Of a stretch of DNA of 64,000 bases, positions 1 through 64,000 are shown piece after piece. The notes under the pieces were generated by a model, which was not told the origin of the DNA, did no database searches, and saw only the letters and a list, made by a program, of their open reading frames with translations. Positions within the stretch are counted from its first letter, which is position 1, and each line of letters begins with the position of its first letter. The position numbers and the translations under genes were made by a program. Source of the stretch: a virus; the IMG/VR virus record IMGVR_UViG_3300030333_001364, positions 1-64,000 of that record; one strand, 5' to 3'.

Positions 1-192
1 CATTACCCTGATGATGACCCATATCAGGAGAGCAATGAAATCTATTATAATATGGTAGATTTCTTAGATGACTCAGAAGTACATCAAATCTGGGAAATTG
101 TCGGCAAGGCAATGGACAGAAATAATATTGTCACAACAGACAATGAAAGTCTATCAGTCAGGGTGTATGATGAAATCAATGACGAGGACTAA
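1..192 (+). CDS. hypothetical protein (5' end outside window)
   Basis: The frame is open from the first base and ends at a TAA at 190-192, giving 63 visible residues rich in Asp, Glu and Asn. The true start lies upstream of the window. The fragment is acidic (it ends YDEINDED) with no recognisable motif. It is followed after 3 bases by the next small gene, in the same head-to-tail style as the rest of the cluster. Function unknown. Confidence 0.6.
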   Translation, partial: HYPDDDPYQESNEIYYNMVDFLDDSEVHQIWEIVGKAMDRNNIVTTDNESLSVRVYDEINDED

Positions 193-195
193 CTC

Positions 196-348
196 ATGGA
201 CATTCAAGACTTTGACATTTACCCACTACTGTCATTCAGACAGCGTGAACAACTAACAGACTTATTTTGTGAGGTTGTTGCTGAACATGGGTATGACCTT
301 GATACCTTTGACTGGAATATCATAGGCACAGGAGCAAAGAAGCAATGA
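196..348 (+). CDS. small hypothetical protein, 50 aa
   Basis: This 50-residue ORF starts MDIQDFDIYP and ends in TGA overlapping the next ATG (ATGA). The middle looks helical (RQREQLTDLFCEVVAEHG). Its support is positional: it exactly fills the gap between the preceding stop and the next gene and shows the coupling used throughout the cluster. Function unknown. Confidence 0.6.
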   Translation: MDIQDFDIYPLLSFRQREQLTDLFCEVVAEHGYDLDTFDWNIIGTGAKKQ

Positions 349-533
349 GTACTCAAAGAACTATCACACTCTTAGATGAGTGTCATGGTATCATTGACGA
401 GCGTGATACTGCTATGTCACATGACTTAGTTGAGTGTATGTTTCATTTGTTAGACATACATCAATTAGAACAATTACAAGACATCATTACAAATCAATTT
501 GCTAATGAATATTATGACTCTATAATCAAATGA
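345..533 (+). CDS. small hypothetical protein, 62 aa
   Basis: 62 residues, probably all helical, with short acidic and leucine-rich stretches (HDLVECMFHLLDIHQLEQLQ). It overlaps both neighbours by four bases (ATGA), so its translation is probably coupled to the genes on either side. It resembles the small early proteins typical of T4-like cyanophages in size and composition only. Function not recognised. Confidence 0.65.
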   Translation: MSTQRTITLLDECHGIIDERDTAMSHDLVECMFHLLDIHQLEQLQDIITNQFANEYYDSIIK

Positions 534-895
534 CTATCTCAAAAACACAACTTGAATATCTTACTCGACCACTAACTGAGGATACTGAATTTTTTATTCA
601 TAAATCAGATTTAGAACTCATACTCAGGACATTCAACTATCTCTTACAAAAACCTGTCACAAATGTGTTTACAGATTCCCCACTATGGGGTTGTCAATGT
701 AAAGAGTTAGCAGAACATTTGACAATTCAAATCAGTTCAACTCTAAACAGAAGTACTCGTAAGAACTGGCAACTCGTCAAGTACAATAACCCTAGTAGTG
801 GTAGGTATGGGAGACACCCTTACTCACATTATGGAACATACCCTGCTATTAGAGAAGAGAAGTACCCTTTCAATCATACAGTAGGTAAGTACTAA
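530..895 (+). CDS. hypothetical protein, 121 aa
   Basis: 121 residues with a helical N-terminal half (about 1-70) and a C-terminal half rich in Tyr, Gly, Pro and His (RYGRHPYSHYGTYP) that is probably disordered. It contains a CQC pair near residue 57, without a second Cys pair that would support zinc binding. ATGA overlap with the upstream gene and TAATG contact with the downstream gene place it in one translationally coupled unit. Function unknown. Confidence 0.65.
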   Translation: MTISKTQLEYLTRPLTEDTEFFIHKSDLELILRTFNYLLQKPVTNVFTDSPLWGCQCKELAEHLTIQISSTLNRSTRKNWQLVKYNNPSSGRYGRHPYSHYGTYPAIREEKYPFNHTVGKY

Positions 896-1098
896 TGAAA
901 ACTATTACTTACACTAATGATGAACTACACGCTTTTAGTGAGCATGTAACATGGTGCATCTATGAACAAGATCAACCAGTAGATGATAACTTAGAAAGTT
1001 TCATTCACAAAACATTATATGATAATCAAGCAAAAACTGTTGCTAACGATTATAATGAATGTGTTGACACATTATTGGACAGTATGAACAATGCCTGA
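895..1098 (+). CDS. small hypothetical protein, 67 aa
   Basis: 67 residues, acidic and probably alpha-helical. The ATG overlaps the TAA of the preceding gene (TAATG) and its last eight bases overlap the following gene. No motif is recognised. Likely a small early phage protein of the same coupled run. Confidence 0.65.
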   Translation: MKTITYTNDELHAFSEHVTWCIYEQDQPVDDNLESFIHKTLYDNQAKTVANDYNECVDTLLDSMNNA

Positions 1099-1264
1099 TA
1101 TTTCACATTTCACAAGAGATCAATTACTTGCTTTGATGAATACCGTAGATTTTGCTATGGATAATGATGCAAGTTATGAGGAATATACCATTATAAAAAG
1201 TGGCACAACTGATCTACAAAGTATAAGAGATATACTGTACAATAAGATCATAGAACAGGGGTAA
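1091..1264 (+). CDS. small hypothetical protein, 57 aa
   Basis: 57-residue ORF starting MPDISHFTRD and ending IEQG. It begins inside the last codons of the upstream gene in another frame and ends four bases before the next ATG, filling an otherwise empty gap. The composition is helical and acidic like its neighbours. The evidence is position, reading-frame continuity and spacing. Function unknown. Confidence 0.55.
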   Translation: MPDISHFTRDQLLALMNTVDFAMDNDASYEEYTIIKSGTTDLQSIRDILYNKIIEQG

Positions 1265-1268
1265 ACCT

Positions 1269-1472
1269 ATGACACATTTCAACTCATCATTTCCTAACTC
1301 ATCAAAACAAGTTGGTTCGTTTACTGACATTATAGGTAGAGAATATACCATACTTCGTGAGCGTGTAAATGGTTACGTCCAATTCAACGTCAATGGTATG
1401 ATCTTTGACAATTTCCAAGAGGTTCGTGAATACAGAGAAGAACTACAGTCTCATGGAGTTCGTGTATCGTGA
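1269..1472 (+). CDS. small hypothetical protein, 67 aa
   Basis: 67 residues with a beta-rich middle (REYTILRERVNGYVQFNVNG) followed by a short charged helix, suggesting a small compact fold. The start is preceded at short distance by AGGGGTAA, which can serve as a ribosome binding site. Its stop overlaps a GTG start of the next gene. Function unknown. Confidence 0.6.
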   Translation: MTHFNSSFPNSSKQVGSFTDIIGREYTILRERVNGYVQFNVNGMIFDNFQEVREYREELQSHGVRVS

Positions 1473-1615
1473 AACAGAACTTATACTTGAAACTATTACG
1501 CAGACCGCCATTTTTCAAGATAGTGACTATTAGAGAAGAATTATCTAAGGTCACTCAAGAGAACTGGCGAGACATCAAATTAGACATTGACAACTATTTC
1601 AGAACATCATCATGA
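1469..1615 (+). CDS. small basic hypothetical protein, 48 aa, GTG start
   Basis: A GTG at 1469 overlapping the previous TGA (GTGA) opens a 48-residue frame that closes in a TGA overlapping the next ATG (ATGA), so both ends show the coupling of this cluster. The N-terminus is basic and hydrophobic (KQNLYLKLLRRPPFFKI) and the C-terminus is mixed charged. It is shorter than usual gene-calling cut-offs and would easily be missed. Function unknown. Confidence 0.5.
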   Translation: MKQNLYLKLLRRPPFFKIVTIREELSKVTQENWRDIKLDIDNYFRTSS

Positions 1616-1878
1616 CTTGCAATTTACCCCCTAACGCTTCTAAAGAAGAGATCACAACTGACATGGTCGAACAGTTTGTAGAGATACAACTGGACAACGC
1701 AGACACTCAATTCTTATATGAACTTGCTAAAGATCATTTACTGCAAGCATATGAGACGCTAACGTATGAAGAGGTAAAAGAAAGGATAATCTCATTATAC
1801 GATAAGGAACTATGGTTAGAGTTGTTAGATAATGCAACTTTTACCTACAATAGCAAGAATATACCAGAAAGATATTGA
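1612..1878 (+). CDS. hypothetical acidic helical protein, 88 aa
   Basis: 88 residues, strongly acidic and predicted helical (EEITTDMVEQFVEIQLDNAD, then YEEVKERIISLYDKELW). It is the last gene of the first coupled run, after which about 87 non-coding bases follow. I recognise no domain. The high Glu/Asp content is common in small phage proteins that bind or inhibit host factors, but that is a general remark and not evidence here. Confidence 0.65.
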   Translation: MTCNLPPNASKEEITTDMVEQFVEIQLDNADTQFLYELAKDHLLQAYETLTYEEVKERIISLYDKELWLELLDNATFTYNSKNIPERY

Positions 1879-1965
1879 GTGTACCAGTAATAATATTGTC
1901 ACATTATCCATTGCAAGTGTTGATAGTGCTGATTATCATGTGTTTATACACATCAATTTATTATT

Positions 1966-2145
1966 ATGCAAATCAGACTAGATGAGCGTTATTCACAATA
2001 CTTAGAGTGGTGCGGTTGCCCTCGTCCTAAGTATACTGCAAGATTTTGTGATGACCTATTAGGTTATTTCGATACTCAAGAGGAAGCAATTACAATGTGT
2101 TTAGAACACCGCAGAGATTCACTTATTGACATGGGGTTATTATGA
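1966..2145 (+). CDS. small Cys-containing hypothetical protein, 59 aa
   Basis: The ATG at 1966 directly follows an AT-rich leader (TTTATTATT) without a Shine-Dalgarno sequence, as at several other unit starts here. The 59-residue product has WCGC at about residues 15-18 plus two more cysteines (FCDD, MCLEH), so metal or redox function is possible but unproven. The stop overlaps the next gene's ATG (ATGA). Function unknown. Confidence 0.55.
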   Translation: MQIRLDERYSQYLEWCGCPRPKYTARFCDDLLGYFDTQEEAITMCLEHRRDSLIDMGLL

Positions 2146-2360
2146 ATTTCATAGTAACTGATGTTGAATATGATTTCAATGACTCACTAAGTGAGATATA
2201 TTCTATCTCAAAAGATGAGCAAGATCAAATAGTTGCTGACACGTTAGGATTATGGTCAGCAACTGATGAGGACGATTTGATAGAGGAAATCACTTGTGCT
2301 AGTGGGTGGTGCATCAAATCTATTGACTATGATATACAACTCAAGGGTGTGCCAGTATGA
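2142..2360 (+). CDS. small acidic hypothetical protein, 72 aa
   Basis: 72 residues, very acidic at about 40-50 (SATDEDDLIEEI), with beta-type stretches at both ends and two cysteines in CASGWC. It overlaps the upstream gene by ATGA. It looks like one of the small conserved early proteins of T4-like cyanophages, but I cannot name a family. Function unknown. Confidence 0.65.
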   Translation: MNFIVTDVEYDFNDSLSEIYSISKDEQDQIVADTLGLWSATDEDDLIEEITCASGWCIKSIDYDIQLKGVPV

Positions 2361-2410
2361 ATACTGTCTACTTTGACTTGTATTTCAAATCAGATCAATT
2401 ATTATACTAA
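2357..2410 (+). CDS. possible 17-residue micro-ORF
   Basis: An ATG overlapping the upstream TGA (ATGA) opens 17 codons (MNTVYFDLYFKSDQLLY). It occupies most of the gap before the next unit start at 2431. It could be a leader peptide or simply chance. Support is only the coupling geometry. Confidence 0.2.
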   Translation: MNTVYFDLYFKSDQLLY

Positions 2411-2430
2411 AAGATCAAACAATTATTCTT

Positions 2431-2739
2431 ATGAACTCAGGGTATCACACCACATCTAACACCGATCTAAACAATGAGTTATCAAACTTTATTGATTATG
2501 TCGATTCATTCTATGGTCAGAATGACCCTGTTTATCCTATGAAATCTATTGTAGGCGATCTACCACTTGATAAGAGTGCTATTCTTGATGCCACTTATGA
2601 ATACCTCTCAACTATCTCTAAGAGAAATTCTGACACCTATACATGGGGTGGTGGGGATTCACTTGATAGAGAAAGGGTTAGAGATATTCTATTGAATAGT
2701 GGATACTTTCTTACACACTTACAACATAAGGAGTTTTAG
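2431..2739 (+). CDS. hypothetical protein, 102 aa
   Basis: 102 residues starting MNSGYHTTSN. The ATG follows the SD-less leader AACAATTATTCTT. The N-terminal half appears helical (LNNELSNFIDYVDSFYG). The middle has a WGGGDSLDRERVRDILLNSG segment that could form a turn-helix. It is followed after one base by a GTG-started gene with a good ribosome binding site (AAGGAG) inside its own end. Function unknown. Confidence 0.65.
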   Translation: MNSGYHTTSNTDLNNELSNFIDYVDSFYGQNDPVYPMKSIVGDLPLDKSAILDATYEYLSTISKRNSDTYTWGGGDSLDRERVRDILLNSGYFLTHLQHKEF

Positions 2740-2740
2740 A

Positions 2741-2950
2741 GTGAACATTTCAGAAATTCAAAAAATCAACATGTTCGATAGGTATGTTATGCGAGGTGGT
2801 TTAGATACACTAGACAGCATACAAGAATTATGTCAAGAAGTTATGACTATGTGTGGTATGGACATACCAACGGATAGTGATATGTTCAATGATATAGTAA
2901 CTGACGTGATAAAGAAATCAATCCCTAACACTCATAGGAGACTCAAATGA
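2741..2950 (+). CDS. small hypothetical protein, 69 aa, GTG start
   Basis: I chose the GTG at 2741 rather than an upstream in-frame GTG at 2699, because AAGGAG lies seven bases before it and the start then abuts the previous stop. The 69 residues are helical and acidic with several Met and two Cys (ELCQEVMTMCGMD), ending in a basic tail (NTHRRLK). Its stop overlaps the next ATG (ATGA). Function unknown. Confidence 0.6.
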   Translation: MNISEIQKINMFDRYVMRGGLDTLDSIQELCQEVMTMCGMDIPTDSDMFNDIVTDVIKKSIPNTHRRLK

Positions 2951-3291
2951 GAACATTTTTATATAAAGACTATCTCAATGACAATTATGGTAAGTTTTTA
3001 CCTATTCAGACTATTGAGAGTGAGTATTTTGGACGTCACTTCTTTATTGACATTGCCTTTGAGTTCATTACAGCACCCTCTTATAAGGACGGTGGGTATG
3101 ATGAGCAAGGATTTCAGTATGTAAGTGAAATGGTACAAGAGAATGGACTAGACGGTATTGACCTATCAAAACTATTTGACATCTATCGTGACCTTACATG
3201 GCAAGAAAATCATGATAGCAATGAAAAACATAGTAGTGAGTTCGCTTCATATATTGATGACGTTGAAAAGGGAAATATAGAATACTTATGA
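2947..3291 (+). CDS. hypothetical protein, 114 aa
   Basis: 114 residues, acidic, rich in Tyr and Phe, with no recognised motif. It is the last gene of its coupled unit. Its TGA stop is the first base triplet of a perfect hairpin (TGACAGT/ACTGTCA), so translation termination and the RNA structure coincide. Function unknown. Confidence 0.65.
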   Translation: MRTFLYKDYLNDNYGKFLPIQTIESEYFGRHFFIDIAFEFITAPSYKDGGYDEQGFQYVSEMVQENGLDGIDLSKLFDIYRDLTWQENHDSNEKHSSEFASYIDDVEKGNIEYL

Positions 3292-3308
3292 CAGTTATAT
3301 TACTGTCA
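3289..3308 (+). promoter_or_regulatory. end-of-unit hairpin TGACAGT-TATATT-ACTGTCA
   Basis: Perfect seven-pair inverted repeat with a six-base loop whose first three bases are the stop codon of the upstream gene. There is no long T run after it, so it is not a classical intrinsic terminator. Near-identical hairpins follow the genes ending at 4245 and 4905. It may block reading-through, stabilise the 3' end, or be a processing site. Confidence 0.5.
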
Positions 3309-3367
3309 CATGAGTATTCTATTCTCATTCAATAAGGATTATACTACTATCAGATACAACAATTATT

Positions 3368-3586
3368 ATGAACCCAAATCAACCAACATTCTTATTCACA
3401 TGTGAGACACCTAACAAATTTGTAGGTGGAGACGTGTATTCTAATGATCTCAATAGTATAGAGGACTATTGCATAGAAATGGGTATAGATCATGGTTACA
3501 GTATTGTTAGAAACAATGTAACTGGGGAAATCGTATTTGAGCATGGCGATCAAATGATGCAACAAATAGAGGACGGTATCATATAA
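3368..3586 (+). CDS. small hypothetical protein, 72 aa
   Basis: 72 residues beginning MNPNQPTFLFTCETPNKF. The start follows an AT-rich, SD-less leader (GATACAACAATTATT). The fold looks mixed alpha/beta (FLFTCE, then DYCIEMGIDHGYSIVRN, then GEIVFEHGD). The stop overlaps the ATG of the zinc-ribbon-like gene (TAATG), so both are likely made together. Function unknown. Confidence 0.65.
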   Translation: MNPNQPTFLFTCETPNKFVGGDVYSNDLNSIEDYCIEMGIDHGYSIVRNNVTGEIVFEHGDQMMQQIEDGII

Positions 3587-3792
3587 TGGCATATTGTGAT
3601 TCATGTGGTAACTATGATGACTCTCATGAGTCATCTAAGGACACTCAAGACTATCAACCTGACTTATATTACTATTGGCAATATCCCTTAGAAGAGGACT
3701 ATCTAATGCCCAATGGATATGAGTGCATGTGTGAAATATGTTTTGATATTGCTAATGAAGAGGGCAAAATTCAATGGAAGTGTGCCAGTTGA
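3586..3792 (+). CDS. small zinc-finger-like protein, 68 aa
   Basis: 68 residues with CDSC at 4-7 and CMCEIC at about 46-51, a pair of CxxC-type knuckles about 40 residues apart, and a further Cys near the end. This spacing is compatible with one structural zinc site. The middle is rich in Tyr and acidic residues. In phages such proteins often bind nucleic acid or host proteins, but the partner is unknown. It is coupled to the upstream gene by TAATG. Confidence 0.6.
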   Translation: MAYCDSCGNYDDSHESSKDTQDYQPDLYYYWQYPLEEDYLMPNGYECMCEICFDIANEEGKIQWKCAS

Positions 3793-3836
3793 GATAGTGT
3801 CACATTCGTTATTGATTTCTTCGTTCATTCGTTTAT

Positions 3837-3864
3837 TATATTACTATAACAAACATTATTTCAA
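3837..3864 (+). promoter_or_regulatory. -10-like box and SD-less AT leader
   Basis: TATATT followed by CTATAAC and the leader AAACATTATTTCAA lies directly upstream of the ATG at 3865. The same arrangement, a TATA-type box then an A/T leader of roughly 15-27 bases without Shine-Dalgarno, precedes at least eight gene units between 1.9 and 6.8 kb. A sigma70-like early promoter is inferred. No convincing -35 is seen. Confidence 0.35.
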
Positions 3865-3993
3865 ATGAGTAATCTAAACAATGATCTCTTACTTGAATCA
3901 CTCTATGAGCAAGTAATCGAAGAGAATCCAAATTTATCTGAATCAGAACAGATAGAACTTACAAAACAGTTATTCGAGGACATGATACAATGA
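3865..3993 (+). CDS. small acidic hypothetical protein, 42 aa
   Basis: 42 residues, almost entirely helix-forming and acidic (LLLESLYEQVIEENPNLSES). The start follows the AT leader and its stop overlaps the next ATG (ATGATC). The evidence is position and coupling. Function unknown. Confidence 0.5.
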   Translation: MSNLNNDLLLESLYEQVIEENPNLSESEQIELTKQLFEDMIQ

Positions 3994-4115
3994 TCTATGA
4001 ACCAAAAACTGAGACTGTCAAGTTTTATAATGCAATGGCACTATATTTTGATGACAGCATCACATTTGAAGAATTTACAACTATCGTGGAGGATTTGAGA
4101 AATGAGGACATGTAA
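3990..4115 (+). CDS. small hypothetical protein, 41 aa
   Basis: 41 residues (MIYEPKTETVKFYNAMALYF then an acidic end), coupled by ATGA overlap with the upstream gene and overlapped at its end by the next frame. The composition fits the small early proteins around it. Function unknown. Confidence 0.5.
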   Translation: MIYEPKTETVKFYNAMALYFDDSITFEEFTTIVEDLRNEDM

Positions 4116-4245
4116 GGAAACAAGAGTGATTCTATCCCCTAAGGATAGAGCATATCTCAGAATAGAAACAAGTTATCGTGATCTCGCATATATCTACTTC
4201 ACTATGATAGAGCAAGATTTTCGTGTATTGAACAAACCAATGTGA
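4102..4245 (+). CDS. small basic hypothetical protein, 47 aa
   Basis: 47 residues (MRTCKETRVILSPKDRAYLR...), basic at the N-terminus, overlapping the 3' end of the upstream gene by 14 bases. Its TGA lies at the foot of the second copy of the GACAGT hairpin, as in the gene ending at 3291. That repeated arrangement supports a real gene end. Function unknown. Confidence 0.5.
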   Translation: MRTCKETRVILSPKDRAYLRIETSYRDLAYIYFTMIEQDFRVLNKPM

Positions 4246-4261
4246 CAGTTATCAAACTGTC
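4244..4261 (+). promoter_or_regulatory. end-of-unit hairpin GACAGT-TATCAA-ACTGTC
   Basis: Perfect six-pair stem with a six-base loop, overlapping the stop codon of the upstream gene. The sequence and geometry match the hairpin at 3289-3308. It precedes a stretch with a TATGAT box and a TTTTATTATT leader that leads into the gene at 4327. Confidence 0.5.
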
Positions 4262-4326
4262 TACAAATCGTCCAATAGTCTCACTATTCGATTATTATGA
4301 TACCATAAGCAATTCATTTTATTATT

Positions 4327-4521
4327 ATGCAATTTCAAATCGGAGACTACGTCAAGACTACTGAAGAGTTCAATAACTCTCAATGTGTCACATGTGTAGG
4401 TAAGGTTATTGGTCTAGGGGATAACTATGCTATCGTAAGAAATTATGATAGTACTTGTGAAGAATTAGACTTTATGAGTTTATTTCAATCTGACTTGCAA
4501 TTAGTGAGAGATCTAATCTGA
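4327..4521 (+). CDS. small beta-barrel-like protein, 64 aa
   Basis: 64 residues beginning MQFQIGDYVKTTEEF. The pattern G-D-Y-V-K...VGKVIGLGDNYAIVRNYD resembles small SH3/KOW-type barrels found in many small phage proteins that bind proteins or nucleic acid. This is fold-level pattern recognition only. The start directly follows TTTTATTATT with no Shine-Dalgarno. It is a single-gene unit. Confidence 0.6.
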   Translation: MQFQIGDYVKTTEEFNNSQCVTCVGKVIGLGDNYAIVRNYDSTCEELDFMSLFQSDLQLVRDLI

Positions 4522-4686
4522 TCTCTCATTTATCCTAATTAGAGAGGCGAAAGCGTGTATCAAATTATACATTACTTCGTCTATGCGTGTATGTGTGTAC
4601 GCATGTGACACTTTTATTACTGTCTACTACTGTCACTATTACTCACAATACCGACTAATATAGTATCAAGTAAATCTTTTATTATT
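4522..4686 (+). other. intergenic region with inverted repeat and TTCGTCTA box
   Basis: No gene seen. It contains CTCTC/GAGAG close to the upstream stop, one TTCGTCTA box at 4576-4583 (the same 8-mer that is repeated seven times at 5952-6061), a GTGACA/TGTCAC pair at 4605-4610 and 4631-4636, and a TAATATAGTAT box before the SD-less leader of the next gene. Confidence 0.4.
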
Positions 4687-4905
4687 ATGACTCTTTCAAT
4701 TACAAAACGTGAGGTATTATCTCAAGTCAGATATAATCTCAAAGTTGAATCTATGAGACGTAAAAACATAGGTATCAAACAAATGAGTAAATTAGATAAA
4801 GTCTTTTATTGGTCAGATTTTACTGAAGCATTGTATAGAGATCAAATTATAACTGAATCTCAAATCCGTAGGTGGTCTAATCCTTATGAATTTCGTAACT
4901 ATTAG
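4687..4905 (+). CDS. small basic hypothetical protein, 72 aa
   Basis: 72 residues, basic and helical (MTLSITKREVLSQVRYNLKV, then MRRKNIGIKQMSKLDKVFYW). The segment ITESQIRRWSNP near the end could be a turn-helix. DNA or RNA binding is possible from the charge but not shown. It is a single-gene unit, followed by a hairpin at 4922-4945. Confidence 0.6.
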   Translation: MTLSITKREVLSQVRYNLKVESMRRKNIGIKQMSKLDKVFYWSDFTEALYRDQIITESQIRRWSNPYEFRNY

Positions 4906-4921
4906 AGATAAAATCAAAGAG

Positions 4922-4945
4922 TGTGACAGTTATATTAGTGTCACA
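4922..4945 (+). promoter_or_regulatory. end-of-unit hairpin TGTGACA/TGTCACA
   Basis: Perfect seven-pair inverted repeat with a ten-base loop (GTTATATTAG), followed by TTCTTTG. The left half is nearly the same sequence as the hairpin at 3289. It separates the gene ending at 4905 from the one starting at 5010. Confidence 0.5.
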
Positions 4946-5009
4946 TTCTTTGTACAATTCTCATGAACTTACGTTTATCATAGGGTTATACAACATTTAT
5001 TCAATCGTT

Positions 5010-5501
5010 ATGGAATTTGATCTCAACCAACTAACCAACAAATATCTTTGGTCTACATTCTCAAAACCGTCTCAAGATACGTCTTTGTTTATGAGAATGT
5101 ATTGTAACCAAAAAACTGTCAATACTGATGACCATAAAATTGGTAATACTGAGACTAAGGTACGTCAAGACGGTTCTAAAATTGTAGATGTATTTCTACA
5201 TGGTAACCTTATATGCTCATATGACCCTACCAACTATGAGAATGAAAAGGTAAAATTGTATAGTGCTAATCACTTCACAAAAACAACTAAGGATAGACTC
5301 AACGCTATTCTATACTTGCATACTAATAATACTGTTAGAATCAAGCAAGTTAGAGGTAAGTGGATAGTATCAGATACAAAAACAGATACGGAAATAAATT
5401 TCTATGAGGGCATGGTAATTTTTCAAAAACCACTCACTCTTGCTGATGTATCAAATGATACAAAGATAGAAACTCAAATGGTTGTGGAGTGGACGGTATA
5501 A
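5010..5501 (+). CDS. hypothetical protein, 163 aa
   Basis: The frame is open further upstream, but I chose ATG 5010 (MEFDLNQLTNKYLW) because it follows a TATAC box and the ACATTTATTCAATCGTT leader as at other units here, while an earlier GTG would lie inside the hairpin. The protein is mixed alpha/beta with many Thr and Asn residues. No motif was recognised. Its stop codon falls inside the intrinsic terminator that follows, so transcription ends right at the gene end. Confidence 0.65.
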   Translation: MEFDLNQLTNKYLWSTFSKPSQDTSLFMRMYCNQKTVNTDDHKIGNTETKVRQDGSKIVDVFLHGNLICSYDPTNYENEKVKLYSANHFTKTTKDRLNAILYLHTNNTVRIKQVRGKWIVSDTKTDTEINFYEGMVIFQKPLTLADVSNDTKIETQMVVEWTV

Positions 5502-5516
5502 AAACCGTCCATTTTT
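5491..5516 (+). terminator. intrinsic terminator after the 163-aa gene
   Basis: GGACGGT/ACCGTCC forms a perfect seven-pair G+C-rich stem with a six-base loop, followed by ATTTTT. The stop codon TAA at 5499-5501 sits in the loop region. Confidence 0.75.
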
Positions 5517-5541
5517 ACTTCCATTATTCAGATTATGCTTT

Positions 5542-5574
5542 TATAATGGATACATAAGCAATTTTATTTCAATC
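5542..5574 (+). promoter_or_regulatory. TATAAT box and AT leader
   Basis: A perfect TATAAT at 5542-5547 lies just after a terminator and 27 bases before ATG 5575, with the leader GGATACATAAGCAATTTT lacking a Shine-Dalgarno. This is the best -10 match of the early leader family. The -35 is poor (TTCCAT at 17-base spacing), so an activator or an unusual promoter class is possible. Confidence 0.45.
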
Positions 5575-5916
5575 ATGACTACTCTAAAAACAATTCTACT
5601 AGATGCAATAAACAATGATCTAGCATCTAGCACTTATGATAATCCTATTCTAAACAATAAGGATTATAAAAACTGGTCAGATAGTGACAAATTTGAATGG
5701 TGCTTTGATAGGTACATGGTAGAGGTAGGTGGTTATGAATCCCTAGAATATTGGTTCTCAGGGTTAGCACTTAGTTCAATTCCATTTACTTATTATGAAA
5801 TTGAAAAGTTAGGATACAATGCTGAGACATTCTTTCAAGACTTATCTGACGAATTACAACTAATTACAGGTTATTCAGACAGAAAAGCATTTTATAACAG
5901 AAAGATACGCTCATAG
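5575..5916 (+). CDS. hypothetical protein, 113 aa
   Basis: I chose ATG 5575 (MTTLKTILLDAINNDL), after the TATAAT leader, over an upstream in-frame codon inside the previous gene. The 113 residues are acidic and helical, with an aromatic middle (WCFDRYMVEVGGYESLEYWFSG). It is the last small gene before the long repeat-rich non-coding block, and so flanks the putative origin. Function unknown. Confidence 0.65.
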   Translation: MTTLKTILLDAINNDLASSTYDNPILNNKDYKNWSDSDKFEWCFDRYMVEVGGYESLEYWFSGLALSSIPFTYYEIEKLGYNAETFFQDLSDELQLITGYSDRKAFYNRKIRS

Positions 5917-5951
5917 GTATCATTTTATACCAGGCGCATAGGTTAGACTTC

Positions 5952-6061
5952 TTCGTCTAATCTATTCGTCTATTATACTAATTACTTCGTCCATTCGTCT
6001 ATTTTTCTTATTATGTTCGTCTATTCGTCTAAATTACTGCAATTACTAGGTATTTCGTCTA
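5952..6061 (+). repeat. seven TTCGTCTA iterons
   Basis: The 8-mer starts at 5952, 5965, 5986 (as TTCGTCCA), 5994, 6016, 6024 and 6054. Two pairs are directly tandem (5986-6001 and 6016-6031). A further copy is at 4576 and degenerate copies (TTCGTTCA, TTCGTTTA) are near 3820. Binding sites for a phage or host protein are inferred. Confidence 0.75.
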
Positions 6062-6262
6062 TTCTCCTAGTATGCTTATATGCTCATATTGTTTATAATA
6101 TAACCCTATTATCTACATTATGAACTATAATAAAAAGGTATAAATAAATGTTTTTTATTTCTTTATACATTATTATAAATGTGCTATGTAATTGTACTCT
6201 TAGCGAGCATGCTATAAAAAGTCAAGTACATTTGATACAATGCTCACAAATCCACACATGAG

Positions 6263-6295
6263 TTTTCCACAGGTTTTTCCACAGAGTTTTCCACA
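6263..6295 (+). repeat. three TTTTCCACA boxes at 12-base period
   Basis: TTTTCCACA begins at 6263, 6275 and 6287, a strict 12-base period. The form TTTTCCACA matches the DnaA box reported for cyanobacteria (E. coli type is TTATNCACA). Recognition by host DnaA is an inference from this similarity. Confidence 0.7.
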
Positions 6296-6601
6296 GGCAC
6301 TATGATACACTCACAGGTAACAAATGTTACACAGCACAATGATACAGCAGCATGTATCAAATGTTACATGCACACTATGAGGTATAATATGATACAATAA
6401 AAATAACAGTACATTTGATATTCTGTCAAGTACATATGATACAATCTCATGTATCAAATGTTACATGTATCAAAATATACAATGTATAAAATGTACATAT
6501 CTTTTTTCCAGGAATTATGCTAGACTTAGGAGGGTGACTTTTGTAGAGATTATTTCATGGCAGGGGGAGTGTCGAACATTTTCTAAAGTCCTACCCCAGA
6601 C

Positions 6602-6622
6602 TTGCTATAACCAGTATAGCAA
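6602..6622 (+). promoter_or_regulatory. perfect hairpin TTGCTATA-ACCAG-TATAGCAA
   Basis: Eight perfect pairs with a five-base loop, inside a locally G-rich block (about 6525-6640, containing GGAGGGTG and GGCAGGGGGAG, then CTACCCC) that differs from the AT-rich surroundings. No U run follows. A structured RNA or a protein-binding cruciform are both possible. Confidence 0.4.
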
Positions 6623-6781
6623 AATCAGAAAAAGACTGCTGTACATATGATACAATTTGATGTGACATATGATACAAACTCATGTAACAGAAACAGTTGA
6701 GAAATTGGCACATTGCCTATTGTGTAGATTTGAAATCCAGACTAATATAGGTACATACAAAACATTATTTCATTCTTTATC

Positions 6782-7108
6782 ATGTTCGGAACTGCACCTA
6801 ACACTTACAAAATCAACACTAACTTCAATAATGTTGAGTTCAATGTAAGTACTAAGGCATGTCTCAAAGTTATTAGAAACAATCCTAAGGGAATCAACCT
6901 AACTGACATAGTTAGAACTTTACACCCTGATTTTGATTTCAATCTTCTAACTAAGCATAACTTCGCTAAAGCAATTCAACCCTTAGTCGTGAATCGTCAA
7001 GTGAAAGCGATTATGTCAGCATCTGGAAAGCGTGTTCAGATGTACAAACCAGTGAAACCTTCAAAGCGTGTTATCTTTGCTCAGTTCATAAAAGATATTA
7101 CTGCTTAG
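6782..7108 (+). CDS. possible winged-helix-like protein, 108 aa
   Basis: 108 basic residues. The segment CLKVIRNNPKGINLTDIVRTLHPDFD followed by FAKAIQPLVVNRQVKAIMSASGKRVQMYKP has the helix, turn-helix, then two-strand wing order of small winged-helix DNA-binding proteins. The start follows a TATAGG box and the ACATTATTTCATTCTTTATC leader. It lies directly beside the putative origin, so a replication or regulatory DNA-binding role is plausible but inferred. It ends in a strong terminator. Confidence 0.6.
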   Translation: MFGTAPNTYKINTNFNNVEFNVSTKACLKVIRNNPKGINLTDIVRTLHPDFDFNLLTKHNFAKAIQPLVVNRQVKAIMSASGKRVQMYKPVKPSKRVIFAQFIKDITA

Positions 7109-7121
7109 TTTCCAGGATTTG

Positions 7122-7158
7122 ACAGGTGGGTTCGTTCCGTTTACCCACCTCTGTTTTA
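7122..7158 (+). terminator. intrinsic terminator
   Basis: AGGTGGGT (7124-7131) pairs with ACCCACCT (7144-7151) around a 12-base loop, followed by CTGTTTT. It lies 13 bases after the stop of the 108-aa gene. Confidence 0.75.
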
Positions 7159-7430
7159 TAAATCATGTAACACAGTTCGTCCCATCTGTCAACCACATAA
7201 CAAGCGTAATGTTCGCACCTCACACTCTCAGGTATCAGATTATACAGTGTATAATTTGTTACCTTTTTTATTTAATGTTAGCGTTGCCGATATTAATAAG
7301 TACCGTCTTTCTAACCTACAAACGTTTACCAACGAGCGAGGTACCGAGAAATCAAAATTTTTTTCCCGTACCAAAAACCCCCTATAGGTTTTAAAAAGCC
7401 TAGATACTCTGTATCGTTGCTCGGTATATT
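7159..7430. other. non-coding spacer
   Basis: No gene seen between the terminator and the ATG at 7431. It holds the palindrome at 7239-7255, a T-rich stretch, an AAAACC/GGTTTT inverted repeat at 7374-7392, and TACCGAG/CTCGGTA arms about 75 bases apart just upstream of the next gene. A reading frame across it has no start or composition that looks real. Confidence 0.4.
7239..7255. promoter_or_regulatory. operator-like palindrome ATTATAC-AGT-GTATAAT
   Basis: Perfect seven-base arms around a three-base centre. The right arm contains TATAAT, so a repressor bound here would cover a -10 box. No other copy was noticed. Confidence 0.4.
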
Positions 7431-7937
7431 ATGATAACTTTTGATACAAGTCCCTTAGAGTACTATAGGGGAAAAGGCAAAGATCCCATACGTGGCAGTA
7501 CTAACAATGACACCTCTACATGGTCATTCATGTTAGTCAAGACAATTACATATGAAAGAGAAGAGCAATACCAGAGAGTAATCGACGCTTTAGATAATTT
7601 GACCAGAGAAAATTTTTCGAGTATAAAAGTGCCCTCCTTTGCTTTTTGTGCCGAGGGTATGAGTATTCAGTATCAGGTTCAGTATATCAAAGGAGGAAGT
7701 ATTATATCCAGAGAGGAATGGTATACTCTATATGATGAACTGGTTGAAAGAGATAGTGAATACAGTTTTACAGATTATAAAAGAAAGAACTTCATCAAGT
7801 ATCATGGTAACATCTATCCAGTAGATCTGAACAGTTATAGCAAGACACCGATTGAAGTCAGACGTACCCTGTGGAAAAGAGAAGAAAAGATGCCAAAGAC
7901 ATTATTCAATCAACAGGGAGAGAAGATATTCTACTAA
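7431..7937 (+). CDS. hypothetical protein, 168 aa
   Basis: 168 residues with charged helices (YEREEQYQRVIDALDNLTRE), a middle with two strands (SIQYQVQYIKGGSIISREEW) and a basic C-terminal part (PIEVRRTLWKREEKMPKTLF). I recognise no family. It is the last plus-strand gene before a convergent minus-strand cluster and its end overlaps the opposite gene by four bases. No terminator was seen between them. Function unknown. Confidence 0.65.
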   Translation: MITFDTSPLEYYRGKGKDPIRGSTNNDTSTWSFMLVKTITYEREEQYQRVIDALDNLTRENFSSIKVPSFAFCAEGMSIQYQVQYIKGGSIISREEWYTLYDELVERDSEYSFTDYKRKNFIKYHGNIYPVDLNSYSKTPIEVRRTLWKREEKMPKTLFNQQGEKIFY

Positions 7938-8143
7938 GGTTTGACAACAAAGTACTTGTGTAGTACTGCAACCTGTTCGTCGTACTTAGCAATGGTATTG
8001 AGTTCTTTCTCGATTGCATCTGTGATATCTGAATGTTCACCGATACCAGCAGGGTTGGATAGGTAGACTTCTACATTTGCTACATGCTTGGCAATGTCTC
8101 CTTTTGCATGATCGAGTAATGCGTTGACTAATTGATCTCTCAT
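7934..8143 (-). CDS. small conserved-looking phage protein, 69 aa
   Basis: 69 residues starting MRDQLVNALLDHAKGDIAKH. It is amphipathic and helical, with a Pro/Gly-rich turn in the middle (NPAGIGEHSD) between two helices. I recall similar small proteins in T4-like cyanophages next to the tail genes, without a known function. Its ATG overlaps the TGA of the upstream microprotein (ATGA), and it is the last gene of a minus-strand operon running down from about 9.75 kb or further. Confidence 0.7.
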   Translation of the reverse strand: MRDQLVNALLDHAKGDIAKHVANVEVYLSNPAGIGEHSDITDAIEKELNTIAKYDEQVAVLHKYFVVKP

Positions 8144-8235
8144 TGTGAATTACGTGCATCAAAGTACTTTTGCATTGTAGCACCATACCATATCAGTACG
8201 GATACTTCTGCGAGAATAATGAAAGGAATAATCAT
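8140..8235 (-). CDS. 31-residue membrane microprotein
   Basis: The frame MIIPFIILAEVSVLIWYGATMQKYF... has 31 residues. The first 20 are hydrophobic, enough for one membrane segment, followed by a short polar tail. Both ends overlap neighbouring genes by ATGA, which is strong positional support for such a small ORF. It might act with the other small membrane proteins in this operon. Function unknown. Confidence 0.55.
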   Translation of the reverse strand: MIIPFIILAEVSVLIWYGATMQKYFDARNSQ

Positions 8236-8642
8236 TTTGTATAAGCGTTGATAAGTGGGTTGTTTAGGATTGCAGGATCTGCAAGAGATGGTTCATAGTC
8301 TTCTGGTATATCGAAGTCGATGTAATTGAAGTCTCCTCTTCTCTTTAGGTCTTCCATTTCGATGAGAATGGTAGCAGTTGCACCAAGATCATCTACCGCT
8401 TGTGCCATACGTCTGAATCCTGTGCCCACGATGAATTGTCCCACGACAACTGCAAGTGTCGCAGTTCCCCAGAAATAATAGTAGAAGGAAGACTTGACTT
8501 GTGCCTTTGCTTTTGTATAAGCATTCGGTTTCAGATGAGCAGTACTCATCAATGGTTCTCCTGCTGCTTTTGCAGCATCACTTGCTGCTTTAAGATTCGC
8601 CAGAGATTGTATGTCAGATTGGAATCCTTTTTTGGACTTCAT
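8232..8642 (-). CDS. membrane protein with one TM segment, 136 aa
   Basis: Residues 1-50 are Ala/Lys-rich and helical (LANLKAASDAAKAAGEPLMS), about 51-77 form a hydrophobic segment (YYYFWGTATLAVVVGQFIVG), and the rest is an acidic tail ending NNPLINAYTK. One membrane span is likely. A sigma70-type promoter (TTGAAG, 17 bases, TATAAT on the minus strand) lies just upstream. It is coupled to the 31-aa microprotein. Function unknown. Confidence 0.7.
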   Translation of the reverse strand: MKSKKGFQSDIQSLANLKAASDAAKAAGEPLMSTAHLKPNAYTKAKAQVKSSFYYYFWGTATLAVVVGQFIVGTGFRRMAQAVDDLGATATILIEMEDLKRRGDFNYIDFDIPEDYEPSLADPAILNNPLINAYTK

Positions 8643-8664
8643 TATAAAACTTGTGTCTCTCTAT

Positions 8665-8693
8665 ATTATAACACTAATAGGAATGTTCTTCAA
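8665..8693 (-). promoter_or_regulatory. sigma70-type promoter, minus strand
   Basis: On the minus strand TTGAAG (8688-8693) and a perfect TATAAT (8665-8670) are separated by exactly 17 bases. It drives the 136-aa membrane protein gene starting at 8642. It lies in the 3' end of the upstream 53-aa gene. Confidence 0.6.
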
Positions 8694-8835
8694 CCCCTTC
8701 TTCGACTTCAAATGCTGAATAAGATATATCTTCTTTAAAATAAGATCTGTATATTCTTCCCCATATGATCTTAAACTCCCCTTCTGATAGATCTTTGAAG
8801 AGACATTCTCCTCGAAAGTAAATGTGGTAAATCAT
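8674..8835 (-). CDS. small hypothetical protein, 53 aa
   Basis: 53 residues starting MIYHIYFRGECLFKDLSEGEF and ending in an acidic tail (FEVEEGVEEHSY). ATGA overlap with the upstream membrane protein supports it. The pattern (strand, CLF, acidic helix, WGRIYRSY) resembles small proteins I recall from cyanophage genomes beside the tail region. Function unknown. Confidence 0.6.
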   Translation of the reverse strand: MIYHIYFRGECLFKDLSEGEFKIIWGRIYRSYFKEDISYSAFEVEEGVEEHSY

Positions 8836-9044
8836 TCTTCTGGCGTTTCTGTAGGGTGTTTGAATACTAACAATTCCTCTCCGTACTTCACTCCCTCCAT
8901 TTCGGGATGTGGTGCCGGAAGTTTTGTCTTAGGTTTATTTACTTCTTTGAATACTTCTCCCATGCTCCGGAAAAAGAATGCAAACGTCATTCCTGCAAGT
9001 GCAAAGAATCCGAGTAGATATACTGTAATGAAAATGGTGTTCAT
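8832..9044 (-). CDS. small membrane protein, 70 aa
   Basis: Residues 3-26 are hydrophobic (IFITVYLLGFFALAGMTFAF), followed by FFRSMGEVFKEVNK and a Pro-rich soluble tail. One N-terminal membrane anchor with a cytoplasmic tail is likely. ATGA overlaps join it to both neighbouring genes. Function unknown. Confidence 0.65.
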   Translation of the reverse strand: MNTIFITVYLLGFFALAGMTFAFFFRSMGEVFKEVNKPKTKLPAPHPEMEGVKYGEELLVFKHPTETPEE

Positions 9045-9151
9045 TTCTTTTTGGTTCTATTTTCCCATGCTATGAATGCTTTATAACCTAAGTAACCTCG
9101 TGCCAAGTCCACTGCTACGAACGTTATACATCCGATCAGTATGACTTCCAT
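9041..9151 (-). CDS. 36-residue membrane microprotein
   Basis: The frame MEVILIGCITFVAVDLARGYLGYKAF... has 36 residues with a hydrophobic first half and a basic end (NRTKKK). The start overlaps the nuclease stop (TAATG) and the stop overlaps the next ATG (ATGA). Positional support is strong. Function unknown. Confidence 0.55.
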   Translation of the reverse strand: MEVILIGCITFVAVDLARGYLGYKAFIAWENRTKKK

Positions 9152-9645
9152 TACTGTATCAACTCTGGTAATGGATCTCCCTCGTCAGGCGGGAGCGTAC
9201 CTCTTCTCATCCGTAAGTCTCTCAACTCATCGAAGTCTTTCTTCTTTGTTCCACCATCATACGGCCATGCATAACCTTCACCGATCATTTCCTCATTGAG
9301 TGATACAGTAGCATCCCCAACATATAACCAACCAAGAAGCCGACCATACTTACCCACGCCACCTTTGAGTTCGGTTCTGATAATAAGTTCATCTTCTCCT
9401 TTTATAGTATCGTCAAGTTTCTTCTTCAACCAGTTAGTCGCATCTATACCCAGTGCCTTCTCTTCTAGATCTCTTGTCCTCTTCTCAGGAGTATCGACTC
9501 CGGCAACCCTCACTCTCTCCTTCTTCATCAAATCAAATCCCAAATCAATCGTCACATCTATAGTGTCGCCATCGACAACTCTGTTGACTTTGACTACACG
9601 AAAGTTATAACAACTCTTACGACTTGGTGGAACCATCACTCCCAT
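9151..9645 (-). CDS. thermonuclease (SNase) homologue
   Basis: 164 residues, a full-length staphylococcal nuclease (TNase) domain. The family cuts DNA and RNA with Ca2+. Counting from the upstream Met (9648): DGDT at about 26-29, then RVAGVDTPE with R47, D52 and E55, and KYGRLLG with R103, which match the catalytic Arg, Asp, Glu and Arg of SNase. No signal peptide is seen, so it is probably intracellular. I chose the second of two adjacent ATGs because AAGGAG lies seven bases before it. Host DNA breakdown is a possible role. Confidence 0.85.
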   Translation of the reverse strand: MGVMVPPSRKSCYNFRVVKVNRVVDGDTIDVTIDLGFDLMKKERVRVAGVDTPEKRTRDLEEKALGIDATNWLKKKLDDTIKGEDELIIRTELKGGVGKYGRLLGWLYVGDATVSLNEEMIGEGYAWPYDGGTKKKDFDELRDLRMRRGTLPPDEGDPLPELIQ

Positions 9646-9745
9646 CATTCATCTCCTTATAAGCCATACTCAGTATATAGTAGATATACCAAGACACGAT
9701 TACGAGCAGAATTGCTATCATCCAGACGACTCCCCAGACTATCAC
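9617..9745 (-). CDS. possible 42-residue membrane microprotein, GTG start
   Basis: A GTG overlapping the upstream TGA (GTGA) opens 42 residues whose first 29 are strongly hydrophobic (WGVVWMIAILLVIVSWYIYY) followed by a polar Ser/Gly/Lys tail. It overlaps the nuclease start by about 30 bases in another frame and carries that gene's ribosome binding site. The coupling and the membrane segment argue for a real gene. Confidence 0.45.
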   Translation of the reverse strand: MIVWGVVWMIAILLVIVSWYIYYILSMAYKEMNDGSDGSTKS

Positions 9746-10524
9746 AGCATCTTCTCCACAATCGGTTTCATGAATTTTACGATATCAATATTTCCCTGCT
9801 TTGTCGGATGGAATGAATGGGGGTTTACCATACCTTTTCTCTGTAGTAAATCAATCCGATGGCAGTCATCAAACCAATCTGAGAAATGGAACTTGTCTTT
9901 ATTACCTCTCCAACCATTTCTTCTTGCCAGAGTCGTACACATATCTTCTTCTAATGCAGGATTTGGTATGACACCAGTAGTATTCAGTGTCTCAAAGAAT
10001 GCATAGGGCACTCCGAGTGCATCAAAATAGTGCTGCCAATGAAGTATATTGTTTGTCAAGTCTCTCAGAAATACTTTTTCGTCAAAATGTTCCTTGAAAT
10101 AGGCAAAAGTATCGAATCCAGTCTTCTCCCTTTCTCTCAATCGGTTAGTAGGATCGTTTTTTGCTTGATTGAATGACACAGATGAGTAACTTTTGAGTCT
10201 ATTGAACCATAATTCATCACGATAGATGGATGTAATACCCCATAAGACAGCAGTATTTTCCCAATCTACCTCATTTTCTGCAAAATATTTGGTTGCACGA
10301 CGGAATTGTGACTGATTTGATGACCCACCCTTCGATATATTGATGTTTGTAAGGTTCAATTCATCACAAAGTTTGAGTCTCCAGCATGTATCGTCTACAA
10401 AATCTCCTTTTCCACCTTCTTTTTTGAATCTTGCCTTGTAAGTTGCCTTGTCGACAGGGTTTTCTGCATCATAATATGACCCAATACCAAAAACCCAACT
10501 GCATCCGAGTGTTATAAGGTTCAT
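9742..10524 (-). CDS. SGNH/GDSL hydrolase-like protein A
   Basis: 260 residues. The N-terminal LGCSWVFG gives the nucleophile Ser9 of an SGNH-type block I, KGGSSN (about 65-70) fits block II, WGITSIYRDE a diverged block III, and NPHSFHPTKQG (H236, H239) the C-terminal His block. Such enzymes are esterases or O-acyl transferases acting on sugars, lipids or peptidoglycan. It has a tandem paralogue just upstream, overlapping by four bases. The substrate is unknown. The neighbouring sulfotransferases and carbamoyltransferase suggest glycan modification. Confidence 0.6.
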   Translation of the reverse strand: MNLITLGCSWVFGIGSYYDAENPVDKATYKARFKKEGGKGDFVDDTCWRLKLCDELNLTNINISKGGSSNQSQFRRATKYFAENEVDWENTAVLWGITSIYRDELWFNRLKSYSSVSFNQAKNDPTNRLREREKTGFDTFAYFKEHFDEKVFLRDLTNNILHWQHYFDALGVPYAFFETLNTTGVIPNPALEEDMCTTLARRNGWRGNKDKFHFSDWFDDCHRIDLLQRKGMVNPHSFHPTKQGNIDIVKFMKPIVEKML

Positions 10525-11306
10525 ATTTTGATTACTTCGTCGAATAACTTTGCTATTCTAGCATGTGCTTCACGAGTTGGGTGGTATGAGTAAGGATTTA
10601 CTAATTCTTTCTTCTCTAAAAACTTCATTCTCCTACTATCATCGTTGTTGAACTGCGAAACATGGTACTCATCAGGGTCATAATTATCAAATTCAAGGTC
10701 TTCACATAGTATAGACATCAAATCTCTGTATTTTCTATCATTGAAGAGCATCCTATCTATAGGAATAGGGTAGTCATGATGGTTGAATGTGTCAAACCAG
10801 TAGTTTTCAATACCCATTCCTTCAAAAAAGAGGTTCCAATGCCTCATCTTATGTGAAAGTTCTTTGATTTTTTGCTTTTTATCGAAGTGCCACTCCAAAT
10901 GATGGTTGACATCAAACCTTTTATGCTTCATATTGACATCTCGATTCATTCCATGACCATATAATACGTTCTGATACCCCGATTTACCTTGATGGTTCTT
11001 TGTCAACCATATCTCATGCCTGAAAACTGAGGTGATACCCCATAATACTACGACTCTTTCTCTAGGTTTCTTCTTGAAGTAGGTGGTTGCTCTACGAAAC
11101 TGTCTATCATTACTACTACCCATCTGTGAAAAGTTGAGATTAGTACACTTCCACTTCTTTGTAAGCAATCCTCGGAAGGATAATTCATCACAGAGGATGT
11201 CATCATCATTTTTGTCCTTATATTCTTCTTCCTTCATGCCCTTCTTGTATGCCACACCGACACCACGAGTCCATGAACAACCTAATGTGACTAATAACAT
11301 GGACAA
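10521..11306 (-). CDS. SGNH/GDSL hydrolase-like protein B
   Basis: 261 residues, a diverged tandem copy of the downstream gene. LGCSWTRG gives Ser11, QMGSSNDRQFRRAT matches the paralogue's GGSSNQSQFRRAT, WGITSVFRHEIW matches WGITSIYRDELW, and NPYSYHPTREA (H242) is the His block. The shared RQFRRAT helix suggests a common partner or fold detail beyond the catalytic blocks. Role as for its paralogue: probably esterase or acyl transfer on a surface glycan, by inference. Confidence 0.6.
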   Translation of the reverse strand: MSMLLVTLGCSWTRGVGVAYKKGMKEEEYKDKNDDDILCDELSFRGLLTKKWKCTNLNFSQMGSSNDRQFRRATTYFKKKPRERVVVLWGITSVFRHEIWLTKNHQGKSGYQNVLYGHGMNRDVNMKHKRFDVNHHLEWHFDKKQKIKELSHKMRHWNLFFEGMGIENYWFDTFNHHDYPIPIDRMLFNDRKYRDLMSILCEDLEFDNYDPDEYHVSQFNNDDSRRMKFLEKKELVNPYSYHPTREAHARIAKLFDEVIKI

Positions 11307-11394
11307 CTCATCATTATTTTGAAGGATCTCTGATATTTGTCCTTGAACAACTTACGAAACATGATCATTGTCATGATATGTGTCTGTTGGAATG

Positions 11395-12372
11395 CTATTT
11401 TTTCCATGATGAAGGTAGATACCCAAAGGTATTTTTGAAATCTGTGTAATATCTAGACATGTAGAGGTGAGCACTATGCAAATCCTGCTCTTCTAGGTCA
11501 TCTATATCACTTTCCCACTGATCTTGTAGGAATGGGAGGTGAGGAGCACGACTTCCCATGTTGGGAACGTAACAATTGTCATGAAGTTTTGTAATTTTAT
11601 ACGACAAAAAGTTACTTAGTGCTTCGAGTTGCTCTTTTTCTTGATTTTTATCCCACAAATCTTCCATTATGGTAACATAAGTATTATCTACACCGAATAC
11701 AGAGGCAAATTTACTGTATGCTCCGGAGAAATCACATAAAGAACTACAACAATCCTGTTTTAGAAGGTGAAAGAACAGTTGTTTGTGTTTTTTCTTGCGA
11801 ATTAGGAATCTAGTCTTCATATCTTCCTTATGTTCGACGGAATATTCAAATTTTTTGTTCAATAAACTACCAACTTCCGAAAAATAGCGTCTTACTGGGT
11901 CACGAAACTGAAAAGTGACCTTTACATTGAAGTGTTCTCGCAATTTAGGAGCAACTTCCGCCCAAAATTCGTATGGAAGTGCGTAATTTCCGTTTGTGAA
12001 GTCGCAAACTGCTGCATAAGTGTCTTTTACGGTCTCCCAATGACTCTTCCAGTAAGAAATGTAGTTTTCTATTGACGGAGGACTTGCCAAATACGGGTCT
12101 AGCGGAGTTTTAACCGCAAATTTGTTTTTTTGCGACAAGTATTGACCCCAAGGATGATTAGAAGGACGCTTATTGTATAAATTTTGACCAGAACAGTATA
12201 TTTCTTTGAAATGATCTTCGTATTTTGGATATTCGCATAATCTTTTGAGATACCAGTTCTCTTTCAGGTGTCCCATGTGTGCATATTTGTTATCAAGCGT
12301 CAAAGTATAGTGGAAGGGAGTGGTCGCTGCCCATCCGACGCCAGGATTCAATAATAATGTTGGTTTAGACAT
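11395..12372 (-). CDS. sulfotransferase-like protein 1
   Basis: 325 residues. The N-terminal PGVGWAATTPFHYTL is the diverged PAPS 5'-phosphosulfate loop, and TFQFRDPVRRYFSE is the RDPxRR 3'-phosphate-binding motif. Between them, ENYISYWKSHWETVKDTYAAVCDFTNGN is shared with the paralogues at 12553, 42924 and 43829. The family transfers sulfate from PAPS to sugars, peptides or small molecules. Its ATG lies only 13 bases from the divergent plus-strand start, so its promoter must overlap that gene. Substrate unknown. Confidence 0.75.
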   Translation of the reverse strand: MSKPTLLLNPGVGWAATTPFHYTLTLDNKYAHMGHLKENWYLKRLCEYPKYEDHFKEIYCSGQNLYNKRPSNHPWGQYLSQKNKFAVKTPLDPYLASPPSIENYISYWKSHWETVKDTYAAVCDFTNGNYALPYEFWAEVAPKLREHFNVKVTFQFRDPVRRYFSEVGSLLNKKFEYSVEHKEDMKTRFLIRKKKHKQLFFHLLKQDCCSSLCDFSGAYSKFASVFGVDNTYVTIMEDLWDKNQEKEQLEALSNFLSYKITKLHDNCYVPNMGSRAPHLPFLQDQWESDIDDLEEQDLHSAHLYMSRYYTDFKNTFGYLPSSWKK

Positions 12373-12385
12373 ATATACAGTAGTT

Positions 12386-12553
12386 ATGGTGGAACAAATG
12401 TCCTATGACGTCTACCTAGATAATGAGATTGTTTTTTCTGTACTTACTAGACAGCAAGCAGAAGAAAAACGTGACCAAATGCAGAAAATGATTATGGCAG
12501 GACTAAAAACTGATTATACTGCCGAGCAAATCTCGATAAAGTATCACTCGTAA
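12386..12553 (+). CDS. small YDVYLD protein, 55 aa
   Basis: 55 residues (MVEQMSYDVYLDNEIVFSVL...). An in-frame ATG at 12398 preceded by GGTGGA is an alternative start. It is related in pattern to the 53-aa protein at 15799 (RYDIYVDGVKTHESISEEEM): a YD[IV]Y[VL]D strand, a V/T-rich linker, then a charged helix. The stop is joined to the following sulfotransferase by TAATG. Function unknown. Its place beside transferases in both cases suggests an accessory role. Confidence 0.6.
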   Translation: MVEQMSYDVYLDNEIVFSVLTRQQAEEKRDQMQKMIMAGLKTDYTAEQISIKYHS

Positions 12554-13446
12554 TGAAACCCACCCTATTTCTGAATGTTGGGACCGGATGGTCTGGTACA
12601 ACTCCATTATATTATACATTAGGGTGGTACAATAAGTATTGCCACAGTGGGCATCGTAAAGAGAAGGGATATTTGTGGTTGATGGACTTATCCGAGACCA
12701 GAAACACATTTGAGAGGGTCAAATTCTACAAACAGTTCTTCGGACCTTCAAAACAATCAACTACAAACCGAAAACCCAAGATATTCACACATGAGTCGAA
12801 ATATATTGGTGGAAACTGGACACCAGAGGAAATAAACTATTTTTGGAGTCCTCCATTTACGATAGAGAAGTATATTGAGTATTATATCAAGCATTGGGAC
12901 TTTATAAAACACGATTACAAGGCAGTGAGCGATTTTTCCAATCCTAACGGACAATGCTCTCCAGAATTCCTAAGAAAATATGCTCCTGCACTCAAATCCG
13001 TGTTTGACGTAAAAATTCACGTTGTCTTCCGTGATCCATTACGCAGATTGTGGAGTTTGCGTCAAAAACAAAATCCTAAAGACCCAGTTAGGCAATTTAT
13101 GAAGATGGGAGTCGATTTTGGGTATGTACAGTTCTTTCTAAAGTTTGTAGAAGCGTTTGGACTCGAAAATTGCCATATGACGATTATGGAGGAATTTTGG
13201 AATGGGGAAACGAAGGAATTATCGGATTTTATCGATTATGAGATAAAGGAAGTGCACCCAAACGCATATGTGCCCGATTTAGGTCCTAATGCTCCTAGAA
13301 TCCAATATTTGGACGATCAGTGGGAGTCTGATATCATGCATATGCCAAAAGAGGTAAAAGAGTACGGATTGAACATGTTGAAACCCGTCTATATACATTT
13401 CAAGGATTACTTCGGTGATCTTCCCGAACAGTGGAGTAAATTATGA
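12553..13446 (+). CDS. sulfotransferase-like protein 2
   Basis: 297 residues. NVGTGWSGTTPLYYTLG near the N-terminus is the PAPS loop, VVFRDPLRRLWSLRQ at about 157-171 is the 3'-phosphate motif, and TIEKYIEYYIKHWDFIKHDYKAV is shared with the paralogues. The C-terminal PDLGPNAPRIQYLDDQWESDI matches protein 1 (MGSRAPHLPFLQDQWESDI), so the two are close homologues in divergent orientation. It probably transfers sulfate to an unknown acceptor, and is coupled to the genes on both sides. Confidence 0.75.
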   Translation: MKPTLFLNVGTGWSGTTPLYYTLGWYNKYCHSGHRKEKGYLWLMDLSETRNTFERVKFYKQFFGPSKQSTTNRKPKIFTHESKYIGGNWTPEEINYFWSPPFTIEKYIEYYIKHWDFIKHDYKAVSDFSNPNGQCSPEFLRKYAPALKSVFDVKIHVVFRDPLRRLWSLRQKQNPKDPVRQFMKMGVDFGYVQFFLKFVEAFGLENCHMTIMEEFWNGETKELSDFIDYEIKEVHPNAYVPDLGPNAPRIQYLDDQWESDIMHMPKEVKEYGLNMLKPVYIHFKDYFGDLPEQWSKL

Positions 13447-13586
13447 TCTGGCCATTGAATAAAATCGCTACATGGTGGAAACTGAAGAAAATTAGAGAAG
13501 AAGACCCGTATATTTACGAAGATGACGAATATGACGCAATGTTGGACGAAGATAACGACTATGAGGATTTGAGTGAAGGAAGATGA
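13443..13586 (+). CDS. small acidic hypothetical protein, 47 aa
   Basis: 47 residues with a Trp-rich basic start (MIWPLNKIATWWKLKKIREE) and a very acidic end (EDDEYDAMLDEDNDYEDL). It overlaps both neighbours by ATGA, exactly filling the gap between the sulfotransferase and carbamoyltransferase. It might be an adaptor or membrane-surface peptide, but function is unknown. Confidence 0.6.
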   Translation: MIWPLNKIATWWKLKKIREEDPYIYEDDEYDAMLDEDNDYEDLSEGR

Positions 13587-14962
13587 TTGGTTTCTCCGAA
13601 GGATTCCATGATAGTGCTGTTGCGTGTGTCAATGGCGGTGTAATTACCTATGCCACGCATGGAGAACGCTTTTCGAGAAAAAAGCACGACAAAAAGTTGT
13701 GTATAGAAGCTGCTGCGACTGCTCAAGCATTAAATATCTTTGATGACGTAATATCCTTCTATGAACGACCTCTACCCAAGAGAATCCGGCAATTTACCGC
13801 AGGACAGAAGGCATGGAGGCGAAATAGAGAATTATGCATGCAACCAACGTATTATTGCGAACATCACATGTCTCATGCTGCTGCTGCGTTTCAAACCAGC
13901 GTTTTTGAGGAAGCAGCATGTGTGGTGGTCGATAGTATCGGAGAATGGGACTGTAGTTCGATCTGGACTGCAAAAATGGTTGATGGTAAGGCAAAATACA
14001 AAAAAGTATGGAATATGCGATATCCCAAGTCAATTGGACTGTGGTATTCCGCATTGACGAAATGGGCGGGTCTGAGACCGTTAGATGAGGAATATATCTT
14101 CATGGGCATGGCAGCGTACGGAGAAGCGAAGTATATTGACGAAGTTTCCGCATTATTGCACCAAAACAACCATAAGGGCATAAAAGGGTTACATGGTGCT
14201 CCGCACGACATTGCAAAGAGTGCAGAAGTGGTTTTAGAGTATGAATTGAAGAAAATCTTTGAAATAGCACTAACTTACTCAAAAAACATCTGCTATGGCG
14301 GTGGAGTCGCTCTCAACTGCGTTGTAAACACCAAACTAAGGGAAATGTGCAATTTATGGATTATGCCGAATCCAGGCGATGCTGGAGGTGCCTTAGGAGC
14401 AGCATTGATCCCATATGGCGAAAAAGTGCAATTCTCGCCATTCTTAGGTTATAATATTCTTAGAAAACCAGATCCTAATGAAATCGTCGCAAAACTCCTC
14501 TCAGAAGGAATCGTGGGGGTTGCAAATGGCCGTAGTGAGTTTGGTCCTCGTGCTCTCGGTAATCGAAGTCTATTGGCGGATCCACGCAAAATTTCAACAA
14601 AACACCAAGTAAATGCGATAAAAAGGCGTCAGAAGTTCAGACCTTTCGCTCCTGCGATATTAGAAGAGTATTGTACGGATTATTTTGAAATGCCAGGACA
14701 TTCGAGATATATGTCGTATGTTTATCAATGTAAGCGTCCACACGACATTCCTGCGGTTCTACACGTCGATAATAGTGCTAGAGTACAAACTGTACCAGAA
14801 TCATCAGAATCCATCCTCAGGGAGATCCTAGAGGTGTGGTATGAGCATACAGGTTGTCCTGTGCTTTTGAATACGTCATTGAATATAAGAGGTATGCCTA
14901 TGGTAAATGACTTTTGTGACGCACTCAACTTCTCCGCAAAGTACCGCGTTGACGTATACTAA
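13583..14962 (+). CDS. NodU/CmcH-family carbamoyltransferase
   Basis: 459 residues. GFHDSAVACVNGG (about 7-19) opens the actin-like N-terminal domain that makes carbamoyl-adenylate. CEHHMSHAAAAF (H94, H98) and VVDSIGEWD (D117) match the metal-binding His and Asp of TobZ. FGPRALGNRSLLADPR (about 320-335) and KFRPFAPAIL form the conserved YrdC-like/carbamoyl transfer part. It is about 100 residues shorter than NodU/TobZ but keeps both halves. The family carbamoylates sugar hydroxyls. Frequent CpG compared with the baseplate genes hints at separate origin. Confidence 0.85.
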   Translation: MIGFSEGFHDSAVACVNGGVITYATHGERFSRKKHDKKLCIEAAATAQALNIFDDVISFYERPLPKRIRQFTAGQKAWRRNRELCMQPTYYCEHHMSHAAAAFQTSVFEEAACVVVDSIGEWDCSSIWTAKMVDGKAKYKKVWNMRYPKSIGLWYSALTKWAGLRPLDEEYIFMGMAAYGEAKYIDEVSALLHQNNHKGIKGLHGAPHDIAKSAEVVLEYELKKIFEIALTYSKNICYGGGVALNCVVNTKLREMCNLWIMPNPGDAGGALGAALIPYGEKVQFSPFLGYNILRKPDPNEIVAKLLSEGIVGVANGRSEFGPRALGNRSLLADPRKISTKHQVNAIKRRQKFRPFAPAILEEYCTDYFEMPGHSRYMSYVYQCKRPHDIPAVLHVDNSARVQTVPESSESILREILEVWYEHTGCPVLLNTSLNIRGMPMVNDFCDALNFSAKYRVDVY

Positions 14963-14965
14963 ATA
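14958..14965 (+). promoter_or_regulatory. T4-type late promoter (ACTAAATA)
   Basis: ACTAAATA overlaps the carbamoyltransferase stop and lies about 32 bases before the glycosyltransferase ATG. It matches the T4 late-promoter consensus TATAAATA in six of eight positions. Confidence 0.45.
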
Positions 14966-14997
14966 ACGCAGTATAATGAATTGAAAGATCTTTCGGA

Positions 14998-15765
14998 ATG
15001 GCAAAAGGATTCAAAGTGGTCACCACACCACCAGCAAAAAGTGGTAAAGCGGAAAAGTCTAATGAGTTTTCCATAGAAGCAGCAAGAGAGTTAGTCAAGG
15101 GCAAAACTTTCATATTCTGTTTACCTGGTAGAACTGTTTCATACGTCTATCTAAAAAACTTTGTACAGTTAGCATTTGAGATTGTACAGAAGGGCGGTAC
15201 TCTACAAATATCACAAGACTACTCATCTATGGTAAACTTTGCCAGATGTAAGTGTCTAGGAGCAAATGTTCTCAGAGGTCCTGATCAGTTACCATGGGAT
15301 GGTAAGTTGAAGTATGACTATCAGTTATGGATCGACAGTGACATCGTATTCGGTCTAGAACAGTTCTATAGACTTCTTTGGATGGATAAGGACATAGCGG
15401 GTGGTTGGTACGTCACAGAGGACGGAAACACCACATCCTGTGCACATTGGATGGAAGAAGAAGATTTCAAAGCAAATGGTGGTGTAATGAACCACGAGAT
15501 GTTAGATGGTATACAAAAGAGAAGAAAACCATTTACAGTTGACTATTCTGGATTTGGTTGGTTGCTAATCAAGCATGGTGTGTTTGAGAATGAAAAAATG
15601 AAGTATCCATGGTTTGCACCACAGATGCAAGTATTTGAATCTGGTGAAGTACAAGACATGTGTGGAGAAGATGTATCATTCTGTTTAGATGCACAGAAGG
15701 CAGGATACGAAATATGGGTAGATCCTAAATGTAGAGTCGGTCACGAGAAGAATAGAATAATCTAA
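14998..15765 (+). CDS. GT-A-type glycosyltransferase
   Basis: 255 residues. LWIDSDIVFGLEQF contains a DxD motif (D113, D115) for metal and nucleotide-sugar binding, preceded by a Rossmann-type beginning (KTFIFCLPGRTVSYVYLKNF). ESGEVQDMCGEDVSFC near 215-230 and VGHEKN near the end supply the acidic and His residues typical of GT-A folds. It probably transfers a sugar to an unknown acceptor. It lies at the end of the first modification island. Confidence 0.65.
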   Translation: MAKGFKVVTTPPAKSGKAEKSNEFSIEAARELVKGKTFIFCLPGRTVSYVYLKNFVQLAFEIVQKGGTLQISQDYSSMVNFARCKCLGANVLRGPDQLPWDGKLKYDYQLWIDSDIVFGLEQFYRLLWMDKDIAGGWYVTEDGNTTSCAHWMEEEDFKANGGVMNHEMLDGIQKRRKPFTVDYSGFGWLLIKHGVFENEKMKYPWFAPQMQVFESGEVQDMCGEDVSFCLDAQKAGYEIWVDPKCRVGHEKNRII

Positions 15766-15798
15766 TTTTCTATATACGATTGAGTATGCAATATAGGA

Positions 15799-15960
15799 AT
15801 GGACGACAGATACGATATCTACGTCGACGGGGTCAAGACACATGAGAGCATATCCGAAGAAGAAATGGAAGAAGTCACTCAAGATTTGGCGGACGAATTC
15901 TACGAAAACGGTTGGCCACACCCCAAAGATGTAGAAGTAAGATACCTAGGACATGAATAG
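15799..15960 (+). CDS. small YDIYVD protein, 53 aa
   Basis: 53 residues, acidic (MDDRYDIYVDGVKTHESISEEEM...), ending EVRYLGHE. The ATG is preceded by ATAGGA. It shares its strand-linker-helix pattern with the 55-aa protein at 12386. A terminator follows directly. I recall similar small proteins upstream of gp25 in cyanophages. Function unknown. Confidence 0.6.
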   Translation: MDDRYDIYVDGVKTHESISEEEMEEVTQDLADEFYENGWPHPKDVEVRYLGHE

Positions 15961-15983
15961 GGTTCCATGCGAACCCTTTTTTT
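15960..15983 (+). terminator. intrinsic terminator
   Basis: GGGTTC/GAACCC with a five-base loop followed by seven T. It ends the first modification island just ahead of the baseplate operon. Confidence 0.85.
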
Positions 15984-15996
15984 GTGACACTAAATA

Positions 15997-16004
15997 GATA
16001 AATA
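15997..16004 (+). promoter_or_regulatory. late promoter of the baseplate operon (GATAAATA)
   Basis: GATAAATA lies 14 bases after a terminator and 28 bases before the gp25 start, matching seven of eight bases of TATAAATA. Confidence 0.65.
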
Positions 16005-16032
16005 TACCGAGAACTCCTTCCACGACGGAATA

Positions 16033-16437
16033 GTGCCACTACAGAGAACATCAGAACCGTTCAGAGATATATCTTTGACCTTCAAACGTCATCCTGTGAC
16101 GAATGATATTATAATGCTAAAAAATGAAGATGCAATCAAACGTGCAGTGCAGAACCTTGTACGCACCCAGATTGGTGAGAGATTTTTCAATACAAATCTA
16201 GGCACTAGAATTACTTCTTCTCTGTTTGAATTAGCAAATGATGATTATATTGAACCAATTCAAACTGAAATAGAAATGGTCATAACACAGTATGAACCAA
16301 GAGTAATTTTACAACAAGTCGTAGTAGAAAGCAGACCAGAACAAAATGCTTTGGATGTTTCTATACAATACAAGATTGTGGGACTCAATGCACCCTCACA
16401 GAATGTCCAATTTATTTTAGAACCAACTAGGTTATAA
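16033..16437 (+). CDS. gp25: baseplate wedge protein gp25
   Basis: 134 residues with a GTG start, the usual length of T4 gp25 (132). Gp25 is the small wedge protein with a lysozyme-like fold at the inner baseplate, related to the GpW/gp25 family. The segment NLVRTQIGERFFNTNLGTRI is the conserved family core. It is the first gene of the baseplate operon, with the late promoter immediately upstream, and its stop is joined to gp6 by TAATG. Confidence 0.9.
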   Translation: MPLQRTSEPFRDISLTFKRHPVTNDIIMLKNEDAIKRAVQNLVRTQIGERFFNTNLGTRITSSLFELANDDYIEPIQTEIEMVITQYEPRVILQQVVVESRPEQNALDVSIQYKIVGLNAPSQNVQFILEPTRL

Positions 16438-18491
16438 TGGCACTACAGCAATTTACAAACTTAAACTTTGAGGATATAAAGTCATCCATAAAGGATTACC
16501 TTAGAGCAAATACTCAATTCAAAGATATGGATTTTGAAGGGTCTAACCTTTCTATCCTAATTGACATACTAGCGTATAACTCATATACCACAGCATACAA
16601 TACAAATATGGCGATCAATGAGACATTCATTGATAGTGCCACTCTGAGAGAGAATGTAGTATCATTAGCAAGAAATATAGGTTATGTTCCAAGATCCAGA
16701 AGAGCAGCGAGAGCAACTGTCAATTTCAGTGCATCGGGTATAACATCTACAACAAAACAGATAACATTTCAACCAGGTGTAATTGCAAACGGTTCAGTAT
16801 CAAATATAAACTATGTCTTCTCTCTACCTGAGGCTGTGTCATTCAATGCCTTCAATGGATCATCTAGAGGTGTGTTGGTAATATATCAAGGTCAATATGT
16901 CACTAACTCATATGTCGTAGACAATAACAATCCTAGTGAGAGATATGTTTTACCTAATGATGGTATAGACACTTCTACAATTAGTGTAAAGATAAGGAAT
17001 AGTTCTACTGATAACACAACAACAAGTTATGAGTTAGCAGATAACATTATAGGAATTACATCAACATCTAATATCTACTTGTTACAAGAGACAACAGATG
17101 AGAAATACGAACTCTTATTTGGTGATGATGTATTCGGTAAAAAGTTAGAGTCAGGAAATATAATTGATATTAGTTACATAAAGACTAATGGTAAAGCAGG
17201 AAATGGTATAGAAAACTTCAATTTTGCTGGTCTTATAAAGGATGAAGATGGTGCTGATGAAACAGACTTTAGAATGTTCCTTTCTGCTAATGAAAAATCC
17301 GCTAATGGTGATGAGATAGAACCAGTAGAGTCTGTCAAATACTATGCTCCACGTTTATATGCAGCACAGCATAGAGCAGTGACTGCTAATGACTATGAAG
17401 CAATAATCCCATCAATATATCCAAATATAGAATCTGTGAGTGCCTATGGTGGAGAGGATCTCAATCCACCACAATTTGGTAGGGTATTCATAGCAGCAAA
17501 ACCAAAGAATGGTTCGTTCTTGTCAGAACTAACAAAGAAGCAATTACTCAATTCACTGAAGAATTATTCCATAGCAGGAATAGTTCCATCATTTGTGGAT
17601 CTAAAATTCTTGTATGTGGAGATTGATTCGTATATTTACTACAACTCAAACTTTGTAGGTGATCCTGACAATCTAAAGACAGATGTAATAACTTCACTAT
17701 CACAGTATGCATCAGGCACTGAACTCAATAAGTTTGGTGGTAGATTTGCTTATAGTAAAGTATTGTCAGTTATAGACAATGTAGATACTTCTATTACGTC
17801 TAACATAACTTTAGTAAAAATGCGAAGGAATATCAATACTAAGATAAACCAATTCGCACAATATGAATTATGTTTCTTGAATCAGATATATGCACCAAAT
17901 GAGAAATACAATATTCACTCAACTGGATTCAATGTATCTGATGTGGTGGGTACTTGTTACTTTAGTGATATAAAGGTCAATGAGGACTCAGGAACACTAT
18001 TCATGTTCCAGATTCTAAATGATGAGAGTATCAAAGTTATATCAAATAACTTTGGACGTATTGATTACAAGGAGGGTGAGATAGTATTAGACACAGTAAA
18101 CATCACATCAACAATAGAGAATGATGATGTAATTGAGGTAGAAGCAGTACCTCAGTCTAACGATGTTCTTGCCAAAAACGAATTGTACTTGCAGTTTGAC
18201 ATATCAAAGAGTGATTTCTACACAAGAATAGATAGCATCTCTACTGGTGCTAATACATCAGGTTCTAGATATCTTCCAGAGTCAAGTTACTTTGCAGATA
18301 AGAAGGTTAGAGGAGCAATTATCACAAGCACCACTACAGAAACAACTTTAGTGGGATATGTGAATGGTCAACCATATTATGGAGAATTCCATGTTATGGC
18401 AGGAGGAAACAAGATGACAGGTGCAACACATACAGTTGCAAGTCAGCAGATTACAGATACACCACAGACAATTAGCAATAGCGGATACTAA
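16437..18491 (+). CDS. gp6: baseplate wedge protein gp6
   Basis: 684 residues, close to T4 gp6 (660). The N-terminal FEDIKSSIKDYLRANTQFKD, ILIDILAYNSYTTAYNTNMA and ETFIDSATLRENVVSLARNIGY are the J-like core that makes the inner baseplate ring. Position straight after gp25 agrees. The C-terminal part is beta-rich, with Thr/Ser-rich decoration at the end. Coupled to the next gene by TAATG. Confidence 0.92.
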   Translation: MALQQFTNLNFEDIKSSIKDYLRANTQFKDMDFEGSNLSILIDILAYNSYTTAYNTNMAINETFIDSATLRENVVSLARNIGYVPRSRRAARATVNFSASGITSTTKQITFQPGVIANGSVSNINYVFSLPEAVSFNAFNGSSRGVLVIYQGQYVTNSYVVDNNNPSERYVLPNDGIDTSTISVKIRNSSTDNTTTSYELADNIIGITSTSNIYLLQETTDEKYELLFGDDVFGKKLESGNIIDISYIKTNGKAGNGIENFNFAGLIKDEDGADETDFRMFLSANEKSANGDEIEPVESVKYYAPRLYAAQHRAVTANDYEAIIPSIYPNIESVSAYGGEDLNPPQFGRVFIAAKPKNGSFLSELTKKQLLNSLKNYSIAGIVPSFVDLKFLYVEIDSYIYYNSNFVGDPDNLKTDVITSLSQYASGTELNKFGGRFAYSKVLSVIDNVDTSITSNITLVKMRRNINTKINQFAQYELCFLNQIYAPNEKYNIHSTGFNVSDVVGTCYFSDIKVNEDSGTLFMFQILNDESIKVISNNFGRIDYKEGEIVLDTVNITSTIENDDVIEVEAVPQSNDVLAKNELYLQFDISKSDFYTRIDSISTGANTSGSRYLPESSYFADKKVRGAIITSTTTETTLVGYVNGQPYYGEFHVMAGGNKMTGATHTVASQQITDTPQTISNSGY

Positions 18492-21400
18492 TGATAGAAA
18501 CCTCGTTATCTAGAGTCAAAATCAATGAAGTAGTTCAGAGTCAAATACCTGAATTCATTGATGCCGATAATCCTAACTTCGGTGATTTCTTAAAACAATA
18601 TTATCTCTCTCAGGAATTCCAAGGGGGACCTGTTGATATTGCTGAGAACCTTGTTGACTACAAGGGTTTAGACTTTCTAAACAATAGGAACCTAATCGGA
18701 TTCACTTCACTATCTCAATACCTCAAGGGTAGAGAAGATACGATATATGTTGACTCTACAAACGGGTGGCCAACCTCTTACGGTTTGTTGAAAATTGATA
18801 ATGAGATCATTACTTACACAGGTATAGGAAAGACAACATTTACAGGTTGTATAAGAGGTTTCAGTGGTATAGAGAATAATAAAAAAACGAATCAACCAGA
18901 ATATCTAACATTTACAAAGACAGGTATAGGAACACATGCTAATAATTCACGTGTAGAGAATCTTAGTAATGTATTTCTACAAAATTTCTATAAGAAACTA
19001 AAAACACAGGTGCTACCTGGTTTTACTGAGAGAAGTTTACATGGAAAGGTTTCTAAGGGTAATTTTATAAGACAAGCGATAGACTTCTATCGTTCAAAGG
19101 GAACAGAAGAAGCATATCAGATATTATTTGGTGCACTGTATGGTGAAAAGGTTGAGATGATTCAACCAGCAAAGTTTTTGATCAAACCATCAGATGCAGA
19201 TTATATTAGGACAGAAACTATAATTGCAAAACAGGTTCAGGGTGATGCTCAAAAGTTATCTGGACAAACATTGTTTCAGAACACTAACCCACAGACCAGT
19301 GGGTCGATATACAACGTAGGTAGTAGTATAATTAATGGTGAAACATATTACAGTTTCGCTATTTCTGAAGGAACAACCTTTGGAAAATTTGTTCAAAAGA
19401 ATAAAACCTATGTTACATCAAGTACTCCAGTTGGATCTACTGTTATTAATGTTGATAGCACTGTGGGCTTCGACACCTCAGGTAAATTCAATATTGGGAA
19501 CGTTTCTTACTCGTATACAGGAAAGAACTACACGCAGTTCACGGGCATAACAAGCACAACAACTCTTATAGGGTTAGGTACTACAATCACACAAGGACCT
19601 GACGCTTATGTGTATGATGATAATACTTTAGTCACAGTTGAGATAGTAGGATCTCTTACTAAATTCAACGGTTCTGCTCTAAACCAAGTAGAAGATAGTT
19701 CTATAAATGTAAAGACTGTTGGAAAGGAACAGGATAGTCTAAGATGGTCTAGTTGGATTCATAATGTATCTCCCAAATATAATGTTGTAACCTTTAGAAC
19801 TCTGTCATCATCAAGTTATGAGTTGACTCTGAATGCAGAGCACTCATTGTACTTTGGTGACGAGATAGAAATAGTAGATGCAGATGGTGTAATACTGAAT
19901 GGATCAGTTGTAGCACTACTATCTGACACAAGAGTATCTGTAACATGTGGAACACTATCAGAACTGAAAGAATATTATGTACGACGAAAAATCAAGACTA
20001 ATCTCGGTGCCTCTGCTGACATACAGAACAGTTACTCTGATTCTTCAGAGAATGTGTTTGTTGCGTCCAACTCCATCCCTCACTGGACAATCAATCCACA
20101 GAAAAGAATAAGATTATTTGATACTGTCAATGAGTCATTAGGTACAACAATCAATATTGCAGATCACAATTACTATGATGGTGATCTTGTTACTTACACA
20201 GTAGCGGTAGGAAATAAACTTACTAACTTCAATGTGGGTGAGTCATATTATGTAAAGAGACTTACTCCAAATAGCATTGCTCTTGCATATACTGCTGAGA
20301 ACATTAGAAGTGGAAAATATATAACTGCGTTTACATCTACAGACTTAGCATCTCTTTCAGTTCATAATCTTACACCAAGTCTCTTTTATGGTACTGAGAT
20401 AGGACCTCAAAAACTATTACGTAAATTCCCTAAACCAGTATATGCTGACGACCATGAGAAGACTAAACAGGGTGGAGTAGGTTTATTTGCTAATGGTGTT
20501 GAGATATATTCATACAAAGCAACAGACACTGTAAACTTTGGAACATTAGAAAGTGTTGATGTTCTTAACACTGGTGATGATTATGATGTTATAAACCCTC
20601 CTAGTCTATCTGTGACACAGGTAGGACATTCTGGGGTCGGAGCATCTGTTATAGCACAGATGAAAGGAGAACTTACCGATGTTCTTGTAGAAACACCAGG
20701 TTTAGATTACTTGGAGACACCAACAGTATCAATCGTAGGTGGAAACAATAAAGATGCAGTTGTAAAAGCAGTTATGAAGATTGCTCCAATCACATTGGAG
20801 TTTGACAGCACCTCACAAGGAGGTATCGTAAATACTGCGACTGATAGATTTGTATTCTCAGACCCTCATGGATTAGTAGATGCAGAAGAGATTATATACA
20901 CCACCAATAGTAGTACACCCATAGGGATAGGCACTACACCTGGCACATTAGTTGATACATCTCCATACTTTGTAGTAAAAATCAACGACCATGAGTTCTT
21001 CCTATCAGAGTCTAAGAATGAAGCATTGTTAGGTATAGGAACTATTCCTATATCACAGAATGGTGGTGGATTACATCAGTTCAAAACAACTCGTAGAAGA
21101 CTTACTGTAGATAAGATTGGTATAGAAAATTCTGGATTATTCTACAATAGAAGACTAGAGACTGTATCTGGTATAAACACTTATATTGATCATATCAATA
21201 TTGATAGACATGGTTTTGAGTCAGGAGAGAAGATAAAGTACTCTTCATCTATAGGAGCTGCTGCTGGTCTAACAAATAACTCAGAATATTATGTTATAAA
21301 GATTGATGCAAACTCCTTTAGATTATCATCATCAGAAGATCTTTCAGACCATGTTGATATAACATCTACAGGTAGTGGTGTACATACATTCCAAGATCCT

Positions 21401-24400
21401 CCCATCAACATTGTTATCAATGGTAGACAGGGAATCAGTACATTCAATGCTACAGCACAACCATTGATACGTGGTAAGATTATAGGAGCACATGTCAATA
21501 ATAAAGGAACTGACTTTGGATCTAAGGTTATAAACGATGACTTCAAACCAGATGTTACAGCAGTCATAGGTGACAAAGCATTCTTACAACCATTCATTAT
21601 CAATGGTAGAGTAGATCAAATAATAATCAAATCAGGTGGTGAGAACTTTGTCAGTATCCCTGATATAGTGATCACTGGTGATGGTGTAGGTGCAAAGGCA
21701 AAGGCAGTTGTATCTGGTGGTAAGATAGTTGCAATCAATATGATTGAGAAGGGTGCAAACTATACACAGTCAGCAACAACTGTAAAAGCAGAAACACCTG
21801 GTGATGGTGCTATATTCTCATCTAATGTAAAAGAGTGGACAGTCAATCAGGTAGAGAGATATGCAAAGATAAATGACGTCATGCCTGATGATGGATTCTA
21901 TGAGGTTCAACGTGATTCTGAATTAGGTAACCCATATGTAAACTATTATGTTCCTCGTAATCTAAGAACATACCTAGGTGACAATGGAAGTGAACACTCT
22001 CCTATCTTGGGTTGGGCATATGACGGTAATCCAATCTACGGTCCTTACGTTTACAAGGAAGCAGATGGTGGTGGTGGATTAGATTATATCAAGTCATCTT
22101 ACGATAAGTTGACTGGTGAAAGAACTAACGGACCTTCTATCACAGAATATCCTTCTGGATTCTTTGTAGAAGATTTCACATACACACCTGGTAAAGGTGA
22201 TCTAGATGAGCACAATGGTAGATTTGGTGTAACACCAGACTATCCAAATGGAGTATATGCATACTACACAACTGTACAACCATCTCAAGTTGCTAATGCT
22301 GGTAACCCATTCAACCGTGCTAGAGTTCCAGTATTCCCATATGTAGTGGGTGACTCATACAAATCTAAAGTAGAACCACTAAATCTAGGGTATAACTTTG
22401 ATCAAGATGTGGATCCTGTATCATACGGTTTAATTAGAAACGTCAAACCTTATAATATCAATGATTATGAATTTATCTCGAATTCTCAGAAGAACACAAA
22501 ACTCGCTTCCAAAATCATACGTGCAAGCAGTGGTAGTGTTAGTGGAATTGACCTTATCGATGGCGGTAGCGAGTATCGTGTTGGTGACGCTCTACTATTT
22601 GATAATGAAAGAACCGATGGATTTGGTGCAATTGGATCTGTTCGCAAGATTTACGGACCACAACTCAATAACATCACGACAACAGTACAACGGTTACCAG
22701 ACACAACTTTTATATACTCTCCTGGACAGATTACAGGTATAACAACTGTACCTCATGGATTCCTAACTGGAACAGATGTAAACATAAGAAATGTATCTGG
22801 AACAGAGCATGATGTAATACAGGGTATGCATAGAATTACAGTTCCTAGAGTAATCTCAGGAATTGCAAGTGCTATAGAAGACTTAGGTGGTGGTGGCAAC
22901 TCAGGTCTTACCACCAGCATCAGACTTGTTGATGATGTAAACAAATTCAAAGTAAATGACATCATCAGAATTGATCATGAAGAGTTGAAGATATTTGGTA
23001 TTGATACATTACAGAATGAGATAGATTGTCTAAGAATACAAAATGGAACTCCTGGCACAGGACACACTGTATTCAGTAAAGTTGAAAAATTAGTAAATGA
23101 ATTTACATTCCCACTATCAGGTTGCCCAGAAACACCTGTAGATTACACAGTTTACTTTGATGCTGCAAATGTAGTTGGTGCTGGTTTGTCAGCAGGAACT
23201 GGTATAGGTCATACTATCAATTCAAAAGACTTTGGTACACGTAAGATACCAACACAGACAATCTTCTTACCAAGACATAGTATTCAGCATGGTGAGAAAC
23301 TTTCATATTCACCTGGTGCTGGTACAACTCTTTCATATCAGGCACCTGGCGTTGGTACTGCATCTGGTTGGTCTGCACCTTTACCATCAGAAGTATATGG
23401 TTATGTTATAGATCAGAATCTAGTAGGTATCGTAACAACTGTTGCTGGAATTAGATCTTCCTCAGAAAGAGTCTTCTTCTACCCAGACCAGACTGGTATT
23501 GGTAACACACACTTCTTCCAGACTGTCAGAGGACAAATCACAGGTGACATAGACATTGTCAAGGTTACTGCTACAACTAATGAAGAACATACCCTGAGAC
23601 CCCTTGATATCATTGACTTGTCAGTGGTCTCTACTGGTACAAGTTCTCTTACTATGTCTTATGATTCTGCTACTAGATTTGTAAGTATAGGTTCATCTGT
23701 CAACCCACTCATAAAGGTTAGAGAAGGTGACTTGTTAGAATTTGATGTTTCTAATGGTTCATTACAGAATACTAAATTAGAGTTTTACGAAGACCCAGAG
23801 TTCAAGAAGCAATTTGTAGGATCTGGTGTCTCTGCTATGGAGATCACATATACAGCAGCACATGGTGAAGCTGGTGGTAAAGCATCTATAAGATTCACAC
23901 CACAAGCACCTAAGGTTGTATATTACAAACTGGCATCTCAGGATATATCAAAAGTTATTGAGACTAATAAAGATATTGATGATTATACTAAGATAATTGT
24001 TATACCAAGTGAGTTCACTGGTAAGGGTACAATCACTTCAGTAACCAGCACCTCCTTTGACTACTTTATAGATCAAGAGGCAGAAAGAGTAGGTTATACT
24101 ACCAACACTGCTGTGATGTCATATACAACTGAATCACAGAACGATCACGGTCCTATAGCACAGGTTCAACTTGTGTCTGGTGGTGTAGGGTTCAAAGATA
24201 TACCTCAAGTCTCAGTGGCGAGTACAACTGGTAGGTCAGCACTCATAGAAGCAAGAGGAGATGATATTGGTAGACTTGATGAAGTTCAACTTATAGACAT
24301 TGGTTTTGATTATCCTTCTGATAAGACACTAAAACCACAGGCAGCGATGCCACAGGTTGTATTCCTAAAAGATAACTTCTCAGTTGACACTGTAGCAATT

Positions 24401-26695
24401 ACATCTACAGGTGGTAAGTATCTGACTGCACCTGACCTTGTTTTATTCAATACTAAGACAAAACAAGAAAATAGTCTTACTCAATTCAGAGCAGAGTTGA
24501 GTGGATCATCAGTATCTGATGTACAGGTAATCAGTGGTGGTGGTAACTTGAGAAGTGGTGATAACAGTCTATTCTCTGTCAATAATACTAACGGTGTTGG
24601 TATTGTTACCGTCACATATAGTGCTCCTACAGTCACTGTGACACTACAGACACCTACCACTGGATACGATGCAAGTAATCCTATACCATTTGCAGTTGGT
24701 GATAGAGTTTTTGTTGAGAACGTAGGTGTGACAACAGGTCATGGATATAATTCATCAACTTATGGATATGAGTTCTTTACATTGAAGTCAGTCAATCAAG
24801 CGACTGGATTAGTCAACCAAGCAACTATACAATATGATGTAGATGTAGATCCTGGTAATTATGATCTTGGTACATATGGTTCAGTATCTAATGAGAAGGA
24901 TGTTGCTAAGTTTGATGTTGGTCTAAAAGAAGGTGAGTTCTTCAAAGGTGAAACTGTTACTACATCTAGAGGAAAGGTAGCAAAGGTTATTACTGGAGAA
25001 GGTAAATCAAGAAACGTTCTACGTGTTGACAATATAGTTGGATTCAGCACAGGTGACAGTCTAATAGGTCAGTTATCAAATGCTGGTGGTACTATAGACA
25101 AACTAGCAGATTATGAAGGATCATTCGATGTAGGTGTATTCCACAGTAAACCATTTGGATGGGAGAAAGATACTGGTAAATTATCTAACAGAGATCAAAG
25201 AATACAAGACAATGATTATTATCAGCAGTTTGCATATTCACTAAGATCACAAGTTGGTATCTCATCATGGGGTGAACCAGTTGATTCACTTGCACACCCT
25301 GCTGGATTCAAGAAACACTCTGATCTTCTTATATCATCTGTACCTGTAGGTCTTGGTAGCACTGCTAATGGTATCGTTGCTATAGGAACTGCTTCTGCAT
25401 CTGTTGTCCTTATAGACGGTGAGGGTGCACTCAAGAATTATCATGATTACGATCTTGTATATGAGAACCCTGCTCCTGACTTATCTGTAAGTAATGAGGT
25501 GGTGTTCAAGTCTACTAGATTTGACCAATCACTTGTATGTCTGACTAACCGTGTACTAGAGATAGATGATATTTCACCACAGTTCTACTCAGATCCTAAC
25601 CTATTGAGGGTTGTTGAAATTGATGCTTTTGATATTGCTAATCCCTCAGGTCCTCAGGCAATCAAATATCATGCACAAGTTGTTCTTGATGCTGCATTAC
25701 AGTTAGCATACAACACAACACAGTATTGTGAATTTACTGTATTCCATAATGGATCTGATGCTTATCTAAACCAATACTCAGACTTGTCTGACTCGTTTGA
25801 TCTTGGTGAGTTCATACTCCAGCAGAATGGTAATATCATATCTGTATCATTCAGTCCTTATAATACCACCTTGACTTATGATGTTACTTTCTATAAGGAG
25901 ATCATAGGTAAGCAGGTAAGTACAGGTACTACCTCATACTCTAACATTGTCAAGTCTGGTGTAAGTTCTGTATTTGCAGCAAGTGGAAGTCCATCAACTG
26001 TGACATTACAGGACATTGATGGATCAGAATTCAAATCTGGTAATATTATAGTTGTTCACACTGGTGCTGATGATAAGGAGATTGAAGAATACAACTTCTT
26101 AGCAAATGGTGCTGGTATGATATACACTGACTTTGGTAACATGGACAGTGGTGACAAGATAGGTAATTTTGATATTATACAGAATGCTGGTGTAATCAAA
26201 CTTAGATATACACCTAACGCTAACACAGCAGTCACAGTGCAGACATTGACCACTATGGTTGGTGTAGCAACAACTGCTACAGGTGCTAGTGTTGACAATA
26301 TTGATATTGGAGATGCTCAGTTACATGCAACTAGAACAGAGATATCTGCTTCTGGTTCTCCTACAGAGACAACTCTATCAACAAAATCATTCAGTAACTT
26401 TACATCATTCAAGTATTTTGTAGAAATACATAATACTACTGACAATAAGTATTCTTGCTTCAACGTGGCAGCGAATGCTTTCGATAGTCGTATCAACTTC
26501 AACGTTTACAATAATCTGTCTACAGCAGATAATCCTAAACGTGATATACGTGCTATGAACATGGTTGCTAGTGGCACCAACGCACTCTTACGATTTACTC
26601 CAGCAGCAAGCAAAGCATATGTTGTACGAGTTTCTGAAATAAGAATAGACAAACCAGATAACGTCGCAGACGATAACACGATAACACTCAGCTAA
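18491..26695 (+). CDS. gp7: giant gp7-like baseplate wedge protein, 2734 aa
   Basis: 2734 residues, more than twice T4 gp7 (about 1030). Residues about 195-225 (FIRQAIDFYRSKGTEEAYQI...YGEKVEM) match the FYSTKG...LYNEEVEI region I recall near the C-terminus of T4 gp7, so this is the gp7 counterpart, with the conserved part moved to the N-terminus. The rest is a string of beta modules, including GxGY repeats, HG...YYV repeats and a YHYH-type domain at about 1165-1265 (GWAYDGNPIYGPY, LDEHNGRF). Placed between gp6 and gp8 as in T4. Probably wraps the wedge and carries exposed domains. Confidence 0.75.
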   Translation: MIETSLSRVKINEVVQSQIPEFIDADNPNFGDFLKQYYLSQEFQGGPVDIAENLVDYKGLDFLNNRNLIGFTSLSQYLKGREDTIYVDSTNGWPTSYGLLKIDNEIITYTGIGKTTFTGCIRGFSGIENNKKTNQPEYLTFTKTGIGTHANNSRVENLSNVFLQNFYKKLKTQVLPGFTERSLHGKVSKGNFIRQAIDFYRSKGTEEAYQILFGALYGEKVEMIQPAKFLIKPSDADYIRTETIIAKQVQGDAQKLSGQTLFQNTNPQTSGSIYNVGSSIINGETYYSFAISEGTTFGKFVQKNKTYVTSSTPVGSTVINVDSTVGFDTSGKFNIGNVSYSYTGKNYTQFTGITSTTTLIGLGTTITQGPDAYVYDDNTLVTVEIVGSLTKFNGSALNQVEDSSINVKTVGKEQDSLRWSSWIHNVSPKYNVVTFRTLSSSSYELTLNAEHSLYFGDEIEIVDADGVILNGSVVALLSDTRVSVTCGTLSELKEYYVRRKIKTNLGASADIQNSYSDSSENVFVASNSIPHWTINPQKRIRLFDTVNESLGTTINIADHNYYDGDLVTYTVAVGNKLTNFNVGESYYVKRLTPNSIALAYTAENIRSGKYITAFTSTDLASLSVHNLTPSLFYGTEIGPQKLLRKFPKPVYADDHEKTKQGGVGLFANGVEIYSYKATDTVNFGTLESVDVLNTGDDYDVINPPSLSVTQVGHSGVGASVIAQMKGELTDVLVETPGLDYLETPTVSIVGGNNKDAVVKAVMKIAPITLEFDSTSQGGIVNTATDRFVFSDPHGLVDAEEIIYTTNSSTPIGIGTTPGTLVDTSPYFVVKINDHEFFLSESKNEALLGIGTIPISQNGGGLHQFKTTRRRLTVDKIGIENSGLFYNRRLETVSGINTYIDHINIDRHGFESGEKIKYSSSIGAAAGLTNNSEYYVIKIDANSFRLSSSEDLSDHVDITSTGSGVHTFQDPPINIVINGRQGISTFNATAQPLIRGKIIGAHVNNKGTDFGSKVINDDFKPDVTAVIGDKAFLQPFIINGRVDQIIIKSGGENFVSIPDIVITGDGVGAKAKAVVSGGKIVAINMIEKGANYTQSATTVKAETPGDGAIFSSNVKEWTVNQVERYAKINDVMPDDGFYEVQRDSELGNPYVNYYVPRNLRTYLGDNGSEHSPILGWAYDGNPIYGPYVYKEADGGGGLDYIKSSYDKLTGERTNGPSITEYPSGFFVEDFTYTPGKGDLDEHNGRFGVTPDYPNGVYAYYTTVQPSQVANAGNPFNRARVPVFPYVVGDSYKSKVEPLNLGYNFDQDVDPVSYGLIRNVKPYNINDYEFISNSQKNTKLASKIIRASSGSVSGIDLIDGGSEYRVGDALLFDNERTDGFGAIGSVRKIYGPQLNNITTTVQRLPDTTFIYSPGQITGITTVPHGFLTGTDVNIRNVSGTEHDVIQGMHRITVPRVISGIASAIEDLGGGGNSGLTTSIRLVDDVNKFKVNDIIRIDHEELKIFGIDTLQNEIDCLRIQNGTPGTGHTVFSKVEKLVNEFTFPLSGCPETPVDYTVYFDAANVVGAGLSAGTGIGHTINSKDFGTRKIPTQTIFLPRHSIQHGEKLSYSPGAGTTLSYQAPGVGTASGWSAPLPSEVYGYVIDQNLVGIVTTVAGIRSSSERVFFYPDQTGIGNTHFFQTVRGQITGDIDIVKVTATTNEEHTLRPLDIIDLSVVSTGTSSLTMSYDSATRFVSIGSSVNPLIKVREGDLLEFDVSNGSLQNTKLEFYEDPEFKKQFVGSGVSAMEITYTAAHGEAGGKASIRFTPQAPKVVYYKLASQDISKVIETNKDIDDYTKIIVIPSEFTGKGTITSVTSTSFDYFIDQEAERVGYTTNTAVMSYTTESQNDHGPIAQVQLVSGGVGFKDIPQVSVASTTGRSALIEARGDDIGRLDEVQLIDIGFDYPSDKTLKPQAAMPQVVFLKDNFSVDTVAITSTGGKYLTAPDLVLFNTKTKQENSLTQFRAELSGSSVSDVQVISGGGNLRSGDNSLFSVNNTNGVGIVTVTYSAPTVTVTLQTPTTGYDASNPIPFAVGDRVFVENVGVTTGHGYNSSTYGYEFFTLKSVNQATGLVNQATIQYDVDVDPGNYDLGTYGSVSNEKDVAKFDVGLKEGEFFKGETVTTSRGKVAKVITGEGKSRNVLRVDNIVGFSTGDSLIGQLSNAGGTIDKLADYEGSFDVGVFHSKPFGWEKDTGKLSNRDQRIQDNDYYQQFAYSLRSQVGISSWGEPVDSLAHPAGFKKHSDLLISSVPVGLGSTANGIVAIGTASASVVLIDGEGALKNYHDYDLVYENPAPDLSVSNEVVFKSTRFDQSLVCLTNRVLEIDDISPQFYSDPNLLRVVEIDAFDIANPSGPQAIKYHAQVVLDAALQLAYNTTQYCEFTVFHNGSDAYLNQYSDLSDSFDLGEFILQQNGNIISVSFSPYNTTLTYDVTFYKEIIGKQVSTGTTSYSNIVKSGVSSVFAASGSPSTVTLQDIDGSEFKSGNIIVVHTGADDKEIEEYNFLANGAGMIYTDFGNMDSGDKIGNFDIIQNAGVIKLRYTPNANTAVTVQTLTTMVGVATTATGASVDNIDIGDAQLHATRTEISASGSPTETTLSTKSFSNFTSFKYFVEIHNTTDNKYSCFNVAANAFDSRINFNVYNNLSTADNPKRDIRAMNMVASGTNALLRFTPAASKAYVVRVSEIRIDKPDNVADDNTITLS

Positions 26696-29562
26696 TGTCA
26701 TTCCAATTAGGTTCCGTAAATAGACAGTTCAACACAGAGTCAGAGACTTTTGTACAGTCTTTCAATCTGACTCATGATGGTGATCCATTGTTTCATAAGA
26801 AATTTGATGGGTCTGATAACGCACAGGTATTGTTAGGTGATGATTCTTTTGTTATCAAAAATCATTTCTTTGTAACTGGAGAGCAAGTAAAATATCAGGC
26901 AGACACAGACTTATCTGGTAGACCAGTAGGTATACAACATGGACTGAATGGAGTTGGTGCTGCAACCACATTGCCACAAGATGTATTTGTTATCAAAGTA
27001 AGTGAAAATAATTTCAAGGTTGCTGCAACTAAAGCATTAGCAAAAGCAGGAAGTCCTATTGGTCTGACAACTGTTGGTGCTGGTGTAACACATACCTTTA
27101 CATCAATAGACAAGAATTCAAAGTGTGTAATAGCGATTGACGATATCATACAGTCACCTGTATATAAGAGAAATGGTGCAACAACAACATTAGTCAATAT
27201 CGCTAATAGAGAAGCGAATGTCACAGATGCTTCATTCATGAAACAGTATGATCTTCTACAGATCAACGATGAAATAGTTCGTATTGCTGCTCTTCATTTC
27301 AATGGTGTACAGAATAAATTATTGCTAGACAGAAACTGGATGGGCACTACAAAGCAGGGACACTCTGCTGGTGATACTGTGCAGTTAGTTTTTGGTGATT
27401 ATAATATTGTAAATGATAAGATAACATTTGCTGATGTACCATTTGGTGGTACAAGACAAACTGTAGGTATTGACTCCAGTGATTTTGTTGGTAATACGTT
27501 TGGTGCTTTGACTGAAGTATTCCAGACTGGTACTAAGGTAAAAATTAGAAGTTTGAACCCACCATCACCGTTAGTTGCAAACGATGATTACTTCATCATC
27601 ACAAACGCTGCAAATAACTTTTCTTTTGCTGCTACAAAGGGTGAAGCATTGGTTGGTATTGCTATTACTTTGACAAATGCTGGTATAGGAACTCATAAAC
27701 TAATCGTTGCTGACATAGTAGAGGGTTCTTCTTTCCATGGTAGACAATTTATCAGATCTGACTATGCTGGTAATGTTATATTAGATGATATATCACAGAA
27801 TTTTACAGGTATAGGAAAGACATTTACACTTACAGAAGATGGTAATAACACTACTGGTATCACTAGCGACTTTGGTGCTATATTGATAAACAATATCTTC
27901 CAAAAACCAGAGGTAGACTACAACTTCTTGAGTTCTCCGTCACCAGGTATTACGTCTGTGAGATTTACTGGTAATGAAGCACCTGGCGTTACAGAGATAT
28001 TGTCAGATGATGATGTAAATGCTAACAGACTTCCAAGAAAAGGTATATTAGTATCTGTTTCTAACTCAGAAGGACTAGGATATCTGCCAGGTCAGTATGA
28101 TGACATAAGATTAGAGAGTGCAAGTACTGGTATAGGTGCATCTATTGCAGTAGAAATAGGTGTTGGTAATAGTATTTCAAGATTTAGACTACAAAATCCT
28201 GGTTTTGGATACACAACTGGTGAGAATTTGAATGTTGTAGGTATACCAACCATATCATCTTATGGTTCAGACTTCTCAGCAGCACAATTTACTGTCGTAG
28301 ATACAGCAGATGATGAGTTTACTGGGTTTGTATTTGGTAAATTACAAGTTCTTGATGATATATCTGATCAATTTGATGGTAGGAAGAAGATATTTACTCT
28401 CAAAGAGAACAACATAACGATTAGTATCGAAAAAGTTGAAGGATCAATATTAAGTTTACAAGATGTACTGATGATATTTGTGAATGACACCCTACAAAAA
28501 CCAGGTGTAGCGTACAAATTTGAAGGTGGTACACAAATAGAGTTTTTAGAACCACCAGTTGAGGGTTCTGTCTGTCAAATACTATTCTACAGAGGTACTG
28601 ATAAAGATATTTCTACAACAACATCTCTACAGACAATCAAAACTGGTGATGGTCTGTCAATCAAGAGACAAGATGAGAGAATAGTCAGAGGTATTTTAGC
28701 AAGAGACTCCTTACAGACTACAAACTATAAAGGTGTCAACATATCTGCTACAAAAATACCAAGAAGACCAGTTATGTGGTCTAAACAACAAGATGATTTG
28801 TTTATTGAAGGTGTAAAGGTAAGTAAATCAAGAGATATGTACGAACCAAGAATATTCCCTGCTACAAGATTGATAAAATCAGTGGATGCTGGTGACTCAA
28901 CAGCGTATGTAATAGGTGGTACATTAGGGTTCAAGAAAACTGAGACGAATACTGGTTATTCTCCTACTACAGACTTCCCTATCAAAATTGTAGATGATAA
29001 TTTTGAAACAGGATTTGGTTCTACTACATTTGAGATGAAACTTGATAAACAAACATCTGCAAATATCTTTGGAGATGAGGGTAATATCATAGGTGTTGGT
29101 GTAGCAGCATCAAGACTATCAATGCACCTACATCTACCAGCAGATAACTCATTGAGAAGTACTCGTTTTGGTGGTTTGACAAAAACTGGTATCAGCACAG
29201 GTGATTATATGGTGGTGAGTAGATCAAACGTTGGTACTGGATTGACATCTAAAAATACTGCTGATAATGCTATTGTTGGCATTGCAACAGAATTTATTGA
29301 TGGAGTTTATCAGATTGCTGATATAGAAGATGTTACCGCACAGATAGTCAGAGTTCACGTCAATATTGAGACAGGTCATGGACTCAACTTCACAGGTCTC
29401 AGTAGTGCTATAGGTAATTACTACGGGTCATATTCTTGGGGTAAAGTGGTCACAGGATCCATTGGAACCTCCTTCGCAGTCAACACTTTGGACGGTGTTA
29501 CTGGACTATCCACTGCACCACAAGTCATCAGAGATGAAAAATTACTTGTGGACTACCCATAA
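26695..29562 (+). CDS. baseplate-associated virion protein, 955 aa
   Basis: 955 residues, beta-rich, starting MSFQLGSVNRQFNTESETFV. It repeats the module styles of the gp7-like protein: HFFVTGEQVKYQ...VFVIKVSENNFKVA near the N-terminus, the LLQINDEIVRIA...DRNWMGTTKQGHSAGD type at about 183-233, and GLGYLPGQ...GFGYTTG at about 460-515. Coupled to the gp7-like gene by TAATG and followed by gp8. No clear T4 homologue is recognised. A structural baseplate role is inferred from position and composition. Confidence 0.7.
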   Translation: MSFQLGSVNRQFNTESETFVQSFNLTHDGDPLFHKKFDGSDNAQVLLGDDSFVIKNHFFVTGEQVKYQADTDLSGRPVGIQHGLNGVGAATTLPQDVFVIKVSENNFKVAATKALAKAGSPIGLTTVGAGVTHTFTSIDKNSKCVIAIDDIIQSPVYKRNGATTTLVNIANREANVTDASFMKQYDLLQINDEIVRIAALHFNGVQNKLLLDRNWMGTTKQGHSAGDTVQLVFGDYNIVNDKITFADVPFGGTRQTVGIDSSDFVGNTFGALTEVFQTGTKVKIRSLNPPSPLVANDDYFIITNAANNFSFAATKGEALVGIAITLTNAGIGTHKLIVADIVEGSSFHGRQFIRSDYAGNVILDDISQNFTGIGKTFTLTEDGNNTTGITSDFGAILINNIFQKPEVDYNFLSSPSPGITSVRFTGNEAPGVTEILSDDDVNANRLPRKGILVSVSNSEGLGYLPGQYDDIRLESASTGIGASIAVEIGVGNSISRFRLQNPGFGYTTGENLNVVGIPTISSYGSDFSAAQFTVVDTADDEFTGFVFGKLQVLDDISDQFDGRKKIFTLKENNITISIEKVEGSILSLQDVLMIFVNDTLQKPGVAYKFEGGTQIEFLEPPVEGSVCQILFYRGTDKDISTTTSLQTIKTGDGLSIKRQDERIVRGILARDSLQTTNYKGVNISATKIPRRPVMWSKQQDDLFIEGVKVSKSRDMYEPRIFPATRLIKSVDAGDSTAYVIGGTLGFKKTETNTGYSPTTDFPIKIVDDNFETGFGSTTFEMKLDKQTSANIFGDEGNIIGVGVAASRLSMHLHLPADNSLRSTRFGGLTKTGISTGDYMVVSRSNVGTGLTSKNTADNAIVGIATEFIDGVYQIADIEDVTAQIVRVHVNIETGHGLNFTGLSSAIGNYYGSYSWGKVVTGSIGTSFAVNTLDGVTGLSTAPQVIRDEKLLVDYP

Positions 29563-29565
29563 ATA
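29558..29565 (+). promoter_or_regulatory. late promoter (CATAAATA) before gp8
   Basis: CATAAATA ends 24 bases before the gp8 ATG and contains the stop codon of the upstream gene. Seven of eight positions match the T4 late consensus. Confidence 0.6.
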
Positions 29566-29589
29566 GATTGATAGAAATTAATTAGGTAA

Positions 29590-31119
29590 ATGCCAGCGAT
29601 TATAACTGATCAGATTAGAGTGTTGAATGCTGAAAACTTTGTCAGTGGGATATCAACCACGGACAATTCTTATTATGTCTTCATAGGATTGCCTAATGCA
29701 ACCTCTGTAGCATCTGACTGGAACACCAATACTCCTTCCCCCATTGACAATTTTGATGAACATGACAATGTTTATGATACTTTGATTAGTGCCAAGAAGA
29801 TAAATTCAGCAGACGTGTTGAGAGTTATAAGAAAAAGAGAATGGACAACTGGTTCAATTTACGAGATGTATCGCCATGATTATAGTATCAATAATACAAC
29901 ACCTCAAACGAGTTCCACAAGTTTATATAATAGTAATTACTACGTTATCAACTCTGATTTCAGAATCTATGAGTGCATCTATAATGGTGCTGCACCTTCC
30001 AACTCTGGAAAAGGTATTATCTCATTACAAGAACCTCTTCATACAGATTTGCAACCTAGACTTGAGAGTGATGGATATATTTGGAAGTATCTTTTCACAA
30101 TCAAACCTAGTGATATCATAAAGTTTGATAGTGCAGACTTCATACCAGTTCCAGCAAACTGGAAAACTTCTACTGACACAGCAGATGTAAAGAATGCTGC
30201 TGTAGATGGAAAGATTGAAGTTATTACAATAGATGATATAGCAAGTGCTTCATATCAGTTCACTGGTACTAAAAATAATGTACCTATCAGAGGTGATGGT
30301 TCTGGTGGTTTAGCATCAGTGACATTTACCAATGGTAAACCAACTGCTGTTCAGGTAACAAACGGAGGTTCAGGATACACATTTGCTACTCTGGATTTAG
30401 ATGCTGTTGTTACAGGATCAGGAGCATCTTTCTCAGTTATCATACCACCACCTGGCGGACATGGTGCTGATGTATACCGTGAACTAGGATCTAACAAGGT
30501 TCTTGTTTACAGTAGGATTGAAAATGCTGATGTAACTAACCCTGACTTCCCAACTGGTAACCAGTTTGCAAGAATTGGTATTATCAAGAATCCTGAAGTC
30601 AATGGCAGTACAAACATACTGACAGATCCTAGTGCTACTGGGGTTTATGGATTACGACTTGCTGGTGCAGCGTCAACAACAATGACCGTTGAAGTTGATG
30701 GTATTGTAAGTCAAACTGTAGGAACAGGTGCTACTGCTTTAGGTAGAATCGTCAACTACGATCCAGCAACTCAAGTATTGCAGTATTGGCAGGATAGATC
30801 AGTTGCTTCTGGAGACGCAACTTCCCTTTCCCAATTCGCACTAAATAGATTCACGGCTTCCCCTGCTACAGGCGGGAGTTTGAACGTTGTTGTAAAAACA
30901 ACAGGGGGTACAGAAACCCTTGCAATTGATAATACGTTTACAGGAGTTTCTACTACAGTAAACAATAGAGCATATTATTTCGGTCAAACATTTACCTCTG
31001 GTATTGCTTCCCCAGAGATTAAGAAGTACTCAGGAGATATTATCTACCTTGATAATAGACCTGAAGTCACAAGAGCAACTAACCAACGTGAAGATATAAA
31101 AATTATCTTAGAATTCTGA
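29590..31119 (+). CDS. gp8: baseplate wedge protein gp8
   Basis: 509 residues, longer than T4 gp8 (334). The C-terminal SGDIIYLDNRPEVTRATNQR...KIILEF lines up with the GEMIYMENRPPI...INILF end of T4 gp8, and RVIRKREWTTGSIYEMYRHDY with its PRRDW region. Gp8 is a wedge protein that joins gp7 and gp10 in T4. About 60 residues near 235-290 (GGLASVTFTNGKPTAVQVTN, GGSGYTFATLDLDA) are an inserted GxGY module shared with the neck and other baseplate proteins. Confidence 0.88.
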   Translation: MPAIITDQIRVLNAENFVSGISTTDNSYYVFIGLPNATSVASDWNTNTPSPIDNFDEHDNVYDTLISAKKINSADVLRVIRKREWTTGSIYEMYRHDYSINNTTPQTSSTSLYNSNYYVINSDFRIYECIYNGAAPSNSGKGIISLQEPLHTDLQPRLESDGYIWKYLFTIKPSDIIKFDSADFIPVPANWKTSTDTADVKNAAVDGKIEVITIDDIASASYQFTGTKNNVPIRGDGSGGLASVTFTNGKPTAVQVTNGGSGYTFATLDLDAVVTGSGASFSVIIPPPGGHGADVYRELGSNKVLVYSRIENADVTNPDFPTGNQFARIGIIKNPEVNGSTNILTDPSATGVYGLRLAGAASTTMTVEVDGIVSQTVGTGATALGRIVNYDPATQVLQYWQDRSVASGDATSLSQFALNRFTASPATGGSLNVVVKTTGGTETLAIDNTFTGVSTTVNNRAYYFGQTFTSGIASPEIKKYSGDIIYLDNRPEVTRATNQREDIKIILEF

Positions 31120-31123
31120 TACG

Positions 31124-34100
31124 ATGCCACAGAACACCAACCTAAACGTCAGTCCATATTTCGACGATTTTGATTCTGAAAAGAATTATAACAAAGTCCT
31201 ATTCAAACCCGGAACTCCCGTTCAGGCAAGAGAACTAACGACTTTGCAATCTATTTTGCAAGGGCAAATAGAGAAGTTTGGAAAACATATATTCAAAGAA
31301 GGGTCAATAGTTATACCTGGTAAGTTTAACTATGACTTTGACTACACATATGTCAAAATAGAATCTACATTTTTTGGTGTTCCTGTAGAAGGCTATTACT
31401 CACATCTTGTTGGACTACGTATCAAAGGTAAGGACTCTGGTGTTACAGCGAAGGTTATAAAAGTATTATCACAGACAGAGTCTGTGGATCAAGCAACAAC
31501 TCTTTATATCAAGTATGAGGGTAGTTCTGATGATTTGACTCGTGATACATTCCTTGATGGTGAAAATCTGATTACATTATCTACGTTCACCTATGGAGTA
31601 ACAACAATTGAAGAAGGATCTGACTTTGCTACTGCGACTACTTCAAATGCTACTGGTACTGGTAGTGCTTTTACAATTGTCAGAGGTGTATTCTTCGCTA
31701 GGGGTGCTTTCGTAGAAGTAAAAACTCAATCTATGATACTAGATCAGTATTCTAATACTCCTAGTTATAGAGTTGGTTTCAATGTTGTAGAGAGTATTAT
31801 AACTGCTGTAGATGATGATACTTTATATGATAACGCTGCTGGATTCAGTAACTTTACTGCACCTGGCTCTGATCGTCTGAAGATTGAACTAAAACTTACT
31901 AAGAAACTTACAACAGATTTCAATGATGAAAACTTCATTGAATTGATGAGAGCACATGAAGGTGAAGTAAGAAATATTGTTGATAGAACTGTATATTCTG
32001 AGTTGGCAAAGGAGTTTGCACGTCGTACATACGATGAAAGTGGAAACTATTATGTCACTAAGTTTGATATAGAAGCAAAAGAATGTCTGAATGATAGGTA
32101 CTCTACTTTCGGTCAGTTTACTTCAAATCAAATTACAGAAGATGGAAACAAACCATCAAAAGATTTACTATGTCTCCGCATAGGTCCTGGTAAAGCATTT
32201 GTGAAGGGATATGAGACACAAGTGATGGGTAACGCATTTGTTGATGTTGTAAAACCCAGAACTACCAAGACTATTGAGACAAGAGCAATACCATTCGTAG
32301 CAGGAAATAGACTTAGACTAAACAACGTATTATCTGGTGCTCAAATCAAAATGGACACCACAGATACTATAGAACTTAGAGATGCAAGACTAGAATCTAC
32401 TAAATCCAACTCTGTTGGTAATGTAATTGGTCGAGCAAGAGTGTATGATTATAAACTTCAGAACTCCGGCTATACCAATAATTCATCAGTGTATGAGTTA
32501 TTTTTATACGATATCGTAACTGATACATCAATTACAATCAACAACGCAATATCTCTAAATGCTCCTGCACTTATAGAGGGTTCTAGATCTGGTGCTAGAG
32601 GTATGCTGAAGACTGACGTTTCTAACTCAGCATCACTGACCTTATCTGAAACTTCTGGTAAATTTGTAAATGGTGAACAGATTATAATAAATGGTGTATC
32701 ACAAGGTTTCATCATAACTGCTACTACAGAGTATGATATATCTGATGTAAAATCAGTCAGAGGAACTGGTGGTGGTAGAACATTTACTGCTGATGTTTTA
32801 CTAGAAACAAAAACAGATTTTGGAGCAAGAGGATTTTCAATCAGTGCTCCATCTGGTGGTGTAAGCACACTATCATCTAGTGGTACAGGTTGGGCAAAAT
32901 TCCTGAAGGTTGGTGATATCATAGAATACACTCAGAGTGGTGTAAACCTTCCTTGTTACCATAAAGTTACTGCTATCGCTGCTACTGGTCTAACTGCAAC
33001 TGTAGATGATGTTGCTGATGTATCAAATGTATGTGATGGTACACTACCAACAGGTGCTATTCAAGTCAGTGGATTGAAAGTTGTTTCTGGTCTACTAAGA
33101 GAATCAAAAGATGCTTTCTTATCAGCAGATATGCCACACAATTATGTTGCATCTGTTGACCTCACTGATTCTACTCTCTTTGTTCGTGAAGAGGTGGTAA
33201 ATCTAACCTCTAATAGTGGAGGTCAGATGGATCTACCTTCATTGATAGGTACAGAATTTGTGTATGCAGGATTTGATGAGGAAAGATATAACATCATGTA
33301 CAATGATGGTAGTGTAGAGGATCTAAAATCTGACCAATTTGTATTGACTAATGGTGGTAAGGGTGCAACTATATCTGGTTTGACTGCTAACCAATCATCT
33401 AATGTTGATGTACATGTAACTAAACAGAAGTCTAAAGTTACATCTAAATCAAAGACACTTGTAAAGTCAGGTGAATTGGTGGTTACTGGTTCTAAGAATG
33501 CTGGTGCATCTGGAGATGGTTCTGGTCTTACAACAAGTGCAATATATGGTAAGAGAGTACAAGATAGAGAGATATCATTAGACGTTCCTGATGTTGTTGA
33601 GGTTCATGCTGTATTTGAATCATCAAATGAAGGTGATCCAACAATACCAAAAATTACTATGGCATCTTTCACAGGTCCTAGTAGTAACAACTCAGATATT
33701 ATCGTTGGAGAGGTAGGTATAGGTAAGTCCTCAGGGTGTGCAGCGTACGTTCTAGCACGTTCTGGAGCAGATGGAGTAGAAATATGTGTCAAGAACTCTA
33801 AGACCTTTATAGAGACTGAGGAGATATCATTTGATACCTCTGGTGTAAAAGCAAATATCTCTGTTGTCTCACCTGGTGATCCTAATATTCGTTCAAACTT
33901 CTTATTAGATAATGGTCAGAGAGATGAGTATTATGATTTTGGACGTCTGGTAAGAAAAGGAACTGCTGCTGAACCAAATGGTAGATTGAAAATCTACATG
34001 GATCATTACACTATAAATTCTGAAGATTCTGGTGACCTAGTTACAGCATCATCTTATGAAAAGGCACAATATGATTCTGTTCCTACATTGAATGGTCAGA

Positions 34101-37100
34101 GAAATACTGATATCATAGATTTACGTCCACGTGTTGCTAATTACAGTGGTTCTAGATCTCCATTTGAGTTTGCTTCAAGAAACTTTAGTGCTACTGGTCA
34201 GTCATGTGCTGTTTTAGAGAGTAATGAGAATATAACATTTGATTATGACATCTATCTTGGTAGAAAAGATAGGTTATACATCAATCCTAATAGTAGTTTT
34301 ACTGTTGTAGAAGGTACACCAAGTGAAAACCCTGTGTTACCTGATGTTATCAACGGTAGTTTCTTACTAGCAGATATTGAGTATGCACCTTATGTGTATA
34401 ACGCTCGTGGTGAAGTCAAAATAGACTACAAAGCAAATAGACGTTATACCATGAAAGATATTGGTAAGTTAGAGACTAGAATTGAGACATTAGAAGAGGT
34501 TACATCTCTATCACTTCTTGAGACTAAGACATCTGCACTTACTATCAAAGATCCAACCACTGGTCTTGACAGATTCAAGAACGGTTTTGTTGTAGATCCA
34601 TTCAACAATTATGACATAGCAGATAAGACACAGACAGAGATAAAATTTGAAGTAGATGGTGGTAAACTTACTGCAAGAAAGCATCGTGATTCTATAGATC
34701 TTCTTATGGGGTCAAACACTGTAGTAGGTTTGACTGGTGCACCTGATCCTACAGTAGATCCTAGATTTGCTACTGATCTAAATTCACCTAATGTCAAGAA
34801 AACTGGTAATGTGGTTACTCTTGATTACACCGAGGTAGAAGATAGAAATCAACCATTCGCTACACGTCTTGAAAGTGTAAACCCATACATGTATAGAGAT
34901 TGGAATGGTAGGTTACATCTTGATCCAGATCAGGACGTTTACATTGATAGAAATCAAGTATCCATAGAACAAGGTGTTGGATTCTCTAATGACTTCTATT
35001 CACAGACTGAACCTCAACCATTCATGCGTGAGCAAAATATTGAGTTCAATGTAACTGTTCTAAAACCTGACACTAATCACTTCGCTTACTGGTCTGGTAC
35101 AGATATGATCGAAAACTCATATGTCGTACCAAAACTATTAGAAGTAACACCTATTAGTGGTTCATTTGAAGTAGGTGAGACTGTAAGAGGTCTTGCTGTA
35201 TCAACACAGAACGCAAGTCAGGGTGAGGATATAAGATTTAGACTTTGCACACCAAACCATAAAGCAGGTGCTTTCTCTAGTCCTAATCTTGTATACAATA
35301 TAAACCCATACAGTCCTACAGTTGGATTATCATCTTCTTATTCTGAGACATCTACAGTCTTGAACGTTGACTGTGCGTCATTGAATCAGAAATCAGATGG
35401 TAACTTCTTCGGATTCATCACCAATGGTATGCTTTTGATAGGTGAGAATAGCGGAGCACAAGCAACTGTATCTAATGTCAGATTGGTAAGTGATGACATT
35501 GGAACATTACAGGGTTGTTACTACATTCCACCAAATACATTCCAAGATGGTTCTAACGTTGCATTGATTACGCAAGTAAAACCTGAGAATAGAATACCTG
35601 GTAAAAACATATCGAATGCAGAGCAAGAGTTCTTCTCAGAAGGATTTGAAATTACAGAAACAACTGTAATAAGAACAGAACCAAACCTTCCTGTTCCTGT
35701 CATCAACAATATTACTAATGTTACCAATAATATAACCAATATACAAAATATAACAAACGTTACTCATGTAGAAGATGACCCACTATGCCAGAGTTTTGAA
35801 GTCGGTGAAGACAATGGTATATTCATGACTGGTGTGGACTTATTCTTCCAGAGTAAATCTGAAGTTATCCCAGTAAACGTCCATATTGTTACTCTTGAGA
35901 ATGGTTTCCCATCTCAAAAGATAATGAAGAATAGTCAAGTTGAACTACAACCATCTCAGGTCAATATATCTGATGACGGTACAGTTCCAACTAGATTCCA
36001 ATTCCCTGCACCTGTGTATCTACCACGAGGTGACTATGCAATCTATCTCGGATCTCCATCTGCTGATTACGATGCATGGATATCACAAGTTGGTGAGAAT
36101 GATATTACAACTGCTAATCTCAGTCAGTTCCAGCAAATTGTTGTATCTAAACAGCCCACACAAGGATCACTATTCAAAGCACAAAGTAACACCACATGGA
36201 CTGCTTCACAGTTAGAAGACTTAAAATACATAACACACAAAGCAAAATTTGTAGAGGGCGATGGTACAGTTAGACTCTACAATCCACAATTAGGCAAGTA
36301 CAATGAAAGAAACAAACTCGGAGAAAACCCAATCGAAACATTCTCTAAGCAAGTCTTTATCGGACTTGGATCGGGAACTGACACTCCGCACATCACAGAA
36401 GGAACTATTATATCGCAAAGCAATAACACGACTGCACGAGGAGTTGTTGGTGCAAAACTCTCTGCGATCTCACAAGCAGCGAACTCACTCTCAATCACCA
36501 ACGGGGGAGCAGGATACGAAGACAACAACTACGAAGTAACACTCTCTGCTATTACAGGTAAGGGAACTGGTGCTGTAGGTATTCTAACCGTATCATCTGG
36601 TGTAATTACACAAGCAACCATCAAGACTGATAACACAGGTAGTGGATATAACGTAGGTGATACCTTGACTGCAAACTTAGGTTCTAAGGGATTAGGTCAA
36701 GACTTGATACTTACTGTTGGTGTTACCACTGTAACTAATGCACTACAACTTACAAACTGTTCTGGTGCAGACTTCAATACTTCTGATACTATCACTATCA
36801 TACCTTCTGCTGGTGCAGGAGCTGGTATAGCATCAGCCCAGAATGCTATCATTCCTACAACAGTGACAGTGGATTCCAATCAGTATGATGGACAACACTT
36901 CAAGGTATATCATCCAAATCATGGTCATCATGATATTGGATCTGTAGTGACATTTGATAATATTACTGGTGATTCAGTACCAACAAAACTTACTGTTGGA
37001 TATGCTGCTAGTGTTACATCCAATGTATCCGTAGCAAGTTCTACTGGATTCAACTTCTTTGAAGGTGCTCAAGTCTCCGCAAGTAATCCTGGTTACGCAT

Positions 37101-38185
37101 TGATAGGGGATGAAATTATAGAGTATACCTCAGTTGGAACCAATGTTCTATCGGGAACAATAGTACGTGGTATCGATAGTAGTCTCGCTAGTGATCATGC
37201 GATCAATGATCCAGTGCAGAAATATGAGTTGTCTGGTATATCTCTTCGTAAGATAAACAAGACACATAATATAACAGATACCAATTCTATACCAGATCAG
37301 ATCTCACTTGATCATTACTATGTCAAGATAGGTGGAACTAAACTGTTCAACAAAGATAAAGTTGGTGGTGGAACTAGAGGACTAGCAACTTCCAATATCA
37401 TATTTGACACAGTCAATCCAAACATCAATCATAGTGTACCTGTTGGTACTAAGATTACTGGTAAAGTAAGAACCATCACAGGTAAGAGTGTTGGTGGTAC
37501 AGAGACACCTTACTTAGATAAGGGATTCCAAGATATCTCTCTATTCGGTAAAACTAATCTTGGATCAACAAGAATGATTGCTACTAGGGAAGTAGAAACA
37601 GCGAAGAGTACAATCCTTCCATTGCCTGGTGCTAAATCATTTACATTTGAAGCAACATTGTCATCTGAAGATACCAATGTTTCACCTTCAATCAACGTAT
37701 TTACAAGTTCTATTCTTACAGAATCAAATCGTATCAATAGACCTATCGTAAACTTCAAGATAGATAACAGATCAAATCTCTTAGAAGATCCACATGACTT
37801 TGTATATCAGACAAAAGAGATTGGATTAGAGAACCCATCATCTTCACTCAAAGTGTTATTTGCAGCAATGCGTCCACCTAGTGCTGACATGAGAGTTCTA
37901 TATCGCTTGAAGAGAGCAGACACATCAACGTTTGACAAAAAGTATGAACTATTCCCTGGCTTCAAGAATTTAGATTCTGCCGGAGATGTACTCAATCCAG
38001 ATAACAATGATGGACAGTCTGATAAGAAAATTCCAGCTAGTTTGAATAATCAGTTTGTAGAGTATGAGTACACAGTAGACAATCTACCACAGTTTACTGC
38101 CTTCCAAATCAAGGTTGTATTCAGCACAACGAATCAATCTGAGTCTCCCGAACTAATGGACTTCCGTACAATCGCAGTCGCATAA
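31124..38185 (+). CDS. giant DUF4815 baseplate/virion protein, 2353 aa
   Basis: 2353 residues. The N-terminal PYFDDFDSEKNYNKVLFKPG, then PVQARELTTLQSILQGQIEK and GSIVIPG, is the DUF4815 signature of large cyanophage baseplate proteins. Around 1525-1548 is an Asn-Ile-Thr repeat (NNITNVTNNITNIQNITNVT) that looks like a trimeric stalk. About 1780-1905 carries GxGY modules, and near 1965-2030 is an EIIEYTSVG...IVRGIDSS module. It lies where T4 has gp9-gp10, downstream of gp8. It is probably an outer baseplate or fibre-attachment protein. Confidence 0.7.
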   Translation: MPQNTNLNVSPYFDDFDSEKNYNKVLFKPGTPVQARELTTLQSILQGQIEKFGKHIFKEGSIVIPGKFNYDFDYTYVKIESTFFGVPVEGYYSHLVGLRIKGKDSGVTAKVIKVLSQTESVDQATTLYIKYEGSSDDLTRDTFLDGENLITLSTFTYGVTTIEEGSDFATATTSNATGTGSAFTIVRGVFFARGAFVEVKTQSMILDQYSNTPSYRVGFNVVESIITAVDDDTLYDNAAGFSNFTAPGSDRLKIELKLTKKLTTDFNDENFIELMRAHEGEVRNIVDRTVYSELAKEFARRTYDESGNYYVTKFDIEAKECLNDRYSTFGQFTSNQITEDGNKPSKDLLCLRIGPGKAFVKGYETQVMGNAFVDVVKPRTTKTIETRAIPFVAGNRLRLNNVLSGAQIKMDTTDTIELRDARLESTKSNSVGNVIGRARVYDYKLQNSGYTNNSSVYELFLYDIVTDTSITINNAISLNAPALIEGSRSGARGMLKTDVSNSASLTLSETSGKFVNGEQIIINGVSQGFIITATTEYDISDVKSVRGTGGGRTFTADVLLETKTDFGARGFSISAPSGGVSTLSSSGTGWAKFLKVGDIIEYTQSGVNLPCYHKVTAIAATGLTATVDDVADVSNVCDGTLPTGAIQVSGLKVVSGLLRESKDAFLSADMPHNYVASVDLTDSTLFVREEVVNLTSNSGGQMDLPSLIGTEFVYAGFDEERYNIMYNDGSVEDLKSDQFVLTNGGKGATISGLTANQSSNVDVHVTKQKSKVTSKSKTLVKSGELVVTGSKNAGASGDGSGLTTSAIYGKRVQDREISLDVPDVVEVHAVFESSNEGDPTIPKITMASFTGPSSNNSDIIVGEVGIGKSSGCAAYVLARSGADGVEICVKNSKTFIETEEISFDTSGVKANISVVSPGDPNIRSNFLLDNGQRDEYYDFGRLVRKGTAAEPNGRLKIYMDHYTINSEDSGDLVTASSYEKAQYDSVPTLNGQRNTDIIDLRPRVANYSGSRSPFEFASRNFSATGQSCAVLESNENITFDYDIYLGRKDRLYINPNSSFTVVEGTPSENPVLPDVINGSFLLADIEYAPYVYNARGEVKIDYKANRRYTMKDIGKLETRIETLEEVTSLSLLETKTSALTIKDPTTGLDRFKNGFVVDPFNNYDIADKTQTEIKFEVDGGKLTARKHRDSIDLLMGSNTVVGLTGAPDPTVDPRFATDLNSPNVKKTGNVVTLDYTEVEDRNQPFATRLESVNPYMYRDWNGRLHLDPDQDVYIDRNQVSIEQGVGFSNDFYSQTEPQPFMREQNIEFNVTVLKPDTNHFAYWSGTDMIENSYVVPKLLEVTPISGSFEVGETVRGLAVSTQNASQGEDIRFRLCTPNHKAGAFSSPNLVYNINPYSPTVGLSSSYSETSTVLNVDCASLNQKSDGNFFGFITNGMLLIGENSGAQATVSNVRLVSDDIGTLQGCYYIPPNTFQDGSNVALITQVKPENRIPGKNISNAEQEFFSEGFEITETTVIRTEPNLPVPVINNITNVTNNITNIQNITNVTHVEDDPLCQSFEVGEDNGIFMTGVDLFFQSKSEVIPVNVHIVTLENGFPSQKIMKNSQVELQPSQVNISDDGTVPTRFQFPAPVYLPRGDYAIYLGSPSADYDAWISQVGENDITTANLSQFQQIVVSKQPTQGSLFKAQSNTTWTASQLEDLKYITHKAKFVEGDGTVRLYNPQLGKYNERNKLGENPIETFSKQVFIGLGSGTDTPHITEGTIISQSNNTTARGVVGAKLSAISQAANSLSITNGGAGYEDNNYEVTLSAITGKGTGAVGILTVSSGVITQATIKTDNTGSGYNVGDTLTANLGSKGLGQDLILTVGVTTVTNALQLTNCSGADFNTSDTITIIPSAGAGAGIASAQNAIIPTTVTVDSNQYDGQHFKVYHPNHGHHDIGSVVTFDNITGDSVPTKLTVGYAASVTSNVSVASSTGFNFFEGAQVSASNPGYALIGDEIIEYTSVGTNVLSGTIVRGIDSSLASDHAINDPVQKYELSGISLRKINKTHNITDTNSIPDQISLDHYYVKIGGTKLFNKDKVGGGTRGLATSNIIFDTVNPNINHSVPVGTKITGKVRTITGKSVGGTETPYLDKGFQDISLFGKTNLGSTRMIATREVETAKSTILPLPGAKSFTFEATLSSEDTNVSPSINVFTSSILTESNRINRPIVNFKIDNRSNLLEDPHDFVYQTKEIGLENPSSSLKVLFAAMRPPSADMRVLYRLKRADTSTFDKKYELFPGFKNLDSAGDVLNPDNNDGQSDKKIPASLNNQFVEYEYTVDNLPQFTAFQIKVVFSTTNQSESPELMDFRTIAVA

Positions 38186-38319
38186 TGTGCACAGAAGCAC
38201 CCAGAAAAACAGCAAAGAGACTTATAAAAAAAGCAAAGAAACATCCAGAGCAGTATTCTGCATCTGAGGTTCTTTATGCTAAACTTATAAGAAAAGCAGA
38301 AAAGAAAAATGCCAATTAA
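38185..38319 (+). CDS. small basic protein, 44 aa
   Basis: 44 residues (MCTEAPRKTAKRLIKKAKKH...), very Lys-rich and helical. TAATG couples it to the giant upstream gene. The size and charge suggest a virion-associated or nucleic-acid-binding small protein. I recall similar short Lys-rich ORFs here in cyanophages. Function unknown. Confidence 0.6.
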   Translation: MCTEAPRKTAKRLIKKAKKHPEQYSASEVLYAKLIRKAEKKNAN

Positions 38320-38443
38320 TGCATGGAGTTTAGCAGCAGAGGTTCTTGAGGGAACCCTAGATGAAACTTACCCCATTATCAAAAATGAAAAAAAGGATCA
38401 AAGTGAAGGATCATCCGAATCTGGAAAGAGATCCGAAGACTAA
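38309..38443 (+). CDS. possible 44-aa ORF overlapping two neighbours
   Basis: An ATG inside the end of the 44-aa basic gene opens MPINAWSLAAEVLEGTLDET... and closes 83 bases inside the following gene in another frame. The first part is a sensible amphipathic helix and the last part is Lys/Ser-rich. Either this is a real overlapping gene or the downstream gene starts later (38385). Confidence 0.4.
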   Translation: MPINAWSLAAEVLEGTLDETYPIIKNEKKDQSEGSSESGKRSED

Positions 38444-38579
38444 TGCTATAGTCTCAACTGATAACTCTGGTTATCAGAAATATATGAATCAAAAAGAAAT
38501 TATTCAGAGACAGCAAGATAGGATAGAGTATCTAGAATCTGAAATCATTGTTATAAAACAGATGTTGATGAATAAATAG
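38361..38579 (+). CDS. small basic protein with coiled-coil end, 72 aa
   Basis: 72 residues. KKRIKVKDHPNLERDPKTNA is basic, and MNQKEIIQRQQDRIEYLESE...KQML has heptad-like hydrophobic spacing, so a short coiled coil is likely. I took ATG 38361 because GAGGG lies nine bases upstream. A start at 38385 (MKKRIKV) is the alternative. It lies between the giant baseplate gene and small structural genes, so a structural or assembly role is likely. Confidence 0.65.
   Translation: MKLTPLSKMKKRIKVKDHPNLERDPKTNAIVSTDNSGYQKYMNQKEIIQRQQDRIEYLESEIIVIKQMLMNK
38571..38578 (+). promoter_or_regulatory. late promoter (AATAAATA)
   Basis: AATAAATA overlaps the end of the coiled-coil gene and lies 22 bases before the next ATG. 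Seven of eight positions match the T4 late consensus. Confidence 0.55.
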
Positions 38580-38600
38580 ATCTGAATATACTATTTCCTA

Positions 38601-38939
38601 ATGGCAGTCCCAGTTGTAAATATACAAATTGAACAGGGGACTGATTTCTCTGCCACATTCTTTGTGACAGATGCAAACGGTTCCGACCTCAATCTAGTCA
38701 ATCATAGTATTGATGGTAAGATGAGAAAGCACCCAGAATCAGAAGGTTACATTGGTTTTGGTGTTACTTTTGGTTCCGAACCTCTTGATGGGAAAATAGT
38801 TTTATCATTGACTAATGCACAGACAGGTATCATTACTGCTGGCAGATATAATTATGATGTCATAGTAACCAATGACACTACCAGTAAGAAGACTAAGGTA
38901 ATTACTGGTCAAGCACAAGTAAACGGAACTGTGTCCTAA
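38601..38939 (+). CDS. small virion structural protein, 112 aa
   Basis: 112 residues, all-beta in appearance: VVNIQIEQGTDFSATFFVTD, KIVLSLTNAQTG, RYNYDVIVTND. The pattern resembles the small BppU-type N-terminal domain found on phage baseplate or fibre proteins. It is driven by its own late promoter and joined to the next structural gene by TAATG. Likely a fibre-attachment or baseplate accessory protein. Confidence 0.6.
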   Translation: MAVPVVNIQIEQGTDFSATFFVTDANGSDLNLVNHSIDGKMRKHPESEGYIGFGVTFGSEPLDGKIVLSLTNAQTGIITAGRYNYDVIVTNDTTSKKTKVITGQAQVNGTVS

Positions 38940-39331
38940 TGAGAGTTCGCCTTGCTAACAGTAGTTTTCATGTTCGCATAGGAAAGGGATCATCCTTCTC
39001 CAATGCTTCTGGACTCAAGGTAAAATTAGGAGGCGGTGGCGGTTCAGGCTCTGGAGGATCCGACGTGGAAAGACTATCAGAACTAACTGATGTTAATATA
39101 ACTAACCTAACTTCAAGTACTAATAGGTTTGTTTTAGTTTATGATGCACCTACATCATCATTCAAATTTGTAAATCCTGATGAGGTAATAGATGCAGCAG
39201 TTGGGTCTGGAACTGTGCCAGGTGGTGCTCCTGCTGCTGGAGGATTATCAGCAGATTCCTTAGGATATATTGAGAACGAGATGGACGATAGATTGGATAA
39301 TAAGATAGATTTAGACGCTGGAACTTTCTAA
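38939..39331 (+). CDS. small tail-fibre-like structural protein, 130 aa
   Basis: 130 residues. A short beta start (MRVRLANSSFHVRIGKG) is followed by a Gly-rich linker (GGGGGSGSGG), then VERLSELTDVNITNLTSSTN and RFVLVYDAPTSSFKFVNPDE, an LSELTDV...LVYD repeat unit known from cyanophage tail-fibre proteins. The C-terminus has a short acidic helix. It probably attaches to or extends the tail fibre encoded next. The late promoter of the fibre gene overlaps its end. Confidence 0.6.
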   Translation: MRVRLANSSFHVRIGKGSSFSNASGLKVKLGGGGGSGSGGSDVERLSELTDVNITNLTSSTNRFVLVYDAPTSSFKFVNPDEVIDAAVGSGTVPGGAPAAGGLSADSLGYIENEMDDRLDNKIDLDAGTF

Positions 39332-39334
39332 ATA
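39327..39334 (+). promoter_or_regulatory. late promoter of tail fibre 1 (TCTAAATA)
   Basis: TCTAAATA overlaps the upstream stop and is followed 11 bases later by the leader hairpin. Six of eight positions match TATAAATA. Confidence 0.5.
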
Positions 39335-39344
39335 GTAACATAGT

Positions 39345-39379
39345 GCTGTCCTTACAGCTTTTTTGAAAGGTACATACCA
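39345..39379 (+). promoter_or_regulatory. tail-fibre leader: GCTGT/ACAGC hairpin, T6, GAAAGGTACATACCA
   Basis: Five-pair hairpin directly followed by TTTTTTGAAAGGTACATACCA. The same order (hairpin, six T, GATAGGTATATACCA; 19 of 21 identical) precedes the second fibre gene at 46868-46901. It lies between promoter and gene, so it would be at the very 5' end of the fibre mRNA, acting as attenuator, stabiliser or translational control. Confidence 0.55.
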
Positions 39380-39427
39380 AATAGAGAATGTTATAAACAC
39401 AATACTCTAGGAGAGTAGTATAGAAAA

Positions 39428-42154
39428 ATGCCCGCACCTATTTTAAAGTTTAAAAGGGGTAATCTAGTTGATTTACCCGCCTTACAAGCTGGTGAACCGG
39501 GTTTTACAGTCGACAAGTATGACTTGTTTGTCGGTATAAACTCCACCAGTAACGGTAACAAAATAGTTGGTTCTGCAAGGTATTGGACAAGAGAAACCAC
39601 AACAGCTGGTTCAGGTGTCAACCTAGTAGAAGGAACAGATAATGGCACAAGTGCCATAACAATCAAAGCACCAGCAAGTTTGGCTGGTGATCAAACATAT
39701 ATTTTTCCAGGTTCACCTACATCAGGTGGTTTCCTAAGAAGTGATGGAAGTGGAAACCTAACTTGGGATACAGGTTCAGGATTCAATGGAGGATCATTCC
39801 CTCTAAGTGCACTAGACATAGATGGTGGTACTGATATAGGTGCTGCTATAGTTGATGCTGACGAATTTATAGTAGATGATGGTGGTAGCGGTACAAATAG
39901 AAAGGTAGACGCTTCAAGAATAAAAGATTACGTCTTGGGTGGCGGTCAAGGTGCTAACTTTAGTGCTATAAACGTCAGTGGTATTACAACTGCCACATTC
40001 CTCAAGTCCACTACAGCAGTTATTGGTGCTGGTTTGACAGTTACAGGAGCATTGGATGTAGATTCCACCTCTAACTTCGCTAACACCGTTACAATTGCTT
40101 CTGGTGGTGCTAACGTAACAGGTACAGTTTCTGCAACACAGTTCACTGGATCTGGTGCAGGATTATCTGCTGGTACAACACCTATCTCAACACTAGACAT
40201 TGATGGTGCTACCGATATCGGTGCTGCAATAGTTGATGCTGACGAGTTCATCGTTGACGATGGTGGTAATGGTACTAATAGAAAGGTAGATGCTTCAAGA
40301 ATAAAGGACTACGTTCTTGGTGGTGGACAAGGTGCTAACTTTGCTGCTATAGCAGTATCTGGTATTACTACAGTTGCATACGTAGATGCTACACAACTAA
40401 AAGTATCTGGTATCTCAACATTTACTGGACAGACAAACCACTCAACAATCAATGCTTCAAGCACTATTACTGGTACTGCATTCCATACAGGTGCTGAAGG
40501 ATCTGCAATCAGAGTTACATCAAACACAATCTCAGGTCCTGCAACAATCACTCTTGACCCTGCGGGTGTAGGTGATAACTCAGGTAAGGTTGTAATCGCT
40601 GGTGACTTCCAAGTAGACGGTACAACAACTACAGTCAACTCAACCACTATGACAGTGGATGATAAGAACCTTGAGTTGGGTACAGGTGCTGCTAACGATG
40701 CTGCTGCTAATGGTGGTGGTATTACAATCGTATCTGGTGAAGGTAACAAGACATTCCAGTTTGAAGCAACAGGTGACAACCTAGGATCTTCTGAGAACCT
40801 AAACATTGCATCTGGTAAAGCATATAAGATCAATAACACATCAGTTCTAAATGCAACGACTCTTGGATCTGCTGTTGTAAACAGTTCTCTTACTAATGTT
40901 GGTACACTAACTGGTTTATCTGTAAATGGTACTGCATCTGTTACAGGTCAGATCACAGCAGGAGATCTAAGAAATTCTAGTGATGGTCTAATACCTTTAG
41001 TTGGTGTTCAAACTGCATCTGGTCACTCAGGTTTAGTTACAGCATTCAAGTTCAGAGGATCTGGTCTTGATAACTTCATCGTTTCAGATGGTGTTGCTGA
41101 CGTTATCCTAACTGGTGTTGCTGCAACAACATATACATCAAGACAGACACATACTGCTACACAAGGTCAAACTACTTTCACAGTATCTGCTGGATACTCA
41201 GAAGGATTCATTGATGTTTATCAGAACGGTGTTCGTCTTATAAACGGTACAGATTACTCTGCTGAAAACGGATCTACATTCGTTATGACAGAGGGTGCAA
41301 CTGTAGGAGATGAGTTTGAATCAGTAGCATGGAAGACATTAGGTAACGTAGCAACTCTACAAAACCTAAACGTTGTAGACAATCTAACGGTTACAGGAGT
41401 CACGACCTCAGGTACATTTGTCGGTGATATAACGGGAGACATAACGGGTTCTCTTGCCAATGCAACCGCAAATACTCTACCTCTTGCTGTAATAGACATT
41501 GACGGTGGTACTGATATAGGTGCTGCAATAACTGATGGTGATCTATTCATCGTTGATGACGGTGCTGGTGGTACAAACAGAAAGACTGCTGCTTCCAGAA
41601 TCAAGGACTATGTTCTTGGTGGTGGACAGGGTGCTAACTTCTCTGCTATCAATGTTTCTGGTATAACAACTGCAACATTCCTCAAGTCAACAACTGCAAC
41701 AGTTGGTGCTGGACTAACAGTCACAGGTGCATTAGATGTAGACGGTGTAGCAGACTTTGCTACGAACGTGACAATCGGTGGAAACCTAACAGTCAACGGT
41801 ACAACAACCCAGATCAATACCGTAAACACAACCATTGAAGATACATTACTTGAACTTCAAAAGGTTGATGGTGGTGCTCTAAGTTCAGACACCAACAAGG
41901 ACGTTGGTTTAGTCATGAACTACTACAGTGGATCTGCTAAGAAAGCAGCGTTCTACTGGGATGACAGTGCTGCAAGATTTGTTCTTGCTGGAGAAGCATC
42001 TGAGACATCTGGAGTCATGTCACCAAGTGCATACGGTGGACTAGAGGTGGGTTCCTTATACGTGAATGATTGTGCAGGACAATCACAAGTTATTTCATGT
42101 TCTGGAACAACAAGAAGTCTGGAGAATATAACAGTGGATGGTGGCTCGTTCTAA
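39428..42154 (+). CDS. tail fibre-like protein, 908 aa
   Basis: 908 residues. The N-terminal APILKFKRGNLVDLPALQAG, then FTVDKYDLFVGI, is the short attachment domain common to cyanophage fibres. Three near-identical units, LDIDGGTDIGAAIVDADEFI then DGGSGTNRKVDASRIKDYVL then GGGQGANF, occur at about 120-178, 256-302 and 690-738. QTTFTVSAGYSEGFIDVYQN...NGTDYS at about 580-610 is a fibre repeat also present in the 549-aa paralogue. Probably trimeric and receptor-facing. Ends before an intrinsic terminator. Confidence 0.75.
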   Translation: MPAPILKFKRGNLVDLPALQAGEPGFTVDKYDLFVGINSTSNGNKIVGSARYWTRETTTAGSGVNLVEGTDNGTSAITIKAPASLAGDQTYIFPGSPTSGGFLRSDGSGNLTWDTGSGFNGGSFPLSALDIDGGTDIGAAIVDADEFIVDDGGSGTNRKVDASRIKDYVLGGGQGANFSAINVSGITTATFLKSTTAVIGAGLTVTGALDVDSTSNFANTVTIASGGANVTGTVSATQFTGSGAGLSAGTTPISTLDIDGATDIGAAIVDADEFIVDDGGNGTNRKVDASRIKDYVLGGGQGANFAAIAVSGITTVAYVDATQLKVSGISTFTGQTNHSTINASSTITGTAFHTGAEGSAIRVTSNTISGPATITLDPAGVGDNSGKVVIAGDFQVDGTTTTVNSTTMTVDDKNLELGTGAANDAAANGGGITIVSGEGNKTFQFEATGDNLGSSENLNIASGKAYKINNTSVLNATTLGSAVVNSSLTNVGTLTGLSVNGTASVTGQITAGDLRNSSDGLIPLVGVQTASGHSGLVTAFKFRGSGLDNFIVSDGVADVILTGVAATTYTSRQTHTATQGQTTFTVSAGYSEGFIDVYQNGVRLINGTDYSAENGSTFVMTEGATVGDEFESVAWKTLGNVATLQNLNVVDNLTVTGVTTSGTFVGDITGDITGSLANATANTLPLAVIDIDGGTDIGAAITDGDLFIVDDGAGGTNRKTAASRIKDYVLGGGQGANFSAINVSGITTATFLKSTTATVGAGLTVTGALDVDGVADFATNVTIGGNLTVNGTTTQINTVNTTIEDTLLELQKVDGGALSSDTNKDVGLVMNYYSGSAKKAAFYWDDSAARFVLAGEASETSGVMSPSAYGGLEVGSLYVNDCAGQSQVISCSGTTRSLENITVDGGSF

Positions 42155-42178
42155 CACGAGTAAAAAGTGATATAATTA

Positions 42179-42203
42179 GGGGTGTATACACACCCCTTTT
42201 TTT
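42179..42203 (+). terminator. intrinsic terminator abutting the next ATG
   Basis: GGGGTGT/ACACCCC stem around a short AT centre followed by seven T. The next gene's ATG begins at the base after the T run, so that gene has no room for a ribosome binding site outside the hairpin. Confidence 0.8.
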
Positions 42204-42404
42204 ATGGATCAAGTTCAAGAACTACAACAACTATTACAAATCTATATCAGACGTTTGAATGAAGAGACATCAAAGTCAATAGCATTTGAAGCAAGAATAG
42301 TGCAGTTGATAAATCAGATAAACTCTATGCAACCAGAAGGTAAGGATGCTGGTAATTTTACAGCACCTAAAAAGAATGTAGGGAGAGGTAAGACAGCGAA
42401 GTAA
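42204..42404 (+). CDS. small coiled-coil protein, 66 aa
   Basis: 66 residues. MDQVQELQQLLQIYIRRLNE...AFEARIVQLINQINSM has clear heptad spacing (coiled coil), followed by a basic disordered end (TAPKKNVGRGKTAK). The ATG comes directly after a terminator T run, and the stop abuts the methyltransferase ATG. It could be a fibre-associated or chaperone-like protein. Function unknown. Confidence 0.6.
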   Translation: MDQVQELQQLLQIYIRRLNEETSKSIAFEARIVQLINQINSMQPEGKDAGNFTAPKKNVGRGKTAK

Positions 42405-42934
42405 TGGACTCGTATTTCAATGGAATCTGGAAAGACACGAATTATCAATTTCTTAAGTATAGCGGCTATAGTCTGGTCGATTACGTTAATAATCAGAGAC
42501 CTGATAGCGTCCTAGATGTAGGATGTGGTTACAATAGACTCAAGGGAAAGATACATCATCTTATAGGGATAGACCCCTATAATGATTGTGCTGACATGAA
42601 AATATCGTTGGAGGAATTGGTAACAAATCCTGATGATCCCATATATCAGAAGAGTGCATTTGATATAGTGTTGTGTCTAGGGTCTATAAACTTTGGTGAT
42701 GAGAAAAATATTGACAATCAACTAAGGTTATTGCATCCGTTGTTTAGAAAGGAGATGATATTCAGAGTAAATCCTGGCATACCACATAGAGGTGTAGAAG
42801 GTATTGAATGGTTTGGGTGGTCACAGAAAAAGATATACTCAGTTGCAAGAAAGTATAATTATTTTGTAAAAGATCTAAAAATGGAATACACAGAACAAAA
42901 CGATCTTAGATATTACTTCGTATATGCCAAATAA
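42404..42934 (+). CDS. class I SAM-dependent methyltransferase
   Basis: 176 residues. SVLDVGCGYNRLKG (about 35-48) is motif I of the Rossmann SAM fold, LIGIDPYN supplies the acidic residue of motif II, and FDIVLCLGSINFGD the motif IV region. The rest is a short C-terminal part with WFGWSQKKIYSVARKYNYFV. It probably methylates a small molecule, sugar or lipid head group. First gene of the second modification island, with the sulfotransferase gene overlapping its end. Confidence 0.75.
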   Translation: MDSYFNGIWKDTNYQFLKYSGYSLVDYVNNQRPDSVLDVGCGYNRLKGKIHHLIGIDPYNDCADMKISLEELVTNPDDPIYQKSAFDIVLCLGSINFGDEKNIDNQLRLLHPLFRKEMIFRVNPGIPHRGVEGIEWFGWSQKKIYSVARKYNYFVKDLKMEYTEQNDLRYYFVYAK

Positions 42935-43832
42935 AGTACCACTTCTGATGAATGGAGGAGTATCCTTCGCTGCTACCACACCATTGTGGTACACATTGCA
43001 GTGGGATAATAAGATATGTCATACTGGGAATCGTAAGAAGACTCACTGGTTGACTATTCTACAGTTCATGGAAGCAGAGAAGTATGGTTATAAGCAATAC
43101 GTAGATCAGAATGGTAGAACATGGCACGATTGGGCAAGAAAACATCAACAGACACCTTTTGAACCACCATCTACATCAAAACCAGCATTTCTACAGAAGT
43201 CAACTTTTACACGAGAAGAGGAGATAGAGTTATACTCATTACCAACATCCCTTGAAAAGTATATTGAATATTTTACAAGACATTATCATAATTTGAATGG
43301 TGAGTACAAGTATGTTGCTGACTTCTCCAATAAGATTTGCTGTTTACATCCAGAGTTCTTGATGGATATACGTGACAGAATGCTAGAAGCATTTGACATA
43401 AAGGTAACTCTACTTTTTAGAGACCCAGTTCGTAGAATATGGTCTAACTGTAAATGCAATATGGATAAGGTGTTTCGTAAATCAGCAGATAAGAAACCAC
43501 AGTGGCACTATGATAGGATGTATCAATACCATGTAGATGCATGGGGTGAAGAGAATGTTTATCCAATTATAATGGAGGATGTGTGGCAAGATCCTAGTGG
43601 GTTAGCAGACTTCTTAGATGTGAAGATTGACAAGATGCATAGGAATTGCTACTGGCCAGAGAGAGGTATGGATATACCAAAGTATGAATGGTTGAGAGAT
43701 CAATGGCAATGGGAGGTACGACCTGTACCATATGATTACTTGAGGGAGAAGTTAGATTTTCTATATGTAAATTTTGAAAAGAAGTTTGGGTACATACCTA
43801 AGGAGTGGCGTAAAAGAGAATTTGATATATGA
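42924..43832 (+). CDS. sulfotransferase-like protein 3
   Basis: 302 residues. MNGGVSFAATTPLWYTLQWD is the PAPS loop region and TLLFRDPVRRIWSN the RDPxRR motif. CHTGNRKKTHWLTILQF and TSLEKYIEYFTRHYHNLNGE are shared with protein 4 immediately downstream, showing tandem duplication. It overlaps the methyltransferase by 11 bases and the next gene by ATGA. Predicted PAPS-dependent sulfation of an unknown acceptor. Confidence 0.78.
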   Translation: MPNKVPLLMNGGVSFAATTPLWYTLQWDNKICHTGNRKKTHWLTILQFMEAEKYGYKQYVDQNGRTWHDWARKHQQTPFEPPSTSKPAFLQKSTFTREEEIELYSLPTSLEKYIEYFTRHYHNLNGEYKYVADFSNKICCLHPEFLMDIRDRMLEAFDIKVTLLFRDPVRRIWSNCKCNMDKVFRKSADKKPQWHYDRMYQYHVDAWGEENVYPIIMEDVWQDPSGLADFLDVKIDKMHRNCYWPERGMDIPKYEWLRDQWQWEVRPVPYDYLREKLDFLYVNFEKKFGYIPKEWRKREFDI

Positions 43833-44737
43833 AGATACCATTTCTCTTCAATGTTGGGTGTGCATATTGTGCTACCAGTCCTCTATGGCGTACTCTCCAG
43901 CACGATACAAAGTATCTGCATACAGGACATCGTAAGAAGACACACTGGTTATACGTCTTACAATACCAAGATCAATTTCAGTGGAATAGGGAGCAGCAAG
44001 ATAACAAAGGTGCTCTAGCAAGTTACAATAGATGGCAGGGTAGAGCATCTAAGTTTCTTGCAGTACCAAGAGGACATCTGATAAGTGATGACTCAAGAGA
44101 AGAGACAAAGTTTACTAGAGAAGAAGATAACTATTTCTTTTCTCTACCTACATCTATAGAAAAATACATTGAATATTACAAAAGACATTGGGACTACTTG
44201 GATGGAGAGTATAAGTCAGTAGGTGATTTTTCTAACAAACCAGCAATCATGGATGAGGATTACCTCTGCTATCTTCGTGATGCACTGTCTGATCACTTTG
44301 ATATCAAGGTCACTATGATCTTTAGAGACCCTGTTCGTAAGATATGGTCTAATGCATTTACTCAGTATGACAGGATATACACACCTAAAGGTAATGTGCA
44401 AAAGTCATCACTGTACCATGAGATATATGAAAAGCATGTCAGAGTATGGGGTAAGGACAAAGTATTCCCTATGGTGATGGAAAGAATATGGGAAGACCCT
44501 ACTGAATTATCTAATTTTTTGAATCATCCGATACCAAAAATGCACAGAAATGTATATTATCCTGAGAGAGGAACTAATAGAGATGAGTTTTCTGAGTTTC
44601 CTGATCAATGGGTAAATGAGAAAAATCCTATAGACTATGACAGGATGCGAGAAGAGTTTGATTGGTTATATAAAAGTTATGAAAAGACATTTGGAGAGAT
44701 ACCAAGTGAATGGTGTAAAAAAGATATAGATAAATAA
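43829..44737 (+). CDS. sulfotransferase-like protein 4
   Basis: 302 residues, the same length as its tandem neighbour. NVGCAYCATSPLWRTLQHD is the PAPS loop (with Cys in place of some small residues), HTGHRKKTHWLYVLQYQ the shared block, and TMIFRDPVRKIWSN the 3'-phosphate motif. The C-terminal FPDQWVNEKNPIDYDRMREEFDWL matches the other paralogues. A late promoter for the next gene overlaps its end. Confidence 0.78.
   Translation: MKIPFLFNVGCAYCATSPLWRTLQHDTKYLHTGHRKKTHWLYVLQYQDQFQWNREQQDNKGALASYNRWQGRASKFLAVPRGHLISDDSREETKFTREEDNYFFSLPTSIEKYIEYYKRHWDYLDGEYKSVGDFSNKPAIMDEDYLCYLRDALSDHFDIKVTMIFRDPVRKIWSNAFTQYDRIYTPKGNVQKSSLYHEIYEKHVRVWGKDKVFPMVMERIWEDPTELSNFLNHPIPKMHRNVYYPERGTNRDEFSEFPDQWVNEKNPIDYDRMREEFDWLYKSYEKTFGEIPSEWCKKDIDK
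44729..44736 (+). promoter_or_regulatory. late promoter (GATAAATA)
   Basis: GATAAATA overlaps the sulfotransferase stop and lies 23 bases before the ATG of the ferritin-like gene. Seven of eight positions match the late consensus. Confidence 0.6.
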
Positions 44738-44759
44738 CAGTGTAGATAAGTTAAATACA

Positions 44760-45434
44760 ATGCTTTCTGGAACCGATTTCGTCAAGAAGATCAAAGAGGG
44801 AAACAAAGAACTATTTGAAGCATCACGCTCAAACGTTCGTCGTTTCTTCGCTTCCAACCCAAGTGATGAGTATCTAGTCGAGCATTTTCGTGGACGCATG
44901 GTCAACGAAGCTCAGAATATGTACGCTATCGCTGGTCAGGTTGCTACCGCAGATCCTTCTACAGACGTAAAAGACTTAGAACTTCTAAGCCGTCAAGCTA
45001 TGGACGAAGCAAAGCACTTCCGCATGGTAAAGGAAGTTATCGAGCACATCACAGGAGAAGAACTTGATGTTGCTGCTGCATTCAAGGCAGAAGCAGAAGC
45101 TCCACAGGCAAAAGGTGCATCACTTTTAGATAAGTACGAAGCATCTAATGATGAAGCTGCACTTGCTGCATACCAATTGGTAGCAGAAGGAAGAGCAGAA
45201 GCAGTATGGAATGAAATGGCAGAATGTGTAGAAGATAAGTTCATCTCTTCACGTTATGCAACTATCGCTAAAGACGAAGGATTCCACTCAAACCTAGGTG
45301 GAAGAGCACTTTCAAAATTAGTTGAAGGTAGCGAAGCACTTCAGTCTCACGTACTTGCTTTAGTAGAAAAAATGAGAGCAGACCTCTTAGAGATCAGCAA
45401 TCAGAACACTGCTACTCCTCTAGCCGTTGTCTAA
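44760..45434 (+). CDS. ferritin-like di-iron protein
   Basis: 224 residues, all helical. Metal ligands of a four-helix di-iron bundle are visible: E50 (VNEAQNMYAI), E83xxH86 (MDEAKHF), E142 or E146 (AEGRAEAVW) and E172xxH175 (KDEGFHSN). This two-times ExxH layout is that of ferritin-like oxygenases (PaaA, MiaE and aldehyde-deformylating types), more than iron-storage ferritin. Codons CG-rich at the 5' end. Late expression is inferred from the promoter. Its end overlaps the convergent sulfotransferase gene. Substrate unknown. Confidence 0.7.
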   Translation: MLSGTDFVKKIKEGNKELFEASRSNVRRFFASNPSDEYLVEHFRGRMVNEAQNMYAIAGQVATADPSTDVKDLELLSRQAMDEAKHFRMVKEVIEHITGEELDVAAAFKAEAEAPQAKGASLLDKYEASNDEAALAAYQLVAEGRAEAVWNEMAECVEDKFISSRYATIAKDEGFHSNLGGRALSKLVEGSEALQSHVLALVEKMRADLLEISNQNTATPLAVV

Positions 45435-46032
45435 AGGGTCTACGTCCCTTACGGATCTCATTATCTAACCAATGTTCTTTGATGGGATAGACATACTTAT
45501 GATTGGCATCGACAGTTACAAAATTGTCGATGCCTTCTTTCGTTACAGGGAACTCTAATATTCTCCCTAGGTACTCCATGTACCTTTCTTTGTATAAGAA
45601 AAATGCCTCGTGGTCTATGAAATGGTGTCTAAGATCTGCATAGTAATCTAGTGCAATATCCATAGTCACTTCACCACCAACTCTTTTTTGCTGTAGTTCG
45701 TTTATATTTCTATCTCTACATACAACCGCAATGATCGGTTCTACTCCCATGGTGACTGCTCTATAAGCAACCTCCCTGATCTTTGGTGTGCGTCTGACAC
45801 CATCATAGAAGAATGGTACAGATACATTTACACAGAAGAAGTCTCCTTCTGGGAATTCTAATTCCTCTGGGTATACCCAGTATCTGGCAAATGGTTCCTC
45901 ATCACTTGGCACCCAATAATTATCTTTGAGTGCATCCCATCCTTTGACCATGGGGTGTGCTGAGAGAAGTCTTGCGAAGAGATGGTTACCAGAACCCTGT
46001 GGTCCTGTAACGATTAGTAATTTTTTACTCAT
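45412..46032 (-). CDS. P-loop sulfotransferase-like protein 5
   Basis: 206 residues. VTGPQGSGNHLFARLLSAHP is a phosphate-binding loop of the sulfotransferase kind (no Lys; G-S-G-N-H), and VVCRDRNINELQQKR is the probable 3'-phosphate region. Differs from proteins 1-4 in both motifs but has a close paralogue just upstream, which it overlaps by eight bases. It reads against the ferritin-like gene and shares 23 bases with it. Confidence 0.65.
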   Translation of the reverse strand: MSKKLLIVTGPQGSGNHLFARLLSAHPMVKGWDALKDNYWVPSDEEPFARYWVYPEELEFPEGDFFCVNVSVPFFYDGVRRTPKIREVAYRAVTMGVEPIIAVVCRDRNINELQQKRVGGEVTMDIALDYYADLRHHFIDHEAFFLYKERYMEYLGRILEFPVTKEGIDNFVTVDANHKYVYPIKEHWLDNEIRKGRRPFRQRLEE

Positions 46033-46819
46033 AGGTCACCCACTTTTGTTCTTCAGTAAGGTCGATGTTTGCAGTGTTTCCTGTTCCTACAGGATCAAAT
46101 GAATTTTCTGGTTGACAGCATATTGGTTCTGAACCCTCATCATACGCATGATCTGTTTGCTTATAGTGCGGTTTATCTGGTAAGTTTGGATTCCATGGAG
46201 ATGGACATGCTGTTCTATTGCAGTCGTCTAGAGGACTGTCTTGTATGTAAGAAATATATTTGTCATTAGCATCTAATTCTAATATCTCACTGATCTTATC
46301 TCTCTTGTACCATGCGATTGGCATGCCGATATCTAAAGATTTTAGGTACTCCTCTTTGTAAAGGTACAGAAGTTCGTAACTGAGGAAAACAGGTTTATAA
46401 AAACCAGACAACTGATCCAAGAAGTACCTAACCGTAGACTCTCCCCTAAGTCTCGTCTGCTGATGTCTAAGAATATTCTGGTCGCGTCCGACCACACAAA
46501 TTCTAACCTTTATCCCAAGTGACTCGACCTTATTTGCAAACTGCATGATGTTTGGACGTCTTATAGTCCCTAATTCCTTGATGCCGAGTGGGACACTAAT
46601 CGAGGTAAAATAATATTCGCTTTGTGACCAATCAAATTCGTCAAGTAACTCTGGATCTTTCCAGTACTTAGCGAAGGGTTCTGATATACGGTGTGCCTCC
46701 CAGTAATTATCCAGAAGACTTTTCCACCCAAAAACATCATCGTGTAGTGAGAAGATTTTTGACCACAGATGGTTGCCCGATCCTTGAGGTCCTGTGAGTA
46801 TCACGAGTGTCTTGTCCAT
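46025..46819 (-). CDS. P-loop sulfotransferase-like protein 6
   Basis: 264 residues. LTGPQGSGNHLWSKIFSLHD repeats the paralogue's loop, followed by FGWKSLLDNYWEAHRISEPFAKYW (matching GWDALKDNYWVPSDEEPFARYW). VVGRDQNILRHQQTRLRGES is the 3'-phosphate region. The C-terminal extension of about 60 residues (Pro, Cys, Asp rich, with ICCQPENSFD) is missing from the paralogue. Divergent from tail fibre 2, so both start regions share about 90 bases. Confidence 0.65.
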   Translation of the reverse strand: MDKTLVILTGPQGSGNHLWSKIFSLHDDVFGWKSLLDNYWEAHRISEPFAKYWKDPELLDEFDWSQSEYYFTSISVPLGIKELGTIRRPNIMQFANKVESLGIKVRICVVGRDQNILRHQQTRLRGESTVRYFLDQLSGFYKPVFLSYELLYLYKEEYLKSLDIGMPIAWYKRDKISEILELDANDKYISYIQDSPLDDCNRTACPSPWNPNLPDKPHYKQTDHAYDEGSEPICCQPENSFDPVGTGNTANIDLTEEQKWVTYE

Positions 46820-46851
46820 ACCTAAAATTGAAACCCATACTAATTATAACA

Positions 46852-46859
46852 CATAAATA
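46852..46859 (+). promoter_or_regulatory. late promoter of tail fibre 2 (CATAAATA)
   Basis: CATAAATA lies nine bases before the fibre leader hairpin and 50 bases before the ATG. Seven of eight positions match the late consensus. Confidence 0.6.
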
Positions 46860-46867
46860 CTGCTGTG

Positions 46868-46901
46868 ACAGTGTCTACTGTTTTTTGATAGGTATATACC
46901 A
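46868..46901 (+). promoter_or_regulatory. tail-fibre leader: ACAGT/ACTGT hairpin, T6, GATAGGTATATACCA
   Basis: Five-pair hairpin with a four-base loop and T run, then GATAGGTATATACCA. It matches the leader of the other fibre gene (39345-39379) in order and in 19 of 21 bases of the T6-to-CCA part, though the hairpin stems themselves differ in sequence. Confidence 0.55.
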
Positions 46902-46909
46902 CATTAGGA

Positions 46910-48559
46910 ATGGCAAGTCCAACAATTAAGATTAAGCGATCTAGTGTCGCTGGAAAGGTACCGCATTACCCTACAACGCTTGATGTAGGTGAGTTTGCAA
47001 TCAACACTGCTGATGGAAAGGTATTCATAGCAGCAGGAGTTGGTGCGGGAGTAACTGTAAGGGAAGTAGGAATATCAACTGCTCAAGTACTCGCTTCAGG
47101 TATAGGTACATTTAGTTCATTAGTAATCACTGATGAAGGACATGCGATTGCTGGTATATCTACAGGTTCAGCAAGGGTAGAGACAGCAACAGATGCTGGT
47201 AATCAATGGCATCACGTAGGATTTTTCGATCATAGAACTGGATATCAAAAGGTAAAGACAAACGGATTGACATACAATCCAAACACTGGAAAGTTATATG
47301 CTGGTATAGGAAGTTTTGGTAGTGTAACTGCAAGTGGAACTCTTGATGTAGATGGTGCGACTACCTTAGATGGTCTTACTAATGATGGGGATGCAACATT
47401 CAATGGTGACGTGTATATCACCGATACTAGCGGTGATTCTAGTGCAGGACCTATACTTGACTTCTACAGAAATAGTGCTTCTGCTGCTGACGCTGACTAT
47501 CTTGGTCAGATAAAGTTCCAAGGTGAAAATGATGCTGGTCAGAAGATAGTTTATAGTAAGATAACAGGTAAGATATTAGATGCAAGTGATGGTACTGAAG
47601 ATGGTATCTTAGAATTTGCATTCAAGAAAGCAGGATCAAATAATATATCAGGTAGATTCAGAAGTGATAGTTTACAACTACTGAATGGTACAAACTTTAC
47701 TGTTGCAGGAGATTCTACATTCACTGGAGTAGTAAATGCCAACCATGGTGTTACTGGTAATATAAACTCAAGTGGTATAAGTACTATATCAGGGTTCACA
47801 TTCCCCTCAACCGACGGGAGTGAGGATCAGGCACTTGTTACGGATGGAAATGGTTCACTGTCCTTCAAGACCCTATCAGGTGGTGGAGGAGGTGCTGTAG
47901 GTGGTGCTACAACTATTAGTGCATCAAATACTATAGCAACAATGGGACAGACAGCATTTACTGCACCCAATGTATTTGATGATGGTGAGCAAGCAACTGC
48001 ATTCTCTGTCTTGGTAACTCTGAATGGTGTAAAGATGAGACAAGGTGCATCTGCTGACTATCAACTATCTGCACCACAAACTGTCAATTTTAACTCTGGG
48101 GTGAATGTAGGTGACAATGTACAAATTACTGTCTATTTTGGACACACGTTTGAAGAAGAGTTATTTACAGCAACGCAAAATCAAGCAACATTTACGCTTG
48201 CTGGATCTCTCGCTGCTGCTAAGAACTACAGAGTTTTTCTCAATGGGGTCAGACTCAGAAGAGATATTGACTATCAAGCGTCTGCTGCTGTTGTACTGGC
48301 TCAAGCTTGTGCAGCTGGAGATGAGGTGGATATATGCTCAGATCAAGCCGAAGACCAACTAACTGCTTCTGATGGACAGTCTGCATTTGCTCCATCAAAC
48401 TCTGATACATCTTCTGATAACATGGAAGTATATCTGAATGGTGTGTTACTACAAAAAACAGTTGACTGGACTATAGGTAGTCCTGCTGTAACAATAATCA
48501 ACCCTGCGACTGGTCTAGATGTAGGTGACGAGTTGGATGTAGTCGTAAGACGTTCATAA
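46910..48559 (+). CDS. tail fibre-like protein, 549 aa
   Basis: 549 residues. The N-terminal SPTIKIKRSSVAGKVPHYPT and LDVGEFAINTADGKVFI is the same attachment domain as in the 908-aa fibre. The C-terminal 230 residues hold three copies of a QxxFT...xVxLNGVxLxxGxDY...GDxVxV repeat (for example FRVFLNGVRL-type and MEVYLNGVLLQKTVDW). A Gly-rich hinge (SGGGGGAVGG) separates the halves. Probable trimeric receptor-binding or short fibre. It sits between the second island and the neck genes. Confidence 0.72.
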   Translation: MASPTIKIKRSSVAGKVPHYPTTLDVGEFAINTADGKVFIAAGVGAGVTVREVGISTAQVLASGIGTFSSLVITDEGHAIAGISTGSARVETATDAGNQWHHVGFFDHRTGYQKVKTNGLTYNPNTGKLYAGIGSFGSVTASGTLDVDGATTLDGLTNDGDATFNGDVYITDTSGDSSAGPILDFYRNSASAADADYLGQIKFQGENDAGQKIVYSKITGKILDASDGTEDGILEFAFKKAGSNNISGRFRSDSLQLLNGTNFTVAGDSTFTGVVNANHGVTGNINSSGISTISGFTFPSTDGSEDQALVTDGNGSLSFKTLSGGGGGAVGGATTISASNTIATMGQTAFTAPNVFDDGEQATAFSVLVTLNGVKMRQGASADYQLSAPQTVNFNSGVNVGDNVQITVYFGHTFEEELFTATQNQATFTLAGSLAAAKNYRVFLNGVRLRRDIDYQASAAVVLAQACAAGDEVDICSDQAEDQLTASDGQSAFAPSNSDTSSDNMEVYLNGVLLQKTVDWTIGSPAVTIINPATGLDVGDELDVVVRRS

Positions 48560-48562
48560 ATA
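48555..48562 (+). promoter_or_regulatory. late promoter (CATAAATA) of the neck operon
   Basis: CATAAATA overlaps the fibre stop and lies 18 bases before the gp13 ATG. Seven of eight positions match the late consensus. Confidence 0.6.
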
Positions 48563-48580
48563 CAGGAAAGTATATCATAA

Positions 48581-49435
48581 ATGGCTAACCCTGCAACGAG
48601 AGAAGAATTAGTAAAGTATGCGAAGAGGCAGTTAGGTGCACCCGTACTTGAAGTCAATGTTGCTGATGAGCAAGTCGAAGACTTGATGGATGATGCTATC
48701 CAGATATATCAGAACCGTCACATGGACGGTGTTGAATTGATGTATCTAAAACATAGGATCACACAAGATTTTTTAGATTCAATCAAAGCGTCAAATATTG
48801 CTGGCTCTTCTACATCTACTGGTATTACAACAACTACTGGTACTGCTAATATAACTGGAATAGGAACTACAACATTCAACTTTGTAGAGAATCAAAACTT
48901 TATACAGATACCTGATGCAGTCATAGGTATAGAAAGAGTATTCAAGTTAGATAACAGATTGATCAGTACAAACATGTTCAATATCAATTACCAGTTGATG
49001 TTGAATGATGTATACTTCTTTAGTTCTATGGAACTTATGGGATATACTTTGACGAAGAGATACTTAGAAGATCTAGACCATATACTACACCCAGAGAAAC
49101 AAATTAGATTCAACAGACGACAAAGTAGATTGTATCTGGATGTTGATTATTCCAGCATGCAACCCAATGACTGGTTGATCATCAGATGTTATCGTGTATT
49201 GAATCCAAACGATTATACTAAGGTATACAACGATCCATTCTTGAAGAAGTACTTCACTGCATTGATGAAGAAGCAATGGGGTCAGAATCTCATCAAGTTT
49301 GCGGGTGTAAAATTACCTGGCGGTGTAGAACTAAATGGTAGACAGATATACGAAGATGCTCTAGGAGAGATTGATCAACTAGAGAGTAAGATGGCAAATG
49401 AATATGAATTACCACCACTTGATCTAATTGGATAA
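48581..49435 (+). CDS. gp13: neck protein gp13
   Basis: 284 residues (T4 gp13 is 309). ATREELVKYAKRQLGAPVLE and VEDLMDDAIQIYQNRHMDGV are the conserved N-terminal helices of gp13, which forms the neck ring joining portal and tail. A Thr/Gly-rich loop near 70-105 is a local insertion. Position directly before gp14 and gp15, with TAATG coupling, is as in T4. Confidence 0.88.
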   Translation: MANPATREELVKYAKRQLGAPVLEVNVADEQVEDLMDDAIQIYQNRHMDGVELMYLKHRITQDFLDSIKASNIAGSSTSTGITTTTGTANITGIGTTTFNFVENQNFIQIPDAVIGIERVFKLDNRLISTNMFNINYQLMLNDVYFFSSMELMGYTLTKRYLEDLDHILHPEKQIRFNRRQSRLYLDVDYSSMQPNDWLIIRCYRVLNPNDYTKVYNDPFLKKYFTALMKKQWGQNLIKFAGVKLPGGVELNGRQIYEDALGEIDQLESKMANEYELPPLDLIG

Positions 49436-50808
49436 TGGCACTAAACCCCTTCTTTCAGCAAGGTACTCCGTCTGAGCAAAATCTTGTTCAGGACTTGATA
49501 AACGAACAGATCCGAATGTATGGGGTCGAGTTTGTTTACATGCCAAGAAACTTTGTGAATGTAAAAACTATAATGAGAGAGGTCTCTAGTTCTACTTTTG
49601 ACCAATCAATTCCTATTGAGGGTTACATTGAGTCATATGAAGGATTCGATTCTGGATATAATTTACTAACAAAATTTGGTGTAAGATCTACTGCTGAGAT
49701 GAAGATTGTGATATCTCAGGAGAGATATAAGAATGTGGTGTTACCTCTGGTACAGACAGGTTTAGCAAATCCAACTGAACGTCCTAATGAAGGTGACTTA
49801 CTATACTTCCCATACAGAGACTTACTGCTAGAAATCAAATATGTAGATGATGTTAGTCAGTTCTATCAGTTACGTAAGAACTACACATACACACTTACCT
49901 GTGAACCATTCGAGTACGAAGACGAGGTTATCGACACTGGTATTGCTGCAATAGATGATGACATGGCAACTGTTGGATATGACGCAACATTGAAGTTAGT
50001 TGCTGTAGGTAGCACTGCGAGCATGATAACAACAATTGTGAATGGAGGTATTGGAAGGATCGATCTCCTAAACGGAGGTACAAACTATACTGCTGACCCA
50101 CGTGTCAAGATCAGTCCTCCTGTAGTATCTACTGGTATCACTGCAACTGCTGTTGCTATTACAACTAATATAGGATTCACTGACAGTAGAAGAGTACAAA
50201 GTGTATTCATAACGAATCCTGGTGCTGGATACACCACACCACCTACAGTTCAGTTCTTGCCTGATGATGGTAAAGGTAGTGGAGCAACAGGAGTAGTTGC
50301 AATATCTACCACTGGAGGTGTGGGTGTTGTTACTATAACCAATGTTGGTACTAAGTATACTGTTCCCCCAACTCTTACGTTTGACAGCCCACCTGGTGCA
50401 GGTACAACTGCAACTGCTGTTGCTGTACTGAATGATACTGGTGGAGTTGGTGCTGTACGTATTACAAACGCTGGTTCAGGTTATGCAACTGTTCCAAGTA
50501 TAACTGTCTCTGCTGCTGGAACCATAGGTGTTGGTACATTCTCCTTTGGTGAAATCATTACTGGTCAGTCCTCACTTAGCACTGCATTTGTTACATCATG
50601 GGATGCTCCCTCTCTCACTCTTACTGCAAGGAATCTTGCTGGTGACTTCAATGTTGGCGAACTTATCGTTGACAATGAGGGTTCTGCATACAGACTACAT
50701 AGTATTGATTACGATGACAATGATGCGTACAACAGTGGTGATGACATCCAAGTTGAAGCAGACGACATCCTAAACTTTACAGAGAAGAACCCATTTGGTG
50801 AAGTATAA
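49435..50808 (+). CDS. gp14: neck protein gp14 with inserted GxGY modules
   Basis: 457 residues against 256 in T4. The N-terminal 170 residues (MYGVEFVYMPRNFVNVKTIM, YIESYEGFDSG, RYKNVVLPLV, LLYFPYRDLLLEIKYVDD) and the end (DYDDNDAYNSGDDIQVEADD, LNFTEKNPFGEV) are gp14. Between about 195 and 375 sit four tandem GAGYTTPPTVQF/GSGYATVPSITV-type modules, the same kind that occur in the baseplate proteins. Gp14 forms the second neck ring. The insertion would project from the neck. Confidence 0.87.
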   Translation: MALNPFFQQGTPSEQNLVQDLINEQIRMYGVEFVYMPRNFVNVKTIMREVSSSTFDQSIPIEGYIESYEGFDSGYNLLTKFGVRSTAEMKIVISQERYKNVVLPLVQTGLANPTERPNEGDLLYFPYRDLLLEIKYVDDVSQFYQLRKNYTYTLTCEPFEYEDEVIDTGIAAIDDDMATVGYDATLKLVAVGSTASMITTIVNGGIGRIDLLNGGTNYTADPRVKISPPVVSTGITATAVAITTNIGFTDSRRVQSVFITNPGAGYTTPPTVQFLPDDGKGSGATGVVAISTTGGVGVVTITNVGTKYTVPPTLTFDSPPGAGTTATAVAVLNDTGGVGAVRITNAGSGYATVPSITVSAAGTIGVGTFSFGEIITGQSSLSTAFVTSWDAPSLTLTARNLAGDFNVGELIVDNEGSAYRLHSIDYDDNDAYNSGDDIQVEADDILNFTEKNPFGEV

Positions 50809-51854
50809 TGATAGGCAATTATTTTTACAACGAGACAGTTAGAAAGACCGTAATTGCTTTTGGAACTTTATTTAATAATATAAAGATCAAAAAGTTTGCG
50901 AGTGATGGTAAGTCTATAAGTCAGATCAAGGTACCCATAGCATATGGTCCTATACAAAGATTCTTAGCAAGAATAGAACAGCAATCAAATTTTGATGATA
51001 ACGTAGCAATCACACTGCCAAGACTATCATTTGAGTTGACTTCATACACATATGATCCTACAAGAAAGGCATCTCCTGTGCAGAAGTTTACCATGAAGTC
51101 TCCTAATGAGAAGGTAAAAATCAAGAAGATGTTCTTGCCAGTGCCATACGATATTGGATTTAGACTTAGTTTTGCTACCAAACAACAAGACGATGCTCTG
51201 CAAATCATAGAACAGATATTACCATTCTTCCAACCATCATATAATGTAACAATCAACATGTTGGAAGGTGTGGAAGAGAAAAGAGATATACCATTTACTC
51301 TGATGTCTACTACATTTACTGATGAGTATGAGGGTGACTACTCTACTCGTAGGTTTATACAGTATGATCTAGACTTTGTTGCTAAGACATACTTCTATCA
51401 AGAGGTTCCAACAGACGAGAACGGTATTATCAAGAAGGTTCAAATCGATTACTCTACTGCTATACGAGCACCAAGAGAACAAAGATACGTTGTCACACCT
51501 CAAGCAACTAAAGATTATAACCAAGATGAAACTGACAAACTTACAGAGTCTATCGATACGAAGAAGACTCTTATCAAAGTTACCTCTGGTGCATCATTCT
51601 CTACTGGTGGTTACATAGAGATTGGTAATGAAGTTATGCGTATCAAGGAGAAGGATTTGAACAACTTAGTGGTTGTTCGTGGACAGTATGGATCTAAGAT
51701 TGCAGAGCATAGCAAGGGTGATGTTATAAATCTTGTTAACGCAGTCGATTCTGACCTTATTGAGATGGGTGATACCTTCGGGTTCAGTGAGACTAGATCA
51801 TTCTTTGACGCTGATGGTCAAGAGTGGAGTCCCGCATTAGGTAATGACGTATGA
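50808..51854 (+). CDS. gp15: tail terminator/sheath-stabilising protein gp15
   Basis: 348 residues (T4 gp15 is 272). NYFYNETVRKTVIAFGTLFN and VPYDIGFRLSF...ALQIIEQILPFFQPSYNVTI match T4 gp15 (SFRRYATLMGDLFSNI, QIVEQILPYFQP). Gp15 caps the sheath and tube. Residues about 245-310 (KTLIKVTSGASFSTGGYIEI, RIKEKDLNNLVVVRGQYGSK, HSKGD) are an added module also seen in three baseplate proteins. Coupled to gp14 by TAATG. Confidence 0.9.
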   Translation: MIGNYFYNETVRKTVIAFGTLFNNIKIKKFASDGKSISQIKVPIAYGPIQRFLARIEQQSNFDDNVAITLPRLSFELTSYTYDPTRKASPVQKFTMKSPNEKVKIKKMFLPVPYDIGFRLSFATKQQDDALQIIEQILPFFQPSYNVTINMLEGVEEKRDIPFTLMSTTFTDEYEGDYSTRRFIQYDLDFVAKTYFYQEVPTDENGIIKKVQIDYSTAIRAPREQRYVVTPQATKDYNQDETDKLTESIDTKKTLIKVTSGASFSTGGYIEIGNEVMRIKEKDLNNLVVVRGQYGSKIAEHSKGDVINLVNAVDSDLIEMGDTFGFSETRSFFDADGQEWSPALGNDV

Positions 51855-52339
51855 CAAAAGATTATGATCCTTTAGATAAACAATCAACCACATTTAGTCC
51901 TATAGATGAAGCATTAGAAGTCAAAGCAACTGATGTAGTCAAACAATCTAAGAAGGTAAAGAAGGTTGATACTACACCTAGAGATGACTTTGAATATTCT
52001 CGTGCACAGTTATACAATATTGTAGAGAAAGGACAAGAAGCAATGAATGGTATCCTTGATGTGTGTCAAGATACTCAACATCCACGTGCATATGAAGTTG
52101 CAGGACAACTTGTCAAAGCAGTAGGAGATGTAACTGATAAGATTATAGACTTACAAAGAAAGATGAAGGACTTGGAGAAGGAAGATAAACCTACACAAGT
52201 TACTAATAACTCTTTGTTTGTTGGTAGTACTGCTGACCTACAAAAAATGATCAAGAAAGGATTAGCTGGTGCACCTGTGCCACAACCTAAAACTCCTAGT
52301 GTAGATCTAAGTTCCTTAGATATAGACAGGTCTCCATAA
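51851..52339 (+). CDS. gp16: terminase small subunit gp16
   Basis: 162 residues, same as T4 gp16 (164). RDDFEYSRAQLYNIVEKGQE, then HPRAYEVAGQLVKAVGDVTD and IIDLQRKMKDLE, is the central oligomerisation helix pair. NSLFVGSTADLQKMIKKGL matches the ATVFMGSPTEL part of T4. Gp16 forms the ring that regulates DNA cutting by gp17. ATGA coupling to gp15. Unusually, another gene separates it from gp17. Confidence 0.9.
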   Translation: MTKDYDPLDKQSTTFSPIDEALEVKATDVVKQSKKVKKVDTTPRDDFEYSRAQLYNIVEKGQEAMNGILDVCQDTQHPRAYEVAGQLVKAVGDVTDKIIDLQRKMKDLEKEDKPTQVTNNSLFVGSTADLQKMIKKGLAGAPVPQPKTPSVDLSSLDIDRSP

Positions 52340-52342
52340 ATA
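52335..52342 (+). promoter_or_regulatory. late promoter (CATAAATA)
   Basis: CATAAATA overlaps the gp16 stop and lies 21 bases before the next ATG. Seven of eight positions match the late consensus. Confidence 0.6.
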
Positions 52343-52363
52343 ACAAAGAAGATAGAGAGTGCC

Positions 52364-53068
52364 ATGGCTGACACATACGTAAAAAGTGATAGAAACAAAT
52401 GGGGTCTTCCAAAAGGATTGAAGTCTTCTGGTGGCGGGAAAAAGGATGGAGGAACAAGTCCTAGTGTTTTCAAGAAGGTGAGAGATACTCTGACTATGAG
52501 TTTTGATTATGAAAATCTTGATGAAGCGACTAGAAGAAATATAAAGAATCCTAAGTATAGAAATCCAGACGGGTCATTCAATAAAGAGAAGTATGATGCT
52601 GACAAGGGTAGTGTAGAAACAAAGAAGGGTGGTGGAAGACCACGTAAGAAGGGTGGTGCTATTGTAAAAACTCAAAGTTCATCTATAACACCAGCATCAA
52701 AAAGTGAAATAGTAAAGGCAGAACCTAAGGGTGAGATTACAAAATCTGAACCTAAGGGTGAGATAACAAAATCAGATAAGGGTGAGATAGTCAAGTCCAA
52801 AGGTGGAGCAATAGAGAAGAGCAATACTAACAAGGCAGAACCTGGCAAACCAAAAGATGATAAGATTAAACTTACCAAAACCAAACAAAGTTTAGGAGTA
52901 GGAAAAGCATTGAAGAAAGCAGGACCTTATGTCAAGGCAGCAGCAAAAGTAGCACAAGTTGCATACAAAGGTATAAGAGCTGTAGGTGGTGCGACTAAAG
53001 CATTTGATCCTAAGAACAAAGGATGGGAGTCATATATACAGAGAACTACTGACCATATAGTTGACTGA
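52364..53068 (+). CDS. Lys-rich repeat protein between the terminase genes, 234 aa
   Basis: 234 residues, strongly basic and mostly low complexity. KKGGGRPRKKGGAI has the GRP core of an AT-hook. After it KAEPKGEITKSEPKGEITKS and KGEIVKSKGGAIEKS form a tandem PKGEI(T/V)KS repeat, followed by a Lys/Ala-rich helix (GKALKKAGPYVKAAAKVAQV) and AFDPKNKGWESYIQRTTDHI. Sits between gp16 and gp17 with TGATG contact to gp17. DNA binding during packaging, or a protein carried into the host with the DNA, is an inference. Confidence 0.65.
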   Translation: MADTYVKSDRNKWGLPKGLKSSGGGKKDGGTSPSVFKKVRDTLTMSFDYENLDEATRRNIKNPKYRNPDGSFNKEKYDADKGSVETKKGGGRPRKKGGAIVKTQSSSITPASKSEIVKAEPKGEITKSEPKGEITKSDKGEIVKSKGGAIEKSNTNKAEPGKPKDDKIKLTKTKQSLGVGKALKKAGPYVKAAAKVAQVAYKGIRAVGGATKAFDPKNKGWESYIQRTTDHIVD

Positions 53069-54726
53069 TGCCACAAGCAAGTGACATATATCTTGGTAAT
53101 CCCAATCTAAAAAAGGCGAATACCAAGCAACAATTTACTGAAGAACAAATTGTTGAATTTATTAGATGTAAGGATGATCCAATATATTTTACAGAGAAAT
53201 ACATTCAAATCGTCAACGTTGACGAGGGACTTGTACCATTTAAGATGTACAAGTTTCAAGAGAAATTACTAAGAAGATTCCATAAGAACCGTTTCAATAT
53301 ATGTAAGATGCCACGTCAGACTGGTAAGTCTACGACTGTGGTTTCATATCTACTACACTATGCGATCTTCAATGATCAGGTAAACATTGGTATCCTTGCT
53401 AACAAGGCAGCAACTGCAAGAGACTTGCTTGGTAGATTACAACTAGCATATGAGAACCTACCTAAGTGGATGCAACAGGGTATCATTGCTTGGAACAAAG
53501 GATCTATGGAACTAGAGAATGGTTCTAAGATCATTGCAGCATCTACATCTGCATCTGCTGTTCGAGGTATGTCATTCAACATTATATTCTTGGACGAATT
53601 TGCTTTCGTTCAAAACCATCTGGCAGATGACTTCTTTGCGTCTGTGTATCCTACTATATCTTCTGGTAAATCTACGAAGGTTATAATAGTATCCACTCCA
53701 CATGGTATGAATCACTTCTATCGAATGTGGCATGATGCAGAGCGTGGTCAGAACGAGTATATTGCAACAGAGGTGCACTGGTCTGAGGTGCCAGGTAGAG
53801 ATAAGAAATGGAAAGAACAAACTATAAAGAACACCAGTAAGCAACAGTTTGCTATTGAGTTTGAGTGTGAGTTCTTAGGATCTGTTGACACTCTTATCAA
53901 TGCAGCGAAACTCAAATCACTGGTATATGAACAACCAATAGAGCAGAATGGTAAACTACTTGTATATGAAAGACCATTCAAGAAAAGAGATTATATTGTA
54001 ACAGTTGACGTAGCAAGAGGAGTTGGTAAAGACTACAGTGCTTTCATAGTTGCTGATATTACAGAGTTCCCATACAAGGTTGTGGCAACATATAGAGACA
54101 ATGAAATCAAACCTATGCTCTTCCCTTCTGTAATTGCAGATGTGGCAAAGGGATATAACAATGCGTATGTCCTATGCGAAGTAAATGATATTGGTGATCA
54201 AGTAGCATCTATACTATTCTATGATCTTGAATATGAGAATTTACTCATGGTTGCTATGAGAGGACGTGCAGGACAGATAGTTGGATCAGGATTCTCTGGT
54301 GTGAAGACGCAGTTGGGTGTCAAGATGAGTCAGGTAACTAAGAAGTTAGGTTGTTCTAACCTGAAGACACTGATAGAAGAAGATAAACTTACATTCTGTG
54401 ATTATAATATCATAAGTGAGTTGACTACCTTCATACAAAAGAGACAGTCATTTGAGGCAGAAGAGGGTTGTAATGATGATCTAGCAATGTGTTTGGTTAT
54501 CTTTGCGTGGTTGGTTGCACAGGATTATTTCAAGGAGATGACTGACTCTGACGTAAGAAAACGAATATACGATGAGCAGAAGAATGCAATAGAACAAGAC
54601 ATGGCACCCTTTGGTTTTATATGTGACGGTTTTGAGGAAATGGGAGGCGAAACTGTAGAATCAGATGGGACAGTTTGGAAGACAGATGAGTACGGGGATC
54701 GTGCCTATATGTGGGAATATCGCTAG
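53068..54726 (+). CDS. gp17: terminase large subunit gp17
   Basis: 552 residues (T4: 610). Walker A PRQTGKST at 82-89, Walker B IIFLDEFAF with D176/E177, and the STPHGMNHFYRMW coupling motif form the ATPase half. The nuclease half has VDVARGVGKDYSAF (D314), VLCEVNDIGDQV (E371) and NDDLAMCLVIFA (D471) as the metal-binding acidic triad. It powers DNA packaging and cuts the concatemer. Confidence 0.95.
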   Translation: MPQASDIYLGNPNLKKANTKQQFTEEQIVEFIRCKDDPIYFTEKYIQIVNVDEGLVPFKMYKFQEKLLRRFHKNRFNICKMPRQTGKSTTVVSYLLHYAIFNDQVNIGILANKAATARDLLGRLQLAYENLPKWMQQGIIAWNKGSMELENGSKIIAASTSASAVRGMSFNIIFLDEFAFVQNHLADDFFASVYPTISSGKSTKVIIVSTPHGMNHFYRMWHDAERGQNEYIATEVHWSEVPGRDKKWKEQTIKNTSKQQFAIEFECEFLGSVDTLINAAKLKSLVYEQPIEQNGKLLVYERPFKKRDYIVTVDVARGVGKDYSAFIVADITEFPYKVVATYRDNEIKPMLFPSVIADVAKGYNNAYVLCEVNDIGDQVASILFYDLEYENLLMVAMRGRAGQIVGSGFSGVKTQLGVKMSQVTKKLGCSNLKTLIEEDKLTFCDYNIISELTTFIQKRQSFEAEEGCNDDLAMCLVIFAWLVAQDYFKEMTDSDVRKRIYDEQKNAIEQDMAPFGFICDGFEEMGGETVESDGTVWKTDEYGDRAYMWEYR

Positions 54727-54740
54727 TAAGGACGCATTTT

Positions 54741-54748
54741 CATAAATA
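54741..54748 (+). promoter_or_regulatory. late promoter (CATAAATA) of gp18
   Basis: CATAAATA, 34 bases before the gp18 ATG and 14 bases after the gp17 stop. Seven of eight positions match the late consensus. Confidence 0.65.
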
Positions 54749-54782
54749 TCAGTAGTCATTGTATGTGGAGAAAGAAGTTAGA

Positions 54783-56972
54783 ATGGCACTTCGATTAGCA
54801 TCTCCGGGAATTTCGATAAGAGAAGTCGACCTAACTCGTGGTGGCGTAGATTTTAGTATCAACGTTGTCGGTGGTTTTGTTGGACCTTTTAGAAAAGGAC
54901 CGGTAAACGAAATTACTAGGATCAATAACGAGAAGGAGCTTGTAGATGTCTTCGGTTTACCAGGTGTTGGTACAACCGATTATCATTATGAGACTTTCAT
55001 GGCAGCATCCAATTACTTATCCTATGGTGGTAAGTTGGACGTTGTTCGTTGTAAAGGCGGTGACTTAAACAACGCTAACGCAGCAGTTGGATATGCATCT
55101 TCATCTATTTTATTGGTAGAAGGCAAAGAAGATTACTATAACAACAATGCGGACGATCTAAACTGGTATTGGTCATCCAAGAATCCCGGATCTTGGGCGA
55201 ACGAACTAAGAGTTGCAGTAATAGATAACGCTGTTGACCAAATACTTACCCCAACATTTACTGGTGGTAATATTGGTTCAGTTACAGTCGGTATGGGAGT
55301 TACACAACACCTCACTGGTCAAACAATCGGTGTTGGTACTGTAACAGCAGCAACTGGAATACTAAAAGGTATTGTTACTGGTAAGACAGCAACAACCGTA
55401 GACGTAAGAGTTGTAAGTACAGTCATAGACGGTACAGAAACATTACAGTCTTACACACAAAACTCACAGTTTGAGTTCAAGAACGGTACATCGCTTTACT
55501 TTGTAAACTCTAGTGGTAGTAACGTTGCATCAGCATCTGGTGGAACACCAACTATCGTAACTCAAGATTGGTACAGCACACAGAATATACTAACAAGTGT
55601 TGCTGACGGTGGAACTGATTTAGTTACACTGCCATGGAGAGCAGTACTAAACAAACCTAGAACAAACAATTACGTATCTACAAGAGACGGTGCCAACGAT
55701 GCATTGCACGTTGTCGTTGTTGACGCAAACGGTGCGGTAACTGGTGAGATAGGTTCTGTCATGGAGAAGCATGCAAACCTTTCTAAGGCAAAGGATTGCG
55801 AACAGTCTGGTGGTAGAGCGATATACTATAAAGACTACATTGCAGAAAACTCTGGATTATTATTTGCTGGTGTATCACTGGTAAATGGAACTGATGCGTT
55901 TAGAGGAACAGCACCTCTAGCATCTGGATTCAGTTCAGGAACTACAGCAGTCACAGCTGGTGCAGGAGCATGGGGTCAAAACGCTAAGAACATCAAGTTC
56001 AACTCTGTTGGTAATGTAAATTACGAACTAGGAGGAGGATTAGACTACACTGGTATTGGAGTATTCAATGCACCTCTAGGTGATCTACTCACAGCATACG
56101 ACAAGTTTGCAGATCCAGTAGATAGCGACATTAGATTCTTACTACAAGGTAGTGCATACAGAACAAAAGAAGAAGAGCAAGCAAAAGCAAATAAACTGAT
56201 ACAGATATGTGAAGGTAGAAAGGACTGCATCACATTCATATCACCAAACAGAGCATCACTTGTAAATGTAGCGAGTGCTGCGGATCAACTACAAAATGTA
56301 CTTGAGTTCTTCTCACCACTCACATCATCTTCTTATGCAATCTTCGATGCTGGTTACCAGTATGTTTACGATAGATTCAATAAGAAGTTTGTCTACATGC
56401 CTACATCAAACGATGTTGCAGGACTATGTGTAAGAACAGATAGGGACAACTTCCCTTGGTTCTCTCCTGCTGGTCAGGCAAGAGGTGGACTCAATTTTGC
56501 TATCAAACTAGCATTCAATCCTAGTTTGGACGCAAGGGATCAACTCTACTCAAATAGAGTCAACCCAATAACTAACAAACCAGGTGCAGGAATCATCCTA
56601 TTCGGAGACAAGACTGCATTATCTTACGAGAGTGCGTTTGACAGAATCAACGTTCGTAGATTGTTCATCACTATTGAGCAAGCAATCGAGAACGCTGCAC
56701 AAGCACAACTCTTTGAACTCAACGATGCAGGGACACGAAGCAACTTCGTAAATATCGTTGAACCATTCCTAAGGGATGTACAAGCTAAGAGAGGTATCAC
56801 AGACTTCTTACTTGTTTGTGATGAGACCAATAACACACCTGACGTTATTGACCGCAATGAATTCATTGCTGACATTTATGTCAAACCAGCAAGGTCAATT
56901 AACTTTATCGGTTTGACCTTTGTTGCTACACGTACTGGAGTTTCCTTCAGTGAAGTTGTAGGAACTGTATAA
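54783..56972 (+). CDS. gp18: tail sheath protein gp18
   Basis: 729 residues from the ATG 54783 (MALRLASPGISIREVDLTRG), chosen over an upstream TTG because GGAG precedes it. SPGISIREVD is the family N-terminus. FVNIVEPFLRDVQAKRGITD near the end is the conserved C-terminal sheath domain with ITDFLLVCD. T4 gp18 has 659 residues. The extra residues are in the Thr/Gly-rich middle (about 150-330), probably an outer surface domain. Contractile sheath around the tube. Confidence 0.95.
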   Translation: MALRLASPGISIREVDLTRGGVDFSINVVGGFVGPFRKGPVNEITRINNEKELVDVFGLPGVGTTDYHYETFMAASNYLSYGGKLDVVRCKGGDLNNANAAVGYASSSILLVEGKEDYYNNNADDLNWYWSSKNPGSWANELRVAVIDNAVDQILTPTFTGGNIGSVTVGMGVTQHLTGQTIGVGTVTAATGILKGIVTGKTATTVDVRVVSTVIDGTETLQSYTQNSQFEFKNGTSLYFVNSSGSNVASASGGTPTIVTQDWYSTQNILTSVADGGTDLVTLPWRAVLNKPRTNNYVSTRDGANDALHVVVVDANGAVTGEIGSVMEKHANLSKAKDCEQSGGRAIYYKDYIAENSGLLFAGVSLVNGTDAFRGTAPLASGFSSGTTAVTAGAGAWGQNAKNIKFNSVGNVNYELGGGLDYTGIGVFNAPLGDLLTAYDKFADPVDSDIRFLLQGSAYRTKEEEQAKANKLIQICEGRKDCITFISPNRASLVNVASAADQLQNVLEFFSPLTSSSYAIFDAGYQYVYDRFNKKFVYMPTSNDVAGLCVRTDRDNFPWFSPAGQARGGLNFAIKLAFNPSLDARDQLYSNRVNPITNKPGAGIILFGDKTALSYESAFDRINVRRLFITIEQAIENAAQAQLFELNDAGTRSNFVNIVEPFLRDVQAKRGITDFLLVCDETNNTPDVIDRNEFIADIYVKPARSINFIGLTFVATRTGVSFSEVVGTV

Positions 56973-56987
56973 TAGAGGAACCAAACA

Positions 56988-57623
56988 ATGGCACTAGATA
57001 GAAACATTTTTTCTATACCTAACAACGAGAGATCAATCGACTCTTTCAAATCAAGACTCATTGGTGGTGGTGCTCGTCCTAATCTATTTGAGGTTGAGCT
57101 AAACTTCCCTTCAGGTGTAGGTATATTCGACGATGAGATAGAGAACACTACTCATCGTATGATGATCAAAGGAGCACAGTTACCAGCGTCTAACATCGCT
57201 GAAGTCATTGTTCCCTTCAGAGGTCGTCAACTCAAGGTTGCAGGAGATCGTAGATTCGATCCTTGGACAATCACAGTTATCAACGATAACGATTTCAAAC
57301 TAAGAACAGCATTCGAGAGATGGGCAAACTACATCGTCAAAGTATCTGACGGTTCAGGAACCCTAAACCCTGCTGACTACTACACTGATTGGGTAGTAAA
57401 CCAGTTGGGTCGTGCTAACACAGATCTAAATGTAAAAGGAAAGGACAACCCTGCTGCATTACCTGTACTAAGACGCTACCAAATGGTTGGTTGCTGGCCA
57501 AGTGCAGTAAGCACAGTTGAACTATCTTATGATCAGGTAGACGCTGTAGAAGAGTTCCAAGTAACACTTCAAGTTCAGTACTGGACTGCTTATGATGGCA
57601 ATAATGCCGATTCTGTAGTATAA
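56988..57623 (+). CDS. gp19: tail tube protein gp19
   Basis: 211 residues (T4: 163). RPNLFEVELNFPSGVG opens the tube fold; MIKGAQLPASNIAEVIVPFRGRQLKVAG is the typical tube loop followed by FDPWTITVINDNDFKLRTAFERW. Ribosome binding site AGAGGAACC precedes the ATG. Polymerises into the inner tube inside gp18. Confidence 0.93.
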   Translation: MALDRNIFSIPNNERSIDSFKSRLIGGGARPNLFEVELNFPSGVGIFDDEIENTTHRMMIKGAQLPASNIAEVIVPFRGRQLKVAGDRRFDPWTITVINDNDFKLRTAFERWANYIVKVSDGSGTLNPADYYTDWVVNQLGRANTDLNVKGKDNPAALPVLRRYQMVGCWPSAVSTVELSYDQVDAVEEFQVTLQVQYWTAYDGNNADSVV

Positions 57624-57648
57624 TAGATAGAATACAAGTAGGAATATT

Positions 57649-59319
57649 ATGGCCAAGCTTTTTGGTTTCTCAATTGAAGACGACAATAAGAAGAAGAAAG
57701 GTATAATCAGCCCTGTTGCTCCTAATAACGAGGACGGTGCTGATTATTTTCTATCTTCGGGATTTTATGGTCAGTATGTAGATATTGAGGGAGTATTCAA
57801 AACAGAATTCGATATCGTAAAAAGGTATCGTGATATGTCATTGCATCCAGAATGTGATACAGCGATTGAGCATGTCGTAAATGAGGCAATCGTTTCTGAT
57901 ATGAACGATAGTCCTGTAGAGATAGACCTTGATAACCTAAACATAGGTCAACCATTAAAGAAAGTAATAAGAACCGAGTTCAAGAAAGTAAAAGACTTAC
58001 TAGAGTTTGATAAGAAGTCACACGAAATTTTTAGAAACTGGTATGTAGATGGTAGAATATTCTATCATAAGGTAATTGACGTACAGAAACCAGACGAAGG
58101 AATACAAGAACTAAGATATATCGATGCTCTCAAGATCAAGTTGATGAGAGTCAAACCTACTGATAAGGAGAAGGGTGTAGTTGCTATCCCTACACAAGAT
58201 CAGGGTACAGAGACAGTCAATAAAGACACAAAGGTAACAGAGTTCTACACATACTATCCACAAGGTGTAGCACAAAAGTATGGATCAGTTGCTGGTAAGG
58301 GTATAAGAATAGCAAAGGATGCTATATGCCATGTCCACTCTGGATTAGTAGACAGAAATAAGAAGATCACACTATCATATCTACACAAAGCGATCAAAGG
58401 TCTAAACCAGTTACGTATGATCGAGGACTCTCTCGTCATCTACAGACTGTCTAGAGCACCTGAGAGACGTATATTCTACATTGATGTAGGTAACTTACCT
58501 AAGGTCAAGGCAGAGCAGTATCTACGTGACGTTATGAGTAGGTACAGAAACAAGTTAGTATATGATGCAAACACAGGAGAAATAAAAGATGACAAGAAAT
58601 TCATGTCAATGCTCGAAGACTTCTGGTTACCAAGAAGGGAAGGCGGAAGAGGCACTGAGATCTCTACGCTACCAGGTGGACAAAATCTTGGAGAACTTAC
58701 GGACATCGAGTACTTCCAAAAGAAATTATATCGCTCACTAAACGTACCTGAGTCAAGAATAGGTGCTGACAGTGGATTCAATCTAGGTAGATCATCAGAG
58801 ATTCTAAGAGACGAACTTATGTTCAGTAAGTTTGTAGGTAGATTGCGTAAGAGATTCAGTGCACTATTCTTAGATCTATTGAAGACACAACTTATCCTCA
58901 AGAACATAGTTACACCAGAGGATTGGGAGAAGATGGCAGAGCACATACAGTTTGATTACTTGTATGATAACCACTTTGCTGAACTCAAAGAGACTGAGTT
59001 GATGAACGAAAGACTCAATCTTATGGTTGCTATTGAACCTTACATCGGCACATACTATTCAAGAGACTATGTGAAGCGTAAGATACTGCGTCAGACAGAT
59101 GAAGAGATAGAAGAAATGGCAGAAGAAATGGAAGAGGAGAACGCAACTGGTGTAGGTGTACCGCTAGAAACGCAGAATGCTATCATGCAAGGACAGATAG
59201 AGAACGGACAGATTGGTACTAATCAGAAAACAAATATGGGTAAAAATGGTAAAGACCCTGAGGTCAACGGGAAATCTACAGAAGCACCCGAATTAAACAT
59301 CAAGAAAGCTAAGATATAA
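57649..59319 (+). CDS. gp20: portal protein gp20
   Basis: 556 residues (T4: 524). FKTEFDIVKRYRDMSLHPEC, AIEHVVNEAIVSD, and GRIFYHKVIDVQKPDEGIQE are the known gp20 core. VYRLSRAPERRIFYIDVGNL-like IYRLSRAPERRIFYIDVGNL and SRIGADSGFNLGRSSEILRD near 380 follow. Acidic helical C-terminus (EEIEEMAEEMEEE). It forms the twelve-fold portal ring through which DNA enters. Strongly conserved in cyanophages. Confidence 0.95.
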   Translation: MAKLFGFSIEDDNKKKKGIISPVAPNNEDGADYFLSSGFYGQYVDIEGVFKTEFDIVKRYRDMSLHPECDTAIEHVVNEAIVSDMNDSPVEIDLDNLNIGQPLKKVIRTEFKKVKDLLEFDKKSHEIFRNWYVDGRIFYHKVIDVQKPDEGIQELRYIDALKIKLMRVKPTDKEKGVVAIPTQDQGTETVNKDTKVTEFYTYYPQGVAQKYGSVAGKGIRIAKDAICHVHSGLVDRNKKITLSYLHKAIKGLNQLRMIEDSLVIYRLSRAPERRIFYIDVGNLPKVKAEQYLRDVMSRYRNKLVYDANTGEIKDDKKFMSMLEDFWLPRREGGRGTEISTLPGGQNLGELTDIEYFQKKLYRSLNVPESRIGADSGFNLGRSSEILRDELMFSKFVGRLRKRFSALFLDLLKTQLILKNIVTPEDWEKMAEHIQFDYLYDNHFAELKETELMNERLNLMVAIEPYIGTYYSRDYVKRKILRQTDEEIEEMAEEMEEENATGVGVPLETQNAIMQGQIENGQIGTNQKTNMGKNGKDPEVNGKSTEAPELNIKKAKI

Positions 59320-59322
59320 ATA
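59315..59322 (+). promoter_or_regulatory. late promoter (TATAAATA), perfect consensus
   Basis: TATAAATA overlaps the gp20 stop and lies 24 bases before the gp67-like ATG. All eight positions match the T4 late consensus. Confidence 0.7.
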
Positions 59323-59346
59323 GGGTTAGCGTTACTTTAAATTATA

Positions 59347-59547
59347 ATGGACACCAATGAATTGCTAGACATGATGTCTTCAGATGAGGCTTCTTCATCC
59401 GAAGTTCATGATGCAATAAAAACCTTACTCTATCAGAAGAGTGCAGAGAGGGTGGATCAAATAACACCTACAGTCGCTGCTGCTCAGTTTGGTAAAGAAG
59501 AGGAACCAGCTGACGCTGTTGAATCAGAACCGCAAGAAGAGGAGTAA
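59347..59547 (+). CDS. gp67: prohead core protein gp67-like
   Basis: 66 residues with a helical N-terminal half (MDTNELLDMMSSDEASSSEV, IKTLLYQKSAE) and an acidic tail (KEEEPADAVESEPQEEE). T4 gp67 is also a small protein with a long acidic tail, made between gp20 and gp68/gp21, and is part of the prohead core. Assigned from position, size and composition, since sequence similarity is low. Confidence 0.65.
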   Translation: MDTNELLDMMSSDEASSSEVHDAIKTLLYQKSAERVDQITPTVAAAQFGKEEEPADAVESEPQEEE

Positions 59548-59548
59548 A

Positions 59549-60109
59549 ATGCCACAGGTATTAAATTTAGTCTCTGATCATGGAGAACTGAGTAGTAACG
59601 ATGCTACTACAGTTGCTTCTGGTGCAAAGGCTGTGAAAAGCGGTATTTTATACATTGCTTGTAGTTCCGAGAAAAAGTCAGGACACATCTCTGTATGTAA
59701 TACCATCGCCCAAGCGGGTGTAGGATCTTTTCACGTAGAGAAAGGTGGAGACTTTTTATATCGTTACGGACACCCCGCACACGCAAAGGCAGTGTCTGTT
59801 TCAAAAGCAAATCCATGTGTAATTACACTGGATAGACAAGATACAAAGTTCAGAGTTGGTGATTATGTTACCATGACTGGATCTTCCGTAGGTGGTTACA
59901 ATACTACCATTGCTCATAAAGAGATAACTGCTATACAGATACCACAGAGATCTAACGAATACACATGTAAGATCACTGTTGATGCGAATACATCATCTCT
60001 CGCTGACTTCACAGGTGAAGCAGAGTTGACTAAGACAGTTATTTTTAGACTGGCACCTGAAACATCAGACGGAAGTACAATGCATTTACACGAGGTAAAT
60101 CTAGGATGA
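59549..60109 (+). CDS. beta-rich virion or prohead protein, 186 aa
   Basis: 186 residues from ATG 59549 (MPQVLNLVSDHGELSSNDAT), chosen because GAGGAG lies just upstream. It appears all-beta (GILYIACSSEKKSGHISVCN, FRVGDYVTMTGSSVGG). It occupies the place of T4 gp68, but it does not look like the small helical gp68. A head decoration or structural protein is possible. The stop overlaps the gp21 ATG (ATGA). Confidence 0.65.
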   Translation: MPQVLNLVSDHGELSSNDATTVASGAKAVKSGILYIACSSEKKSGHISVCNTIAQAGVGSFHVEKGGDFLYRYGHPAHAKAVSVSKANPCVITLDRQDTKFRVGDYVTMTGSSVGGYNTTIAHKEITAIQIPQRSNEYTCKITVDANTSSLADFTGEAELTKTVIFRLAPETSDGSTMHLHEVNLG

Positions 60110-60753
60110 AGCTAATCTCAGAAGAAATTGAATCAGTAGAAGTTATTACCGAAGAAAAAAACGGTAAGAAAACTCTCTATATTCAAGGACCTTTTTTACA
60201 AGCAGAAATAGTCAATCGTAATAAAAGATGCTACCCATTAGACACTATGGTCAATGAGGTGAAGCGTTATAACGAGGCACATGTAAATACAGGTCGTGCT
60301 CTAGGTGAATTAGGTCACCCAGACGGTCCTCAAATCAACCTTGATAGAGTATCACACAAAATAGTATCTTTACAACAAGAAGGAAATAACTTTGTAGGTA
60401 AGGCACAGATATTGTCAACACCTATGGGTAAGATCGCTTCTTCTCTCATCGGTGAGGGAGTGAAGTTAGGAGTTTCATCTAGAGGAATGGGATCTATAGT
60501 CTCAAGAGACGGTGTAAACTATGTTGGAGAAGATTTTATGCTCGCAACTGCTGCTGATATAGTGGCAGATCCCAGTGCACCAGACGCTTTTGTCGATGGT
60601 ATCATGGAAGGAAAGGAATGGGTTTGGGAAGGTGGCATGCTACGTGAAAAGGCATGCGAGGGCGCAAAGAGAGAAATCAATACTCTCGTAGATGACAAAA
60701 TGTTGGAGGCAAATAAGCTAAGATTATTCGCTAACTTCTTGTCAGAACTATAA
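60106..60753 (+). CDS. gp21: prohead protease gp21
   Basis: 215 residues (T4: 212). GELGHPDGPQINLDRVSH contains the catalytic His (H71), and GVKLGVSSRGMGS the catalytic Ser (S124 or S125) of the herpesvirus-type serine protease family. NRNKRCYPLDTMVNEVKRYN is the family N-terminal block. It cleaves scaffold and capsid proteins after L/I-x-E during head maturation. Directly upstream of gp22 and gp23 as in T4. Confidence 0.93.
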   Translation: MKLISEEIESVEVITEEKNGKKTLYIQGPFLQAEIVNRNKRCYPLDTMVNEVKRYNEAHVNTGRALGELGHPDGPQINLDRVSHKIVSLQQEGNNFVGKAQILSTPMGKIASSLIGEGVKLGVSSRGMGSIVSRDGVNYVGEDFMLATAADIVADPSAPDAFVDGIMEGKEWVWEGGMLREKACEGAKREINTLVDDKMLEANKLRLFANFLSEL

Positions 60754-60756
60754 TTC

Positions 60757-60764
60757 TATAAATA
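60757..60764 (+). promoter_or_regulatory. late promoter (TATAAATA), perfect consensus
   Basis: TATAAATA four bases after the gp21 stop and 38 bases before the gp22 ATG. All eight positions match. Confidence 0.7.
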
Positions 60765-60802
60765 ATAACAGTATTCATACATACGAAACGGAAAGTTAAC
60801 CA

Positions 60803-61906
60803 ATGGCTGCGAAAAAACAACTACATGAAATGGAGAACCAGGTTACCAAGGGCGCAAAAAAAGCAGACCCTATGCCTAAAGCTCCAAACTATGTGCCTGA
60901 TAACAAGGCGATAGAAGATTTAGGAGGACCTACTCCTACAAACGGTAGACCAACTGATGATTCTCATAAGTTGAAGACTGCTACTGCTACTTTTGCTCAG
61001 AGTGGAGACCCTCATTTCAAGGGTAATCCTTCTAAGGTGCAATTACCCGGACCTGCTGCTATAAAGAGCACAGGATATGGTAAAGGTGCTAACGAAGAAG
61101 CTGAGAAAGAAGAAGAAACAGTTGTAGCGGAGCAACCAGTAGAGGAAACTCCCGTAGTAGAAAATGAAGAACAGGAAGAAGTAGCAAAAGAAATCGTAAT
61201 TGACGTTGCGGATGACGTTGCTGCACTCTTAGAAGGCGAAGAACTTTCTAAAGAGTTCCAAGAAAAAACTGCTACAATTTTTGAGGCTGCTGTAAAGAGC
61301 AAGGTTGAGCAAGTTGCTAACCAACTCGAAGAGCAGTTTACAAAAGCATTTGATGAGGAGATTGCTTCTCACAAAGCAGAACTTACAGAGCGTGTTGACT
61401 CTTACTTAGAGTACGTCGCTAATGAGTGGATCAATGAGAATGCACTCGCTGTAGAAACTGGAATCAGAGGGGAACTCTCTGAGTCCTTTATGAGTGGTCT
61501 TAAGACCCTCTTTGAAGAACATTATGTTGAAATCCCTGACGACAAATATGATGTCTTAGAAGCAATGACTTCTAAGTTAGATGAAATGGAAACAAAACTC
61601 AACGAGCAGATTGAGAGCAACGTCGAATTGACTAAGCGTCTCTCAGTATCTGTGTCAGACAACATCCTTGATGAAGTAAGTGAAGGTTTGGCGTTATCTC
61701 AAAAAGATAAACTCTCCGAACTATCTAAAGGTGTTGAGTTTGAAAGTGAAGAACAGTACAGAGAAAAACTATCTACACTCAAGGAGTCGTATTTCAATGC
61801 GAAACCAATTGTAGAAAACTCTGAGACCAACCCTGAGGATGCGATTCCTGAGGATCATGGATCAGCAATGAACGCATACTTATCAGCGTTGACAAAGTTC
61901 CAATAG
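60803..61906 (+). CDS. gp22: prohead scaffold protein gp22
   Basis: 367 residues (T4: 269). The N-terminal 110 residues are Pro/Gly/Lys rich and disordered, then an acidic block (EEAEKEEETVVAEQPVEETP), then a long helical coil (FQEKTATIFEAAVKSKVEQV...LDEMETKLNEQIESNVEL). Acidic coils with several L-x-E sites fit the core scaffold, which gp21 digests. Immediately before gp23 as in T4. Confidence 0.85.
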   Translation: MAAKKQLHEMENQVTKGAKKADPMPKAPNYVPDNKAIEDLGGPTPTNGRPTDDSHKLKTATATFAQSGDPHFKGNPSKVQLPGPAAIKSTGYGKGANEEAEKEEETVVAEQPVEETPVVENEEQEEVAKEIVIDVADDVAALLEGEELSKEFQEKTATIFEAAVKSKVEQVANQLEEQFTKAFDEEIASHKAELTERVDSYLEYVANEWINENALAVETGIRGELSESFMSGLKTLFEEHYVEIPDDKYDVLEAMTSKLDEMETKLNEQIESNVELTKRLSVSVSDNILDEVSEGLALSQKDKLSELSKGVEFESEEQYREKLSTLKESYFNAKPIVENSETNPEDAIPEDHGSAMNAYLSALTKFQ

Positions 61907-61940
61907 TCAATTTTTAAATTACACCCAAAGGTAAAGCCAA

Positions 61941-63347
61941 ATGTTTAATTCTGGACAACTCCAGAAGAAGTGGCAACCACTCTTAGAGGCAGAAGGATTA
62001 GATAAAATCCAAGACAACCACAGAAGAGCAGTTACCGCACAACTTCTAGAAAACCAAGAAAGATTTTTAAGAGAGGAGAGAGCATTCTTATCAGAAGCAC
62101 CTCCTACAGTTAACACAGACCCATCAGGCACAGGAGCAGCTGGTTTCAGTGGCGGTGCTGCTGTTGGCGGTCCTGTTGCTGGTTTCGACCCAGTTCTAAT
62201 ATCTCTAATCAGGAGATCTATGCCTAACTTGGTGGCATATGACTTAGCTGGCGTCCAACCAATGAATGGTCCTACTGGACTTATCTTCGCGATGAGATCT
62301 AAGTACGACAACCAGAACGGTACAGAAGCATTCTTCAACGAACCAGATTCTGCATTCTCTGCTCAAGACTCCGATACATCATTCACACAGGGTGATTACA
62401 CAGGAGCAACTGACGGAGATTCAGACGTTGGTTTCGGTACAACTGCACAAGGTGGTGGCAACCCATCAATCTTGAACGGTGGTGCAGAGAACGCTTACTC
62501 AGTTGGACAAGGTTTCAAGACTCAACAGTCTGAAGCTTTAGGCGATGCTGCTAACAACGACTTCAGAGAGATGGCGTTCAGCATCGAGAAGGTATCTGTG
62601 ACTGCGAAGTCAAGAGCCCTCAAAGCTGAGTACAGTTTAGAACTAGCACAAGACCTCAAGGCGATCCATGGATTGGATGCAGAGGCTGAGTTAGCAAACA
62701 TCCTTTCTACTGAGATCCTTGCTGAGATCAATAGAGAGATCATCCGTACAATCTACAAGGCTGCAAGACCTGGTGCTCAAATCAATACAGCAACAACTGG
62801 TGTATTTGACTTAGACACAGACTCAAACGGAAGATGGATGGTTGAGAAGTTCAAAGGTATGATCTTCCAACTTGAAAGAGATGCTAACGCAATCGCACAG
62901 GAAACTCGTCGCGGGAAGGGTAACATCATCCTTTGCTCTGCTGATGTTGCTTCCTCTCTAACAGCTGCTGGTCAACTAGACTACACTCCTGCACTCAACA
63001 GCAACATGAATGTTGATGATACAGGTAACACATTCGCTGGTACACTCAACGGACGTTACAAGGTATACATCGATCCATTCGCTGCTAACCTAAGTGCTGA
63101 TCAGTACTACGTTATGGGATACAAGGGTTCTAACCCTTATGATGCTGGTCTATTCTATTGCCCTTACGTTCCACTACAGATGGTAAGAGCAGTTGGACAA
63201 GACACATTCCAACCAAAAATTGGTTTCAAAACCAGATACGGAATGGTTGCTAACCCATTTGCTGAAGGTACTACACAAGGTCTTGGTAGAATTACTGGTA
63301 ACAGTAACAGATACTACAGACGTGTTAAAGTTACAAACCTTATGTAA
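61941..63347 (+). CDS. gp23: major capsid protein gp23
   Basis: 468 residues (T4: 521). LLENQERFLREERAFLSEAP contains the maturation site LSE|A (E52), the L-x-E site for gp21. RSMPNLVAYDLAGVQPMNGP, TGLIFAMRSKY, then KSRALKAEYSLELAQDLKAI and HGLDAEAELANILSTEILAE are gp23 hallmarks. It builds the capsid hexamers. Upstream lacks a clear TATAAATA box but has AAAGGTAAAG before the ATG. Ends at a strong terminator. Confidence 0.96.
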   Translation: MFNSGQLQKKWQPLLEAEGLDKIQDNHRRAVTAQLLENQERFLREERAFLSEAPPTVNTDPSGTGAAGFSGGAAVGGPVAGFDPVLISLIRRSMPNLVAYDLAGVQPMNGPTGLIFAMRSKYDNQNGTEAFFNEPDSAFSAQDSDTSFTQGDYTGATDGDSDVGFGTTAQGGGNPSILNGGAENAYSVGQGFKTQQSEALGDAANNDFREMAFSIEKVSVTAKSRALKAEYSLELAQDLKAIHGLDAEAELANILSTEILAEINREIIRTIYKAARPGAQINTATTGVFDLDTDSNGRWMVEKFKGMIFQLERDANAIAQETRRGKGNIILCSADVASSLTAAGQLDYTPALNSNMNVDDTGNTFAGTLNGRYKVYIDPFAANLSADQYYVMGYKGSNPYDAGLFYCPYVPLQMVRAVGQDTFQPKIGFKTRYGMVANPFAEGTTQGLGRITGNSNRYYRRVKVTNLM

Positions 63348-63368
63348 GCGAGTTGCTTATATACTTAC

Positions 63369-63395
63369 AAGACCCCTTTACAGGGGTCTTTTTTT
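63369..63395 (+). terminator. intrinsic terminator after gp23
   Basis: AAGACCCC (63369-63376) pairs with GGGGTCTT (63383-63390) around a six-base loop; T run to 63395. Confidence 0.9.
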
Positions 63396-63399
63396 ATGC

Positions 63400-63407
63400 T
63401 ATAAATA
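63400..63407 (+). promoter_or_regulatory. late promoter (TATAAATA), perfect consensus
   Basis: TATAAATA five bases after the gp23 terminator and 18 bases before ATG 63426. All eight positions match. Confidence 0.7.
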
Positions 63408-63425
63408 TGGTAGTCAAATAATACT

Positions 63426-63620
63426 ATGAAAGATCAAGGATCTATTGCTACTGGTGAAACACCAGAGACAAAATGGAATCGAGGACTTGACATTTTTATA
63501 GAGTCTGTTCATGCACCTGATCATAAACTCAGAGGTTGTGCACATAATCAGCATTGCTACACAGAGTTGATGGATATTAGAGAACATGTGCTAGAATATC
63601 TGCAAAGTTTACGAAAATAA
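63426..63620 (+). CDS. small hypothetical protein, 64 aa
   Basis: 64 residues starting MKDQGSIATGETPETKWNRG, with a His/Cys group in the middle (HAPDHKLRGCAHNQHCYTEL) that could bind a metal. The end is helical. It has its own late promoter, so it is a late protein, and the next gene starts at the base after its stop. Function unknown. Confidence 0.65.
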   Translation: MKDQGSIATGETPETKWNRGLDIFIESVHAPDHKLRGCAHNQHCYTELMDIREHVLEYLQSLRK

Positions 63621-63785
63621 ATGAACGGTAGAATCAATAAAGTAATGATGGTTGCGAGAACCATGAGAATAAAACAAGGTATAATGGAAAAGAATTGGTA
63701 TCCTGAGTGGAGTGATAAAGAAAGATGGGCTGCTCAACAAGCCCTAAATAATGTTTTAGATGTTCTTGATGAATACTGGGAGTAA
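63621..63785 (+). CDS. small hypothetical protein, 54 aa
   Basis: 54 residues (MNGRINKVMMVARTMRIKQG, then EKNWYPEWSDKERWAAQQAL), helical and rich in Met, Trp and Lys/Arg. It starts directly after the previous stop and its TAA overlaps the following ATG (TAATG). Such tight packing on both sides supports a real gene. Function unknown. Confidence 0.6.
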   Translation: MNGRINKVMMVARTMRIKQGIMEKNWYPEWSDKERWAAQQALNNVLDVLDEYWE

Positions 63786-64000
63786 TGGCAGACACTAGGG
63801 TTAGAGGTGCTACACCTCCGTTCAAACTAAATGAACCTACTAATAGGAACTTCCTATCAATAGTTGGGTTCAAGTTCTTGCTGAACCGTTGCCCTAAAGT
63901 TAGTTTCTTTTGCAATCAAGCAAACATACCAACTGTAACTCTTGGTACTACAACGCAAGCATCTTACCTTCGTCAAATACCTATACCTGGCACAGAGTTA
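63785..64000 (+). CDS. tail-tube-fold protein, N-terminal part
   Basis: 72 residues visible and cut by the window end. RNFLSIVGFKFLLNRCPKVS, FFCNQANIPTVTLG and RQIPIPGTEL follow the tail-tube-fold pattern, strand, PKVxFFxQxANIP, loop, and IPGxxL. This is seen in gp19, gp54 and gp3-type proteins; gp54 (tube initiator) or gp3 (tube end) are the likely choices. TAATG coupled to the gene before. Confidence 0.65.
   Translation, partial: MADTRVRGATPPFKLNEPTNRNFLSIVGFKFLLNRCPKVSFFCNQANIPTVTLGTTTQASYLRQIPIPGTEL

Follow-up and report, generated by a model that had tools for sequence, protein, structure and literature searches.

A variable family of basic, predicted disordered proteins between the terminase genes of an uncultured marine T4-like phage and its relatives

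The gp16-gp17 interval in T4 and in marine phages

In marine cyanomyoviruses, the interval between the terminase genes gp16 and gp17 (g15 to g18) is described in portions of two published accounts as a hyperplastic hot spot that collects metabolic and host-directed genes (PMC2984593, PMC3037559). This slot holds nine genes in P-SSM4, one of which encodes a plastoquinol terminal oxidase, three genes in P-SSM2, one each in S-SSM7 and Melnitz-1, and a single 115-aa ORF in AG-345-D19. In T4 itself, as the sequence-only reading had stated, the two terminase genes are adjacent, with the end of gp16 overlapping the start of gp17 by 17 nt and no additional gene between them. A second point of comparison is provided by the T4 internal proteins, which are described in sections of two further accounts as basic and poorly conserved proteins that carry a targeting peptide and are trimmed after L/I-x-E (PMC9026906, PMC3012670); one of them, IPI, has a compact fold (PMC3012670).

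The stretch of DNA analyzed here (the window) is 64,000 nucleotides long and comprises positions 1 to 64,000 of an incomplete source record of 118,972 bases. The virus is an uncultured marine T4-like phage. Among ten proteins of the record that were tested, matches identified a gp55-type late sigma factor, homologs of gp21 and gp22, a UvsX-like recombinase, a clamp loader, and a transaldolase; psbA was looked for in the incomplete record and was not found. The DNA relatives of window positions 40000 to 64000 in the phage collection comprise 119 records, nearly all of them cyanophages, with identities of approximately 72 to 77% among the matches listed.

The gene studied here, X, is an intact ORF of 234 aa on the plus strand (52364 to 53068). 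It lies between a homolog of the terminase small subunit gp16 (162 aa; 51851 to 52339, plus strand; PHROG 445, E 6e-49) and a homolog of the large subunit gp17 (552 aa; 53068 to 54726, plus strand; PHROG 2, E 1e-76; Pfam Terminase_6N and 6C), so that the separation of the two terminase genes noted in the sequence-only reading is confirmed by the ORF call and by the terminase matches on each side. Like the hyperplastic-region genes, X stands between g15/g16 and g17/g18 in a region of variable content. Because the slot is a published hot spot and separation of gp16 from gp17 is ordinary in this group, position alone does not imply a role in packaging. What is less ordinary is that a single basic, low-complexity protein is retained there, set against gp17, in three of the classes of slot occupants distinguished below (A, C, and D).

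Relatives of X and their divergence

X has no Pfam or PHROG family at E ≤1 and no match at E ≤10 among 50,697 phage records, cultured phages included. When its N- and C-terminal consensus stretches were compared with phages, nothing credible was returned, the one match at E 10 belonging to an unrelated small virus. A scan of 84,980 prokaryotic genomes for relatives yielded 33 pattern stretches, none of which was confirmed. Relatives of X (class A) were found on 16 IMG/VR contigs with best-segment identities of 68 to 98%, and a search for gp16 relatives retrieved 44 loci. Downstream of gp16, these loci carried a gene of class A (15 loci), class B (4 loci), class C (1 locus), or class D (12 loci); other genes stood there in 11 loci, and nothing was readable in 1. 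Among 12 more distant gp16 loci, X was missing from 11; in the remaining one, nothing is seen downstream of gp16. Classes A and B/C are clearly homologous (hhalign probability of 99.7 over 174 columns), and class A shares with class D a module of 28 columns around RRN[IV]KNPKYRNPDGSFNK (hhalign probability of 95.4); the comparison of classes B/C with class D was not significant (11%).

The downstream end of X was examined in 36 loci, of which 31 contain a closed gene and 5 are on contigs that end inside it. X adjoins gp17 in all 31 closed loci, with a spacing of -17 to +4 nt; the 17-nt overlap results from gp17 starts at 2139 in L050 and at 6674 in L053. The synteny that had been suggested as a check held on the gp17 side in all these closed loci of classes A to D, but it does not extend to the 11 of 44 gp16 loci with other genes, and no match was found in the cultured phages searched. 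In class B, a 200-aa gene is inserted between gp16 and X, not between X and gp17. The inserted gene (L050:957-1559, L051:3776-4378, L052:3201-3803, and L053:5492-6094) has no PHROG match and, in the one copy tested (L050), no Pfam match. X thus represents a real and variable protein family that has not been described before; the hot spot was known, and the family itself is new.

The proteins of this family diverge rapidly. For X, dN/dS was 0.38 to 0.56 between the window and five relatives, compared with 0.04 to 0.15 for gp16 (three relatives) and 0.05 to 0.07 for gp17 (four relatives). Nonsynonymous divergence of X exceeded that of gp17 in four of four pairs (Fisher p ≤3.8e-12). At synonymous sites, X was more divergent than gp17 in three of the pairs and less divergent in the fourth (p of 3e-5 to 0.003). 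Such divergence points to recombinational exchange in addition to weak constraint. Rapid evolution, together with repeats that vary between relatives, therefore argues for an exchangeable accessory rather than a core part of the motor.

Promoter, composition, and motifs of X

A T4-type late promoter box, ATAAATA, lies over the gp16 stop codon (52336 to 52342, plus strand) and ends 22 nt upstream of the X start codon. In the whole record, this heptamer occurs 21 times on the plus strand and once on the minus strand. Fifteen of the 21 plus-strand copies sit within 80 nt upstream of an ORF, and 14 of the 21 fall 18 to 45 nt upstream of plus-strand ORFs, where ATAAATA is the most enriched heptamer (22.8-fold) among those with at least six copies in that band. 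Counted in the window without regard to position, ATAAATA shows no excess (12 versus 20 expected), and the signal rests on position and strand, not on the raw count. The box in front of X is kept in 16 of 16 class A loci and in the one class C locus examined; X thus shows both features of a T4-type late gene: the box stands at promoter distance, and the genome also carries a gene for a gp55-type sigma factor. The near restriction of ATAAATA to the plus strand just upstream of ORFs also supplies a usable late-promoter map of this virus, with examples in the window at 46853, 48556, 54742, and 59316.

The start codon of gp17 shares a base with the stop codon of X (TGATG, 53066 to 53070, plus strand), and the same holds for every one of the 13 class A loci in which X is closed. 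Judging from this overlap, translation of gp17 is probably coupled to that of X. Because the X stop overlaps the gp17 start, the ATAAATA box can also serve gp17. The sequence-only reading had given X a late promoter of its own; the box is convincing, but it is not exclusive to X.

X was described from the outset as basic, and its net charge of +25 ranks second among the 141 ORFs of the record, a mechanical set of ATG ORFs of at least 60 aa whose overlaps were thinned by length without curation. The full-length slot proteins of classes B to D that were tested have net charges of +20 to +36. The tandem PKGEITKS-type repeats and the GGGRPRKKGG string (residues 89 to 98; 52628 to 52657) are both present as reported. 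Tandem Repeats Finder (TRF) places the (E)PKGEI(T/V)KS repeat at 52719 to 52789, with a period of 27 and 2.7 copies; four units were recognized in X (KSEIVKA, KGEITKS, KGEITKS, and KGEIVKS), compared with at most one in 20,000 composition shuffles. The guess that repeat number varies proved sound, since both the number and the form of the repeats differ among relatives. The ends of X are conserved, and the middle is variable. The C-terminal part (residues 171 to 234; 52874 to 53065) combines an Ala/Lys-rich stretch that is predicted to be helix-like with a conserved tail that reads KAFDPK..WESYIQR in X and KAFDPK..[SG][WF]ESYIQR[TSQ]T across classes A to C; most class D proteins end in SSF..E..TF[KQ][DEQ][YF][LI] instead. 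An AlphaFold model built with ten class A sequences has a mean pLDDT of 41.3 and contains only short, low-confidence helices, so that X is predicted to be essentially without a fold and intrinsically disordered. The least poorly predicted part (pLDDT of 50 to 70) is the short module RRNIKNPKYRNPDGSFNKEKYDADKG (residues 57 to 82; 52532 to 52609), which is common to the class D slot occupants.

The AT-hook, which binds in the minor groove of AT-rich DNA, has as its consensus a (P)RGRP core with basic flanks. X resembles it in having GRP followed by basic residues but differs in that no basic residue precedes GRP (GGGRP, not RGRP) and in that the motif occurs in a single copy. When composition was shuffled 20,000 times, GRP[RK]K turned up in 0.2% of the shuffles and bare GRP in 5%. 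GGGRPRKKGG takes the form G[GA]GRPR[KN]KGG across class A and is not retained in classes B, C, and D. No Pfam AT_hook match was obtained at E ≤1, a weak negative, since short models score poorly. The AT-hook-like label originally attached to this protein is therefore weak, since it describes half of a core, the GRP and its basic right flank, and X is not classed as an AT-hook protein.

Possible roles of X and comparison with known systems

We tentatively read X as a late, lysine-rich, intrinsically disordered accessory associated with the phage DNA at the head and perhaps taken into the head as the T4 internal proteins are (rough probability, 0.4). A gp55-type late promoter would drive transcription of the X gene, with translation in line with that of gp17, in which case X would be made when and where genomes are packaged. 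A short terminal peptide, which gp21 may trim, would perhaps direct the protein into the prohead, and once inside the protein would neutralize or organize DNA; it may then enter the next host, as the T4 internal proteins do. Late timing, charge, predicted disorder, and address suggest that X acts on DNA as heads fill, and we infer DNA binding, head location, processing, and delivery. The sequence-only reading had proposed that X is a DNA-binding accessory of the packaging motor. Late expression, variable repeats, and a composition like that of DNA-binding proteins survive from that reading, but the motor role sits poorly with divergence several-fold faster than that of gp16 and gp17, with the absence of X from 11 of 12 distant loci, and with the hot-spot slot. 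Its other suggestion, a protein packaged and delivered with the DNA, may hold.

The parallel with T4 internal proteins was followed into individual motifs. Conserved ends combined with rapid divergence would match the pattern that portions of the T4 literature describe for these proteins (PMC9026906, PMC3012670). A candidate prohead-protease site, LDE (residues 52 to 54; 52517 to 52525), fits the L/I-X-E motif as given in part of one account (PMC9026906) and is followed by A in X; 1.8 L/I/V-x-E sites are expected in X by composition. The aligned position in class B reads LVE, most class D proteins have no L/I/V-x-E site, and gp23 of this virus has FLSE followed by A near residue 50. X starts with MADTYVKSDRNKWG and shows no N-terminal capsid targeting peptide, its aromatic tail being C-terminal. 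Matches to a pattern like the capsid targeting sequence (CTS) numbered 2 at N termini, 8 internally, and 2 at C termini in the record, over 2115, 31468, and 2256 positions, respectively. Because these counts show no clear enrichment of the pattern toward protein ends, the idea that the tail serves as a targeting peptide stays a lead, and because the L-x-E site is at the level expected from composition, is lacking in most of class D, and is unaccompanied by an N-terminal targeting peptide, X is not classed as an internal protein.

A rather unlikely alternative is that X acts outside the virion as a transient packaging factor, holding concatemer DNA or bridging gp16, gp17, and DNA through its basic repeats while its tail binds terminase or portal. 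Its position directly against gp17 in classes A to D, with stop and start overlapping, and its basic, predicted disordered character would suit such a role, as would the class B arrangement, in which the extra gene parts gp16 from X but never X from gp17. The would-be partners, however, have dN/dS values of 0.04 to 0.15 against 0.38 to 0.56 for X, and X is missing from the cultured phages searched and from 11 of 44 gp16 loci, where other genes stand. It is unlikely that X is instead an intracellular late effector or anti-defense protein acting on host nucleic acid or proteins. Metabolic and host-directed genes are what the cited portions of the cyanomyovirus accounts place in this hot spot (PMC2984593, PMC3037559), the P-SSM4 plastoquinol terminal oxidase among them, and fast evolution with synonymous rates that depart from those of gp17 in both directions suggests exchange by recombination. 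Against an effector stand the late-promoter box in front of X and the finding that what adjoins gp17 in classes A to D is a single basic, low-complexity protein, similar in size from class to class, rather than a varying gene set.

It is quite unlikely, on present evidence, that the favored reading of X as a head-associated accessory can be extended to a fuller scheme. In that scheme, the terminase operon of a marine T4-like phage group would carry a rapidly swapped, gp17-coupled, disordered polycation whose C-terminal docking tail is the counterpart of the T4 capsid targeting sequence. At the onset of packaging, this tail would load into the head a protein that condenses DNA or is directed at the host, and the gp16-gp17 slot would be the exchange site. 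Very improbable is the reading that X is kept mainly as a translated leader, controlling gp17 levels through coupled reinitiation, with a sequence that matters little: the TGATG overlap in every closed class A locus (13 of 13) and the takeover by X of the place of the 17-nt T4 gp16/gp17 overlap would fit, but the dN/dS of X, at 0.38 to 0.56, is still well below 1, and motifs at both ends persist across classes A to C. A core terminase or motor subunit was rejected, given that X is absent between T4 gp16 and gp17, is replaced by other genes in 11 of 44 loci, and has a several-fold higher dN/dS.

Other lineages have other basic proteins in the slot. T4-GC110 of P-SSM4 (PSSM4_093, L018:2699-3367; net charge of +35) just passes the Pfam cutoff for S-adenosylmethionine lyase (29 versus 28 bits, E 1e-6), a match that could be compositional, and falls into PHROG families 26015 and 727 together with a protein of this virus encoded outside the window. 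The latter, the most basic of the 141 ORFs (798 aa, net charge of +102; record positions 98054 to 100450, L036:15054-17450), contains a DUF6321 domain and a subthreshold match to DUF3008. DUF6321 is also found in a 93-aa slot protein of another lineage, which starts with MKSFKQLRNEL and follows gp16 (L075:6336-6617 and L076:1333-1614). A literature search returned no mention of DUF6321 and none of DUF3008 together with phage. Directly after the 798-aa gene, also outside the window, is a 103-aa protein with no PHROG match (record positions 100447 to 100758, L036:17447-17758), whose MKSYKQFVTE start we take to resemble a T4-type N-terminal targeting peptide. X shows no sequence kinship with this pool of T4-GC110, DUF6321, and 798-aa proteins.

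Short likenesses to X were found in two further proteins. T4-GC121 of P-SSM2 (663 aa), encoded right after gp16, contains SRNKFGYPDSLKPG, which is like the N terminus of X (44% over 25 residues, E 0.009 when six proteins were compared); the protein is three times longer than X, and the likeness is seen in the short motif alone. In SSSM7_197 of Synechococcus phage S-SSM7 (T4-GC 1361), GRPKK comes after an RPNIRSYKG module, an arrangement that classes C and D have and that X has less closely. The match of SSSM7_197 to class C is limited to 21 residues (E 0.05), and its gene lies elsewhere in the S-SSM7 genome, next to genes that in P-SSM4 occupy the gp16-gp17 slot. Residues 153 to 195 of SSSM7_197 (L078:3809-4405), which include HWREEF, are 54% identical to an annotated structural protein of Synechococcus phage Sf-FS3 (L095:3001-3135), and T4-GC121 and this virus (record positions 97273 to 98064) have WR[EAD] stretches that resemble it.

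If X is a head or packaging protein, then the cyanophage hot spot also exchanges DNA-handling proteins and does not only park metabolic genes. Such a role would also provide a defined family with conserved ends to seek in virion proteomes and would show how phages swap DNA-handling parts without breaking gp17 expression. X shares with IPI, IPII, and IPIII of T4 a basic composition, late expression, poor conservation combined with a short conserved peptide, and a candidate L-x-E site. It differs from them in having no N-terminal targeting peptide, in being predicted to be disordered where IPI is compact, and in being encoded between gp16 and gp17; T4 internal protein genes are not known to occur next to gp17. 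With the hyperplastic-region genes, X shares the slot and its variability between lineages. X differs from a metabolic cargo gene in having a late-promoter box, in encoding a basic, predicted disordered protein, and in being fixed against gp17 in classes A to D.
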